This document shows positions 1 through 64,000 of a stretch of 64,000 nucleotides of DNA, piece after piece. A program made the translations under genes and the position numbers. The notes below the pieces were generated by a model. The model made no database searches. It had not been told where the DNA came from and was given only the letters and a program-made list of their open reading frames with translations. How positions within the stretch are numbered: position 1 is the stretch's first letter; the number at the start of each line of letters is the position of its first letter. This stretch comes from Gautieria morchelliformis (lineage: Eukaryota > Basidiomycota > Agaricomycetes > Gomphales > Gomphaceae), in assembly GCA_015179125.1 (NCBI GenBank), contig WHVA01000027.1, positions 1 to 64,000 on the forward strand, read 5' to 3'.

Positions 1-690
1 AGTAGTCGTCTGAAAGACACATAATAGGATTTCTTGTCAATTGTGGAGTGTCTCGCTGGTCCCCAGACATCAGAATAAATTCTGTCACCGAATTTTGATG
101 ATCGGCTTCTGGGTTCCTGAGGAAGTGATTTACGTGCAATCTTCGCTTGAATGCACGCATCGCAAACAACCTTGTCACCTTTTGAGCTCAATTCAATGCC
201 TAATATCATGCCACGGTTGAGCAAATGCTGTAGGGACTTTTGTGAAATGTGCCCCATTTTCTGATGTATCTCCATGGCTGATGCGCATATATGCGCTTCG
301 GCACTTGTGTGTTGTAAGTCAAATCGATATAAGCCATTCAGCTTCGGTGCTTGCATCAATATCCTGCCTTTACGATTGGATATTGTGCATTTCTGATCGG
401 CTATTTGAGTGTTATACCCTGCATCATCGCACCGGCCGATCGAGATCAGGGTAACAGCCATTTTGGGCGCGTAGAACGTATCCTTCAATGTAATGTTCAC
501 AGTCTTATCTCCAACTTTATTAGATAGCACGAGTGAGCCTGAACCGAAGGCATCAAAAGTGCCTTTGTTGGCTGCACAAATTGTGCGCGGCTGTGAGAAT
601 GGACTGTAATCCCTCAGTAAATTCTTGTGAGGGTCATATGTGCGGTCGTTCCAGTGTCGAGGATAACAACAGTGTCCAGAGATAAACTAC
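1..690 (-). pseudogene. pol: Copia-1 protease and GAG-pre-integrase/integrase N-terminus
   Basis: Reading the minus strand by eye gives an aspartic-protease motif LDTGTTAHM at about 640-665, a frameshift, and then a continuous frame to the window edge. That frame contains HQKMGHISQKSLQHLL, the GAG-pre-integrase histidine motif, and CDACIQ with downstream SDVWGPA, which starts the integrase. The HHCC zinc-binding signature (H, H, C, C) is present. The reading leaves the window before the catalytic DDE residues. The frameshift between protease and integrase makes this copy non-functional. Confidence 0.8.
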
Positions 691-1659
691 TCAAATTAGA
701 GCAGTCGAAGTTGGCGAAAGCGGCTGGACTGCCACTCTCATCCTCCTCAGAGGACACTTCTTCGGCAACATTCGCCTTGGCTTTGCCCTTCTTCTTTTGG
801 CTTTGGCTTTCTTCTTCTGACGTGGCCCCTGGCCTTCTTTACCACCTCCTTTAGCCCAGCAATTCTCGATAGCATGTCCAGGCTTGTGGCAATTAGTGCA
901 TGCAGGCACCTTCGGGTCTTTCCAGCCCTTCTGCCCTTTCGTAGATGAACCAATAAATGCCTGCTCTTCTTGTGAAATATTGAGGGTCTTTCTCCTGTCG
1001 TATTGAGCCTTTAGTACTCTGATAATATCATCAGGCACTAAGGGCATTCCACATTCTTCGAGTGACGTGGTAAGGGCATTCATAACTGCCTCATAGGAGG
1101 GTGGAAGTGACGCAAGGATGATGTCTGTGAACTCTGCTTCAGAAATTCTGGCTCCCATCTCATTAAGATGCGCATAGAGGTCTTGGGCCTTGTCCAAGTG
1201 ATCTCTCAAGTCTCCATCCTCAGGACACCTCATACTGCGAAGCTGTCTCTGTAGGTTGGTGAGGACCATCTTGGGCTTTTTGGTCATCTCATTGACCAAT
1301 GCATCCCAGACTTCTTTTGCTGTATGTCTCTTCTGTAGCATCAGAGCTAGTGACTCTGACACTGAGACGATTATTTGGGTTTTTGCCTGTCCTTCTCTGG
1401 CAAGATACTTCTCCAGCTTCTCCTCAGCCTTCTCTATCTGAGTTTCCTCAGCTTCTGTAAGAATATGGCCTGGGGGCATGACTGGAGGATTAGGAGGTCG
1501 AATGGCTCTCCCTTCTATATGCCTGAGTAGATTTTTGGACTCAAAATAACTTGTGAGAGTAGCTCGCCACAGAGGCCAATTACTTCCATCTGTTGCAAGC
1601 TTCTCCACACCCAAAAGCTTCTGCGAAGTGTCTGCGGGGCCCATAACCCTTGTTAGCAA
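691..1659 (-). pseudogene. gag: Copia-1 Gag (UBN2/copia-type gag with zinc knuckle)
   Basis: The frame gives a capsid-like region with DGSNWPLWRATL near the start, typical of copia gag, and a CCHC zinc knuckle CTNCHKPGHAIENC near residue 255. That knuckle binds the element RNA in related proteins. A lysine- and arginine-rich stretch follows, and a frameshift near position 750 moves the reading into the wrong frame for the last 30 or so residues. The other frame continues with acidic residues and then the protease. The first methionine lies inside the LTR/PBS junction. The second, at about residue 6 in the ATGGGCCCC of the PBS, is the more natural start. Confidence 0.8.
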
Positions 1660-2139
1660 CTAGGGGCTATGGCAGGGAAGGTTCGGTAGAGTTCTTAGAA
1701 AGCTAAAATCAAATACACTCTCTCAGTGAATTTATTGTCACTCTTATATTGGTACAATACCTAAAATCAAATACACTACATGATTTTTAGTCAACATGCT
1801 ATGTAAATATGAAAGATACTACTCGCCTCTCTCAGTGAATTTATTGTCACTGAGAGAGGAGTACAATCCTGTCTCAGAAGGCATATACGTGCACCCGGCC
1901 CTTTAGCGCCCAAGAGCTCGCGTGTCGAAGTCATTTCAAACTCCGCTGGGTGCAGCCGCCTGTGAAAATAGAAATAACAAAGTGGAATGGAGAGATAGGG
2001 AGTGACTGGAAAATTTCGAAAATAAGCAGAGAAATGGATGCATGGTACAAGAACAATGTGAGAAACAATTGGAAACACCACACAATAAATTGAATATATT
2101 ATGCTTGATTTTGGTGCAGGAGCATAAATGCACCCAACA
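1651..2139 (-). repeat. Copia-1 5' LTR (489 bp)
   Basis: On the minus strand it begins TGTTGGGTGCATT and ends TTGCTAACA, with the primer site immediately after. A second copy, a solo LTR, lies at 12185-12669. At 1826-1859 there is a perfect 13-bp hairpin, CCTCTCTCAGTGA against TCACTGAGAGAGG. Its 8-nt loop on the element's sense strand contains AATAAA, so a poly(A) signal is presented in a hairpin loop. A half-copy of the same motif lies near 1722-1745. Confidence 0.85.
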
Positions 2140-3600
2140 GAACGTCCGTGGCCTGCGCCACTCGCGGATGCGTTGCATCTTGTCCTCGTCGGCATGTACC
2201 CCTCGGCCATCGATCATATGGCCGAGGCACTCCATTCGGATGGAGTAGAGGTCCACCTTTTTCTTGCTCAGAAAGAGGTGGTTCTTCCTCAGTCTGTCAA
2301 AGACAATGTAGAGGTGCTCTTCATGCTCTTGTATTGAGAGCGAGAATATGAAGATGTCGTCCATGTATACATGGACGAAGCAACCTATGCAGTTGTGGAA
2401 AATGGCTGTCATCAGCCGTTGGAATGTTGATGGGGCATTACAGACTCCCATCTGTATTACCTGGCTCCTGAAGGTGCCGATGATCGTGGCAAAGGCTGTC
2501 TTTGCTACGTGATCCGGATGAATCCGGATCTGCTCGTATGCTTCCAACATATCGAGTTTTTTTTGATGTTGGCAGCGAGCCATGTCGCTGCGTATGATAT
2601 CTTGATCCGGGAAGGGCATGACGTCCTTCACCGTGTTCTCATTCTGCTGGCGCAGATCGAAGACGGTTCTCAACGTACCGTTCTTCTTCGGCACACACAG
2701 CATGGGCACGGCCTGCTGCGCTACTGCCGGAATCCACCACTTTGCAGTGGTGTATCGTTATATCTTTCCCAGCAGTTCCTCTCGGAAGTGTTTGGGGCAT
2801 TTTGTAGAGGACAGGAATTATAGGCAGTAGGTTTGGACTTGGTGCTCAAAACAAGACTAGAAATTAATTCACTCTCTCAGTGAATTTAGTTGTCACTATT
2901 AATATTATACACTACCTAGAAATTAATTCACTACAGGATTTCTAGGTCAACAAATCGAAAGGAAACAAGACTAATTTACTTGCCTCTCTCAGTGAATTTA
3001 GTTGTCACTGAGAGAGGAGGGAAATGTGTCTCATGCGCATGTACTACTAGCCGGCGCTTTAGCGCCCGTGATGCCACGGTGTGCCATGCTAAGCGCCCGT
3101 AGAACGTAGTACGGTAGTGAACAGCCGCAGCTCAAAAAGGAAATTTGTCCACAACCACCCACAAAGGATCGGTTGGACAGAACATGAAAAGAAGTAGAAA
3201 TACAGCTTCGAAAAATCAAAGAAAAATTTGACAAATCATAGAATGAATGTCAGCATGGTTTCAAGTCAAAATGAAAAGAAATACGAATGGTGGAATCTAT
3301 TTGGCTTGATTTTGGTGCAGGAGCATAAATGCACCCAACACATTTCGGTAGTCGATACCGCATGTGCTTGTTGGGATCGATGAGGTTGATCTCATGGTTG
3401 ATCTCCCATAGTGGCGGGAGTTCTAATGGAATTCCACTGACTAGGTCAGTGATTCTTTCCATCAATTCCTCGCGGAGGCGAGGAAGGTCATCATCCGTGA
3501 GGATGATGGTAGTGGTTGGCTTAGATGCCATTAGGCGCTGTTGGCATCTATTAGGTCCCGTGGCGCGCGGGCCCGCTTTCCTCTTTCCCATCGCTTTCAC
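2140..3600 (-). pseudogene. pol: Gypsy-1 reverse transcriptase, split by a solo LTR and truncated
   Basis: The part at 3600-3341 ends in the RT lead-in (WEINHEINLIDPNKHMRYRL). The part at 2802-2150 carries MLCVPKKNGTLRTVFDLR, then FPDQDIIR, the block CNAPSTFQRLM and the catalytic box VHVYMDDIFIF. In that box the family's Y-x-D-D core appears as YMDD. The last RT block, CLGHMIDGRG, is followed by REWRRPR and then Copia-1 LTR sequence in frame by chance. The two halves rejoin across the CATTT duplication, so the gene was continuous before the solo LTR inserted. Confidence 0.85.
2803..3340 (-). repeat. Solo LTR, copia family related to Copia-1 LTR (538 bp)
   Basis: It begins TGTTGGGTGCATTTATGC and ends CCTCTACA on the minus strand. 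The 5-bp direct repeat CATTT flanks it at 2798-2802 and 3341-3345. It carries the same hairpin as the Copia-1 LTR at 2983-3017, with a 9-nt loop. It disrupts the Gypsy-1 RT gene. Related copies are at 9161-9589 and 20390-21817. Confidence 0.9.
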
Positions 3601-3678
3601 CCTTAGGTGAGAGCGTCTCTCCCTACGGCTGTAGGGTGAGTTTGAGGATGAGTCGTCCCACGACTTGTCCTCCTGGCT

Positions 3679-4482
3679 TCAATGAGCCAGGTTCGGCTTC
3701 GGCGCCTGGGTGATCATGCTCACCCGTGGCCCTTTGTCCTCGTTCTTCAATTCGTCGTCATCGAATGAGACCTTGCCCGTGGGGATCACTTCGTTTCCCT
3801 TGTGAATCGTCCCTGGGCTCGAGAAGTCCAGGGTTATGCCAAATCTCCTTAGGAACGGTGTCTCTAAGATCGCATCGTAATATTCGACGTTTGCTACGTC
3901 AAAATATTCGTCGTATGTCCCACGACCAAACTTGATGGTCATGTTCGTTCCATAGTTCATCGTGGAATGGCTGCCTATGCAGGCTAGCTGCAGCGCGATT
4001 GGTTGCTCCAGGGAGAACGTCTTCATCCCTGTAGCTTGTGTGAATTCGGGGGACAGCAGTACCCCTTCGCTGCCGCTATCTAGCAGGCAGTGGGCTTTCA
4101 CGCCGTTTATTTCCCAGTACCCCGATAGGGTACGGTTCTCACTGTGCGGACGCGTTGGCCGCATCCTGTGTTTGCTTCGGTGGTGATACACCGGCTCGGC
4201 CGCCTTGTCTGGCATGACCGATGTGCGTGCCGCCATAACCTTCGTGGCGGTTTCGTCTTCCAGTGCGAATCTGATCGTGCTGGACCTGTAGGTGGCGTCT
4301 TCCACCTCCTCGTCCCATTCATAGTATTGGGACGGCTCTGGGTCCCATTCTTCAGTGGGCGCATCTCCGTTGTCCGGAGTGTCGTTGGGTTGGGGATCAC
4401 CCTCCCCCTCTTCGTCAATTTGTTGAAGAGAATTTCGACCGAGATCCGTTTCCGGATCCTCGGCTTCATTGTCGTGCCTCAC
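3679..4482 (-). pseudogene. pol: Gypsy-1 retropepsin-like aspartic protease region
   Basis: This frame of about 267 residues is acidic at its start and contains CLLDSGSEGVLLS near residue 125. That is the D-S/T-G active-site loop of retroviral-type aspartic proteases. It is followed by YYDAILETPFLRRFGITLD, matching the second conserved loop ending in a hydrophobic-G segment. Upstream in the same frame, past an in-frame TGA at 4627, lies a CCHC zinc knuckle CFECGQPGHKKAEC at about 4515-4560. This is therefore the gag-protease junction of one polyprotein. Confidence 0.75.
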
Positions 4483-6816
4483 GGCTGCTGTCCTTATACC
4501 GGACCTAAGCTGGGGGCACTCTGCCTTCTTGTGGCCAGGTTGGCCGCATTCAAAGCATGTGGTGTTGCTTTGGCTGCCGCTGGGCCTATCGTTAGGCCGG
4601 CCCGACGTTTTTGTCGGTGGGGCAGGTCATGGGGACGACCCTGACACTTGAGGCTGTTTAGCTTCAGGCGGGCGTCCAGCTTGTGCTAGGCGTGAGGGAG
4701 GTAGCCGTAGTCCTGTTCCGCTTCTTGCGAACAGGCTGGGCCTGGTCAGGCCCGTTTGTGTCAACGGCTTGCTCCCTGTGAGCCGGGCAACGCTTGCCGT
4801 TGCTGCTGCGCTTTCTGCGCGGCGCATCCCCATGTTGTATCGGGATGCCTCCTCTATCATCTAGGCCGTCTCGAAGAGTTGCTCTATTGAGCTGCTCTTG
4901 GCATTATAGCCCTTTTTGAGGACCTCATTGCGCAGCGCCGATACGAACCGTCTCTGGAACGTATACTCATCTGGCGGCTGTATCATACGTGCCGCGTATT
5001 TCGTGAGCTCGTTCAGCATCTCCTCAACGGTTTTCATGCCTTGCATGACCGTGTCGAATTTATTCGATGCGTGATGGTACGTCAGTGTGTGCAGGAACCT
5101 TTTTTGAAGGCCTTGCATCACGGTTTCCAGCGTCCAGCTGCGGACCTGATGATCGAAGCGTTTGACGTTTCGAAGGAACCATTCCTGGGCTTCGCCAGTG
5201 AGGCGAGTGCCCACGTAGCCGACCTGCGTGTCAATGCTGGTTGGCCCTAGGAGGCAATTCATTTTTAGCCATCGTAGGATGGCTGCCGCGAAGATTTCAA
5301 ACTCTTCAAGGTCAGATCCCCTGGCATATGGCTCGGGGTGGGCCAATTTTACGCCGGCTTTCGCCAGCACAGACTTCTCCGGGTCTGTGTCCGCGGCATC
5401 TGCTAACGCCACGCGGATCACCCGTGTGATCCCGTCGTACGGCTCTATTGGTACGATGTCGGCCTGGTCAGGGATTCCCTGGCCTTCCGTTGGGGCCATG
5501 GATCGCTCGCGCGGTTGTGATGCCACGCGGGGTAGGCTGGTATATGCCCTGACGGGCCCCGGGCCCGGATCGGGCTCGGGATTGGGAGCATTCTGTGCTC
5601 TCGGTTCCGGGGGCGTGTTGTGCCTGGTGTCCCCGGTCAGTCCTGCGTTGCGTATCCGTAGCCTGCTGTTGTAGGCTGCACGCGCCTGCCGTGCGCCTTG
5701 TACGGCTTGCGTGAGCTGCTCGTCGGGCAGCTGAGCTGTGTGGCTGTGGGCCACTGTCTCTTCAGCGTTTTTCGCTAGTAGCTTGAGTGCCCGTGTGTGG
5801 TGGCGCATGGCTGTGGCTTCTGTATGCTGCCAGTGTGCGACTTCGAGCTCTAAGCTCTCGGTCGTCGTTTCAGAGTCAGGTTCTGAGGCGACCTGATCCC
5901 TAACGATCTGTTGGATCGTTTTATGGCTGTCTGTTGGGGCAGCCGGTTGATCTTGAGGTTCATTCCTGAACCTTACGTCCTGTTCGACCGGGACGGCTGG
6001 CAGCGGCATTCGCTGCTTGTCTCGCTCCTTTCGGCGCGGGTCTTCCACGTCGCGACTGTGTTCATTGGCTGCAGACTGTCGTGAGCTCAGACGAGTTGCG
6101 TCGCGTTCCCCGCGTGGGCGGAGGGCTTTCTGGACGTCCTCCAGTGTGGCTGCGTCTTGCAGCCTGACCTCCTCCGCCTGGTGGAGTTCCTTGCCGATTG
6201 CCATTAGGGCAGCGGCGGCGTTGTCAAGCTGCAATGCCAGCTGATCGTGCTTGTGGTGCGTCAGCGTACTTCGGTGCAGCGCAGCCTGAACATGTTTGTT
6301 CAGGGCCTCTGCCATCTCGTGGTCGATGGCGTGAGCCCTCGAGCTCTTGCGACTAGAGCTCGAGTATTCCGAGTCCTGACCATCGTCTGGGGCTCGTCTT
6401 TTTTGCTGTCGTCCTCCTTCAGGGACGATCATCGTCGCTCTACTTCATGAGCGTCGGTTTGAGTCGTGGCTTTGTGCCCGCCTCGACGTTGTTGCTCTAC
6501 CGTCTGACGACGGCGAGGCTTCTCTGCCCTTTCCTTTGTCCTTGGGCAGAGAGTGATGGGGGGGTGGCGCCGGCTCGTCGCCCGGCGTTGTCTCTTCCTC
6601 AGCCACGCTCGACGAGACGTGGTCGGGGTTTTCCTCATCCTCTACTGAGGGGACGAGGGCGGTGAGATCTACGATCTCTCTGTCTTCTATCGTCCTGTTC
6701 TCTTGGTCCAGGATAGCGTCAGCCATTGTGTCGCTAGGCTGTGCCTGGGGTGTGGACCTCGACCTCGTCGCTCGTGTCCGTCTTCGACTGCGTGGAATCA
6801 TCATGCTCACAGCCAA
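4483..6816 (-). pseudogene. gag: Gypsy-1 Gag polyprotein with three in-frame stops
   Basis: The long frame from 6432 to 4861 (523 residues) and the frame starting at 6816 are the same reading frame, separated by a single TGA at 6445-6447. A TAG at 4861 and a TGA at 4627 interrupt it further. The N-terminal half is polar and charged. The C-terminal half holds the retrotransposon-gag fold: FEIFAAAILRWLKMNCLL, then TGEAQEWFLRN and YTFQRRFVSALRNEV. The two TGA stops can be explained as CGA-to-TGA and the TAG as CAG-to-TAG. No frameshift is needed over 2.3 kb, so decay is mainly by point mutation. Confidence 0.8.
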
Positions 6817-6981
6817 CAGTAGAAGGTCTACTGGAGGGTCTCAACAATGTTTAGTCGTCGACGCAGCGATCTTTTTCAAGATTGCTTCGAATCCACTATC
6901 GGTTGGTCGCGTGGCGATCAACCACAGGATAGTTCAAAAAGGTGTAAAGATGTCTATCTTAAGCCTTAAGTCACAAGAGCA

Positions 6982-6997
6982 TGACAGAACTTGACCA
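6982..6997 (-). other. Possible primer-binding site of Gypsy-1
   Basis: The minus strand reads TTGGTCAAGTTCTGTC directly after the putative LTR end CACACA. It starts with the TGG expected from pairing to a tRNA CCA end. I did not match it to a specific tRNA. The stretch from here to the gag start (6817-6981) shows no other feature. Confidence 0.45.
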
Positions 6998-7746
6998 ATG
7001 TGTGGTATTCTGATGCTACATAGTGACAGTGTAAGGGTAAGATGCGATGGGGGCCGCTAGCCGGTTCCCACGCATAAAATATACAGTGGGTCCCTAAGGG
7101 GCCCACTGGGATTATGTAAGTAACTAATGTACATGTAGATACACGGGTTATTTACAGGGAGGTAAGAATCAATGCTTCTGCTCTCTGTTCTCTGAAGTGC
7201 TTGCACTTGCTGGGGAACTAGACCTGCAACAAGAGCATGCTGATCGCTGCAAGCCAGTGTGTGGAACACTTACTTGTCCTGATCTCCCTCTGCCTGTTAA
7301 GGTTGTGTTCGTACTGTAGTTCGGCTATACCAAGTCGAACTCGGGTCTCGGGTCGGAGGGCTTGGCTTCAACCTCTTGGGTTGCACCCACTCGATGTTCC
7401 GCCCTAATTTCAGGAGCGGTCTCGGCTATAAGCCAAGATACGGGTTTCGATATCAAGCAGAGGGTCTCAAGTATGATAAGCTAATTCGATATCTGAACTG
7501 AGGAGCTACTGTACATGGACTGGAGGTCTATATAGTAAAGTAGCGTGCAGGGTCGCGAACAGAACATGATCAGATCAACGGTCAGGGGAAACAAGGGTCG
7601 AGCAAATGGGGAACTAACTAGAAAAGGGAATCAGGGGTGATGGGAAGTGCAAAGGGAAACCCGAAGGAAAGCTGAGAATAACCCGAGGTTCCCGAACGGG
7701 AGCCGAAGCTGAGGCTTCAGTCCAGATTCGGGAATAGATCGTAACA
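6998..7746 (-). repeat. Putative Gypsy-1 LTR (about 749 bp)
   Basis: On the minus strand it would begin TGTTACGATCTATTCC and end TACCACACA. A TATATAG box at about 7530-7536 on the minus strand is a plausible promoter. No second copy lies in the window, so the boundaries rest on TG...CA ends and on the flanking PPT-like and PBS-like sequences. A purine tract (AAGGGGGAGGTAC) precedes it on the minus strand, as before a 3' LTR, while gag follows it, as after a 5' LTR. Confidence 0.6.
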
Positions 7747-7867
7747 GTACCTCCCCCTTATGAGGCCATAAGTGAGATCCCAGAGATCGCCCGGTCAGGG
7801 AAGTTACATAATATTTGTTTCGCGTTCTGCTTCTTGTCTTCTCCCATCATCATCAAATTCACGGATC
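7747..7867 (-). other. Polypurine tract and 3' internal end of a gypsy element
   Basis: The minus strand reads AAGGGGGAGGTAC directly before the LTR start TGTTACG. The same arrangement occurs at 52390-52403 in Gypsy-3 (GAGGGGAGATAC then TGTTAC). Both sites lie about 120 bp from the start codon of an ORF on the opposite strand. This suggests that 7747 and beyond is the end of another gypsy copy sharing this LTR. Confidence 0.55.
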
Positions 7868-8227
7868 ATGTCAGAAACACGTGAAATCCCCATCGACGAG
7901 GTCGATGCTGAGCTCGCGCAAGCTGAACGTGAAGCGGAAGAGCAGATGAAGGCCTTGCAGGAAAAACGACAGCTTGCACAGGTGCGCAAGGAAGCTGCAG
8001 AGAAGAAGTGGTGGGAGGACACTGAAAAAGCTGAGGCAGAATGGAAGGAGCGGGAAGCGCAGGCTGAGGCCGCACGGATAGCCGAAGAGGCACAAAAAGC
8101 CGAAGAGGCATGGAAAGCCGAGGAAGCTCGGAAAGCCAAAGAAGCGTGGGAGGCAGAGAAGCGGGCCTTGAAGGCGAAAGCTGACGAGGCTCGGAAAGCA
8201 ATGGGACTGGTGTTCAAACGTGAGTGA
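7868..8227 (+). CDS. Coiled-coil protein, antisense ORF of a gypsy element
   Basis: The 119-residue frame starts with MSETREIPIDEVDAELAQA. From about residue 15 onward it is almost entirely Glu, Ala, Lys and Arg with heptad-like spacing (KAEEAWKAEEARKAKEA), so a long coiled coil is expected. I chose the ATG at 7868 rather than an upstream one at 7772 because the acidic and coiled part starts there. It lies about 120 bp from a gypsy LTR and runs against the retroelement. That matches the antisense ORF beside the Gypsy-3 3' LTR at 52097-52282. It stops early, and no cysteine cluster is visible downstream, so it may be truncated. Confidence 0.55.
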   Translation: MSETREIPIDEVDAELAQAEREAEEQMKALQEKRQLAQVRKEAAEKKWWEDTEKAEAEWKEREAQAEAARIAEEAQKAEEAWKAEEARKAKEAWEAEKRALKAKADEARKAMGLVFKRE

Positions 8228-8921
8228 AAGTGGCTTTTGGATATACTTAAAGCTGAAGCTCTTCGAAGGACCTGTACCACCCATCTCATGTACCACGGCC
8301 GAACGTCGGATTCCTACCTCACTCGTGTGCCCTGTTGGACCTGCGGTCATATGTCCCCCCAATGCCGACAAACTTGAGGCCAGGTTCACCTTACCACACA
8401 GAACCGAGCGACTGGCATTCGTGTGGTCTAAATACGACCCACTGGGCGTGCCCGTGCTGGCGAGGGAGACGGAAGACCCCCTCCAAGTGGCCGGCCAGGT
8501 GTTCAACATCACAAACAGGGAGCCGGTGTATTTCTGGGACCCTCTGTGGTTGCTGATACTCGGGCTGGGTGCACCCAAGCATAATCTGGAGCACGGGAAG
8601 TGGGTGCTTCCGCAGCCCATGGGGTATCTCTTCGCGTGGGCTGCGGAGTGGGTGTATTGGGTGAGGGGCGTAGACCCTACTTTCACGCAGGAGCAGGTGA
8701 TGTATATGTGTACGTCACGCTACTATAATATTGAGAAGGTGCGTCAGGTGTTGGGGTACAAGCCAGATGTGGGCCTTGCAGAGGGCATCCAGCGGTCGGT
8801 TGAGGTGCGTTGTGCAATGAAATGTCATATCCTGTCAGCAGCTGACCTTGTGCTGTACAGTGGTGGAGATCTACTCAAAATTCCAAGGAGTCAAAGCAAT
8901 GACACGGGATTAGCCTTGTAA
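8220..8921 (+). pseudogene. Fragment of 3-beta-hydroxysteroid dehydrogenase/Erg26-like protein (C-terminal part)
   Basis: Residues about 90-200 of this 233-residue frame match the C-terminal half of fungal sterol-4-alpha-carboxylate 3-dehydrogenases. The run includes GQVFNITNREPVYFWD, GLGAPKHNLEHGKWVLPQP, WAAEWVYWVRGVDPTFT and SRYYNIEKVRQVLGYKPDVG, then a basic helix ending RSVE. The NAD-binding Rossmann half and the YxxxK site are absent. The first 80 and last 35 residues look unrelated to the family. It is most likely a gene fragment stranded between retroelements. The enzyme family removes C4 carboxyl groups in ergosterol synthesis at the ER, but this piece could not do so. Confidence 0.7.
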
Positions 8922-9160
8922 ATTATTACTTTGTGAATTCCTATAGGAAAGCGCCATCAGGAAACGGGTAAACCAATATGTACAGTATCTCTAAGTAAAT
9001 GATGCGTCCATGACTACATAGTCGAGATAATATATGCGCGTAGTTAGATCCCTCGCTGCACCTGAGATCCTGAGGCTGTTCTGGAAACATGCGGCACATC
9101 CTCTCCGCATGCTGCCAAACATCTAGCTACCCAGAAATGTAGTAAAACTGTTATGACAAC
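8922..9160. other. No gene recognised
   Basis: This is unique-looking sequence between the Erg26-like fragment and the next solo LTR. I see no ORF, terminal repeat or RNA gene in it. Confidence 0.4.
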
Positions 9161-9589
9161 TGTTGGGTGCATTTATGCTCCTGCATAAAAATCAAGCCAA
9201 ATACATTCCACCATCCATATTTCATTCTAATTTCTTTTCAGATTGTTCTTCTATGATCATTTTATTTTTATGAAATTTTCTGAAATTTTCTATCAAACAA
9301 CTGTACTTCTATTTCAATTTGTTTTTCTTCTTTTCCACAGCCGGCTCTCTTACATAATCATTTCGCCGCCCGCTCTGCCATGGGCGCTAAAGGGCCGGGT
9401 GGTAGTATATGCGCAGTGAGACACATTTCCAACCTCTCTCAGTGACAACTAAATTCACTGAGAGAGGGAAGTAAATTAGTCTTATTTTCTTCGATTTGTT
9501 GACCCAGAAATCCTGTAGTGAATTGATTTCTAGTCTATTCTTTTGAGCACCAAGTCCACTCCTACTGCCTATAATTCCTGTCTCCAACA
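9161..9589 (+). repeat. Solo LTR, copia family (429 bp)
   Basis: It begins TGTTGGGTGCATTTATGC and ends CTCCAACA, and carries the family hairpin at 9433-9467. I could not find a matching 5-bp target duplication (flanks ACAAC and ATGTC). It may be a rearranged copy, or the 5' LTR of a lost element. The next 72 bp up to Copia-2 (9590-9661) continue after Copia-2 at 24881. Confidence 0.8.
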
Positions 9590-9661
9590 ATGTCTCAGGT
9601 GCTGCCACTGCAGAATTTCCCTGCAAGCCTTTCACAGGAACAACGCAGGCGGAGTCTGAAT

Positions 9662-9833
9662 TGTTGAAGTTACCATCGCTCAACCATTAGTCATTCTGTG
9701 GTCACACATGGTTCCCCATTTCCATCTCCTACCGAATCCCTTAGTTACAGTAGCTACAGTCACTGTATATTTTTCTGAGACTCGCTAGTCAAATATCATC
9801 TTCTTTATCCTAAACTACCATCTACTCTCTTCA
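9662..9833 (+). repeat. Copia-2 5' LTR (172 bp) with primer site at 9834-9845
   Basis: The LTR is unusually short. It reappears at 23703-24880 interrupted by a 1-kb solo LTR. The 3' copy starts TATTGAAC instead of TGTTGAAG, so the terminal TG is mutated there. The primer site GGTTATGGGCCC is the same as in Copia-1 and Copia-3. Confidence 0.9.
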
Positions 9834-9902
9834 GGTTATGGGCCCTGCGCTCTAAACCATAGTCCAAAGTAAAGTAGAAAATTTTCTGTAACAATCGCCG
9901 TT

Positions 9903-10898
9903 ATGTCTGCCCTCACACAGCCAAGCTCCCTATACTGGATCAAACCACTCACCGGAGATAACTATCCCGCGTGGAAGGAAAAGATGCGATGGATCTTGCT
10001 TGAGCAAGATCTATGGGAACATGCATCAGGTCAGGCGACGAAACCAGTGCCGGCCGACGACAAAAACGTAATGGCCCCGGAGAAACAGGTGATCGCAGAT
10101 TGGATGAAAAGGGACCAACAGGCCTTCACGGCAATCAGTTTACATATCAGCGATGACTACCTGGTCTATACATACGGTGCCTCGATGGCACGCGAGGTAT
10201 GGCTAGCCCTGCTTACGATCTTCGAAGCAAGAGGGCTGTTGGGTATAATAAATGTGCGTCGGGATTTCTTCCGCACTTTCATAGCCAAAGGTGGCAACAT
10301 GGAAGAACATATACGAAAGCTGCGTAGCCTCCAACAGCAGCTGCACACACTCGGTGATCTAGTTAGCGATCGCAACTTCTGCAACGTGCTACTCACCTCA
10401 CTCCCCGGTTCTTGGTCCACGTGCCTTACAGCGATCAATGCCGCCCTTCCCACGCTTTCCTCTGACATACTCATAGCTCGAGTCCTGGAAGAGGATCGAA
10501 CCCGGCGCTCCACTCATGGCACAGAGATGGCCCTGAGGGCGCAGGACAAGCACGGAAAGGGGCGCAATGGACGTCATGATGGCGGTGCCACAAAAGGGAA
10601 GTGCAATAATTGTGGCAAAAAGGGGCATTGGGTCAAGGATTGCTGGGCCAAGGGTGGTGGAAAGGAGGGGCAAGTGCCAAAATGGTGGAAGGATTCAGCT
10701 AAGAACTCAAATGCAGACTCTACTAAACAAGCTACCGAAGGCAAAAGCACTGCTGACGACTTTGCATTCACCACCATAGAGTCCATGGACCCCAAGCCGG
10801 GCGATCAGTCATCAATTGCTGAAGATCTATCGTGTCGCACCACCATCTCTGCATCAGAATGGCTGGTGGACATGGGATCGGCGACACATATCGCCTGA
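9903..10898 (+). pseudogene. gag: Copia-2 Gag and start of protease
   Basis: The 331-residue frame begins MSALTQPSSLYWIKPL and carries the copia gag fold (DNYPAWKEKMRWIL) and a CCHC knuckle CNNCGKKGHWVKDC near residue 235. It ends just after the protease motif WLVDMGSATHIA, where a TGA (10896-10898) stands in the place of an arginine codon seen in the related Copia-3 protein. The reading continues normally past it. The protease loop has D-M-G where the family has D-S/T-G, so activity is doubtful even without the stop. Confidence 0.85.
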
Positions 10899-12179
10899 AA
10901 CAGGGACGACTTTATTGAGTTCAGTTCTGACCCATCAGAGACTGAGGGCATCGCCCCCGGGAGCCCCTTGAAGACCCTAGGCCCCGGGATTGTCCAAATG
11001 GAATTCAAGGCCGGCGATCGCACGTTTACAGTGAGACTAACGGACATGAAGCACGCTCCCGACGCACCAAATAATATTCTCAGCGTCGGGAGGCTCACGG
11101 ACATGGAGCATGTAGCTCTGTTCACCAACGACGGCATGAAATTCCTCTCCCGGTCAGGGACGGTCTTCGCCGAGGGGCACAAGGTAGGGCGTGTGTACCT
11201 CATGCGTGCCCATATCTGCCCTGCCATTCAGACGGACTTCGCCGCTGTGGCTAAGCCGAAGTCCTGGGACTCCTGGCATCGCATCCTGAGGCATGTCAAC
11301 ATCGGCACGATCAAATTAATGAAAGCACGTGATCTTGTCACCGGGATGGATGTGGACATGGCCGCGCCGGTGACACAATGTGTTGCTTGCATTCAGGGCA
11401 AGCATCACGTGGAACCGTTCCCCAAATGGGTGGAAGACACTGCTACAGTGGTAGGCGATCTGTCCGTCTCCGACGTTTGGGGACCGGCAAATACAGAGGG
11501 CCCGGCGTGGGAACGGTATTTTTATTCATTTACCGATGCCAAAAGCAGATACTCTGTCATTTACTTCAGCCACACCAAGGATGGCGTCCTTGATCGATTC
11601 AAGGAATACGCTGCCCTGGTTGAAACACAGACCGGGCACCAGCTTAAGCGCCTGTGCAGCGATGGAGGCGGTGAATACATTAACGCTCCCTTTAGAGATT
11701 TCTGCGCCCAAAAGGGGATCATCATGGAATCCACCACCCTTACTCACCAGCCCAGAATGGCATTGCCAAACGTCTGAACTGTACCTTGCTGGAGCATGCC
11801 CACGCCATGATCTTTGCGAAACAAGCGCCCAAGATCTTATGGCCGGAAGCTGTCGCCTACGCCTGTTATATCAAGAACAGGACGTCCACTCGGGCCCTTG
11901 GTGCAGACATGACTCCATTCGAGGCCTTTTTTGGCAAGAAACCTGACATCGGGAGGTTGGAAGAATTTGGTAAAATGCTGGGTCCAAGTTCCAGACCAGC
12001 GTCGTACTAAATTAGAGCCCAAGTCTGAGCAACATATATTTACCGGCATCACACCCAATGCTAAAGCATGGCGCTTCTACAATATCCATACGCGCCACAT
12101 CAAGACCTCCCGCAACGTCATCTTCGATGTCATCGACAACGCCATTCACCCCGTCCCTGATGACGATGACCTGGTGGTC
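10899..12179 (+). pseudogene. pol: Copia-2 protease-integrase segment with two frameshifts
   Basis: After the TGA the frame runs through KHAPDAPNNILSVGRL, the GAG-pre-integrase motif WHRILRHVNIGTIKLMK and CVACIQGKHHVEPFP. It then enters the integrase core with SDVWGPANTEG, CSDGGGEYINAPF and MEST. A 1-nt loss in a C run near 11740 shifts the frame, and the reading resumes with LEHAHAMIFAK and WPEAVAYACYIKN. A second shift lies near 11975. The segment ends at the solo LTR target at 12180. Confidence 0.82.
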
Positions 12180-12184
12180 GGGCC

Positions 12185-12669
12185 TGTTAGCAACTGTGGG
12201 TTATGGCAGGGAAGGTTCGGTAGAGCTCTTAAAAAGCTAGAATCAAATTCACTCTCTCAGTGAATTTATTGTCACTGAGTTATATTAATACAATACCTAG
12301 AATCAAATTCACTACATGATTTCCAGTCAACATGCTATGAAAATATAAAGAATACTACTCACCTCTCTCAGTGAATTTATTGTCACTGAGAGAGGAGCAC
12401 TATCCTGTCTCAGAAGGCATATACGTGCACCCGGCCCTTTAGCGCTCAATAGCTCGCGCGTCGAAGTCATTTCAAACTCCGCTGGGTGCAGCCGCTTGTG
12501 AAAATAGAGATAACAAAATGAAATGGAGAGGTAGGGATGGAAAATTTCGAAAGTAATCAGAGAAGCGGATGCATGGTACAAGAACAATGTGAGAAGAGAT
12601 TGAAACACCATACAATAAATCGAATATATTATGCTTGATTTTGGTGCAGGAGCATAAATGCACCCAACA
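12185..12669 (-). repeat. Solo LTR of the Copia-1 family (485 bp)
   Basis: It matches the Copia-1 LTR end to end (TGTTAGCAAC to CACCCAACA on the plus strand). The 5-bp duplication GGGCC flanks it at 12180-12184 and 12670-12674. The hairpin is at 12362-12395. It splits the Copia-2 pol linker between integrase and RT. Confidence 0.93.
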
Positions 12670-12935
12670 GGGCCGCCTGCAGGGAACACCACCAGGGCCG
12701 CCCAGCTGGTCCTGGCCCCCGCATCAGCTGTCGCACCTCCAGTGGAGGCCACTGCTGTGCCTGTGGCTGCGGAACCGAAGGCGGATCTGAGGCGCAGCAC
12801 CAGGATCGCGGGTAGACCCGTGCCTGATTACCGCCACATGCATGAGGGAGAGCGGGCTTTGTCAGCGACGGAGATTGTGACAGAGCCCGCGTCCTATGCA
12901 GAGGCGCTGCGCCGCGCAGACTACCCCATATGGCA
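12670..12935 (+). pseudogene. pol: Copia-2 pol, linker before reverse transcriptase
   Basis: The proline- and alanine-rich frame leads to RRSTRIAGRPVPDYR and ALRRADYPIWQK. These match the region before the RT domain in Copia-3 (RRSARITQRPDYRK, then APIWEKAM). It is cut by Gypsy-2 immediately after IWQK and resumes at 22164 with AMETEMEQH. Confidence 0.8.
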
Positions 12936-13099
12936 GAAAGTGTCAGGGGAACCCCCTCCTGAGGATATTTCTAGCCTCGGCTTCGGCTCTGACCCGAGAT
13001 CCGGGCCTAACCCGAACACAACCCGAGGGCCCGGCCGAGTTTCCAAAGCCTCAGCTTCAGGAATCATCCCTGAATGACGCCAAGGTAGTGGGTTGAGAC

Positions 13100-13786
13100 C
13101 AGGGCTGTCCACGAGTCAACCTGCAGGTTACCTGAACTTGGACTCGCAGGTTTTCCAGCTTCCAGAAGTGGAACCTGGACTTGACCTGAGTTTTTCTGCA
13201 GGTTGACTTGGACCCGCAGGTTAAACCTGCGGGTGACTTGCAGTGACTTGCCAGATTATTCTGAGCTGACTCACCCGTGCGAGTGCATGATGTGTCTCCT
13301 CCCGTGGGGATGGGGGTGAGCTATTTCACACATCCTTACATCCTATTTTGACCATGCTCCTCTAGCAACATCCACAGATGTCGAATGTGCATTCAGTCAG
13401 GGCCGACTGACTGTATCACGGATGCGTCGCTCTCTGAAGGAAGAGTCGACACGTGCCAGAACCATACTCAGCACATGGCTGTCATATGAAGGACTTGTTC
13501 ATGAGGAATATGTTGTAGAGTTGCTGCATGATAAGAGTAAGCACGTCAAGAAGGCTGTTGTGCAGAAGGAGGTAATAGTAGTTGAATGACATGTAAATGA
13601 CATGAATTCTTGGAATGTAAGGCTTGCAGGTCTGCGAGTCACCTGCAGAATTCCAAAGGCAAAACCTGGACTTGGCAGGTTTTTAGGCGCTGGGTCACCT
13701 GGACTTGTGGGAGTTGGATCTGCAGGTTAAAATCACAGGTTGAACTGCGAGTCACCTGCAGGAACCTGGACTCGTGGACAGCCCTG
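13100..13786. mobile_element. hAT-1, non-autonomous hAT element
   Basis: Terminal inverted repeats read CAGGGCTGTCCACGAGTC at both ends. The 8-bp duplication GTTGAGAC at 13092-13099 and 13787-13794 is the hAT signature. The empty site is present in the Gypsy-2 3' LTR near 21925 (GGGTTGAGACGCGCG). Subterminal regions are rich in CCTGCAGGTT/AACCTGCGAG motifs, which could be transposase-binding repeats. Confidence 0.92.
13359..13589 (+). pseudogene. hAT transposase C-terminal fragment (dimerisation domain)
   Basis: The open frame reads PLATSTDVECAFSQGRLTVS followed by RMRRSL and STRARTILSTWLSYEGLV. This matches the C-terminal hAT dimerisation region, where the ERxFSxxG-like motif appears as ECAFSQGR. 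Only the last 76 residues of the transposase remain, so hAT-1 is an internal-deletion derivative of an autonomous parent. Confidence 0.85.
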
Positions 13787-14066
13787 GTTGAGACGCACGT
13801 GGTAGGCGAGGGCTGCAGGGGCGTGGATGTGTGTCAGGAGTGGAGCGGACATCCCTGACTTCGATCAGGGGTGCGAGGTATATAGGTAGCGCACTGGTAG
13901 TGGAGGTCCTTAGCCTTTCCTCTTTGGATCCTCCTCTACCAGGTGAGTTGTGTGTGATATAGGTAGCTTTTATTCATATCTTTGGATCCTCCTCTACCAG
14001 GCCGCGTGAGTCCGCCGTCTAGGGAGAGTTGCCCTCACAGCAGGAAAGGCTCTTCTCCAAGGACCG

Positions 14067-15408
14067 GTGGTCGGGCCACACAGTAAAGCCATAGGAAATT
14101 TCGGCCTTAGCAATTCCGAGTTGGATTTCAGAACGCCCTCGGAGCATACGGTGCCTGACACCCCCTCCTTCGAAATCGTCCCTTCGACCCTGGCACCAAC
14201 CCCAAGCATTCCTTCGAATTCCATGATGATGGACCAGTCCGAACGGATCTGGAATATCAAAGAAGAGCTCCAGGTGAGCCGAGCGAAGAACAAGGAAATA
14301 GCAAACTTGCTGCATGTCATCATGACCAAATTAGATGCGGGGCCGATGGCCCAAGAACCAAGAAGAGAAGAGGCGTGAACCGAAGAGTTCAAGGGGTTTG
14401 AAGACTCGGAAAGGGAAGCCGAGAGACTGACGATGGGTTTGAAGCAGGGGAAAGTGAAGCCGGCGACACCCTTGGATTTCGATGGGGACCGGGAACGGGG
14501 CCAAGCCTTCTTGAACTCCCTGACCCTATACTTCATAATCAGCGGAGAGGCATTCCCCTCAGATCAAGCCCGCATCCACTGGGCCCTGTCATTCTTCAAG
14601 TCCGGCCGAGCTGCACGCTTCGCAAACTGAGTCCTACGTACCAAAGCCAAAACCCGAACCCCGCACTTTCAAAGTTGGGTGGATTTCCAGAAGGAATTCA
14701 AGGACCAGTTCTGCCCGAGAAATGAACAGCTCACCATGCTTGAAGGCACGGGCTGGTACCAAGGCAAAGACCCAATTGACGAGTACATTAACCGCCTTCA
14801 GGAACTGGTGGACCTAGCAGAATATGATGATGGGAAAATTAAAGTCATCAAATTTCACCAAGGGCTAGACCCGAGCCTGCAGAACAAAGTGGCACTGCTC
14901 GGAGATAGTGCCCCAGACTTCGATGACCCCGAGGGATGGTACGAGGCTGCCCGAAGAGTTTCCCGAAACCGAGACGTGAATGAGGCATTCCTCGAAACAA
15001 GCCAAGGTTTTGGCAGGCCCACCTGAGGCACTAGCACCTTCCCAAAGACTGCCGTAACCCCTGTGTTCAATCCCGAGCCCCTGTTCCGTGGGCTGATGGA
15101 AACCACAGCCCCAGCCCTGCGGAGAGATGGCCCAGCCCCAATGGATGTAGACACTACAAACTGAGGCGGCCGCCCCTCGGCAACTTGCTACCGATGCTGC
15201 AAGTCGGGACACTATGCCCGAGAGTGCCCCCAAGCCTTCGACGTTTGAACCATGACCCTCGAATAAAAACTAGAGATGGTCCTGGAGCTCCTTGCCCTAG
15301 CTGATGCAAGCTGAGCGGCCTCCGAGTCGGGAGAGGAACCCGCAACTCAAGGGGTGACAAAGGATGCGAAAGGACCAATGTCGGGTTTTGTGGATCGCAG
15401 CGGGTGAG
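14067..15408 (+). pseudogene. gag: Gypsy-2 Gag with multiple TGA stops
   Basis: One reading frame runs throughout, interrupted by TGA at 14376, 14628, 15024, 15162, 15246, 15312 and 15405 and by TAA at 15264. It contains the retrotransposon-gag core (HWALSFFKSGRAARFAN and WVDFQKEFKDQFCPRNEQ, then VIKFHQGLDPSLQNKV). A CCHC-like knuckle CYRCCKSGHYARECP lies at about 15190. No frameshift occurs over 1.3 kb. The usual gag role is to form the particle that packages element RNA. Confidence 0.85.
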
Positions 15409-17280
15409 GAGTGTTCCCCCGTTGCCTGTACATAACCGGTTCTCTTGCCTTGAAGTTGAGAATGAAATGCCCCCATTCACCTCACCTTTGCAAGAGAACT
15501 CGGTTGAAGCCACACAGAAAACCTGCCGGTCATACATGCCCCGTCTTCAGGCCTTTGAGAAAAGAATGCCGAGACAGTGCGTGATCGGCTCAACCAGGAC
15601 CGCGAAATCCCTAGTGGTCAAGGTGGAAATTCACACGACTGACACGGGGGAGGTTAATGTCATGACCTGTCTATTTCTCTTACCCTGCTGCCTCTACGTG
15701 CCCCCTCGTCACTCCCTAGCATCTTCGCCAGAGTTCGCCTCACCCTCCGACCACTCCTCCTCTACGTCCACTCTATTCGCTGTTCGCCCCATTCTCCGAA
15801 CCGCTATTCGCTGCTCACACATTTCACCAGCAGGTACACCATCAAATACAATCGATACCATTTACCCGGCGTGATGGTTCATCACTAACCCCATCATCTT
15901 CTTAATCCAACCACTTTGGGTGTTCATATGGCCAAAGTGTGTTCGCGGGACGTCCCTTCCATAGGTCGTGTGGGATCAACCCAGTAGACGAAGAGTCCGT
16001 GCAGGGTAGCATGTATGCGGGTCCCAAGACATGATTTCGTACATAAGTGCCTTTGCCACCTTTACTCTCCGTCGTTTCATGTTCGCACTCTTCCCTCACT
16101 CTATTGTATGTTTATTCCATCTACCTAGTATCATGACTGCGCACCCCTATCCAGCCCTGACTCATGACAGCCTCTTTCCTATTCGCTGATACCTTACGAG
16201 CATTCGATATAAGTAGTTTACATTCCCATGTATATTCTCCAGTTCAATTATCATACGTCGTTCATCTTGTGCAAACTTGACCTTGCTGTGATCATCATCT
16301 TGAGCCTTCTCCTGGAGATTTCTATCTTCGACCAGAAGAGGACTTAGGCATCACTGGTGAGTTCTCATACTTCATCTTCGTTACCTTAGCCTTCGAACTA
16401 TTTTCTGTGCTGCCGGCGAAGGGCTCCCAAGGAGCACCTTCGCCAACGAAGGGATTGTCGCTACTTAGACAGCCCTTCCGTGACACCTTGCACGTTACAT
16501 CGTCAAGTCCCACGGGCTATTTCGCTATGACTGTAGATAGGGCGAGCCCCGTTCGGGCAACCCTCTTATCTTGTGAACATTTATTGGTTCACCTATTCGC
16601 CGAACGGCATACTTATTCGCACAAGTTATTCGGGCATTCGCTGTGTTCACTAATACACACTATTAACACCCAAAAACCAATCTTGACAGTTAAGTCTGGA
16701 ACCGCCCTGATTGACAGTGGGGCCACCGGGATGTTCATGGACCGAGCATACGTGGAAAGGAACCGTCTCAGTATGCAGAAACTCCAAAAGCCGATCTACA
16801 TACGCAATGTGGACAGGATCCTGAACACCTCAGGAGCCGTTACCGAAGTTGTAGACACCATCCTCCAGTTCAATGGGCATTTGGAGAGAACTACGTTTGT
16901 AGTCGCCTCCCTTGGGGTGCAAGACATCATCATTGGCTTCCCCTGGCTCCACAATCATAACCCAGAGATCAACTGGCAATCCGGCAAGATTTCCATGAGT
17001 CGCTGCCCGGATAGGTGCCACACATGCCGAGCCAAGGAGCATGGAGAGCAGAAGGAACTATGACAGGCTGAGAGGAAGCTGCGGAAGTGCCACTCAGGCC
17101 CACACCCGGCAATCGTCGAGGAGAGTGACAGCTCCAACGACGAAGCCGAGGAGGGCCCCTCAGAAGCCACAGACCCCAAACAAGCCCACCTCGCAAGCCT
17201 GCTGCAAGAGGGGGACCACTTACTCTATGTGGACTTACCCCCCGAGCCTGAACCCGAGGTTATCCGAGGTTATCCGAGCA
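15409..17280 (+). pseudogene. pol: Gypsy-2 protease region, interrupted by a solo LTR
   Basis: A shift of -1 near the C run at 15416-15420 leads from gag into the frame with VHNRFSCLEVENEMPPF. The solo LTR at 15658 then interrupts. After it, the frame continues with ALIDSGATGMFMDRAYV, a retropepsin active-site loop, and IIGFPWLHNHNPEINWQSG, the second conserved loop. A TGA at 17061 and a 10-bp tandem duplication (GAGGTTATCC twice, about 17259-17278) break the connection to RT. Confidence 0.83.
15658..16688. repeat. Solo LTR of a TGTCATGAC family (1031 bp)
   Basis: Ends are TGTCATGACCTG and CCAATCTTGACA. The duplication GTTAA flanks it at 15653-15657 and 16689-16693. It has the same family as 23837-24837 and 44045-45319 but lies in the opposite orientation. 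It splits the Gypsy-2 protease region. ORFs inside it (for example 15902-16099) occur in all three copies and look non-coding. Confidence 0.92.
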
Positions 17281-18730
17281 GCAACCACGACATCTCAATT
17301 CCTTGCCGAGGCTTCCCAGAAGCATGCCAAAGCCGAGACCCAGATCCCGGAGTACCTGCGGGAATTTGAAGAGGTCTTCGCCAAAGAATCCTTTGACACC
17401 CTGCCGACTCGCAAGGTCTGGGACCATGCGGTCAAACTCAAGCCCGGATCCAAGCCAACGAACTGCAAGGTGTACCCACTCTCCCCCTCGGAGCAGATTG
17501 AACTGGACGACTTCCTGTGGGAAAACCTCCGTACTGGGAGGATCACCCCATCTAAGTCCCCTATGGCATCCCCAGTCTTCTTCATCAAGAAGAAGGATGG
17601 GTCCCTCCGGCTTGTACAGGATTACCGAGCCTTGAACGCAATCACGATCAAGAATCAGTACCCGATCCCCCTCATCTCCGAGCTCATCAACCAACTCCGA
17701 GGGGCGAAGTACTTTACGAAGCTGGATGTTCGATGGGGGTTCAACAACGTCCGGATTCGTGGAGGGGATGAGTGGAAGGCTGCCTTCCGGACGAACCGAG
17801 GCCTGTTCGAACCTCGGGTCATGTTCTTCGGCCTTACAAACAGCCCGGCAACCTTCCAGACCATGATGAATGATGTTTTCCGAGATATGATTATGGAAGG
17901 TGTCGTCTGTGTGTACCTCGACGACATCCTTATATTCACAAAGACACTCTCGGAACATCGGAAGGTGGAGTACAAGCTGTTCCTTAAACCCGAGAAATGT
18001 GAGTTTGAGAAAACCTGGATTGAGTACCTTGGGCTCATTGTCTCGGATGGAGCAGTAGAGATGGACCCGGTGAAGGTGACAGGTGTCTCCAAGTGGCCGA
18101 CGCCTCGGAACCGACGTGAAGTGCAGTCCTTCGTCAGCTTCGTAAACTTCTACCGCCGGTTCATCCAGGACTTCTCTCATCACGCTCGGCCCCTCTTCGA
18201 CCTGACCAAGAAGGATGTCCCCTGGGTTTGGGCCGAGGTCGAGCAAGCCGCCTTCGACAAGCTCAAGCAGTTGATCACCTCGGCCCCAATCCTGGTATTC
18301 CCGGATGACCTCCGCCCTTTCCAGGTAGAAGCCGACGCGTCCGATGCAGCTACCGGGGCTGTCCTGTCCCAGCAATCCCAGCAAGATGAGAAGTGGCACC
18401 CGATCGCATACTTCTCCAAAAGTCTGAGCCCTGTCGAATGGGATTATGAGATCCACGACAAAGAGATGCTGGCGATCATCCAGGCGTTGGAAGAGTGGTG
18501 ACACTTCCTTGAAGGAGCTCACAGCTGAGTCGAGCTCTGGACGGACCACAAAAACTTGGAGTATTTCCGCACATCTAAGAAGCTCAACCAGAGGCAAGCC
18601 CGGTCGTCCCTCTACTTGTCTCGGTTCGACTTCGAGTTGCACCACCGGCCGGGAAGGTCCATGGGTAAACCGGACGCCCTGTCCCGACGTGCAGACCACG
18701 ATTCTGGGAGTGGAGACAATGCTGACCTGA
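17281..18730 (+). pseudogene. pol: Gypsy-2 reverse transcriptase and RNase H
   Basis: The open frame carries the RT blocks FFIKKKDGSLRLVQDYRALN, LDVRWGFNNVRIRGGDEWK, NSPATFQTMMNDVF and VCVYLDDILIF, with the catalytic YLDD. RNase H follows with FQVEADASDAATGAVLSQ. TGA codons at 18499 and 18526 replace arginine-like positions just before WTDHKNLEYF. Otherwise the domain is complete, and the length fits a chromoviral RT-RH. Confidence 0.9.
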
Positions 18731-20330
18731 CACTGCTCCGTCCTGAGCTCTATGTGGTCTGGGCGCTCAAAGGAGTGATGGCTGTTGGCGAAGAAGCCAA
18801 CATCCTCCGAGACATCCGCAGGGGTTTCCGAGATGGGGGAAACGAGGAGTCGGTTGTGAAGGCAGTGGAAGAACTTCGGAAGGGGCACTCCAGCTCGGTA
18901 CGAAGTGCCGAGTGGTCGGAGAGAGACGGGCTGTTGCAATTCCAGGGAAAGATCTATGTCCCAGATACGCATGACCTCTGGTGTCGAATTGTGTCCCAGC
19001 ACCATGACACTCGAGTAGCCAGGCATGCCGGGAGGTGGAAGACATTGGAACTGGTAGCACTGAACTATTGGTGGCCACAGATTTCGAGGTACGTCGGCCA
19101 GTATGTAAGGTCCTGTGACCTCTGCCTACGCACCAAGGCCCAACCCTGACTCCCGATGGGTGAGCTGGTTCCACTCCCAGTTCCCAAATCCCGGTGGGAC
19201 ATGGTTAGCGTAGACTTCATCGTCGAACTACTGGAATCCCATGGGTACGACGCGGTCATGTGTGTAGTGGACCTAGTGAGCAAAAGGTCCCACTTCATCC
19301 CGACCATGACCACAGTATCAGCCCTCGGGCGGCCTGACTGTTCCTCAGGAATGTCTGGAAACTGCACAGACTCCCACGCCAGGTAGTTTCCGATCGAGGC
19401 CCCCAATTCGTGGCCGAGCTTACCCGAGAACTGTACCATATGCTCAGGATTGGACTGGCCACGACGGCCACATATCACCCACAAGGGGACGGCCAGACTG
19501 AACACGTCAACCAAGAGCTCAAACAGTACCTTCAGCTCTTTGTGAACGAGAGGCAAGACGACTGGGATGAACTCCTCCCACTCGTGGAGTTCCAGTACAA
19601 CAACCACGTCCACTCCTCAACCCGAGAAACCCCATTCATGCTCGACACTGGCCGGCACCCTCGGATGGGCTTTGAACCCGACCAGCCAAACTCTCGGATG
19701 GAAGTTGTGAATGAATTCCGGGACCGAATGGAAGCCTCGCTCATGGAAGCGTGGTCAGCACTGGTCAAAGCGAAGGATGACATGGCTCGGTATTATAACC
19801 AACGCCGAATCCCTGCCCCCGAGTACGCTGTCGGAGACCGAGTCTTCCTCAATGCAAGTTACATCCGAACCACCCGGCCCTTGGCCAAGCTAGCCCACCA
19901 ATACCTCGGCCCCTTCACGGTAGTTCAGAAAGTCGGGAAGAACGCGTATCGGTTGCGCCTACCCACTTCAATGGCTCGGCTGCACCCAGTGTTCAACATT
20001 GTGAAACTCCTCCCAGCCCCGGAAGACCCGATCCCGGGCCAAAGAGCCAGGCCCCCACTGCCACCCAAAATTGTTGATGGTGAGGAACATTATGTCGTTG
20101 ACAAGATACTCGACAGCCGCCTCCTATGAGGTCACCTCCAGTTCTTAGTCAAATGGGAGGGCTATGGGTATGAGGAGAACTCGTGGGTATCTGAAGATGA
20201 TGTCCATGCGCCGGCCAAAGTGCGGGAATTTTACCGAACCCACCCAGGAGCACCCCAAAGGGTCAAGTCAACAGCCTTCCGTTTGATAATGTCCCGTGCT
20301 TCGAGGACGCAGCACTCTAGAGGGGGGTGA
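18556..20330 (+). pseudogene. pol: Gypsy-2 integrase and chromodomain
   Basis: After RNase H the frame gives the integrase HHCC zinc finger (around 19000-19130, ending CDLCLRTKAQP). It continues with the catalytic core WDMVSVDFIVELL, where the first D sits, then SDRGPQFVAE, then the E in the block GDGQTEHVNQELKQYL. TGA codons lie at 19147 and 19335, and a 1-nt loss in a G run near 19328 shifts the frame. The tail ends in a chromodomain with HLQFLVKWEGYGYEENSW after a TGA at 20127. Chromodomains direct integration toward modified histones in this clade. Confidence 0.88.
20317..20330 (+). other. Gypsy-2 polypurine tract
   Basis: AGAGGGGGGTGA directly precedes the 3' LTR start TGTCAGGGG. It also contains the natural pol stop TGA at 20328-20330. 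Confidence 0.75.
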
Positions 20331-20758
20331 TGTCAGGGGAACCCCCTCCCGAGGATATTTCTAGCCTCGGCTTCGGCTCCGACCCGAGATGTTGGGTGCA
20401 TTTATACTCCTGCACCAAAATCAAGCCAAATAGATTCCACCATTCATATTTCTTTTGATTTTGACTTGAAACCATGCTGACATTCATTCTATGATTTGTC
20501 AAAATTTTCTTTGATTTTTCGAAGCTGTATTTCTACTTCTTTTCATGTTTTGTCCAACCGACCCTTTGTGGGTGGTTGTGGACAAGTTTCCTTTTTGAGC
20601 TGCGGCTGTTCACTAACGCGCTACGTTCTATGGGCGCTTATCATGGCACACCGTGGCCTCACGGGCGCTAAAGCGCCAGCTAGTAATACATGCGCATGAG
20701 ACACATTTCCCTCCTCTCTCAGTGACTACTAAATTCACTGAGAGAGGCAAGTAAATTA

Positions 20759-21643
20759 GAGCTCGTTCGGTGGCGGAATTGTAATTCGCAATTAGAAAAC
20801 GCAATGTCAATTCGGGTGGTGTGGTATTGTGATCTCGTTTGCTCAGTTTCAGCCCGCCGAACGCGACACTCAAAATGCGTGATTTTGCTCAATTTCACCG
20901 AAGGCAGCCGAACACTCCAAACTGAAATTCTGTCACGTGACACAGAATTTTTCCTCTGCACCGCTGCCACAGCACCACTTCGAAGAAAGCATGGCGCCAG
21001 TACATTCCCAATTGAGACGGGGCACGTCGGAGAGGCTCCAGAAACACCGAAAGGCCGCTTTGTTGGTGCTTACCAGTGCCCTTGCCAATACGGCAACATT
21101 CTATCTTATAACGTGTCTTGAGCTAACTAGTAGATTAGAAACCAGTAGTATAGAATTGAAAAGGTACTTACACGCTGCCAGCACATCTTACAGGGCCCTA
21201 TTTTCTTGGCTACTGCAGGACTGAACTTCGTTGCCAATGCCGTGACAACGAGACTCCATGTGGTGGCCTTCCAGCCCGATTCCGCTTGAGTACCACCCTC
21301 GCGTGCTTGGAGGAGTACAGCGACGAGCTTGGCCTCCTCTTCAGCTGTCCAGTCAACACATTCCTTTTTTGGCTTGTCCGATCTGGGAACCGCCATGACG
21401 TAGTGTGTAGAGCGACCTGGTGTAATGACGGAAGGCGATTCGGTTTTCAAAATAACAAGGAATTCTGGTCAGAACCAGAATTCCAACTTACCTATGAAAA
21501 TTGCAATCGCAGAAGTTGGCAATTTCCGAAATTGTGTCAGCCAAACGGTCACACAATCTCACGCAATTTTCAGAATCATCTGGAATCAACATGATCTCAT
21601 TTTGGGTGTGTGATTCCATACGATTCCGTAGTCAAACGGGCTC
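20759..21643. mobile_element. PIF/Harbinger relic inside the solo LTR (885 bp)
   Basis: It is flanked by the 3-bp duplication TTA, the PIF/Harbinger target. Terminal repeats begin GAGCTCGTTCG on the left and GAGCCCGTTTG on the right. The related uninterrupted LTR gives the empty site. It retains an antisense Myb-like ORF but no DDE transposase, so it is non-autonomous. Confidence 0.9.
21127..21396 (-). pseudogene. Myb/SANT-like DNA-binding protein fragment of a Harbinger element
   Basis: From the ATG at 21396 the product starts MAVPRSDKPKKECVDWTAEE and continues with KLVAVLLQAREGG, SGWKATTWSLVV and CWQRV. The Trp spacing is that of Myb/SANT-like domains, which serve as the accessory DNA-binding protein of PIF/Harbinger elements. 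It ends soon after the domain, so only the first exon may be present. Confidence 0.75.
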
Positions 21644-22163
21644 TTAGTCTTGTTTCTTTTCGATTTGTTGACCTAGAAATCCTATAGTGAATTAATTTCT
21701 AGGTAGTGTATAATATATTTACAGTGACAACTAAATTCACTGAGAGAGTGAATTAATTTCTAGTCTTCTTTTGAGCACCAAGTCCAGTTCTACTGCCTAT
21801 AATTCCTGTCCTCTACACGAGATCCGGGCCTAACCTGAACACAACCTGAAGGCCCGGCCGAGTTTCCAAAGCCCTGGCTTCGGGAATCGTCCCTGAATGG
21901 TGCCAAGGTAGTGGGTTGAGACGCGCGTGGTAGGTGAGGGCCGCGGGGGCGTGGATGTGTGTCAGGAGTGGAGCGGACATCCCTGACTTCGATCAGGGGT
22001 GTGAGGTAGGTAGCACACTGGTAGTGGAGGTCCTTAGCCTTTCCTCTTTGGATCCTCCTCTACCAGGTGAGTTGTGTGTGATATAGGTAGCTTTTATTCA
22101 TATCTTTGGATCCTCCTCTACCAGGCCGCGTGAGTCCGCCGTCTAGGGAGAGTTGCCCTCACA

Positions 22164-23646
22164 GAAAGCAATGGAAACTGAAATGGAGCAGCATGTGGAG
22201 GTGGGCAGATGGACGCTGGTTGAGTTACCAGCGGGGAAGAACATGGTAGGCAGCCGGTGGGTGTAAACGGCTAAGACTAATGCAGAAGGGAAATTTGACC
22301 TTGGAAAAGCGAGGGTGGTTGCGCAGGGGTTCACGCAACGACCCGGCATGGATTATTTTGAGGTCATGTCACCGGTTGTCAAATTAGACAGCCTCCGGCT
22401 CATCCTCGCTATCGCCATCCAAAAGGGATGGGAGATCGAGGTGATGGACGTCAAAGGTACCTATCTTAATTCTACCCTAGATGAAGAGATATACATGTGC
22501 CAGCCGGATGGTTTTGACGATGGATCGGGTCACATGCTCAAATTGCACCGGGCTATTTACGGTTTGAAACAGTCAGGCCATTCCTGGTACAAGAAGCTCA
22601 TGACGGTCTTGCTCAATGACAGGTTCACGCGGTGTCACGCAGATGACTGCGTTTTCTACAAAAATACCGGCGACCGGCTCACCATCATTACAATTTACGT
22701 CGACGACCTCGGTCTTTTCGCCAGTTCTAAGGCGCTGATGGCGAGTGTTAAATCCCTCCTTCATTCTAATTTTACTATGAAGGACCTTGGCGAGATGCTC
22801 AAGATCCTCTGGATCAGGGTTGAGATCGATCCGAACTGCGATTTCATTAAGCTCTCACAAGGCCATTACATCGACGTCATTGTCCAGCGATTCAACCTGG
22901 ACGAAGAACAACCAGTCGACACTCCCATCCTGCATGACATCAAAACCCTGGAGCCATGCCCTGATGGTGATCCCACACCAGACGCACCTTATGCCCAAGC
23001 CATCGGTTTCCTGATGTACGCCGTCTTAGGCTCCCGCCCCGACATCGCGTTCGCTGTCCAGCAGCTGAGTCAACACATGCACGACTTCAGTGAGGCTCAC
23101 TGGATGGCAGTTAAACACGTTATATGTTATTTGAAGGGCACTTGCGATGCAGGCGTTGTGTTGCGCCGCTCGTCTTCCACTCCCCTCATCGAGATCTACT
23201 CTGACACCGACTTCGTGGGTCTAGCTGACTCTCATTCAGTAGGGGGTTTCATCTGCTTTTATAACGGTTGTATTACCACGTGGGTATCCAAGAAGCAAAC
23301 CCAGATCGCCCTGTCTATGACCAAGTCCGAATCCATGGCCTTGATCCCTGGCGCCAAGCACGCCCTGTGGGTCCGCCACTTCCTCGAGGAGCTCGGGCTA
23401 CCCCTTGCTGAGCCAATCCATATCTATTGTGACAACATGCAGATGATCTCCAATCTCCAAGACATTTCCCATCACCCCCGCACTAAACATTTCCGGGTCG
23501 AGGGGCATTGGATCCGGGAGCTCATCGATCACAGTGACGCCGAGAGCACCTACGTCAGGTCCACTGAGAATGTCGCCAATGTTTTCACGAAGGCTCTGCC
23601 TTTGGCTCAACATCGTTTCTTGATTCATAAATTAGGCATGTTGTGA
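22164..23646 (+). pseudogene. pol: Copia-2 reverse transcriptase and RNase H
   Basis: The frame resumes after Gypsy-2 with METEMEQH, then a TAA at about 22264, and is then open for 443 residues. RT motifs are KARVVAQGFTQRPGMDY, MDVKGTYLNSTLDEEIYM, YGLKQSGHSWYKKL and ITIYVDDLGLFASS with the YVDD core. RNase H shows YSDTDFVGLADSHSVGG, ALSMTKSESMAL and the C-terminal THK-like region ENVANVFTKALP. A polypurine tract (CTCAGGGGGGTC) follows at about 23691-23702. Confidence 0.9.
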
Positions 23647-23702
23647 TTATCCCCTCCTGTAGCCCATCATATTTCTTTTGTTTTGTTTCGCTCAGGGGGG
23701 TC

Positions 23703-24880
23703 TATTGAACTTACCATCGCTCAACCATTAGTCATTCTGTGGTCACCCGTGGTTCCCCATTTCCATCTCCTACCGAATCCCTTAGTTACAGTAGCTACAG
23801 TCGCTGTATATTTTTCTGAGACTTGCTAGTCGAATATGTCAAGATTGGTTTTTAGGTGTTAATATCGTGTATTAGTGAACACAGCGAATGCCCGAATGAC
23901 TTGTGCAAATAAGTATGCCGTTCAGCGAATAGGTGAACCAATAAATGTTCACAAGATAAGAGGGCTGCCCAAGCGGAGCTCGCCCTATCTACAGTCATAG
24001 CGAAATAGCTCGTGGGACTTGACGATGTAACGTACAAGGTGTCACGGAAGGGTTGTCTAAGTAGCGACAATCCCTTCGCCGTCAGCACAGAAAATAGTTT
24101 GAAGGCTAAGGTAACGAAGATGAAGTATGAGAACTCACCAGTGATGCCTAAGTCCTCTTCTGGTCAAAGATTGAAATCTCCAGGAGAAGGCTCAAGACGA
24201 TGATCACAGCGAGGTCAAGTTTGCACAAGATGGATGACGTATGATAATTGAACTGGAGAATATACATGTGAATGTAAACTACTTATATCGAATGCTCATA
24301 AGGTATCAGCAAATAGGAAAGAGGCTGTTGTGAGTCAGGGTTGGATAGGGGTGCGCAGTCATGATACTAAGTAGATGGAATAAACATACAATAGAGTGAG
24401 GGAAGAGTGCGAACATGAAACGACGGAGAGTAAAGGTGGCAAAGGCACTTATGTACAAAACCATGTCTTGGGACCCGCATACATGCTACCCTGCACGGAC
24501 TCTTCATCTACTGGGTTGATCCCGCACGACATACGGAAGAGACGTCCCGCGAACACACTTTGGCCATATGAACACCCAAGGGGTTTGGATTAAGAAGATG
24601 ATGGGGTTAGTGATGAACCATCACGCCGGGTAAATGGTATCGATCGTATTTGATGGCGTGCCCGCTGGCGAAATATGCGAGCAGCGAATAGCAGTTTGGA
24701 GAATGGGGCGAACAGCAGATAGAGTGGACGTAGAGGAGGAGTGGTCGGAGGGTGAGGCGAACTCTGGCAAAGATGCTAGGGAGTGATGAGGGGGAACATA
24801 GAGGCAGTGGGGTAAGAGAAATAGACAGGTCATGACAGAATATTATCTTCTTTATCCTAAACTACCATCTACTCTCTTCA
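23703..24880 (+). repeat. Copia-2 3' LTR interrupted by a solo LTR
   Basis: The halves at 23703-23836 and 24838-24880 together match the 172-bp 5' LTR. The 3' end CTCTCTTCA is followed by the target duplication TGAAT. Confidence 0.9.
23837..24837. repeat. Solo LTR of the TGTCATGAC family (1001 bp)
   Basis: Ends are TGTCAAGATTGG and GGTCATGACA, with the duplication GAATA at 23832-23836 and 24838-24842. The Copia-2 5' LTR gives the empty site near 9795. Confidence 0.92.
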
Positions 24881-25005
24881 TGAATTGTCGTCAAGAGCTC
24901 CAGGTCATTCAGGTGATAGCAAATCGGCACCTGGAAGTGTAGAATGAAGGAGGTATAATAAATGTTGTTATTATACGATCTACTTCAGCTCATCTGCTTT
25001 GATAC

Positions 25006-26221
25006 TAGTGTTTTCCTGGGCCGGGCTGGGCTCGAAAGCCTGGGTCAGGGCTTGGCTTTTGAGGGCTCGGGCTCCTCAAAATTGAAGCCCGGCCCTGGAC
25101 CAGGGCTCGGTCGGGCTAAAGCCTGGGCTTGTGGCTGGATGTTCCCGCCAGACGACCTGTCCGAGTCGTCGCAGATTGGCAAGGGGAAGAGTGCCACGGC
25201 GGAGCAGCTCACATCTCCGGGTGGCTGCGGCAGTGGCAGCGCAGCGGCATGGTGTCCCCGCTCAGAGCTCCCGAGGAACATCGGGAGCGCCGGCGACTCG
25301 GGGGGAAGAGCACAGGCGGCACCGTCTGCGGCGTGCGCGTCGAGACACAGTACGTCCCGCACCCGCACACTCACGCTTGCCCACCACACCTACGCCGGCG
25401 CTGACATGCTCGACGAGCCCATCGAAGCCACCATCACGAGTCTCCCCGCCCCTACCCCGCTGTGCACTGACCATTGACCACTGATCTCCCACACAGGCTT
25501 GCGATTTCCTGTCCGTATACTTCAAGCTCGAGCAGGTGCTCTGTATCCGCATCGTGCAGGGAGCACGCGTGAGGCCCTCAGGTGCGTATGTTCTCCTCCC
25601 CGCCCCCTCCTCACAGCGGCTTATTCTTATGCCTTATTCTCCCGCTAGGGACTAGGACCTGTGGGGCCCCCTCCTGCTGTGCCTCATCCTCCGCATCATG
25701 CTCAGCATAAATGTGAGTCTGCCATCCATCCGCCCCACTCCGCCCCGCTCACCCCCATTGCCATCCCAGGCGCCACAAACCCAGTTGCTCGGCGTATTCA
25801 CGGGCATCATCGTCATAGTCTCCGTAGGCTCCCTTGCCGTCACCGTCCAAGCAAAAGTCATCGGTTCTATCTACGACAATGTGACGCATTGGAGAGTGGG
25901 TGTGGTGGAGGAAAGGAAAAAAAAAATTTATGTATTAGTATTTGGGTACCCGGTGGATACAGTACATATTTGGATAGATAAAGTACATATTTGGATAGAT
26001 AAAGTACATATAAATCTAGGTTTGGACGGCGATCGTCAATGGCAGCAATGATCGAGCTTCGCACCCAAAAGCCTCGGGCTTAAGGGTCAGGCTCGGGCCT
26101 GCTAAATCTCAAGCCCAGCCCTTGCAGTGGGCTTTCCGAGGGCTCGGCCCGGCTCAGCTCGGGCTTTCAAGGGCTCGGCACGGGCTCAGCCCGGGCTTAA
26201 GCCCAACCCGGGAAAACACTA
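25006..26221. mobile_element. hAT-2, non-autonomous hAT carrying a host gene fragment
   Basis: Terminal repeats begin TAGTGTTTTCC at both ends, and the 8-bp duplication TTTGATAC lies at 24998-25005 and 26222-26229. Both subterminal regions (25015-25135 and 26065-26215) are packed with GGGCTCGGGC/GCCCGAGCCC motifs in both orientations. No transposase is visible. The middle holds a piece of a YIP1-family gene with intron-like gaps, so this is a Pack-type element. Confidence 0.88.
25391..25876 (+). pseudogene. YIP1-family (YIPF6/Yip4-like) membrane protein fragment captured by hAT-2
   Basis: Separate blocks match this family in order: MLDEPIEATI, then CDFLSVYFKLEQVL at about 25500, then RD, a stop, and DLWGPLLLCLILRIMLS at about 25648-25705, then GVFTGIIVIVSVGS and KVIGS at about 25793-25870. 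The family has the RDWDLWGPL signature, and here the Trp codon is TAG. Gaps between the blocks look like retained introns (for example one ending CACACAG near 25497), so capture was at DNA level. YIP1 proteins are Golgi/ER membrane proteins of vesicle traffic. This fragment is broken. Confidence 0.75.
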
Positions 26222-26385
26222 TTTGATACTAAGTACCATGTCCACTATATTACTAATGACTTCGAGCTGCTGTGCCTATGCCGTGCCGGTGCACCAGCAT
26301 CCCGGAGTCGAGAGCGTTCTCGAACGTCCGGCTAAGTGCGTGCCGGTTCGCCCTTGGCTGAGTCATCTTCTCGATTACTAACAGG

Positions 26386-27036
26386 AAGGTAGAGGCAGCT
26401 AGGAACCGGCAGCCTTATGTAACATGGGCGCTTACATCACCTGACCGCAAAATCTGAGGGTTTAGGAATTTTTTTTTTTTTAGCAATATAAATTAGGATA
26501 TAAAATCTGTATCTCTTCCCAGCCTTCTGAAGTTCATCTAGGATAGTGTTTGGAAGAATGTAGTGCCTGTGATACCACTGGTTAGCCCAGACAGCTTGGG
26601 AACCAATCATCATCTTTTGGTAGGGAGCTCCCCAATACTGCTATGAAAGTTAACTCACAATGAAACTCGTTTTAAAAATGCAAATGAAATGCAATAAATT
26701 TAGATAAATAATTTTTAAGTTTTCTTAGGCTAGCCGAGGTCACGTGACACGCAAAATCCGTCTCCTTGGAAAAACGAAAGTTGCTCCAAATCACTCCAAA
26801 ACTATGTAGAAATAAAAATATAATTTTTTTGACACTCCAACTTTGGAAATGCAACTCCTCTACCAACTTTGAGAAAATGGATAAATCCTTTGCAACAAAT
26901 GATAGCCTGACATATAATGAATGGATTCTAGGCAAAATATATGAATTATCTATCTTGAGTAATTGCTTATAGGTTTTCTTCGAACAGGCCTGCAGGCTTA
27001 TGTAAGGGGGTGCCGGTTCCTAGCTGCCTCTACCTT
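26386..27036. mobile_element. MITE with 26-bp perfect terminal inverted repeats
   Basis: AAGGTAGAGGCAGCTAGGAA and the next six bases (CCGGCA) at 26386-26411 recur inverted at 27011-27036. The interior is AT-rich with a 12-nt T run and no convincing ORF. I could not identify a target duplication, partly because a solo LTR inserted directly at the left end. The superfamily is therefore undetermined. Confidence 0.7.
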
Positions 27037-27686
27037 ACTCCCAATACAGTATCGATGTGAAAAAAGTCCATCGAACCCAATTAAGAACCTAGCAATAACG
27101 GAGTCCGGCCGCGCGCGTGTTTTTTTTTTTTGAGAAATATTGTCATCTGAATCAATGTAACTGGTGGAGGAAGCTTCCGAAGTAGTACTGGTTATGTGGC
27201 GAAATATACACGGGGAACTGACAAAACTTACTTTATGTACTTCATGGCAAGCCTTTAAACACACTATTCTACGTACTAAGTACGAACCTGTAGACCGACG
27301 TCCTCGACCAAGGGCCCCGCCGGCATCGCCGGCCTCTAGATAAGTACCCGAAGTGCAAGCTTCTGAAGTTCTGAAGCTTCTGTTGAGTGTGACTGTGACC
27401 GTGACAATGATCGCTAGACAAGGGAATTCACTTTAGTACCTTACTCTATTTTTATAGCATCCTACCTGGTGGATATATAGCCCAGGCTTCAAGGTCCAAG
27501 TACAAAACGTACTCTGGGCGCCTGCAATATCGCATGTGTGAAAGTGTCTGCTTGGCTATCTGAACAGTAGAGGGCTTGCCTCGCACACGAAGCACTGCTC
27601 AGCAGCCAGCACATCGTTTTGATTGTCACAGCTTGGCATCATGTCCAGCCCGGCTAGTCACTAGCCACGCTGGACACACTAACGCA
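27037..27686. promoter_or_regulatory. Upstream region of NLR copy A
   Basis: No gene is seen. From about 27395 onward it resembles the region upstream of NLR copy B. The shared segment starts at CCCAGGCTTCAAGGTCCAAG (27483-27502) and continues to the start codon, so part of the promoter or leader was duplicated with the gene. A 12-nt T run lies at about 27120. Confidence 0.5.
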
Positions 27687-29539
27687 ATGGCTGAAGCTCT
27701 AGCAGGTCTGGCAGTAGCAGGTAAGTTGGCGGTATTTATCTCCCTTCTACGATGCTCATCAACCCACTCAGCGAGTGTCATCGCCATCGTCCGTACCACT
27801 GAAGATGTTATCACCAAATGCTCCGCATATCGAGTGGCATACAAGAATGCGTCCAAAGATATGATCAGACTTAGCGACCAGGTCTCCGGACTATGGGGCG
27901 TCCTTCTTGACCTCAACGATCTCATAGTGGCCAAGGAAGCGCAAAGATTCTCTCGATTGCCAACTTTGATAACCGCGCTCGATATATCACATGACGATCA
28001 GCCTCCAGGCAAACCTCCCGAGGTGGGAAAGAGCGAGGGCGAGGCACGACCTGGCTATGGACCCACTGAATCCATGTCAAGTGAGCGTACGGGTCTTTTA
28101 AACCATCTATTGAAGAACTTCAAGCGCAAAAGAGGCAAGAACACCCAATGTGAACACACAGATGGCACACCCTTCCCCACTGTGACAACGGGTGATTCCT
28201 TAACAGCCGAAGGCGGAAACACAGCAGGGAACGCGTCGGAACGCAAAAATGACCACAAGAGCTTGCCTCGTGTGCTTAGGGACTGTCACGACGAGCTACA
28301 GAACCTTTCGAAGAAGTTAGAAACGAAGCATGTGCGCGCATCTCGCAAGGAGGCACTGGTCTATGCATTGAAGCAAGGCGAGGTTAACAAGACTCTCGAC
28401 AGGCTGCGAAGGTTTCAGCAGCAGATTGTTGTGGCCTTGTCCATTGATCAAATGTATGCTCAACTCCCTGCCCTTGACTGCCAATGATCCCTTATCATGC
28501 TTGCAGACGTTTAGTGCTCGAGGCAGATGACAACCAGCATCGTCAGGATATCTACCAACGCCGTCAGGATATCTACAAGTGGCTGGTGGCTCCTGATTAT
28601 GAGTCGAAGCATTTGAATGCCGGTGGGGAATGGGAGAAAGACACCGGCTCGTGGTTTATGGTGGGAGAAAGTTTCCATGAATGGAAAAGCCAGCCTAAGT
28701 CGTTCTTATGGCTTCACGGCAAGGGTATGCTCTCTGCTTGTTTGATGATCACCGCTAATAAGCACGTGCAGCTGGCGCCAGGAAGACTGTCTTATGGTAA
28801 ACAAATTTCTTCAGGTATCTCGGTATTGTGCTAACAAACTCGTGCATCAAGCTCCACCATCATAAGAGAGATCTCCAGTCACTCCAAATCAAACCCCTCC
28901 ATAGCAGTAGCATTCTTTTACTTCAATTTTCGCAGCAAGGATATAGATCTACACAGCCTTCTTCGTGCTCTGATCAAGCAGCTGTCCTTGAAAAACACCA
29001 AGACCGCTGCTACGACCTTTAACTACCTGGCCCAACTATTTTCCGACAAAAAGAATGGTCTAGAATCACCATCTCTGGGGGAGCTCAAGTCAACGCTCAA
29101 GTTCATCATTGGCACTTTCAAGAAGAACGTGTACATTATCTTCAATGCTCTGGACGAATGTCCCCGCCGACACCAATTCCTGGAACTGATCAAAGAAATT
29201 CACGGATGGAAGTTTGATGCATTACACCTCCTGGCAACGAGTCGAGATGAGCAAGACATCAAGAAGACACTGCGGGACTTGGTATCACATCAGGTATCTA
29301 TGGACGAAGGTCTCGTGGACAGCGACATCCGAGTCTATGTGTCAAGACAACTGAAAGATGATAACAAGCTTAGTAAATACTTGGCAGAAAAGCAGGAAAC
29401 AATTAAGGCTACGTTGATTGACGGAGCGCATGGAATGTATGTAATCATTTCACGTATGCGGCGAGCATTACTGACTGGACAGCCAGGTTTCGATGGGTCG
29501 TTTGTCAGCTCGATGCACTACGAAAGTGCTGATCTCCGT
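27687..29539 (+). pseudogene. NLR copy A: STAND NTPase (NACHT-type) with broken nucleotide-binding motifs, truncated
   Basis: Inferred introns are 27721-27771, 28454-28506, 28725-28771, 28797-28851 and one near 29436-29484, matching copy B. Splicing gives MAEALAGLAVA joined to ASVIAIVRTTEDVI, a fungal STAND N-terminal domain of HeLo-like type. After the central charged linker comes the NACHT segment. The Walker A exon (28772-28796) encodes AGARKT where copy B has AGAGKS, and Walker B reads IIFNALDEC where copy B has IIFDALDEC. A TGA at 29530-29532 stands where copy B has CGA. Similarity to copy B stops at about 29539, so winged-helix and ankyrin parts are gone. NLRs of this kind act in fungal non-self recognition, but this copy cannot bind nucleotide normally. 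Confidence 0.85.
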
Positions 29540-30475
29540 TTTAGGAATAATATATCATATATATCAGGACAGATATATTTGATGACTCAGGGAGTGTGGA
29601 CTCTTTGTGCACCCCTGTGCACAGTATATGCGTGAGCTGACTAAGCTCTGTGGAGCGAGTGCGTCACTGATTGATGTAGGTCACGTGACCGAGTCGAGGA
29701 AGAAACAGGTGAGAACAGAGGAACAAGAGGTCCGAAGCTTTCGCTTTCGGAACAGTATAGTGTAGCCAGTTATAGTAGACTCTCAACAAAGAATTAGAGA
29801 AATCTATCAAGAAATAAGCTCTGTAGCTATCAAACAAGTCTACAGTTACTTCAGGAGGTGAAACAGCAATTCTGGATTGTTATGGATAATATTCTGGATG
29901 TTTTGTTCGTACATTTATGGTAGCTACTTATACTAAAATAGTAGTGACTACCAGTGTTCAAGATAGTGATAGAATGGGTCAGGATAATGTGGAAATGCTC
30001 CACAGGCTGCATACAGCTGTGGAGCAGGAACAATGATGGGGACATTTGTCCTACTGACAAGTATCTAAGCTGGGACCTTGGAGCAATGTACAAAGCCCCT
30101 TTCAACATGTCATACAGCTCGTAATCAGTGGAGCTGGTCAGGGGAATAGAATAGAATAGAAAACATGTGTGTCCTGTGCTGTGTGCCTACAGCAGCCTTG
30201 GCAAGGCATTTGCCATCTCTGTACCTCTCTCCTGAGGTATCTATTCAGTACGTCCATAGATAGGACTGTATACTGTAATCTCCATCGTGTCCGATGTCCC
30301 TGTATGGGACTATTAGTCCCATAGCAATATTTCTTCTGACCAGGGCCCAGGTGCCTGCTTTCCAGGGCAGGCACTGTGACTGGTGCATGGATTATTTCTC
30401 CCAGATGTTAGCTCAGTTAGATGATTGTATAGGCCTTAGAATAATGTTTGATATAGCTATCCATTTATTCTAACA
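29540..30475. other. Unassigned sequence between NLR copy A and Gypsy-3
   Basis: No convincing ORF or terminal repeat is found. It replaces the 3' half of NLR copy A and the first 110 or so bases of the Gypsy-3 5' LTR, so it marks an insertion or rearrangement. It ends TTCTAACA against the LTR, which could be the edge of an unrecognised LTR, but I found no target duplication. Confidence 0.4.
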
Positions 30476-31294
30476 AGACCCACCGGACCCGCTTCATTGT
30501 TCATCAAGATCACATATTCGGTCCACCTTGTAGTGCGTTGTCAGATATGTTTTCTGACCCCTTGTTCTTTGCCATTGTTTTACCTTACCCTGAACCCCCC
30601 TTGTAGTCCCATTGTTCCCAATTAGTTAGTTCCCACGTCTGTCTACCTGGCTTCCGCTCCCCCTGGAATTTGCTTAGTACCATCTCATTACATGTTGTCT
30701 CAGCTCTTTGTATAAAAGCCTCCCATGTATGTATGTTATTCTGCAATCAGATAATCGCCTTCGATACTTGATTTCCTTCGCTCCATCTCCTGTTCTTAGT
30801 GTTATTTTGTTATTTCATTGCCTTGCCAAAATGGGAAGGGCTGGGAGGATTCTGCGCATTAACTCGAGCGCAGGAGATGTAGGAAAAAGAACTTGAGACT
30901 GATAGTGAGGACACTGTTAACTCACTCAACCGGACTCAACAATGTGAGTGAATGGGCTAAAACCAATGATTTGTTGTAGCTAAAGTCCTAGCTACTTATA
31001 CAGTGGTGAACAGGGGTAAAACCCTATGGAACATTGGATTAGGAGTGCATACATCACCAATGATGTCAATGATGATGCTATGTGCCCCTAGGTGGATAAT
31101 CCATTGATGATGATCTATGCCCCTAGGAAATACCCCTCTAGAATCCAATAACACTTAGCACAGCGAGTCTAGCAAGACCTCCGTCTCTCCGCCTTCCGCC
31201 TTCTGCCTCAGTTCCAACTCAAGTTCCAACCAACCTTTAGTTCAGTACTTTCCGGCTTCCGACTCATTTCCGAAATACTTAGGATGATAGTTCA
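30476..31294 (+). repeat. Gypsy-3 5' LTR, 5'-truncated, containing a solo LTR
   Basis: It matches the 3' LTR from its internal position about 112 (ACCCACCGGACCCGC) to the end GATGATAGTTCA. A TATAAAAG promoter box lies at about 30711. The primer-like sequence TTGGGGGCGCAACCTAT follows at 31295. Confidence 0.85.
30800..31153. repeat. Solo LTR in the Gypsy-3 5' LTR (354 bp)
   Basis: Ends are TGTTATTTTG and CCAATAACA, flanked by the duplication CTTAG at 30795-30799 and 31154-31158. The Gypsy-3 3' LTR gives the empty site (GTTCTTAGCACAG near 52843). No other copy of this family lies in the window. Confidence 0.9.
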
Positions 31295-31400
31295 TTGGGG
31301 GCGCAACCTATAAGTTGAAGCCACTGTCCTTTCCAGTTCCGACTTAACAGAAATCACGATACGTAACAGTATTATCTGATTCCACCCGATAACTATCACT

Positions 31401-32019
31401 ATGCCTCCTCGTACCACAGCTACTTCAGCTCGAGCAGGAGCTGTCGAAGCTCTCTCTTATTTTGGCAGTCTTAGATCTGCAGCACCAAGGCACGTGGAAC
31501 CCTCCAGCAGCTCTCATGCAGACGATGAGCTTTCCGACGCTATTCCACAACATTTCGAAGAGGTTCCCGACGCTAATCCCGATGACAATCCTGACTACGA
31601 CAGAAACTCGTCGAGTAGCAGCGGCGAACAAACAGCAGCATCATTCCGACGCCCAGCTCCACCACCACCACCACCACCACCTCCACCAGGACCACCTCCC
31701 GGCAGCCCTCATGGCGGCCCACCCGGCGGTCCTCCACCTCCAATTCCCGCCAACCCAGTTCCGCCCGCGCCAGTTCCAGATCTTGCACAAGCTATCACCA
31801 TGCTAGCCGGCCAACTACAGCGCCCGGCCCAAGCTCCACATCCCAAGACAAAGGTCCGTGAACCGGATCAATTCAATGGTTCCAACCCCAAGAAGCTCCA
31901 GCCTTTTTTGGTCCAGCTTCAACTCAACTTCTGCAATCGTCCCGACGCCTTTCCCAACGACAAACGAAAGGTCAACTATGCCCTTTCCTATCTCCGAGGC
32001 ATGGCTCTCGACTATTTCG
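31401..32019 (+). pseudogene. gag: Gypsy-3 Gag, N-terminal part
   Basis: It starts MPPRTTATSARAGAVEAL and contains a proline run (ten prolines near residue 90) and glycine-proline repeats. The capsid-like start is KVREPDQFNGSNPKKLQPFL, then VNYALSYLRGMALDYF. At DYF the frame runs into the left terminal repeat of the TIR element. It resumes at 46418, after the element. Confidence 0.88.
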
Positions 32020-32126
32020 TATGGAAAGCCGGACTGACCAGCTTCATTTTTAGCCGCCGCACCACTGTGTCAGTCGCAATTTATCAGCTGATGGGTTGGC
32101 ATGAACCCATAGACCCCAAAGACAGC
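32020..32126 (+). repeat. Left terminal inverted repeat of the 14.4-kb element
   Basis: It pairs with 46311-46417. The first 52 bp are identical and the rest about 85 percent by eye. It reads into gag of Gypsy-3 on its left. Confidence 0.92.
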
Positions 32127-32289
32127 TGTAGAGTAATACTCACCAGCTAAATATCCATGGAACACACTTGTCTCGACCCGGGAGTGGCCACGACACTGCC
32201 CATTTCACAGACGCTGCCCCTCTTTACGGCTAGTACAGTGTCATTGCTACCCTCAGCAACCACGACTCTGACGGTAGACTTGACGATCG

Positions 32290-32720
32290 TCACGTTCACC
32301 GTTCGTGCGTGCGGTTCCCATGCACTGTACGTGCATACAGCGGACGGTGCACGCGAACCATACGTGCATACGGTGGGATGGTTCCCGTGCACCGTACGTG
32401 CATACAGCGGACGATGGACGTGAACCGTATGTGGATATGGCAATGGTGCACGTGCACCAGACGTGCATACGGCATATGGTGGACGTGAACCGTACGTGAA
32501 GATGGTGTACAGTTCGAGTGCACCATACGTCAGGAGGGTGCACCGTGCCTGTGCACCGTATGTGCATACGGCGGACGGTGCACGCGAACCGCATGTGCAG
32601 AGGGCGGACGGTTCGCCTGCACCATTCGTGCATGCGGTTCCCGTGCACCGTACGTGGACACGGCGGTGGACGTGCACCGTACGTGCATACGGCTGACGGT
32701 GGACGTGAACCGCACGCCGA
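32290..32720. repeat. Degenerate palindromic minisatellite
   Basis: Units of roughly 42 bp combine GTGCACCGTACGTGCATACG and GGACGGTGCACGCGAACCG in variable order. Many units are near-palindromes (CCGTACGTGCATACGG type). The right end of the element lacks this array, so it expanded inside the left terminal region. ORFs across it on both strands are a by-product of a unit length divisible by three. Confidence 0.75.
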
Positions 32721-32989
32721 CTCACATCAGCTGGCAAGCGAGGCCACGCTCCTTTTCACGGGTGCGACTGAGAGGGAAGAAGACGACTTCCTCCTTTGCC
32801 GCAGGAAGGTTTGGTATTCGCGCTCAGTCCCAGAATTTGAACAAAGTATTCGGGAAGCACGATATCCATTTATTCTCATTCTGTTGTCCCCATTTATTTT
32901 CATGTGCTACTACAGATCAATGTGAACATGTGCCACTCTGTTATAAGCCACGACAAAAAGCATCGCTAAGTGAAATTAAAATGTACGCA

Positions 32990-33200
32990 AAGTGGATGTA
33001 AAACTGTACGATAAGTGAAATCAAAACTGTACAATGAAACACGAACAGGTCCGGTTGATTATAAGCCATCACAGAAATTAAAACAGTACGCTAAGTGGAA
33101 TCAAAACTGTACAGTGAAATAAAATCAGGTCCAGTTGATTATAAGCCATCACGGAAAATATGGCTAAGTGAAATTCAGTGTGCGGTGAAAACAAAATCCC
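32990..33200. repeat. Left subterminal repeats
   Basis: The motif AAGTGAAATCAAAACTGTAC with variants occurs three or four times, and GTTGATTATAAGCCATCAC occurs twice. Inverted counterparts lie at 45975-46110 and 46200-46220. Such arrays are the usual recognition sites of large-element transposases. Confidence 0.7.
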
Positions 33201-33210
33201 TGGTGGTGTG

Positions 33211-36044
33211 CTAATGCATATCTACCCCAGCGTCTTCTTCAAATGGCTCTGGGGCGAGCAGTCCAAAGTGAGCACAAAAGTGATTGCACTCATGTTGGTC
33301 TGGAAATGATCGGAACGCCGCTGCTACATTCCCCTGACTGAAGATTGCTGCCAGTGCCCTAATATGTCCAGCAACAGTATCTGTGTTAGCACTAGCTTCA
33401 GCATATTAATGATGCTCTCACGGGTGTGTCATGATCTGTGGGTCTGAAAGTAAAGTGTCGCCTCCTGTTACCAAGGACACACATTAGCATTTCACAGCTA
33501 GGGAGATTTCAAACCATGCCTTGGAAATCAGATACGAAAGCCAATCCACCTGTTTTCATCCATTGCACGTGCTGCGCAAAACACAGGAAGCATGCCAGGT
33601 TGTAATCTTGGCTCCCGCAATCCGGTAAAGGTTTGGCAGAGCCATTGTGGACAAATTTGCGAAACAAACCCTGGCTGGCATCAATCAACTGTTCCAAGAG
33701 CAAGGCCTTGGTTGCTTTGCCCTCTGTGTTCCAAATAATGGCCAGGCCAGCATTCACGAAGCGTACCTGGCCATGGAGAGTCAGTCTACATGAATCAGAA
33801 AGGTGACACCAGCACTTGCCTCTGGCACTGCAAAGCCTTCCTGGGACACTGCAGCTTTCCCCACATGGCGCTTCACAAAGCAATAGACCATATCCATCAG
33901 GGACATCGCCCAATACAGAGCCTTACCTTCACGGCCCATAATATCTACCTCATATGCCCCTGAAAAGTGTTTCACCCGGTCCTTCCCACGGATCGTCTCC
34001 TTGTAGTATGCTCGCTTGACTGCAATAGACTCATATGGGATCATTCCTAGTGCTGGAGGAACCAATGTCTGTGGGGCATCAAGGGATAATCGTCCTGGAT
34101 GGGCAGTTTTGAATGAGCCTGGTGGTGCCAGCTCGGTCTGTGGATCAGTATACAAGTGGCCGTGGTAAGCGTGGACACTGAAGTCGGGGGAAGGACATGA
34201 AGAAAGCATCTCATTGAACGCCTTCAACAAAATTGGGAAAAATTCAATTGCATGCTGCACCTCGGAGCCTTATTTAGACATGAACAAATACATCATGGAT
34301 TGAAAAGGCAGGTTCACGCACTGGGAAGTTTAACATTTGCCACCTGTTGTTGCAGCACACTGCGTAGGACTGCTCTATCTGGGGATTGCCATTCAGGACT
34401 GTTGGACTTTTTTGGGCGAGGAGTACATTCAGGAGATGTGGGCATTGATAGCTGCATTGTTACCTGGTCAATTATTGTGCAACAAACTTGCTGAACACTT
34501 ACTGGACGCTTGTGGGACACTCTGTGGGCCTGTCTGTCAGGAGCCGACTCAATGTCTGCATGGTAGAGGGAAGAAACATCAACACTGGGCATGGGGATCT
34601 GGGCAGGGAGGCGCTCATTAGCACAATTAGGAGATACACAGGTACACAGCTACCGGGACTTGATCCGAAAGGATACTGGTACGTGAGGGTAGTCCAGCAG
34701 ATTCCATGACAGAGGGCAAAACACTGGCAAGCTAATGAACGACAGGTAAGAATTCATGGTCTCCGTTTCAAACTCAATAAATGGACTTATACCTGGTGTG
34801 ATGATGGAGGCTTCCCAACATTGTGTAGAATCTGGGAGAGTGGAGGGGGACTCCATGTATCCGACTCTACAATCTCGGCTGGTGGGTCTAGGAACAATCC
34901 TGGATTGCCTCCAGGGCCCAGTGAAGACCTGCCCTATAATGCCCAACATGACCATAGAAGGCCGCACCAAATAGCAATCAGGTGTACATACCATGGGCTC
35001 CTGATTAGCTAGATGTTCCTGGATCTTGTCCCAATTGCGCGCAGTTATGACAAGTTCTACCTTCAGATTCCGGGGCTTGAATATCACCTCACCCGGTTTC
35101 TTGCCTGGGTGAAGGAAATAGTGGTATACCGCATCCATGTGGGGATTCGCGGCGTCGAGGTCCTCCCAATTATCCAGGGTCAGAAATTGGAGGTCCGAGA
35201 TGGCCAAGGGGAATGCTGGGGCGTATTCATGGAATTTGGGTATTATTTTGTCGTAAATCCTTTGTTTGAGTTTGATGGCGCCAATGCGTGCAGGGATACC
35301 TGCAAGGCCGAGTCGAATATTCTATTGAGATGGGGGGTGAGTTCACACACGCATCAATCACATATATAGTTGGCACATACCTCAACTAACTTGTTCTTGG
35401 TTCGTCCTGGTAGAGAATACGTCAGGTGCGCCAGCACGTGAATGAGTTCCTGTGGTTTGCGGTATGCCAGCGCAGCCGCTGTGGCTTCTTGATGTTCGTA
35501 GCACACGTGGTTCGCATTGTATCCCACGGCTGCAAAGGGTCCTTAGGTGAGCTCCTTGCACTGTATAGAGCCATGCACCCAGATCCGGTTCCGGTGGAGC
35601 GCGCACCACGCCCATGGCCTGTACGTGACTACTGGGTATATAAGGTGAGGATCAGCTAATATAGACGGGCATAAGTGGTCTCACAATTGCGCTGGGCTGC
35701 ATTGGTTTGCTGATGAATCCGCTCCACATTCACCTGGGGATATGTCACGTGCGCACTGTCCCTTGCGCGCACCTGGTCGCGATGGGTCGCGGAGGCTGTG
35801 TGAGTAGGTGAGCATGATTGGGACTGGTCTCGGGGTACTCACAGGCCACAAAGGTTGTGGGAAGCTGGATGGTCCGTTCGTAGCATGGTGAGCAGTACCA
35901 TCGCACCTGCGTCCCCTGAGGATTACTGACAGGGTGCCGTTTGGAGCCAGCAGGAAGTTGAGGGCTCGGACACGACCGCCGTTCGCAGACCAATAGAGAA
36001 GGGTTGTCATCTGCGAAGTCAGCCACCACATGACCGCTAGCCAT
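33211..36044 (-). CDS. Alpha-kinase (MHCK/EF2-kinase family) gene, multi-exon
   Basis: On the minus strand the start MASGHVVADFADDNPSLLVC opens a short Cys-containing N-terminus (CERRSCP and CSPCYERT, possibly zinc-binding). At least eight short introns are needed. The catalytic part begins after 34260 with IPYESIAVKRAYYKE and FSGAYEVDIMGREGKALYWA. It continues with RFVNAGLAIIWNTEGKATKA, then LACFLCFAQHVQ and FVSDFQG, and after a 60-70-nt intron GGDTLLSDPQIMTHP. The C-terminus GNVAAAFRSFPDQHECNHFC holds the alpha-kinase zinc ligands (H, C, C), ending GVDMH at 33211. Exon joins near 35540 are uncertain. The product should phosphorylate protein Ser/Thr residues, and its role in the element is unknown. 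Confidence 0.75.
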
Positions 36045-36049
36045 CTAGT

Positions 36050-36600
36050 GGGCCTTTTTTTGGCCATGGTTTCATGAGGATTGGTGCATGCCCGTTCATC
36101 AAAGTAAGCGTACTTACTTTTTTTTCGGAAAATCTGCCTTTGTGCTATTTTTGGCCAGGGTATCATGAGGATCGGTGCGTGCACGTTCATAAAAGCAAGC
36201 GTACTTACTTTGTAATAGCAGAAGCGGCGTCTGCGCGTCCTGTTCGGAAAATCTGCCTTGGCGCTGTTTTTGTGGCCATGGTATCATGAGGATCGGTGCG
36301 TGCGCGTTCATAAAAGCAAGCGTACTTACTTTTGAAGCGGCCTCTGCGCGTCCTTTTCAGAAAATCTGCCTTGGCGCTGTTTTTTTTGGCCATGGTATCA
36401 TGAGGATCGGTGCGTGCGCGTTCATAAAAGCAAGCGTACTTACTTTTGAAGCGGCCTCTGCGCGTCCTTTTCAGAAAATCTGCCTTGGCGCTGTTTTTTT
36501 GGCCAGGGTTTCATGAGGGTCGGTGCGTGCGTGTTCATAAATGTAAGCGTACTTACTTGGCCTCTGCGCGTGCTTTTCTGAAAGTCTGCCTTTGCGCATG
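36050..36600. repeat. Tandem repeats between the divergent kinase and integrase genes
   Basis: Five copies of a unit starting GGCCATGGTATCATGAGGAT and containing AAGCGTACTTACTT and CAGAAAATCTGCCTTGG, spaced 88 to 124 bp. They sit directly upstream of the kinase start codon and upstream of the integrase gene, so they may be promoter elements of both. Confidence 0.8.
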
Positions 36601-36624
36601 CTTGTCTGATACTGGATACAGTGA

Positions 36625-36728
36625 TGTGGACGTGGAACTCAAGCGGCGCAAATCATTCGAAAATCGTACGGCCTGAGATGGCCGTGCGATTTTCGAACGG
36701 CCTGCGCCGCTCAAGTTGCACGTCCACA
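36625..36728. promoter_or_regulatory. Large near-perfect palindrome at the integrase 5' end
   Basis: The arms 36625-36673 and 36680-36728 begin TGTGGACGTG and meet at ACGGCC around a 6-nt spacer TGAGAT. About 42 of 49 positions pair. It lies between the divergent genes and overlaps the likely start of the integrase transcript. Confidence 0.8.
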
Positions 36729-36733
36729 GCGAT

Positions 36734-38574
36734 GTCAGACAAACGGTCCAACCAGCACAAGCCCTGCCGTAAGTGTTGTGCCATCACCGGTGGGGGAAAT
36801 GCTCACACCCACCAGCCCCTCTGGATGAGCTTGCGCCCCACATTGAGAAGTACTATCGGATGCGTCTCACGGATACTGAGATGCTCGAGCATCTTCGGGA
36901 CCGGCATATTGACAAGACAAGGCATGGACTAAGGTATGTGGCTGTCCTACCTCCACATATGTGTACACTGATTCATGGAACTCATAGTCTCACATCCCTG
37001 AAACGAATGCGAAAGGGACTAGGTTTGGAAAGCACTCGGCAGCAGGCACATACCCTGGACACTGCGGCTGCGGCTCTGCTCCAGGTCCGATCTCGCTATC
37101 CCAAAGCGGGGGCAAGGGACATGATCACGCATGCATTCCGAGAGGAGCATATCAAGGTATCACGGTATGAGGTTCTTGTTTATCTTACACCCCAGTATGC
37201 TCAATATATATATATACATGCAGACGGGTGGTAAATGAATTCTTCCAAGAGTATGAGCCTGAAGGGATCCGAGAACACAAGGCTAAACGGCTCAAGCGAA
37301 GGCGATTCTGGGCAGCGGGGGTCAATGACATTTGGGCTATAGATCAACATGATAGTGGAAACGGTTCAATCTGTGGCTGCTGCACACTGGGATCGAGCCA
37401 TACAGTGGTTTGATACTATGGATGAAAGTATGGTGGACAAACAAAAACCCGCGCCTGATCTTGCACTACTATTTAGAACAGGCCTCTAGAATAGGCGGTA
37501 CATGCCTTCAGCACATTTCCATAGATTCCAATCGCTGATCACTCTTTTGCAGGAATCCCGATGGTTACGCAAAGCGATCCAGGGTCAGAGAACTATGGTG
37601 TGGCAAATGCCCATACGATATTATGGCACATGCTAGACCCATCGTTAGAAGGGACCCGTCAGCATCGATGGATGCGCAAACACAACAACGTCAAACAGGA
37701 AATCACCTGGTCTCAGCTGAGGAGGTGGTTCACCCCAGGATTTGAAGACCTCTTGGAGCAAGGAGCCCAGTCTGGCCTCTATGACCCAGACAACCGGCTC
37801 AATGCGTGAGTTTGTGCCATGCAAGCCTGACACCGTTCATTGACAATCTCCTCTAAATTAGTTTTCCGCTGGTTATTCATTCCGTGGTTGCAAGCGGAAC
37901 TGGATGCCTGGAAGGACACTCACAACACTGCCCCCAAGCGCGCTGACAAGAATAAAATCTTGCCGCATGGGCGCCCCCAACTGATTTTCGAGGCACCTCA
38001 CATGTATGATAGCATGGATTTTAAGGTATCTCATGCCAATTGTCCGTCGCTTTGTTCCAGAACTAATGCCATGAGGATCCCAGGTTGGAGTAACCCAGGA
38101 TGCCATTGAAGACATACGGGCATACTATGCGCCTTCACAAGATCCAGTATTCCACCTCGTCCCTCCAGATTTTGAACCGCTGGTTCAGCAGGTATACATT
38201 CGCATGGGGAGCCCGAGGATCGAGCGTGATAGCATATGGGAGATATATGCTAACATGGTCACTGGAGTGCGTGAGGTTTGTAACCTGACCCCACCTACTG
38301 CCTTGGAGGATGCCGTTGTAGGTTCCATGGGCCCCGCTTTGGAACTGGCTCCAGGACTTCATGAACTCGCCCATGGAGATGGAGAAGTCATGGAGGATGG
38401 CTTTTACTACATGGGGGGCCGGAATGATGACCCAATGCTGCTTCCAGCTGGCACTTCTGGTACTGATGACCCTTCAGATGCCGAAACGTGCGGACATGTT
38501 TCTGCTGGAAGTGGGATGGTTCATGCCCCCTTCTCTGATGAGGAGTCAGTAACTGCAGAGCCTATTGAATGGTA
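36734..38574 (+). pseudogene. Integrase-core DDE protein of the 14.4-kb element, one frameshift
   Basis: Six introns join MSDKRSNQHKPC to APHIEKYYRMRLTDTEMLEH, SLTSLKRMRKGLGLES and VNEFFQEYEPEG. They continue to FWAAGVNDIWAIDQHD (first D) and MVTQSDPGSENYGVANAHT (second D). The last exons give RWMRKHNNVKQEITWSQL (E), FRWLFIPWLQAELDAW and a C-terminal acidic tail ending EPIEW. The spacing is that of the fungal retroviral-type integrase core found in many hypothetical proteins. One base is missing right after IDQHD at about 37352, and the frame is otherwise open. The protein is the likely transposase of the element. Confidence 0.78.
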
Positions 38575-38632
38575 ACCACAGCTGCGGGTTGATAATAGAC
38601 AAACTGCACCCTTAGTACAATTGTGTATGTCT

Positions 38633-39363
38633 GTACAATTTCTATCAAGGCCACTGGTTTTTTTTGGGCCCGCCTGGTCAACTACAATTTCTATCAAGGC
38701 CACTTGGGTCTGATACTCAAGGGTCGGACCCGCCTGGTCAACTACAATTTCTATCAAGGCCACTCGTCCGATACTCAAGGGTCGGGCCCGCCTGGTCAAC
38801 TAGAGTTTCTATCAAGGCCACTCGGGTCCGATACTCAATGGTCGGGCCCGCCTGGTCAACTACAGTTTCTATCAAGGCCACTCGGGTCCGATACTCAATG
38901 GTCAGGCCCACCTGGTCAACTACAATTTCTATCAAGGCCACTCGGGTCCGATACTCAAGTGTCGGACCCACCTGGTCAACTACAATTCTATCAAGGCCAC
39001 TCGGGTCTGATACTCAAGGGTCGGGCCCACCTGGTCAACTACAATTTCTATCAAGGCCACTCGGGTCCGATACTCAAGTGTCGGACCCGCCTGGTCAACT
39101 ACAATTTCTATCAAGGCCACTCGGGTCCGATACTCAAGTGTCGGACCCGCCTGGTCAACTACAATTTCTATCAAGGCCACTCGGGTCTGATACTCAAGGG
39201 TCGGGCCCACCTGGTCAACTACAATTTCTATCAAGGCCACTCGGGTCCGATACTCAAGGGTTGGGCCCACCTGGTCAACTACAATTTCTATCAAGGCCAC
39301 TCGGGTCCGATACTCAAGGGTCGGACCCGCCTGGTCAACTACAATTTCTATCAAGGCCACTCG
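38633..39363. repeat. 60-bp satellite, first block (about 12 units)
   Basis: The unit contains CCTGGTCAACTACAATTTCT, ATCAAGGCCACTCGGGTCCG and ATACTCAAGGGTCGGGCCCG. It starts 59 bp after the integrase stop. Because the unit is divisible by three and lacks stops, three or more frames stay open over the whole block, including SRPLGSDTQGSGPPGQLQF and VALIEIVVDQAGPTLEYRT. These are not good evidence of genes. Copia-3 interrupts the array at ACTCG. Confidence 0.93.
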
Positions 39364-42300
39364 TGTAGAACGAAGGAGTAAATATGATCTGATATCCTCT
39401 ATTGATCTCAAGTAGATCGTTCCTTTATATACAAATTATAGTGTCCATTATATTACCAATCCCTTCGAGCTGCTGTGCCGATGCGATGCCGGCGCATCAG
39501 CAACCCGGGGTCGAGAGCGATCTCGAACCTCCGGCTAAATGCGTGCCGGCTCTGCCTCGGCAGTGTCATCGTTCCGATTACTAACACTCCCCCTCAGCGA
39601 GAAATCCTTTCGGTAAAATCCCAATTTCCCTAATAGATACCTATGTTGGTGCATGTCTAATCCCTTTGTAAATATGTCCGCTACGTTCTCCTTCGTTGGT
39701 ACGTATGTAAGTGATGCCTCGTGAGAGGCCACTTTCTCACGGATAAAATGATATGCGACATTGATGTGTTTGGTACGCGCATGATACGTTGCGTCATGCG
39801 ATAGTGTAATGGCGCCTAGATTGTCTGATCGAAGTGACGTGGGCTGGGTTTGATCGATTCCAAGTTCCTCGATGAAACGTCTCAGCCAGATTAATTGCTT
39901 GGCGCCCTCGGTAAGTGCCATGTATTCGGCCTCCGTGGTAGATAGCGCGATCGTTCGCTGCTTCTTCGAGCTCCATGCAATGGTTCCTCCTCCTAGCATA
40001 GCTACATAGCCACTAATAGATAGTGCGTCGTTTCTATTAGCATAATCCGAGTCGACAAATATTTCGAGGTCGAGACCAGCGTCTCGTCGGAATGTTATGC
40101 CGTCGTCACGTGACCCTTTGAGGTACCTGAGCGCGTGTTTGATCGCCGTCCAGTGCTCGGGTCCATAAGTAGTAGTGAATTGGCTCAAGTGTTGTACGGT
40201 AAAAGCCAAATCAGGTCGCGTGCTGAGTGCTGCATACATGAGTGATCCGATCGCTTTGGCATAGGGTACTTCGGCAGTTGGACCTGTTGAGTCCATGGGT
40301 GTCGTGAGTTTGATCATTTTATGCAGGGGTGTAGATACCGAATGAGCCGTTGTCATGTTGAATCGATCGAGTATGATGTCGATGTAATGTCCTTGAGACA
40401 TGATCAGTGTTCCCTCATCCCTATTCCTCTCAACTCTGATTCCCAAGATTTTCTTCATTTCTCCTAAATCTGTTAAAGGGAATTTCCCATGAAGCTCCCC
40501 TTGAGCTTAATCATCCCTCCCTTGGAGTCAGCAAATAGTCCGAAGTCGTCCACATATACTGATATGACTTCGATTGAGTCCTTATCTTGTCTGATGTAGA
40601 CGCATTCATCGGCTGTACTTTGATGGAAGCCGAGATCGAGTAGTAATTTGCGTAAGCGCTGATGCCAAGCTCGCCCCGATTGCTTGAGTCCGTAGAGCGC
40701 TCTGTATATTCTTAGAACGCGTCCAGATCCATCGTCAAAACCGTCGGGCTGGCGCATGTAGATCTCCTCATCTATGGTTGAATTGAGGTAGGCGCCTTTG
40801 ACATCCATCATTTCGATTTCCCAATCGAGTGTGTTTGCGATCGCCAATAGAACACGTAGTGAATCGAATTTGACCACGGGTGAAGTTATCTCGTAGTAGT
40901 CCATTCCTGGCCTCTGTGTGAATCCTTGAGCCACAACCCTTGCTTTAGCCTTATCAAATTGTCCATCCGGTTGCGTTTTGACGGCGTATACCCATCGGCA
41001 ACCGATAGCTATTCGTCCGGGTGGTAGTTCTGTTAATTCCCATGTTCTTAACGTTTTGTGTTGTTCCATCTCAATTTCCATCGCTTTCTCCCAGATCGGC
41101 GCATCATCACGTGATACCGCCGCTCTGTAATTCTCAGGTTCAGTGACGATTTCTCTCGTTATGTAAACCTGCTCGGTGCGTCCTGAATTATTCAGTTTCC
41201 GGTAATCCGGCCTTTGAGTGATACGCGCGCTCCGTCGGATCTCTGGAGCTGGCGCTTGTTCAGGTGGATCAGGAACGGGTGTCGTGTGGGGTGATGACGT
41301 CTGTGGGGTAGATGTGATCGGGTCCGGCACATGCTCGCGCGGTGAGTGCTCCCCCTCGAGCGGTGCCGTGTCATCATCGTCGTTGTCTGGGATAGGGTAG
41401 AGTCGGTTGTCATTTTCGTCGAATGTGATATTTCTCGAAATTTGAACATGTTTTGAGGCTTTATTGTAATACCTCCATGCTTTTGCATGTTCTGCTACTC
41501 CGACGAAGATGTGTTCTTCTGCCTTTGGATCAAGTTTAGCTCGTCGTTGATCCGGCACCATAACCCAACAATTTGTCCCGAATTCCTCTAGACGTGCTAT
41601 GTTCGGCTTCTTGCCGAATAGTGCCTGGAACGGCGTTGCGTCATCTCCAAGCGCTCGCGTGGGTGATCGGTTTTTGATGTAACACGCGTAAGCCACGGCC
41701 TCGGGCCAGAGTATTTTAGGCAGGTTCTTGGCAAATATCATTGCCCGTGCGTGCTCGAGTAAGGTTCGGTTGAGTCGTTCGGCGATTCCATTCTGGGCTG
41801 GGGAGTATGGAGCTGTGGTCTCCATGATAATGCCATATTTTGCACAAAATTCCTTGAAATTTTTATTGACATATTCCCCTCCATTATCTGAGCGAAACCT
41901 CTTCAGTTTCTGACCTGTTTGGGTCTCGAGGAATGCCTTGTACGTCTCGAAGTGTTTGAGCGCTTCATCTTTGGCGCTCCCAAAATAGATGACCGTGTAC
42001 CTCGATTTGATGTCCGTGAAAGAATAAAAATACTTTTCACGTGATGGTCCCTCGGTCTGGGCAGGTCCCCATACATCGGATACTGTCAGGTCACCGACCT
42101 GTTCTACAGTGTCCTCGGCTCTTTTGGGGAATGGCTCCACATGCCGTTTGCCTTGTATGCATGCCTTGCACTGGCTCGGCTCGTTTGACTCGTCGATCTC
42201 GAGTCCAGTAACTAGGTTGTTAGATTTCAACAATTTTATGGAGTTTATGTTGACGTGCCCTAGTATCCTGTGCCATTTATCCCATGACCGTCCCTTTGCC

Positions 42301-43858
42301 GCTGCGGCAAAGTCCCGTGCCTCGACTGATCGAGTGACCCGTGCCTTCATACAGAACAGCCGCCCGCGCTTCTGTCCCTGTGCAAAGGTAACTCCGGCGC
42401 GTGATTTGAATTCGACGCCGGTGCCTGAAAAAGTGGCTGTGTTGCCCTTATCAGTCAGACGCCCTACGCTGATAAGGTTGTTCGGCGCATCCGGTGCATG
42501 CTTGACGTCACGTAGCTCGATCGTGTTCGTCTTGGCGCCGATCTTGAATTCCATGTATATAGTACCTCGGCCTTGTGTATGTAGTACCGCGCCGGGTGAA
42601 ATTCCTTCGATTTCCGATGGTTCCTCGGCATAGCTAGCGAAATCATTTCGGCTTCGAGCTATATGTGTTGTTGCCGCTGAATCGGCTAGCCAGTCGGATG
42701 CGGATATAGCACTGTATGCTACCTCCTTAGATACAAATGCGAAGTCTTTTTCTTCTGCTTGTTTGACTGTTTCTTTGTTCCCTGATTTGAACCATTTCGG
42801 TGCTTGGCCTTCCTTGCCGCCACCTTTCGCCCAACAGTCCTTCACGTAATGACCCTTCTTGCCGCAATTTCGGCACTTTCCCTTTGTTGCTCCTGAGTCA
42901 TCTTTCCTGGTCCTGTGACGTTGTTGCGCCTTAAGCGCCGTCTGCCGTGCCGATCCAGCTTTCCGTGCTCGATCCTCATCGAGGACCCGAGCTATTAATA
43001 TATCAGCTGTTGTCCCGGCTCCACTGGCATTTACTGCCGTAATAAATGCCGACCAAGAATCTGGTAATGACGTCAGCAACGTGTTCGAGAACTCGGTGTC
43101 ACTGATGTAATGCCCCCGTGCATTCAATTCCTGTTGAATGCCGCGGAGCTTGCGTACGTGCTCCTCCATGTTCGCGCCGTCTTCGGCAAGCGTTCGGAAG
43201 AAATCTCTTCGGAGATTTACAATCCCCACTGCTCCCTTTGATTCGAATATTGCTTGTAGACTAGTCCATACAGCAAACGCAGACATCGTCTGATTGATGT
43301 AAACTAGTTGTTCATCGGCAACTCTGAGGCAAATTTCTTTTCTAGCCTTCTTGTCCTTCCTTCTCCAATCGTCGATCTCCTGCTGTTCGGTCGCAGTGAC
43401 GTTGTCGGCATCTGCCGGTCTCGGTTCCGTCTCCCTGCCGATAGCCACGTCCCACAGATCTGAGTCATCGAGTATCCACTCGAGCCGCCGGCGCCACGCC
43501 GCGTAATTATCCCCGTTCAAGGGATCGATCTTGTACGTGTTATTGCTACTCGACATCGTTGATCGGTATTGAGTTATTGGAGTATGGAGCGTAGTTAGAT
43601 TTGTAGTAGTTTAGTTATGCGCGGGGCCCATAACCTGTAGAACGAAGGAGTAAATATGATCTGATATCCTCTATTGATCTCAAGTAGATCGTTCCTTTAT
43701 ATACAAATTATAGTGTCCATTATATTACCAATCCCTTCGAGCTGCTGTGCCGATGCGATGCCGGCGCATCAGCAACCCGGGGTCGAGAGCGATCTCGAAC
43801 CTCCGGCTAAATGCGTGCCGGCTCTGCCTCGGCAGTGTCATCGTTCCGATTACTAACA
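39364..43858 (-). mobile_element. Copia-3, young Ty1/copia retrotransposon
   Basis: The two 223-bp LTRs (39364-39586 and 43636-43858) appear identical by eye and the duplication ACTCG flanks them (39359-39363, 43859-43863). The primer site GGTTATGGGCCCC follows the 5' LTR on the minus strand, and a polypurine tract GCTGAGGGGGAG precedes the 3' LTR. The element sits in the 60-bp satellite. It is the most recent large insertion in the window. Confidence 0.95.
39606..43556 (-). pseudogene. gag-pol: Copia-3 Gag-Pol polyprotein, intact but for one frameshift
   Basis: From MSSSNNTYKIDPLNGDNYAA the 1027-residue frame holds gag, a CCHC knuckle CRNCGKKGHYVKDC, protease WLADSAATTHIARS (D-S-A), GAG-pre-integrase WHRILGHVNINSIKLLK, and integrase with DIKSRYTV, RSDNGGEYVN and APYSPAQNGIAERLNRTL. 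RT follows with YLNSTIDEEIYM and ISVYVDDFGLFADS. In a run of four Gs (40497-40500) one base appears to be missing, so the frame ends at 40473. RT and RNase H continue in the next frame from 40458 (EMKKILGIRV, VDSDYANRNDALSISGY, THK-like ENVADIFTKGL) and end at about 39606, just inside the 3' LTR. A sequencing error is possible. Confidence 0.9.
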
Positions 43859-44044
43859 ACTCGGGTCCGATACTCAAGGGTCGGACCCGCCTGGTCAACT
43901 ACAATTTCTATCAAGGCCACTCGGGTCCGATACTCAAGGGTCAGGCCCGCCTGGTCAACTACAATTTCTATCAAGGCCACTCGGGTCCGATACTCAAGGG
44001 TCGGGCCCGCCTGGTCAACTACAATTTCTATCAAGGCCACTCGG
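43859..44044. repeat. 60-bp satellite, middle block (3 units)
   Basis: Three units of the same 60-bp repeat lie between Copia-3 and the next solo LTR. They rejoin the first block across the ACTCG duplication. Confidence 0.93.
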
Positions 44045-45319
44045 TGTCAAGATTGGTTTTTAGGCGTTAATGTCGTGTATTAGTGAACACAGCGAATGCC
44101 CGAATAACTTGTGCGAATAAGTATGCCGTTCGGCGAATAAGTGAACCGACGAATGTTCACGAAACAAGAGGGTTGCCCGAACGGGGCTCGCCCTATCTAC
44201 AGTCATAGCGAAATAGCTCGCAGCACTTGACGACGTAGCGTGCAAGATATTGCGGAAGGGCTGTCTAAGTTTCGACGGTCCCTTCGCTGGCGAAGGTGCT
44301 CCTTCAGAGCCCTTCGCCAACAGCACAGAAAGTGGTTCGAAGGCTAAGGTAACGAAGATGAAGTATGAGAACTCACCAGTGATGCCTAAGTCCTTGGCTG
44401 GTTGAAGATAGAAATCTTCAAGGGGGGGCTCAAGACAATGATCACAGCAAGGTCAGGTTTGCACAAGATGGACGACGTATGATAATTGAACTGGGGAATA
44501 TACATGCGAATGTAAACTACTTATATCAAATACTCGTACGGTGTCAGCGAATAGGAAAGAGGCCGTCACGAGTCAGGGTTGGATAGGGGTGCGCAGTCAT
44601 GATACTAAGGAGATGGAATAAACATACAATAGAGTGAGGGAAGAATGCGAACATGAAACGACGGAGAGTAAAAGGGGGCGAAGGCACTTATGGACAAAAC
44701 CATGTCTTGGGACCCGCATACATGCTACCCTGCACGGACTCTTGGTCTACTGGGTTGATTCCGCACAGCCTATGGAGGGGATGTCCTGCGAACATACTTT
44801 GACCATACGAACGCCCAATGGGGTTGGATTTAAGAAGACGATGGGGTTAATGATGGACCTTCATGCCGGGTGAATGGTATCGATCGTTTTTGATGGTGTG
44901 CCTGCTGGCGAATGATGCGAGCAGCGAATAGCCGTTCGGAGAAATGCAAGGAAGGGCGAACAGAGGTGACATAGGGGAGGAGAGGTCGAGGTGGTGGGCG
45001 AAGCCGAGCGAACACTGAGGAGGAGTAGCGAAAGGGAAAATGGGGATACCAAGGTGCAAGAAATGCACAGGTCATGACAACCCAACTATTAGGACGCCAT
45101 CGGAAGAGGGTCGAGCAGAGGAGGTGGTAGGCCCAGTGATGACTGCCGAGTCAGTCCCAGGACGTCGATAGTGCGTTTGATGGCGCGGCTATGGTAGTTG
45201 GCGCAAACAGCGAGAGTTGGTTGCCGAACATAACAATGGTGATCGGAACGAACACGAAGGTGGGGTGAGAAAATAGGAAAACTGAGCTTCTGAGTATGGG
45301 AGATAAACCCGTCATGACA
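44045..45319. repeat. Solo LTR of the TGTCATGAC family in the satellite (1275 bp)
   Basis: Ends are TGTCAAGATTGG and CGTCATGACA, with the duplication CTCGG at 44040-44044 and 45320-45324. It is about 240 bp longer than its relatives. The extra part (45080-45319) repeats the terminal GTCATGACA, which suggests a secondary insertion or a longer subfamily. Confidence 0.88.
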
Positions 45320-45854
45320 CTCGGGTCCGATACTCAAGGGTCGGGCCCGCCTGGTCAACTACAATTTCTATCAAGGCCACTCGGGTCCGATACTCAAGGG
45401 TTGGACCCGCCTGGTCAACTACAATTTCTATCAAGGCCACTCGGGTCCGATACTCAAGGGTCGGACCCGCCTGGTCAACTACAATTTCTATCAAGGCCAC
45501 TCGGGTCCAATACTCAAGGGTCGGGCCCGCCTGGTCAACTACAATTTCTATCAAGGCCACTCAGGTCCGATACTCAAGGGTCGGGCCCGCCTGGTCAACT
45601 ACAGTTTCTATCAAGGCCACTTGGGTCCAATACTCAAGGGTCGGACCCGCCTGGTCAACTACAATTTCTATCAAGGCCACTCAGGTCCGATACTCAAGGG
45701 TCGGGCCCGCCTGGTCAACTACAATTTCTATCAAGGCCACTCGGGTCCGATAGTCAAGGGTCGGACCCGCCTGGTCAACTACAATTTCTATCAAGGCCAC
45801 TCGGGTCTGATACTCAAGGGTCGGACCCGTACAATTTCTATCAAGGCCACTCGG
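45320..45854. repeat. 60-bp satellite, last block (about 9 units)
   Basis: The array continues and ends abruptly in a shortened unit against kinase-derived sequence at about 45855. The full array before the two insertions had about 24 units. Confidence 0.93.
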
Positions 45855-45960
45855 TTTGCAATCATTTCCAGGCCAACACAAGTGCTATCACTTTTGCACT
45901 GACTTTGGACAGTTTGCCTCAGAGCCATTTGAAGAAGACACTGGTGTAGATCTGCAGTAG
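45855..45960 (+). pseudogene. 3'-terminal fragment of a second, inverted alpha-kinase copy
   Basis: The plus strand reads SFPGQHKCYHFCTDFGQFAS, then EPFEEDTGVDLQ and a stop. This parallels the main kinase C-terminus (SFPDQHECNHFC, GVDMH) at 33211-33320 on the other strand. Only about 35 codons remain before the satellite. The terminal inverted region of the element therefore included the kinase 3' end on both sides. Confidence 0.75.
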
Positions 45961-46417
45961 CACATGACCAGGGTTTTTTTTTCACTGCACACTGAATTTC
46001 ACTTAGCCATATTTTTTGTGATGGCTTATAATGCAACAGGACCTGTTATTTGTATTTATTTTATTTTATTTTTCACTTACAGTTTTAATTTCACTTAGCA
46101 TACAGTTTTAACTTCACTTCACGATCTTTTTTGGCCTATACCGGAGTAGCACATGATCAAATTTTTATTCATCGTACACCTTTATTTCACCCCAAGACTG
46201 TGTACAGTTTTAACTTCACTTAGCGATCTTTTTTGGCCTATACTGGAGTAGCACGTGATCAAATTTTTATTCATCGTACACCTTTATTTCACCCCAAGAC
46301 TGTGTTTATTATGATGTCTGGGGTCTAAGGGTTCATGCCGACTGATCCGCTGATAAATCGTGACCGACACAGTGGTGCGGCGGCTAAAAATGAAGCTGGT
46401 CAGTCCGGCTTTCCATA
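45961..46417 (-). repeat. Right terminal region of the 14.4-kb element
   Basis: The outer 107 bp (46311-46417) pair with the left end. Inside lie subterminal motifs AATTTCACTTAGC and ACAGTTTTAACTTCACTTAGC, and a roughly 105-bp direct repeat containing GATCTTTTTTGGCCTATAC (about 46120 and 46223). Segments at 45965-46050 are inverted counterparts of 33120-33210. Confidence 0.85.
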
Positions 46418-47203
46418 ATTTTGAACCCGCCCTCATGGATCCGTTCGGCACTCATCGACTGGGCTGACGATTATCACAATTTCATTTCCGAACTCCGCAG
46501 CAACTTCGGACCATTTGATATGGAAGCCGATGCGGAAAATGAACTCGATAAGCTTCGTATGAAAGACACTCATAAGATAGCTAAATACATCGTCACTTTC
46601 CAGCAGCTTGCTCCTCGAGTCCAATGGGGAGAAGCCGCACTCCAACGCCAATTCTACATGGGCTTGCCATCCCGGATCAAGGATGAAATTGCCCGCGTCG
46701 GAAAACCCGCCACTCTTACCGACCTCTGCAACCTTGCCCAATCCATCGATTCGCACTACTGGGAAAGACATTCCAAGATCGCTTGCGAAACTTCCGCCCA
46801 GAGCAAGAACGACAAGTCCTCCGACAAGAAGTCTGATAAAGACAACAAGAAGACCAATTCCGGAAACAACAACTCCAGAAACAACAACAACAACAACAGT
46901 TCCGGGTCCAACTCCGGCAACCGGAACAACACCACACCACACAACAACCAGGCCTCTGGTTCCAACACCAATGCCTGGAAGAGCACTCCGGACCTTTCCA
47001 ACAAACTTGGGAAGGATGGAAAACTAACCCCTGCAGAACGCCAGCGTTGCATGGACAACAACCTTTGCCTTTTCTGCAGCAAAGGCGGTCACGTCGCTCG
47101 CGATTGCATCCGAGCTTCTGCTTCCGCTGCCAAGGCCAAGGGCCACGCGGTGAAGACGGAAGAGAAATCTGAAGCGACTCCCATTACGGATGCAAAAAAA
47201 TAG
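46418..47203 (+). pseudogene. gag: Gypsy-3 Gag, C-terminal part with zinc knuckle
   Basis: After the 6-bp duplication the frame reads FEPALMDP and then needs a small shift near 46440 to enter SALIDWADDYHNFISELRSN. The capsid C-terminus AALQRQFYMGLPSRIKDEIA is followed by an asparagine-rich linker and the CCHC knuckle CLFCSKGGHVARDC. It continues the gag cut at 32019. Confidence 0.87.
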
Positions 47204-48951
47204 TCAGCAGTCCTCTGGCCTCCACATGAGCTGAGGGCTGTGTTGACCCCATTCGTGCGACTAACGAGGTTAAACTCAACGCATCCACTCTTTCGTCCTC
47301 CAACTCCCTCTCAGTTCCGCTTACTTCCGACATCATTTCCACACCCCCGTTTACAGCATTGATCGACTCTGGTTCGACTCATTGTTTCCTTGATTCCGAC
47401 TTTGTTTTGAAACATAAACTTCCGACCTGCAACATTCCGACAATTCCGCTCCGCCTTTTCAACAGGTCATCCAACACGGCAATTTCCCAGGCCGTGGACC
47501 TGTCTATCCGTTTTGCTACTGGGGACAACCATGAAGTTACATTTTACGTTACTCCGCTAGATGCTAGCTATTCCGTTGTACTAGGACACAATTGGCTCAC
47601 CCGCTATAATCCGTCGATTAACTGGGCATTGAGTCAGATACAGTTCCGTACCCCGGATCAACCTCCGTCTATTCCGACGTCGTCCGCAAAGATGGCCCAA
47701 GCCTCTTCTGCAACTCCACTCATGGATTCAGTTCCACACTCTGGTCCCACTTTAGCACCTCCGCCTCTCGAAGCTCCTCGAATTGCGCTCATCTCCACCA
47801 CCGCTTCCCGCGTATTGCAACAGCAAGAAGATACGACCATTTTCCAGCTTCACCTTTCCGATACGGTTTCAGTCAAGGCTCGTTCCGCCTCAACTTCCAC
47901 TCCGGTCAACATGAGCTCAGTTCCGGAAGAATATCGTGACTTCCCGGACGTGTTCAATAAGGCCAAAGCCGATAAACCTGCTGAACATCGACCTTACGAT
48001 CTGAAGATAGATTTGGAAGAAGGAGCATCTCCGCCCCTTGGACCGATCTACTCCCTTTCGCAGAGTGAACTCCAGACTCTCCGAGAGTTCATCGATGAAC
48101 ATCTCAACATGGGCTTTATCCGCCCTTCGCTGTCTCCACACGGCACTCCGGTCCTTTTCATCAAGAAGGATGGATCTCTCCGCCTCTGTGTCGATTTCCG
48201 CGGACTCAACGCCCTCACTAAGAAGGACAAATATCTGCTTCCGCACATTTCCGACCTCCTCGACACTCCCCGCAGAGTGAAGATCTACACCAAAATCGAC
48301 CTACGGCACACTTATCACCTTGTCCGCATCCGCGAAGGTGACAAGTGGAAAACCACTTTCCGCACCCGCTATGGTGCTTTTGAGTGGGTTGTCATGCCTT
48401 TTGGTCTAACCAATGCTCCCGCCGCTTTCCAGCGATTTATGAACGACGTATTTTCCGACCTCCTCGACATATGCGTTCTAGTCTACATTGACGACATCCT
48501 CATCTATTCCGACACACCGAAAAAACATTGGGAACATGTCCACGAAGTACTCCGCCATCTCCGCAAACACCACCTCTACGCAAAAGCAGAGAAATGCGAA
48601 TGGCATCGCGACACGGTCGAATACCTCGGCTACATCCTCTCTCCTACGGGTCTTACCATAGCAGAGGACAAGGTCAAGGCAATTCAAGAATGGCCAGAAC
48701 CCCGATGTGTTAAGGATGTGCAGTCTTTCCTTGGCTTCGCCAACTTTTACCGGCATTTCATTTACAACTTTTCTGACATTACTGTTCCGCTCAGGCGTCT
48801 CACCAGAAGGGTGCCCCATGGAATTTCACCCTGGAATGCCGTTCCGCATTTGAAGCCCTCAAAGCGGCCTTCACTACGGCTCCTATACTCGGTTTCTGGA
48901 TTCCTGATGCCCAACTTGTACTCGAAACCGACACTTCTGACTACGCACTAG
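47204..48951 (+). pseudogene. pol: Gypsy-3 protease and reverse transcriptase
   Basis: The protease loop is ALIDSGSTHCFLDSDFVL, with the second conserved segment VVLGHNWLTRYNPSINW. RT blocks are VLFIKKDGSLRLCVDFRGLN, KIDLRHTYHLVRIREGDKWK, MPFGLTNAPAAFQRFMNDVF and VLVYIDDILIYS with YIDD. A frameshift near 48805 precedes RNase H. Confidence 0.9.
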
Positions 48952-50901
48952 CCGCCATCCTTTCCATCATTTCCCCTGACGACTGAGAATTCATCCAATC
49001 GCCTTTCATTCCTGCACCTTTTCCGCCCCGGAACTCAACTACGACGTCCACGATAAGGAACTACTTGCGATTTTCGAAGCCTTCAAAATTTGGAGACACT
49101 ACCTCAAAGGTCCAACTTATCCGATCAATGTTGTAACAGATCATAAAAACCTTGAGTATTTCACGACTACTAAGATTTTGACTCGCCGTCAAGTCCGCTG
49201 GTCTGAATATCTCTCACAGTTCAACATGGTGATCCGTTGCCGCCCTGGAAAGCTCGGAGCAAAACCCGACGAGCTCACTAGATGTTGGGACGTCTACCCA
49301 AAAGAGGGAAGTAGCGACTATGCCAGCATTAACCCGCACAATTTCCGCCCAGTATTCTCGACTGAGCAGGTGGCATCGTCCCTGCATGCCACAGCATTGC
49401 AGTTTCCGCTACTCCGCGCCTCAATCATTATGGACACCAAGTCTCTCCATTCCGACATCCGTTCCGCACTTCATTCGGATCCCATCTCCGCAACCCACCT
49501 CGATGACCCAACCAGTCCTGGATGGTCCCTCAATTCCGACGGATTCCTCTGCTACAAGTCCCGGATCTACGTTCCGGACACCAACGATCTACGACTTCGC
49601 ATACTCCAGCAAAGCCACGATCATCCGCTCTCAGGACACCAAGGCCAAAACAAGACCCTCGACATAATCCGACGTACCTACACTTGGCCTCTTCTCCGCA
49701 CGATGGTCCAAGACTACTGCAAGTCATGCACCATCTGTATGCACGCCAAGCCCCAACGTCACAAACCCTACGGCCTCCTGAAGCAACTTCCGATACTGGA
49801 ACAACCATGGAATTTGATATCCATGGACTTCATTGAGAAACTTCCTAAGTCATCTGGCTATGATACCATTCTAGTTATCATTGACCGCCTCACAAAGCAG
49901 TCCATCTTTATTCCGACTTACGACACCATTACTTCCGCCCAGCTCGCACAGCTCTTCGTGCTCCACGTCTTTTCCAAGCACGGAATCCCCTCCCATGTCA
50001 CTTCCGACCGTGGATCGGAATTCGTGTCCTCCTTTTTCCGCACACTCGGCAAGGCTCTCGACATGAAGCTCCACTTCACTTCCGGTTATCATCCTGAAGG
50101 TGATGGACAAACGGAATGTACTAATCAGACCCTTGAGCAGTACCTCCACATCTATTGCAACTACCAACACAGCAATTGGTCCGACCTTCTTCCACTTGCG
50201 GAATTCGCTTACAACAATGTGCCTTCCATCACCACCGGAATTTCGCCCTTCTATGCCAACAAAGGCTATCACCCGAATCTCGCCATCCACCCTGAACGTG
50301 ACCTCGCCTCTGCCAGAGCCCGAGATTTCGTTGTGGAACTCGATGACCTTCACCAGCACCTCCGAGAGAACATTCCGCTGCACAAAAGAGATACCAAACC
50401 TCCGCCAATCGGAAACGACTTCCGCAACCGGCATTCGAGATTGGCGACAAAGTCTTCATCAAAGCTGAAAACTTCCGCACCACTCGTCCCTCAAAGAAGC
50501 TCTCTGAAAAATACCTTGGCCCTTATGAGATCATCGCTAAGGCCGGCAGTCGTTCTTTCACCCTCAGACTTCCTGACAATATGCGCGCAGTGCATCCGGT
50601 ATTCCACGTCTCCATGCTTGAGCCAGCAGTTCCGAATACAATTCCGAATCGAGAACAACCTCCGCCTCCGCCAGTCATCATCAACGGAGAACCGGAATAT
50701 GAGATCTCAGAAATTCTCAACTCCAAGCTCGACAGACAATACCGCTGCCAACTCCAGTACCTGGTCAAGTGGGCAGGCTATGAAAACACCGATGAAGAGA
50801 CTTCCTGGATTTCCGCCACGGAACTAGATCGCGCCTCTGACCTTGTCTCTGATTTTCACAAGTCATATCCTGATAAGCCTGGCCCCATTTCCGCGCCCTA
50901 G
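48952..50901 (+). pseudogene. pol: Gypsy-3 RNase H, integrase and chromodomain
   Basis: RNase H shows ETDTSDYALAAIL and VVTDHKNLEYF. The integrase zinc finger ends CTICMHAKPQRHKP, and the core has LISMDFIEKLPKSSGYD, SDRGSEFVSSFF and GDGQTECTNQTLEQYL. Frameshifts lie near 48985 and 50400. The last frame ends with MLEPAVPN and a chromodomain EYEISEILNSK, LQYLVKWAGYENTDEETSW. Domain order and the C-terminal chromodomain place it among chromoviruses. Confidence 0.9.
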
Positions 50902-51121
50902 TCAATTCCGACCCCACTTCCGATACCCTCATTTATTCTTACAGTTCTTAAGTCACAAAACAATTCCGATTAATATCCATTATGATATTTCCAACACTTC
51001 AAGAAATTACGTTACAAGTTTTTCGACCCCTACTCCTCCATCATAGTTTCCCCCTTGCCCTCGTTCTCCGCTTCCGGCCCTTCTTCCGCAGGTCCCACCT
51101 CCACATTCACCAACTCGGTCG

Positions 51122-52282
51122 CTACCTGTCCCTCATTTCCACCCCTTCGCTCGGACCCGCTTCCGCCCCATTCCCCTGCTCCCGCATTCGCGACTCCATT
51201 CGGTCCCGGACCGAATCGTTCCGCCATCGGAATTCCCAGTTTAGCTGCTCCAAGACTGTCGACATGACGGTCATCTGATTCTGGAACGACAGCACTTGAT
51301 GCTGCTGAAGTTCTATCATATCCGCCATGATGTCCCGGATTTCGTGCTGTGTTTTCCGCATGGACCTTAAAGACCTGGCAATATCGAGAAAGGGCGAGGC
51401 CATGGTGAAGCGGTTGAACACCGCTGCCTCCGACATTCCGGTTATCAGAAAGCCTCCGGCGGATTTTCCTCCGCTTGGTCCCGGTTTCAACTTAGGGGTT
51501 TCAGGCCCCTCGGTCTCTACCTTTCGCCCTTTCCGCTCCACCCTTGCGGCACAACCATCCACGATGCAGCGCCTCTTCTTGTCCCAGCACTGCTCGCAGG
51601 ACGTTTCCTGCGGATTCGTGGGCCACACGCAGTCCAGCCCTTTAGCCTCGCATGTGTCGCAAGGGGCCTTCTCCTCCTCACCGTCCCTTGTTTTCCGTTT
51701 CTTCATCGTGGGATTCTCCGGTCCCAATTCCCACAACCCCAGCATACAGGCCAATTTGTTCTTCCTGGCCTGTTGGAACTCGTCCGCCCTCCACTTTCGT
51801 TCCACAACAACGTTCAGCACGGGGGCAACTTCTTTTTGTTTCCCCCCCTTGCCCTCTGGGGGTGGCGTGCTTTCTGCCGTGCCTTCCGAACCCGAATCAG
51901 AATCGGATTCCACGATTTTCTGGATGCAATTTCCGTTACATTCCGGAACTCCTCATACAATGTTTCCGACTCACCCATTGTGTTCCTACCTTTTCATTGT
52001 GGCCTTGTCTTCTGCAGCTTTTTTGGCCGCGTCCCGTTTCCATTTCTCCTCGCGGTTACACGCCTCCTCCTCACGGCGTTTACGGTCTTTCTCCTCCTAC
52101 TCCTTCCATTCCTGGTCCCGACGCTCTTGTTCCTTGCGCTCCTCCTCTAGCCGTTCCTTCTCTTTCCACGCAGCTTCCTCGGCCGCTTGTTTTTCCGCCA
52201 GCTCCTTCTGCGCAAGCATGTCGTCAAAATATTTCTTCATCTCGGCGCTGGACATTTTAGAGAGGTCAGGTTGGAAGTTCAT
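51122..52282 (-). CDS. Antisense ORF of Gypsy-3: coiled-coil protein with a Zn2Cys6-like cysteine cluster
   Basis: It lies between the chromodomain and the 3' LTR and runs against the polyprotein. The first frame starts MNFQPDLSKMSSAEMKKYFD and is a Glu/Lys-rich coiled coil, with a stop at 52097. Charged sequence continues in shifted frames and then a 263-residue frame starts at 51913. That frame has CDTCEAKGLDC and CEQCWDKKRRC with ten residues between. This gives C-x2-C-x6-C-x10-C-x2-C-x6-C, the spacing of fungal Zn(II)2Cys6 DNA-binding domains. The C-terminus is amphipathic (SLRSMRKTQHEIRDIM). One or two disruptions between the halves could be introns or decay. Confidence 0.6.
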
Positions 52283-52389
52283 GGTGGACTAGGACAAAGA
52301 CGTGTTTGCTTCCCGCCTATCTTTTGAACTCCGACACATTTGTTCACAGGTCACGTGATCCGACTTGTGGTCTCGTGGGGCTCAACCTT

Positions 52390-52402
52390 AGAGGGGAGAT
52401 AC
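52390..52402 (+). other. Gypsy-3 polypurine tract
   Basis: AGAGGGGAGATAC directly precedes the 3' LTR start TGTTACAAACG. Confidence 0.75.
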
Positions 52403-52972
52403 TGTTACAAACGTACATTTCCGACTTCCAACCCTCAGTTCCGCAACACTTTCCGCCCCTCCGATATTTCCGACATCCCGCCCCTTGTTCTACTCCCTTG
52501 TTCTTTCGACTCTATTACTCGGACCCACCGGACCCGCTTCATCGTTCATCAAGATCACATATTCGGTCCACCTTGTAGTTCGTTGTCAGATATGTTTTCT
52601 GACCCCTTGTTCTTTGCCATTGTTTTACCTTACCCTGAACCCCCCTTGTAGTCCCATTGTTCCCAATTAGTTAGTTCCCACGTCTGTCTACCTGGCTTCC
52701 GCTCCCCCTGGAATTTGCTTAGTACCATCTCATTACATGTTGTCTCAGCTCTTTGTATAAAAGCCTCCCATGTATGTATGTTATTCTGCAATCAGATAAT
52801 CGCCTTCGATACTTGATTTCCTTCGCTCCATCTCCTGTTCTTAGCACAGCGAGTCTAGCAAGACCTCCATCTCTCCGCCTTCCACCTCAGTTCTGACTCA
52901 AGTTCCGACCAACCTTGAGTGCAGTACTTTCCGGCTTCCAACTCATTTCCGAAATACTTAGGATGATAGTTC
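52403..52972 (+). repeat. Gypsy-3 3' LTR (570 bp)
   Basis: It runs TGTTACAAACGTAC to GATGATAGTTCA. It is followed by TTGGGGGCGCAACCTATT, the same primer-like sequence that follows the 5' LTR, which is unexpected for a 3' LTR. A TATAAAAG box lies at about 52757. Confidence 0.87.
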
Positions 52973-52989
52973 ATTGGGGGCGCAACCTA

Positions 52990-53830
52990 TTGAGAGCAGC
53001 AGTGCTCAAAGTACTCCAGTGCCTGTATTTGGTGGAGACGCAGCCTAGAAAGTGCGTTGGCTAGTCACATCTGTTCCAAAGGCTCACCATGGTCCATGTT
53101 GCTGGTCAGTATTGCCTCTGTCACCCTTATTCTACGAGACTTCGACGGCGTGGCATATTCACACTCGGCCAATGACGCAGACAAGGAAATTCACATCTCT
53201 ACGCGGCATATCCAAGGTATTCCTCCGGCCTGTCCTGCCGTCATTCTTATATAGTTATTATCTACTCGACAGGATACGAAGCGCGGGCGCAACACGAGAT
53301 CCTGGGCATTCTCACCCGTGAAATGGTTCATTGTTTCCAGTATAACGCTAAAGGAACTTGTCCCGGCGGCTTCCTAGAGGGAATAGCTGGTATGACGACT
53401 CGTGTTTTTACCTGTCATTTTACCCCGACCTTTTTCATTCACAAAATTCAGATTTTGTGCGTCTCCGGGCTTGCCTCAACGCTCCGTACTGGAATACTAG
53501 TTTGCCATCCAATAGTGAGAATTGGGATGCCGGATATGAGCGCACGGCCTTTTTCCTTGTCTGGGTTGAGGTATGGCTTGCTTGTACTATTTCATGTCGT
53601 GCTGATCTGAGGATCTCGCCATCTGAGGATCGATCTCGCCTATGTCTATCGCCTGTTTCTTCAATGTGGCTCACATATCTTAGCAACAATTCGATGGAAT
53701 CGGTGGTGGGGTCGATAGAGCGTTGAATGAGGGGGTGCGCAATACCACGTATGACAATGGCCGGGTATGGAGGGATGTTACAGGACAAAGTGTTGAGCAT
53801 TGGTGGTTAGCTTACAAGAGGCCTTTCTAA
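52990..53830 (+). pseudogene. Basic secretory protein (BSP) family peptidase, 5'-truncated and active-site mutant
   Basis: Spliced segments match the BSP family: AAVLKVLQCLYLVE, SIASVTLILRDFDGVAYSHS and DADKEIHIS. After an intron at 53217-53271 comes HEILGILTREMVHCFQYNAK and GGFLEGIA. After a second intron comes DFVRLRACLNAPYW, WDAGYERTAFFLVWVE, and after a third, VDRALNEGVRNTTYD and TGQSVEHWW, ending at TAA 53828. The family's HExxH zinc motif appears as RExxH. The N-terminal part is missing, and the truncation coincides with the Gypsy-3 end. The family are putative secreted metallopeptidases. Confidence 0.75.
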
Positions 53831-54413
53831 TTTTAGAAGGTGCTCCAACATTTTCTTCCTCCTTTTATGTCTAACGTACCGGCAGGGCGTATTCACGTCG
53901 AAGCACTAACGCAGCACGATGTTCATTTATAATGATAGTCTACATAATCCACCATCAGTATGACCAGGAATTTGAAACTGTTCGAGTAGGGTTTTATAAA
54001 CATGTGCCTTCCCAGGCCCTGCGGCCCGGCTAGTCTCGAAGAGGCGGATTGAAGGCGACCTTCTTTGAATCCATTTCACGTTATTCTAGGTCCAGATCAT
54101 CAAGCACATGTATCCACGTTCAAAGACCTCCCAGGCATGGATGGCTCTGGGACTATCGGACAAGGCCAGGTGGATCGTGTGTATCGCAGTTCGCGTTTCC
54201 CTATCTCAGCCAGAACTTGTAAGGGAGCTTTATTGTCGTTGTATGCCTGAGTGTGGATATAATTAGCGGTTTCGCCTTCTAGATTCTCCTTGTGAAATCT
54301 AGCAGATAAATGAGATTCAGATGACACAGGAGAAGAGGCACAGATGATAGAATATCATTAGTTACATAACGTGACTGTGACGATGTCGATCGCTTTACTA
54401 CCTGTGGGTTAAC
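53831..54413. other. No recognised gene; duplicated upstream segment near the right end
   Basis: A minus-strand frame at 54100-54327 (FHKENLEGETANYIHTQAYN) is short and unrecognised. From about 54370 (GTGACTGTGACGATG) the sequence resembles 27393 and following, upstream of NLR copy A. This is therefore the far part of the duplicated NLR upstream region. Confidence 0.4.
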
Positions 54414-54505
54414 AGAGAGTATATGTTACCAATAATTATTAGGTCAGAATATTCCGGCGTAGCTAAAAATTACTGACTCAGCGTGAGAATTTTCTATCTC
54501 AGAAC

Positions 54506-55649
54506 GTGTCCACTGACGTCCACCACTGCCGCGCTCCCAACGCTCCAGGGCCGACAAGTCTCCCCATGGACCCCATCCCTCCAGCTTCATTCTACAGTAT
54601 GACAACCATCTCGTCTACAGCCTCAGACATGCACTACGAGCCTCAGATCGACCCCGTGCTCCTTGGTGACTCAACCAACGTGTCACGTCCACCCAGCACG
54701 GCACCATCCTCTCAGCCAGTCGCTCTCCCTTCAGGACCCCCCTTAGGCTCCACACGTTCCAAAGTGCGGAAACCAAGGGAGGACTTTTCTACGAAGGATC
54801 TGGAGCATCTCCTTCGCGCGGTGATCGATGTCAATCCCTACATGGCTCCGCGCAACAAGGTAGGTGAACGGTGGAAGGCAGTCACCACAATGGTCCAGGA
54901 AGAGGGGCTCTGCTTGAACCGAGAAGCAGAGACCTTGAAGAATAAGGTGACATCGCTCCTGGGATGGGTAGAGGTAAGCTGCCGTGTAAATATTCTATGA
55001 TTGCATGCGAACTGACCCATATGCCTTTGGTAGGGGGGAAAAAAAACCTCAGCTCGCTCACCACTTTCCAAGGAGCTGGAGCGTGATCCTCTTGCATTTG
55101 CATCCCTGTCCGGCAAACTCGACGCGATCCAGCACCTCAAAAGACATGCGAAGGAGACCCGTGAGGAGGAGAAGGAGCAGACTAAAGAGGTAAGTGTGAT
55201 GGTGATCAATATATTATAGGACTCACATGTTCCAGGTCCAGAATGCCTCCCGAGAGGCCGGGGAGACCATGCGACTCGGGATGATGACCAGTCACCGAGA
55301 CCGCAATAAACAGTCACGCCCATCCTCATCTTCCGATTCAGAGAGTGGGAAGGAGAATGACAGTGGGCCTAGCAGCACCCCTCCCGATTCCTGGTCGACC
55401 GCGTCGAAACGGACGCGTCTGACGAGCACGAGCCGCACGAATTTGTCCAAGGAGACCTTGAGGATGGTGCACCTTATGGAGAAGAGTGATGAGCGAGAGG
55501 CAAGGAAGGAAGAAAGGGAGGCCAAGAAGGACGAAGAAATGAGGGAATTCCGCACGATGCTCATAGCTCGTCAAGACCGGGTCATCGATATGCAGGAGCG
55601 CACCTCAAATGCGCTTCTTGACATCTTGCGCCAGGGTCTGCTCAATTAA
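54506..55649 (+). CDS. PIF/Harbinger accessory protein (Myb-like)
   Basis: Exons are 54506-54973, 55034-55189 and 55236-55649. The product has a low-complexity start, a basic patch RSKVRKPREDFSTKDLEHLL, then VIDVNPYMAPRNKVGERWKA and LLGWVE with Myb/SANT-like Trp spacing. The C-terminal part is a charged coiled coil (EARKEEREAKKDEEMREF) ending LRQGLLN. In this superfamily the Myb-like protein binds subterminal DNA and brings the transposase to the nucleus. Start may instead be the internal MDPIPPASF at 54566. Confidence 0.8.
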
Positions 55650-55689
55650 CTATCTTCCTTAGCAATTAATTAGCTATGTTTTCGTTGTT

Positions 55690-55870
55690 ATAGCTCCAAA
55701 AAAAATATTTCTTGGTTTATAAAGTAAAACAGTATAGAAAAAATCCTTTAATCACCCAAAAAAATTCATTTCTTGGTTTACAAAGTAAAACAGTATAGAA
55801 GAAAATCAAAAATTCTTTTCTTGGTTTACAAAGTAAAACAGTAGAGAAAAAAATCCTTTAATCACCAAAA
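55690..55870. repeat. Three AT-rich tandem repeats between the convergent Harbinger genes
   Basis: TTTCTTGGTTTACAAAGTAA followed by AACAGTATAGAA is repeated three times with AATCCTTTAATCACC spacers. It lies between the two stop codons and may carry the 3' ends of both transcripts. Confidence 0.75.
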
Positions 55871-55891
55871 GAAGCTTGCATATACCAGTAT

Positions 55892-57143
55892 TTACGCGTG
55901 AAAATACTCTTCCAATGAGGGCGGCGGGCAGGAGTAACGCTGGGCAGTCTGATTCGGCATGACACATGCATGAGCATTTGTCAGTAGCACGGCCACCCGG
56001 TAGAGAAGACCGCAGGGGTTGCCAAGGATTTTGTGTTTCCAGAAACATTGCAGATATGGCCAGTCCTGCGTAACCAGCCCAAAGCCGTGTTCCACCGAGA
56101 TGCAAACCCCACCCATGGCCGAGTTCCAGGCTCGCTCATCATTTGTGAGTTCTCCAACGTGAGCATAGGGACTCAAAACCCACGGGCTGACTCCATAGGC
56201 TGAATCCCCATACACTTGATAAAATCGCCACTCGGCTGGATCCCCCTCCTGTTCCTGAATCGCATACCTCTCCATGAGACCCACGAGTCCACTCTCCCTC
56301 AGGACACCACTGTCGTTTTGGGGTGTGCGATACGGGCCAGCCAAGTGGGCGATTAGTCCGTTAGGTGTGACGACCGCCTGAAATTTCATGCCATGAAATT
56401 TTTTATAACCTGTGTAAGCAAGCTCTTGATTATCCACAGGCCTGCATGTCCGTTGTATGGTGCAATCGATGAAGCCGATGATTGTGCTGGTTGGAGCCCC
56501 GAAATCATGTAGTGCCGCTGCGTATACCTTCAAATTTTTCTGGCTCAGGATCCCTGCATGATCCCAGGCCAGAAGCCCTCCCCATCTTGTGTTTATAAAA
56601 GACGCCGTCTCATTCACGATCTCTGAGATCGCAGACTGGGGGTGTGCATACTTGGTGGCCAGGGACCATAAATCCTCTGGGCTGCGAAGCCGTGCGCACA
56701 GAAGGCTGAGAGATTCGAGGGGGAGGGAGCGGAAACCGCACTTTGTTATGAGAGGACCTGGCAGCTCCATAACCTGACTGAGGTTTCTCAGCTCATCTAG
56801 GGTAAACCTTTAGTGCAAAGTTGAATATTTTAGTGATAATGACATGGCAGACACATGGTGTTGCTTACCGGAACCTCCAGATACACTCAGCCTCACTGAG
56901 GCTCTGGAGATATTCCTCCGTGATCCGATGGCCTCCGATCTTTGGTCGTGGCTTCTCCTTTGGCTTGCAAAGGGCGCCTGCCGTGTGCATGAGGTGACTG
57001 TGCGTGTGGCTTGCAGTATCCTCGGAATCAGATGGGATGTCAGGCAACCGTGGGGAGGTTATAGCGATGGGAATCAGAGTGGCGAGGAGTAGCCGTTTCT
57101 TGGAGCGGTTGAGTGGCATGGTGGCAGAGAGGAGCCCCACCAC
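55892..57143 (-). CDS. PIF/Harbinger DDE transposase (HARBI1-like)
   Basis: One intron (56808-56868) joins ECIWRF to FTLDELRNLSQVMELPG. The catalytic domain shows IIGFIDCTIQRTCRP with the first D, FHGMKFQAVVTPNGLIAHL, VYGDSAYGVSP with the second D, and NDERAWNSAMGGVCISVEHG with the E, followed by FGLVTQDWPYLQCFWK. The order and spacing fit DDE_Tnp_4. No stop or shift is seen. Start is MVGLLSATMPLNRSKK at 57143 or the second Met at 57119. Confidence 0.88.
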
Positions 57144-57937
57144 ACGCGTCAGTCACGTGACAGTCACCTTAATTAATGTAAAAATTACCAGCTCTTCTGG
57201 CGCTTATTTTAACAGTCCGATAATAATTTCTATCGACTTAATAATTATTACCCAACATATACTCTCTAACCCAGGCTTCAAGCCCCAGTGAGATATGACC
57301 CGGGTCCAGGGAGGTGGCACCGGGTGGGAGCGGTAGGTGTGGTGACGTGTCGGTTAGGATCGGTAGATATCGGTCCCCAGATGATGCGCGGGACGTTCTA
57401 TTTTTATAGAGCTTGATTTTCTAGAATCATTTTGAGAAATGAAATCTAAACTGACCAGATATGACCGCACCGTCTCCAGGCGTAAAAAAACACGAACCGA
57501 AAATTTTCAAGGTCCGTCAACACGTCGCGCGTCGCGTCAACGCGTCAACGACTCGCTTTGCAAAAACGCGAGGACTTTTCATAAACTCCTGAGTTAACGT
57601 AATCTTTTCAAAACTTTCAAAACCCGTGAGTTTTTACTTAACAACAAACGCAAGGTTTTCATAAAGCTAAAGCATCCCCTCCTATCTCCTCTCACCTTGC
57701 CTCACACTGGGACTCGTGCATTTTTACTTCAGCAATCGCGCATCTGCTCCTATCTCCTCTCAGCTTGCCTCACACTGGGACTCGTGCTTTTTTACTTCAG
57801 CAATCGGACTCGCGTCGAAACACGAGTTTTCATAAAAAAAAGGACTTAAAAACCACTGGTGCGTCCGCTCCCTTCTCCTCCATCCTCCTCCTCTCACTTT
57901 GCTTGCTTGAACCGATTGCTCGAACATTAGTGCCACC

Positions 57938-59364
57938 ATGGCACGTAGGCGCGAGCTCCATCTCTGCACCTGCCAGCTGTATTGTCGCGGCGGGAGAATG
58001 GTCTCACACGCGACATACCATCGTCATCAGGATGCCCGACGGATAGATCTCCTCTCGTTCGACGGTGACCAGCCCATCGAGGCCGAGCAAGAGGCAGACA
58101 CTGGCCGAAATATGGAAGTGATCGAGCCAGACACGCAAGATATCGTGAATGGTTTTATTGTGGATGGACCAAGTGCGTCTGTAAGTGTATCGTCTATCAT
58201 CTTAGTGTTATTCTTGCCTGATACAACATGTCTTTGACCAAGTTGCCCCCGCATTCTATGGATGAAGATATCGCCGACTGGGATCGCTTCCGTCTGCTGC
58301 ACTATCACTTCCGTCTGCTCCACCATCGCTTCCGTCTGTTTCAGCTCCATCCTCGCATTCTTCATCGCTTCCGTCTGCTGCACCATTGCTTCCGTCTGTT
58401 TCAGCTCCATCCTCGCATTCTTCATTGCTTCCGTCTGCTCCACCATCGCTTCCGTCTGCTCCACCATCGCTTCCGTCTGTTTCAGCTCCATCGTCACACT
58501 CTTCATCGCTTCCGTCTGCTCCACCATCGCTTCCGTCTGTTTCAGCTCCATCGTCGCATTCTTCATCGCTTCCGTCTGCTGCACCATCGCTTCCGTCACC
58601 TCTTGCATCCTCTCCTGCTCAATCATCGATTGGAGCCCCGCCTGCTGAACCAAAGATGCTTGCAACGTCCAGTGTACCGACGGCAGCCCCCGGTGGACAG
58701 AGTAGGTTGATCTGTCTGCCAGATTCTTAGATATTCAATTACTCCTCGTCTCCCGCAGCTGCAGTGGAGAACGGGCCACTTTCGTCCATTGTAAGTGGTC
58801 TTCTCTCGCATCTAAATTATTGCTCACGCGCGCATATCAATGGTCTTAGCAGATTATTAATCCTTTGTAAGTTTTTTTGACCTATCTACAAAAATTTTAT
58901 CCTGCAGCTAACGCCGATTACAAGTGCAAATAGAAAGCCGGCGGCTTCCTCGCACTCATCTCCGGGCCCAAGCTCATTCGTTCCTCCCACCTCCGTTGCA
59001 ACCAAGAAGAAGATCGTGACCAAGTCTGGCGACGGGGCCTTTTTTTATCCAAGCAAGTCAAGCAACTCGGCAAGGTACGTACCAAGCATATGCGTCAAAC
59101 ATCGTGACCCAATCAATTCACAGGAACTTGTTCGCCATCGATTATTGCCGCGATCATCCCAAAACGACCAAGGCGGATTTCGAGATCGCGTGGAAGTTGG
59201 TTGAAGCAGATAAAGGGAAGAAGGCGGTGAGCCGCGTGTATTTTCTATATCACTGTTGTGCCGCTAACACTACTTTACAGTTTTATGTGAAGCTGGGACT
59301 CCACAACAAGGCCAACTCACTCAAGCCTGACATGAATGGCTCCGCGTCGACGACTCTGACCTGA
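57938..59364 (+). CDS. Gene of unknown function inside hAT-3, multi-exon
   Basis: The first exon (57938-58180) encodes MARRRELHLCTCQLYCRGG and HATYHRHQDARRIDLLSFDG, with a Cys/His pattern that could bind zinc. A Ser/Pro-rich repetitive middle (LPSVSAPSSHSSSLPS) spans 58265-58640, then GAPPAEPKMLATSS. Later exons give KKKIVTKSGDGAFFYPSKSS, NLFAIDYCRDHPKTTKADFE, IAWKLVEADKGKKA and FYVKLGLHNKANSLKPDMNG, ending STTLT at 59364. Introns at about 59075-59123 and 59227-59279 are clear, and those around 58181-58250 and 58700-58910 are less certain. I do not recognise the family. Confidence 0.55.
58270..58610. repeat. Minisatellite with coding potential on both strands
   Basis: The repeated CATCGCTTCCGTCTGCTCCAC and TTTCAGCTCCATC modules encode Ser/Pro repeats on the plus strand and a heptad-like EAMVEQTEAMKNARMELKQT pattern on the minus strand (ORF 58665 to 58027, starting MQASLVQQAG). 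Only one of the two is likely to be real, and I favour the plus strand because it connects to spliced exons. Confidence 0.7.
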
Positions 59365-59852
59365 GGCCGAGGCTTGCTGCTTCGTTCACGCACGCTCGCA
59401 AGTTCACATTCCTTCTACCCCACTCCATCCCGGCTCACTTTTGCTTTACCAGCTTTCTGTTATTATTCTTTCTTATGGGTAGTGATTTGAGGACCAGGAG
59501 TGGTGGGTCGGGTGGGATCGGTTGAGAACGGTGCGCCTGTTGGGATCGGTCGAGGGCGGGGAACCTGAGGTGATCGGTTGGGATCGGTGAATCTGCTGGG
59601 ATCGGTCCCAGCAGTATTACAATATTTGTAAATAAAGCCCAAACCGATGTCATCATATTTGAACCGTACAAGATGTGATCTTCCCGGAACCGATAGCAAA
59701 AGATATAAAAAAATCTATTCATCCGATCTACACCGACGTGAACCGATAAAAGTGGTATCATTTCTCTGATCCAGCATGATCAGACCGGGTCTGGGGTTTT
59801 CACCGACCTGAACCGCTGCGACCTCCCTGGACCCGGGTCATATCTCACTGGG

Positions 59853-60076
59853 CTTCAAGGTCCAAGTACAAAACGTATGTTAACGTCGCTCTGGGTACCT
59901 CCAATATCGCCTGGGTGAAACTGTCTGCTTGGCTCTCTGAACCGTGGAGGGCTTGCCTCGCACGCGAAGCACGTCAGCACATCATTTTGACAGTCACAGC
60001 TTCTTTTTGGCGAGGACGGCACATTGCCACGACGTGAGGTAGCCGCGCTGGACACACTAGCCATCGATTCAACGCA
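59853..60076 (+). promoter_or_regulatory. Immediate upstream region of NLR copy B
   Basis: It is alignable with 27484-27686 upstream of copy A (CTTCAAGGTCCAAGTACAAA shared), with small indels. hAT-3 and, further up, the PIF/Harbinger element separate it from the rest of the ancestral upstream region. Confidence 0.6.
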
Positions 60077-63000
60077 ATGGCTGAAGCTCTAGCAGGTCTG
60101 GCAGTCGCAGGTAAGTCGGTGGTATTTATCTTCCTTCTACGATGCTCATCAACCCACTCAGCGAGTGTCATCGCCGTCGTCCGTACCACCGAAGATGTTA
60201 TCACCAAATGCTCCGCATATCGAGTGGCATACAAGAATGCGTCCAATGATATGATCAGACTTAGCGACCAGGTCTCCGGACTACGGGGCGTCCTTCTTGA
60301 CCTCAACGATCTCATAGTGGCTGAGGAAGCGCAAACATTTTCTCGATTGCCCACTTTGATGACCGCGCTGGATATATCACATGTCGCTCAAACTCCAGGC
60401 GAACCTCCCGAGGTGACAAAGAGCGAGGACGAGGCACGACCTGGCTATGGACTCACTGAATACATGTCAAGTGAGCGTGCGGGTCTTCTAAAACATCCAT
60501 TGAAGAACTTCAAGTGCAAAGGAGGCAAGAACATGATAGATACCCAATGTGAACACTCAGATGGCATACCCTCCCCCACTGCGACAATGGGTGATTCCTT
60601 AACAGCTGAAGGCGGAAACACAGCAGGGAATGCGTCGGAACGCAAAAATCATCACAAGAGCTTACCTCGTGTTCTTAGGGACTGTCACGCCGAGCTGCAG
60701 AACCTTTCGAAGAAGTTAGAAACGAAGAATGTGAAGGCATCTCGCAAGGAAGCGCTGGTCTATGCATTCAAACAAGGCGAGGTCAACAAGACTCTCGACA
60801 GGCTGCAAAGGTTTCAGCATCAGATTGTTGTGGCTTTGTCCATTGATCAAATGTACGTTCGACTCCCTAACCTCGATTGTCAATAGTGCCTTATCATGCT
60901 TGCAGACGTTTAGCGCTCGAGGCAGATGACAACCAGCGTCGTCGGGATATCTACCAACGCCGTCAGGATATCTACAAGTGGCTGGCGGCGCCTGATTACG
61001 AGTCGAAGCATTTGAATACCGCTGGGGAATGGGAGAAAGACACCGGCTCGTGGTTTCTGCAGGGAGAAAGTTTCCATGAATGGAAGAGCCAGCCTAAGTC
61101 GTTCTTATGGCTTCACGGCCAGGGTATGTTCTCTGCTTGTTTGATTATCACCGCTAATAAGCACGTGCAGCTGGCGCCGGGAAGAGTGTCTTATGGTAAA
61201 CTAATGTCTTCGGATATCCCGGTACTGTGCTAACAAACCCGTGCATCAAGCTCCACCATCATAAGAACGATCTCCGGCAACTCCAAATCAAACCCCTCCA
61301 TTGCAGTCGCATTCTTTTACTTCGATTTTCGCAGCAAGGATATAGAACCACACAGCCTTCTTCGTGCTCTGATCAAGCAGCTGTCCTTGAAAAGCACAAA
61401 GGCCCCTACTCCGACCTTTGACTACGTGGCCAAACTATTTTCTGACAAAAATAATGGTCAAGAATCGCCATCTCTGGAGGAGCTCAAGTCAACGCTCGAG
61501 TTCATCATTGGCACTTTCGAGAACAACGTGTACATTATCTTCGATGCTCTCGACGAATGTCCCCGCCGACATCAATTTCTGGAGCTGATCAAAGAAATTC
61601 ACGGATGGAAGTTTGATGCATTACACCTCCTGGCAACGAGTCGAGATGAGCCAGACATCGGGAAGACACTAGGGGACTTGGTATCACATCAGGTATCTAT
61701 GGACGAAGGTCTCGTGGACGGCGACATCCGAGTCTATGTGTCAAGACAACTGAAAGATGATAACAAGCTCAGCAAATACTCGAGAGAGAAGAAGGAAATA
61801 ATTAAGACTACGTTGATTGACGGAGCACATGGAATGCATGTAATCGTTTGACGTATGCCGCGAGCATTGCTGACTGGACAGCCAGGTTTCGATGGGTCGT
61901 TTGTCAGCTCGATGCACTACGAACGTGCCGATCTCCGTACGAGCTCAGGAAGGCACTCACGAATCTACCGAAGACCCTATACGAGACCTACGATAGGATT
62001 CTACTGGACATCGACGAGAGCAATAGAGAGTATGCTCTGAAACTATTGCAATGGCTCGCTTTCTCAGTCGACACGGTTTCACTTAGCCAGGCTGTGGAGG
62101 TGCTTGCTACAGATCCTGATGCCGAAACTGGACCCCTATTTGACCCAGAGCGGCGCTTTGACGACCCATGGGACATCCTGACGCTGTGTTCCAGCCTGGT
62201 CTCCATTACTACAGTCACAGACGACACATGGTACCCTGAATATCTTCAGAATGACCAGGGAAAGTTGGCAGAACTGAGGCTAGCTCATTTCTCCGTCCGC
62301 GAATATTTGGTCTCGGAAAGCCTCCGCACTCACAGCAAGCTGGCATTCTATCACTGCGATGAGAAACTTGCTAATACTTTCATCGCCAAGACATGCGTGT
62401 CCTACTTGCTGCAATTCAACCAGCATCCCATAAGCCAAGCTATATGGATATCCCATCCATTATGTTCATATGCGGCGGAATACTGGATTCGCCATACTCA
62501 ACCCGATAGCGATGATGATTCGAGGTTGCGCCGACTAATCATGCGTCTGCTACAACCCGAAAGTGTCATGTACTCGAATTGGCTCCAGCTTTATCACCGA
62601 AATGAATGGTTGGAGAATTGTGCTCCTATCCATTACATGGCAGAGGCTGGGCTAGCAATAGTATCCCGGCATCTTCTGGAGAATGGAGCGGATGTCAATG
62701 CGCAAGGCGGCAAGTATGGCAATGCGCTCCATGCGGCATCATCAGAGGGTCATCATGCCATTGTTGAGCTGCTCCTGGAGAAGGGAGCAGATGTCAGTGC
62801 ACAAGGTGGTGAATCTGGCAGTGCACTCCAGGCGGCATCATTACAGGGTCATAATGCCATTGTCCAGCTGCTCCTGGAGAAGCGAGCAGACATCAATGCG
62901 CAAGGTGGCGAGTATGGCAATGCACTCCTGGCAGCATCGTTAACTGGTCATCGTCCCATTTGTGAGCTGCTCCTGGAGAATGGAGCGGACATCAATGCGC

Positions 63001-64000
63001 AAGGCAGCGAGCATGGCAATGCGCTCCAGGCGGCATCATTCCAGGGTCATAATGCCATTGTTCAGCTGCTCCTGGAGAAGAGAGCAGATGTCAATGTGCA
63101 AGGCGGCCGGTATGGCAATGCTCTCCAGGCAGCATCACTACCGGGTCATAATGCCACTGTTCAGCTGCTCCTGGAGAAAGGAGCAGATGTCAATGCGCAA
63201 GGTGGCCAGTATGGCAATGCACTCCAGGCGGCGTCATTACACGGTGATGATGCCATTGTTCAGCTGCTCCTGGAGAAGGGGGCAGATGTCAATGCGCAAG
63301 GTGGCCAGTATGGCAATGCGCTCCAGGCAGCATCTTTACAGGGTCATCATCCAATTGTTGAGCTGCTCCTGGAGAAGGGGGCAGATGTCAATGCGCAAGG
63401 TGGCCAGTATGGCAATGCGCTCCAGGCGGCATTGTTAGATGGTGATGATGCCATTGTTCAGCTGCTCCTGGAGAAGGGGGCAGACATCAATGCGCAAAGT
63501 GATCAGCATGGCAATGCGCTCCAGGCGGCATCATCACAGGGTCATAATGCCATTGTTCAGCTGCTCCTGGAGAAGGGTGCAGACGTTAATGCGCAAGGTG
63601 GCGAGTACGGCAATGCACTCCTGGCGGCATCCTTAACCGGCCATCGTCCCATTTGTGAGCTGCTCTTGGAGAAGGGAGCAGATGTCAATGCGCAAGGCAG
63701 TGAGTATGGCAATGCACTCCTGGCAGCGTCATTAATTGGTGATCGTCCTATTTGTGAGTTGCTCCTGGAGAAGGGAGCAGATGTCAATGCGCAAGGCGGC
63801 CAGTATGGCAATGCGCTCCAGGCGGCATTGTTACGGGGTCATCATCCAATTGTTGAGCTGCTCCTGGAGAAGGGAGCAGATGGCAGCGTGCAAGGTGGTC
63901 TGTATGGTAATGCACTCCAGATGGCATCATTACAGGGTCAAAATGCCATTGTTCAGCTGCTCCTGGAGAAGGGAGCAGACATCAATGCACAAGGTGGCCA
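60077..64000 (+). CDS. NLR copy B: STAND protein with NACHT domain and ankyrin repeats, runs off the window
   Basis: Inferred introns are 60111-60161, 60853-60905, 61124-61170, 61196-61250 and a GC-AG intron at 61836-61885. The product begins MAEALAGLAVA plus ASVIAVVRTTEDVI (fungal STAND N-terminal, HeLo-like). NACHT has FLWLHGQ joined to AGAGKSVL (Walker A), AFFYFDFRSK, VYIIFDALDECPRRH (Walker B), LLATSRDE, then GMFRWVVCQLDALR and LPKTLYETYDRILLDIDE. A helical region with LAHFSVREYLVSESL follows. From about 62640 a set of 33-residue ankyrin repeats continues to the edge. All key NTPase residues are present. Such proteins sense a ligand through the repeats and trigger defence or incompatibility in fungi; the ligand here is unknown. 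Confidence 0.88.
61171..61195 (+). other. 25-nt microexon encoding the Walker A loop
   Basis: CTGGCGCCGGGAAGAGTGTC plus TTATG lies between a 47-nt and a 55-nt intron and supplies AGAGKSVL. The same exon in copy A is 28772-28796. Skipping it would shift the frame and remove the P-loop. Confidence 0.75.
62718..64000 (+). repeat. Thirteen 99-bp ankyrin-coding tandem repeats, continuing past the window
   Basis: Each unit encodes about GNALQAASLQGHNAIVQLLL followed by EKGADVNAQGGQY. Units are near-identical at DNA level except at a few codons: after ASL (Q, T, H, P, D, I, R), the GHN/GHR/GDD/GHH triplet, AIV/PIC/PIV, and the last two residues. High identity with clustered differences suggests concerted evolution with diversifying positions. 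Confidence 0.9.

Follow-up and report, generated by a model that had tools for sequence, protein, structure and literature searches.

The window, which spans the initial 64 kb of contig C304 in the 122-Mb Gautieria morchelliformis genome, contains a transposon unit of 14.4 kb (the C304 copy, positions 32020-46417) that is bounded by two 52-bp terminal inverted repeats (TIRs). The left TIR (32020..32071, plus strand) starts with TATGG and the right one (46366..46417, minus strand) ends with CCATA; the inverted match between them is exact over 52 bp, as proposed in the first-pass annotation, and reaches 92% over 99 bp. The unit is inserted in the gag gene of a Gypsy element. While this site and the 6-bp length of the target duplication agree with that annotation, the duplication is not perfect, as its left (ATTTCG, 32014..32019) and right (ATTTTG, 46418..46423) copies match at 5 of 6 bases. 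The gag reading frame is continuous over the junction once one copy of the duplication is removed; a frameshift of its own is present in this gag gene a few codons beyond the junction.

Arrays of subterminal motifs, likewise proposed earlier, occur on both sides of the unit. On the left these are an array of ~33-bp repeats (32313..32725) and repeats with the motifs TAAGTGAAAT and AAAACTGTAC (32941..33199), the latter being inverted relative to the right-side repeats, which occupy positions 45971..46305 together with a 102-bp tandem pair. Tandem repeats of 114 bp (36122..36597) separate the two divergent genes, and a 60-bp satellite forms blocks at 38666..39363, 43859-44044 and 45318-45829, with 94-97% matches inside the blocks. 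The same satellite was found in the copies of contigs C420 and C604. A Copia LTR retrotransposon is nested in the unit on the minus strand (39364..43858), with identical 223-bp LTRs (TG..CA) and a 5-bp duplication ACTCG; since it lies inside the satellite within the transposon and its LTRs are identical, it arrived later and recently, and it is not part of the transposon proper. The size of 14.4 kb, taken previously as that of the element, is thus the size of a real unit, but much of it is due to the enlargement by the Copia insertion and the satellite, and a copy on contig C215 with both genes and exact CAGAAC duplications is only 7,835 bp long.

The two genes are intron-containing and are oriented oppositely, in agreement with their initial description as divergent, and the spliced exons of each encode a Pfam domain. 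The alpha-kinase gene (33211..36044, minus strand) encodes PF02816 in the C-terminal part of its product; two of its exons were placed exactly (34266-33820 and 33769-33518), and its 5' limit is the first ATG as read, the annotated protein P0121 beginning further in. The transposase gene (36732..38575, plus strand; start of the annotated protein P0001 at 36624) encodes an integrase core of the rva_4 type (PF24764). Profile searches with both proteins, which had been suggested as a check of the gene assignments, gave matches of the spliced exons of the former gene to Alpha_kinase PF02816 (1.4e-6; P0121, 9.5e-11) and of those of the latter to PF24764 (6.7e-13; P0001, 3.6e-6).

In the alignment of the transposon kinase with eEF2 kinase and myosin heavy chain kinase A, for which the E-values are marginal (best 0.0099), the Asp of SDFQG/SDPQI and HxCxxxC line up; we take the Asp in SDFQG and SDPQI and the HxCxxxC zinc motif to be residues typical of active alpha-kinases. 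The predicted model of the kinase is poor overall (mean pLDDT 52.5) and better in the kinase part, and the fold search with this model retrieved alpha-kinase folds in 41 of 41 significant rows (best E 2.6e-7), the identity to solved alpha-kinase structures in the significant fold matches being 12-18%. The predicted model of the transposase is poor and its fold match is moderate, and the alignment of 22 window-type integrases reveals conserved D169, D225 and E266, of which the third was assigned by reading. The transposase frame is broken in the window copy, and therefore this copy looks dead; that of the C215 copy appears to be broken as well.

The search with the 107-bp end sequence, which the first-pass annotation had advised for other fungal genomes, was performed in the host genome and yielded at least 40 scored matches per query from either end. 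As to the copies with the same ends, 6-bp duplications and both genes that were expected there, a kinase is located near the integrase at all six loci with a closely related integrase (C304, C215, C179, C960, C420 and C604), and four of them (C304, C215, C420 and C604) have both ends; the C960 copy runs off its contig, and in the C179 copy one end was recognised within the stretches read. The window copy and the majority of the others have TATGG..CCATA termini, the C215 copy starting with TATGC at one end. The expectation held less well for the duplications: among 14 end pairs read, they were exact in 5, matched at 5 of 6 bases in 2, at 4 of 6 in 2, and at no more than 2 bases in 5, so that a duplication with at least 5 matching bases is absent in 7 of the 14. 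Mismatched left/right pairings used as a control (n = 182) gave one exact match (at C265) and two matches at 5 of 6 bases; the former, as well as one of the latter (at C193), is probably a true outer pair. At C265:17344-49339 the outer ends of adjoining copies share GTTTCA exactly, and at C193:424561-427933 such outer ends match at 5 of 6 bases; the inner ends do not match at either place, as if the copies had been rearranged after inserting. The presence of several copies at different sites bears out the earlier view of the integrase-type DDE and alpha-kinase genes as parts of a single mobile unit.

Six short copies (C193a, C193b, C255, C743, C215a and C526; 1.25-2.1 kb) lack both genes but retain the ends and the subterminal repeats, and have a common deletion junction, at which window position 33031 is joined to 45916. 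Exact 6-bp duplications flank three of them and a duplication matching at 4 of 6 bases flanks one, while C193a and C193b have none of their own. As these copies are dispersed and devoid of genes, they would have to be moved in trans, by proteins made elsewhere.

Elements of the IS3EU superfamily, included in Repbase since 2013, have TA..TA termini and usually 6-bp duplications (PMC10045372), and those of fungi are described as encoding a transposase and an alpha-kinase in opposite orientations (PMC12730594). The window family shares TA..TA termini (TAYGG..CCRTA), TIRs of over 30 bp, 6-bp duplications, an integrase-like DDE transposase, and an opposed kinase gene with these elements; hence, the initial claim that no described superfamily is built from both genes falls. 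Judged against the published descriptions of IS3EU, the window element is very probably a fungal IS3EU (IS3EU/GingerRoot) DNA transposon that moves by cut-and-paste and has the kinase as a working accessory. Its membership in another integrase-bearing superfamily, Ginger or Polinton/Maverick, seems to us highly improbable. Elements of Polinton/Maverick type carry genes for a protein-primed DNA polymerase and capsid, and neither was noticed by eye in the list of the window ORFs. The duplications of Ginger1 and Ginger2 are of 4 bp and 4-5 bp, respectively (PMC10045372), whereas the exact ones of the window family are of 6 bp, and TA..TA termini along with a kinase partner are the published signature of IS3EU.

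Since the superfamily and the gene pair have already been described, the point addressed here is whether the kinase serves the element. Comparison of the C304 and C215 copies gave a dN/dS of 0.15 (0.09-0.24) for the kinase over 353 codons and of 0.15 (0.11-0.21) for the transposase over 436 codons, the latter calculated with the first coding exon and codons with gaps or stops left out. In nine of the ten kinase pairs that include C215, dN/dS is between 0.11 and 0.26; in the remaining one, with C422, it is 0.89 (0.42-3.65) over 126 codons. Thus, between these two subfamilies, past purifying selection on the kinase is as strong as that on the transposase. Pairs of recent copies gave 0.18-2.51 for the kinase (one value undefined) and 0.44-1.15 for the transposase, all with wide intervals, a scatter that post-insertion decay would give. 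As a separate observation, dS of the C304/C215 pair is 0.31 for the kinase and 0.66 for the transposase, and this inequality within one pair hints at recombination, with an exchange of gene halves, between the subfamilies.

A distant transposase lineage, represented by 54 loci, was found through weak matches of the window transposase. Its later exons match the profile of the 22 window-type integrases with 42.8 bits and its first-Asp exon matches window-type integrases weakly; the pieces tried against Pfam gave no match. A PF02816 match is located within 5 kb of this transposase at 29 of the 54 loci (0.2 expected under random placement), being tail to tail with it at 26 of them, divergent at one, and on the same strand at two; at the other 25 there is no PF02816 match within this distance. 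The 54 loci are copies related by descent, and so the 29 pairings do not represent 29 separate events. One element of this lineage, C1048:89655-94436, has inverted ends starting with TAGAGTGCGC and a 7-bp duplication AGCTATG, and in the remaining two end pairs for which the outer flanks were read on both sides (C160 and C342), these flanks do not match. The ends of this lineage are of TA..TA type and different from those of the window family. A kinase and an integrase between other ends had been named by the first-pass annotation as grounds for rejecting the element, and such an arrangement does occur here; because the transposase of this lineage is a distant relative of that of the window family, we read it as belonging to the same kind of element and not as a refutation. 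The pairing in the second lineage indicates that the association with the kinase is not bound to one family or gene order.

These results bear on the idea that the kinase is passive cargo, namely a captured host alpha-kinase that is carried without benefit to the transposon. Such an idea would agree with the retention of part of the kinase in three copies without a transposase (C265b, C892 and C493), with the pairs of recent copies that lack clear constraint, and with the lack of a kinase in Styx as described in the available text of PMC10853768. It is rendered improbable by the constraint on the kinase in nine of the ten pairs with C215, which equals that on the transposase, by its association, in a different gene order, with the distant transposase lineage, and by its presence in rust IS3EU families (PMC12730594).

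A working kinase could also act on host physiology, for instance on growth or signalling, and benefit the host or the spread of the element rather than transposition itself. The alpha-kinases matched by the transposon kinase, eEF2 kinase and myosin heavy chain kinase, have cytoplasmic targets, which would suit such a role. In addition, one alpha-kinase gene is among 46 rust proteins that are candidates for diversifying selection (PMC4150398). Yet the repeated occurrence of the kinase next to transposases, in two arrangements, is explained more simply by a role for the element, and we regard a role in host physiology as unlikely, if less so than idle cargo.

We consider it most likely, with moderate confidence, that the kinase controls either the transposase or the chromatin at the element. 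As expected from its family, the integrase-like DDE transposase would bind the 52-bp ends and the subterminal repeats, cut and join at the ends, and thereby excise the unit; joining at target cuts staggered by 6 bp, a stagger read from the duplications, would leave the 6-bp duplications. The divergently transcribed alpha-kinase would be a maintained second gene, the working partner from the same transposon, and might phosphorylate the transposase, or else a chromatin or repair factor of the host, and in this way license transposition or counter silencing. We think that such control ranks first, other effects on host physiology second, and idle cargo last.

At the exon level, at least 57 PF02816 matches are present in the genome (46 listed and 11 at further loci), and 38 of these 57 have a transposon link, the lists being lower bounds: 28 are at most 5 kb away from a transposase of the second lineage, 6 are by a window-type integrase, 2 others are inside end pairs (C265b and C892), and the last 2 (C715 and C422) are no more than 2 kb from one end. 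The remaining 19 have no assigned transposon link. The genome also contains a further large PF24764 group (C130, C670, C139, C154, C152 and others), and among the at least 152 PF24764 matches listed none has a PF02816 match within 5 kb, the nearest being at 28 kb. Together with the example of Styx, this indicates that not every relative requires the kinase. Nine non-host proteins match the transposon kinase with 33-48% identity, including one of Ganoderma leucocontextum, a species reported to have more IS3EU sequences than other Ganoderma (PMC8955403).

One paper describes the alpha-kinase family as highly expanded in rusts and gives 79 and 39 in two table columns (PMC4469406), and in the open-licence literature, as far as its available text extends, we found no paper ascribing fungal alpha-kinase expansions to transposons. 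Alpha-kinases that are regarded as host genes of fungi may often be transposon genes. A broader reading, in which the alpha-kinase is an old, selected IS3EU gene that is present in deep lineages and two arrangements and controls transposition or silencing, and in which the reported fungal expansions are mostly transposon genes, is tentative, and we hold it slightly short of even. What our analysis adds is the equality of selection on the kinase and the transposase, the occurrence, within a single genome, of the kinase with two distant transposase lineages, and the transposon link of most alpha-kinase matches of this genome, which is a reason to recheck reports of fungal host-gene expansions.

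Among known systems, eEF2 kinase and myosin heavy chain kinase A share the fold and the catalytic and zinc-motif residues of the C-terminal part with the Gautieria kinase, the gene of which, in contrast, sits in a transposon. IS3EU/GingerRoot elements as described in PMC10045372 have the same type of termini, duplications and integrase-like DDE transposase, while the word kinase is absent from the main text of that paper. The Zymoseptoria element Styx, which has been assigned to IS3EU, is likewise a TIR element with an IS3EU-type transposase and was studied using packFinder with a duplication length of 6 bp; it differs in having four ORFs, which encode GATA, CCHC and DUF3577 domains in addition to the transposase, and no alpha-kinase is named in the available text (PMC10853768). 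The TET-bearing IS3EU elements of rusts and Tuber contain a TET/JBP gene between both genes (PMC12730594), and none was recognised in the window family; the whole genome contains no match to the PF12851 (TET/JBP) profile, and neither do the control genomes. In other respects these elements resemble the window family, as they have the same 6-bp duplications and opposed transposase and alpha-kinase genes, and the rust families have the same TAYGG..CCRTA ends and TIRs of over 30 bp (PMC12730594).
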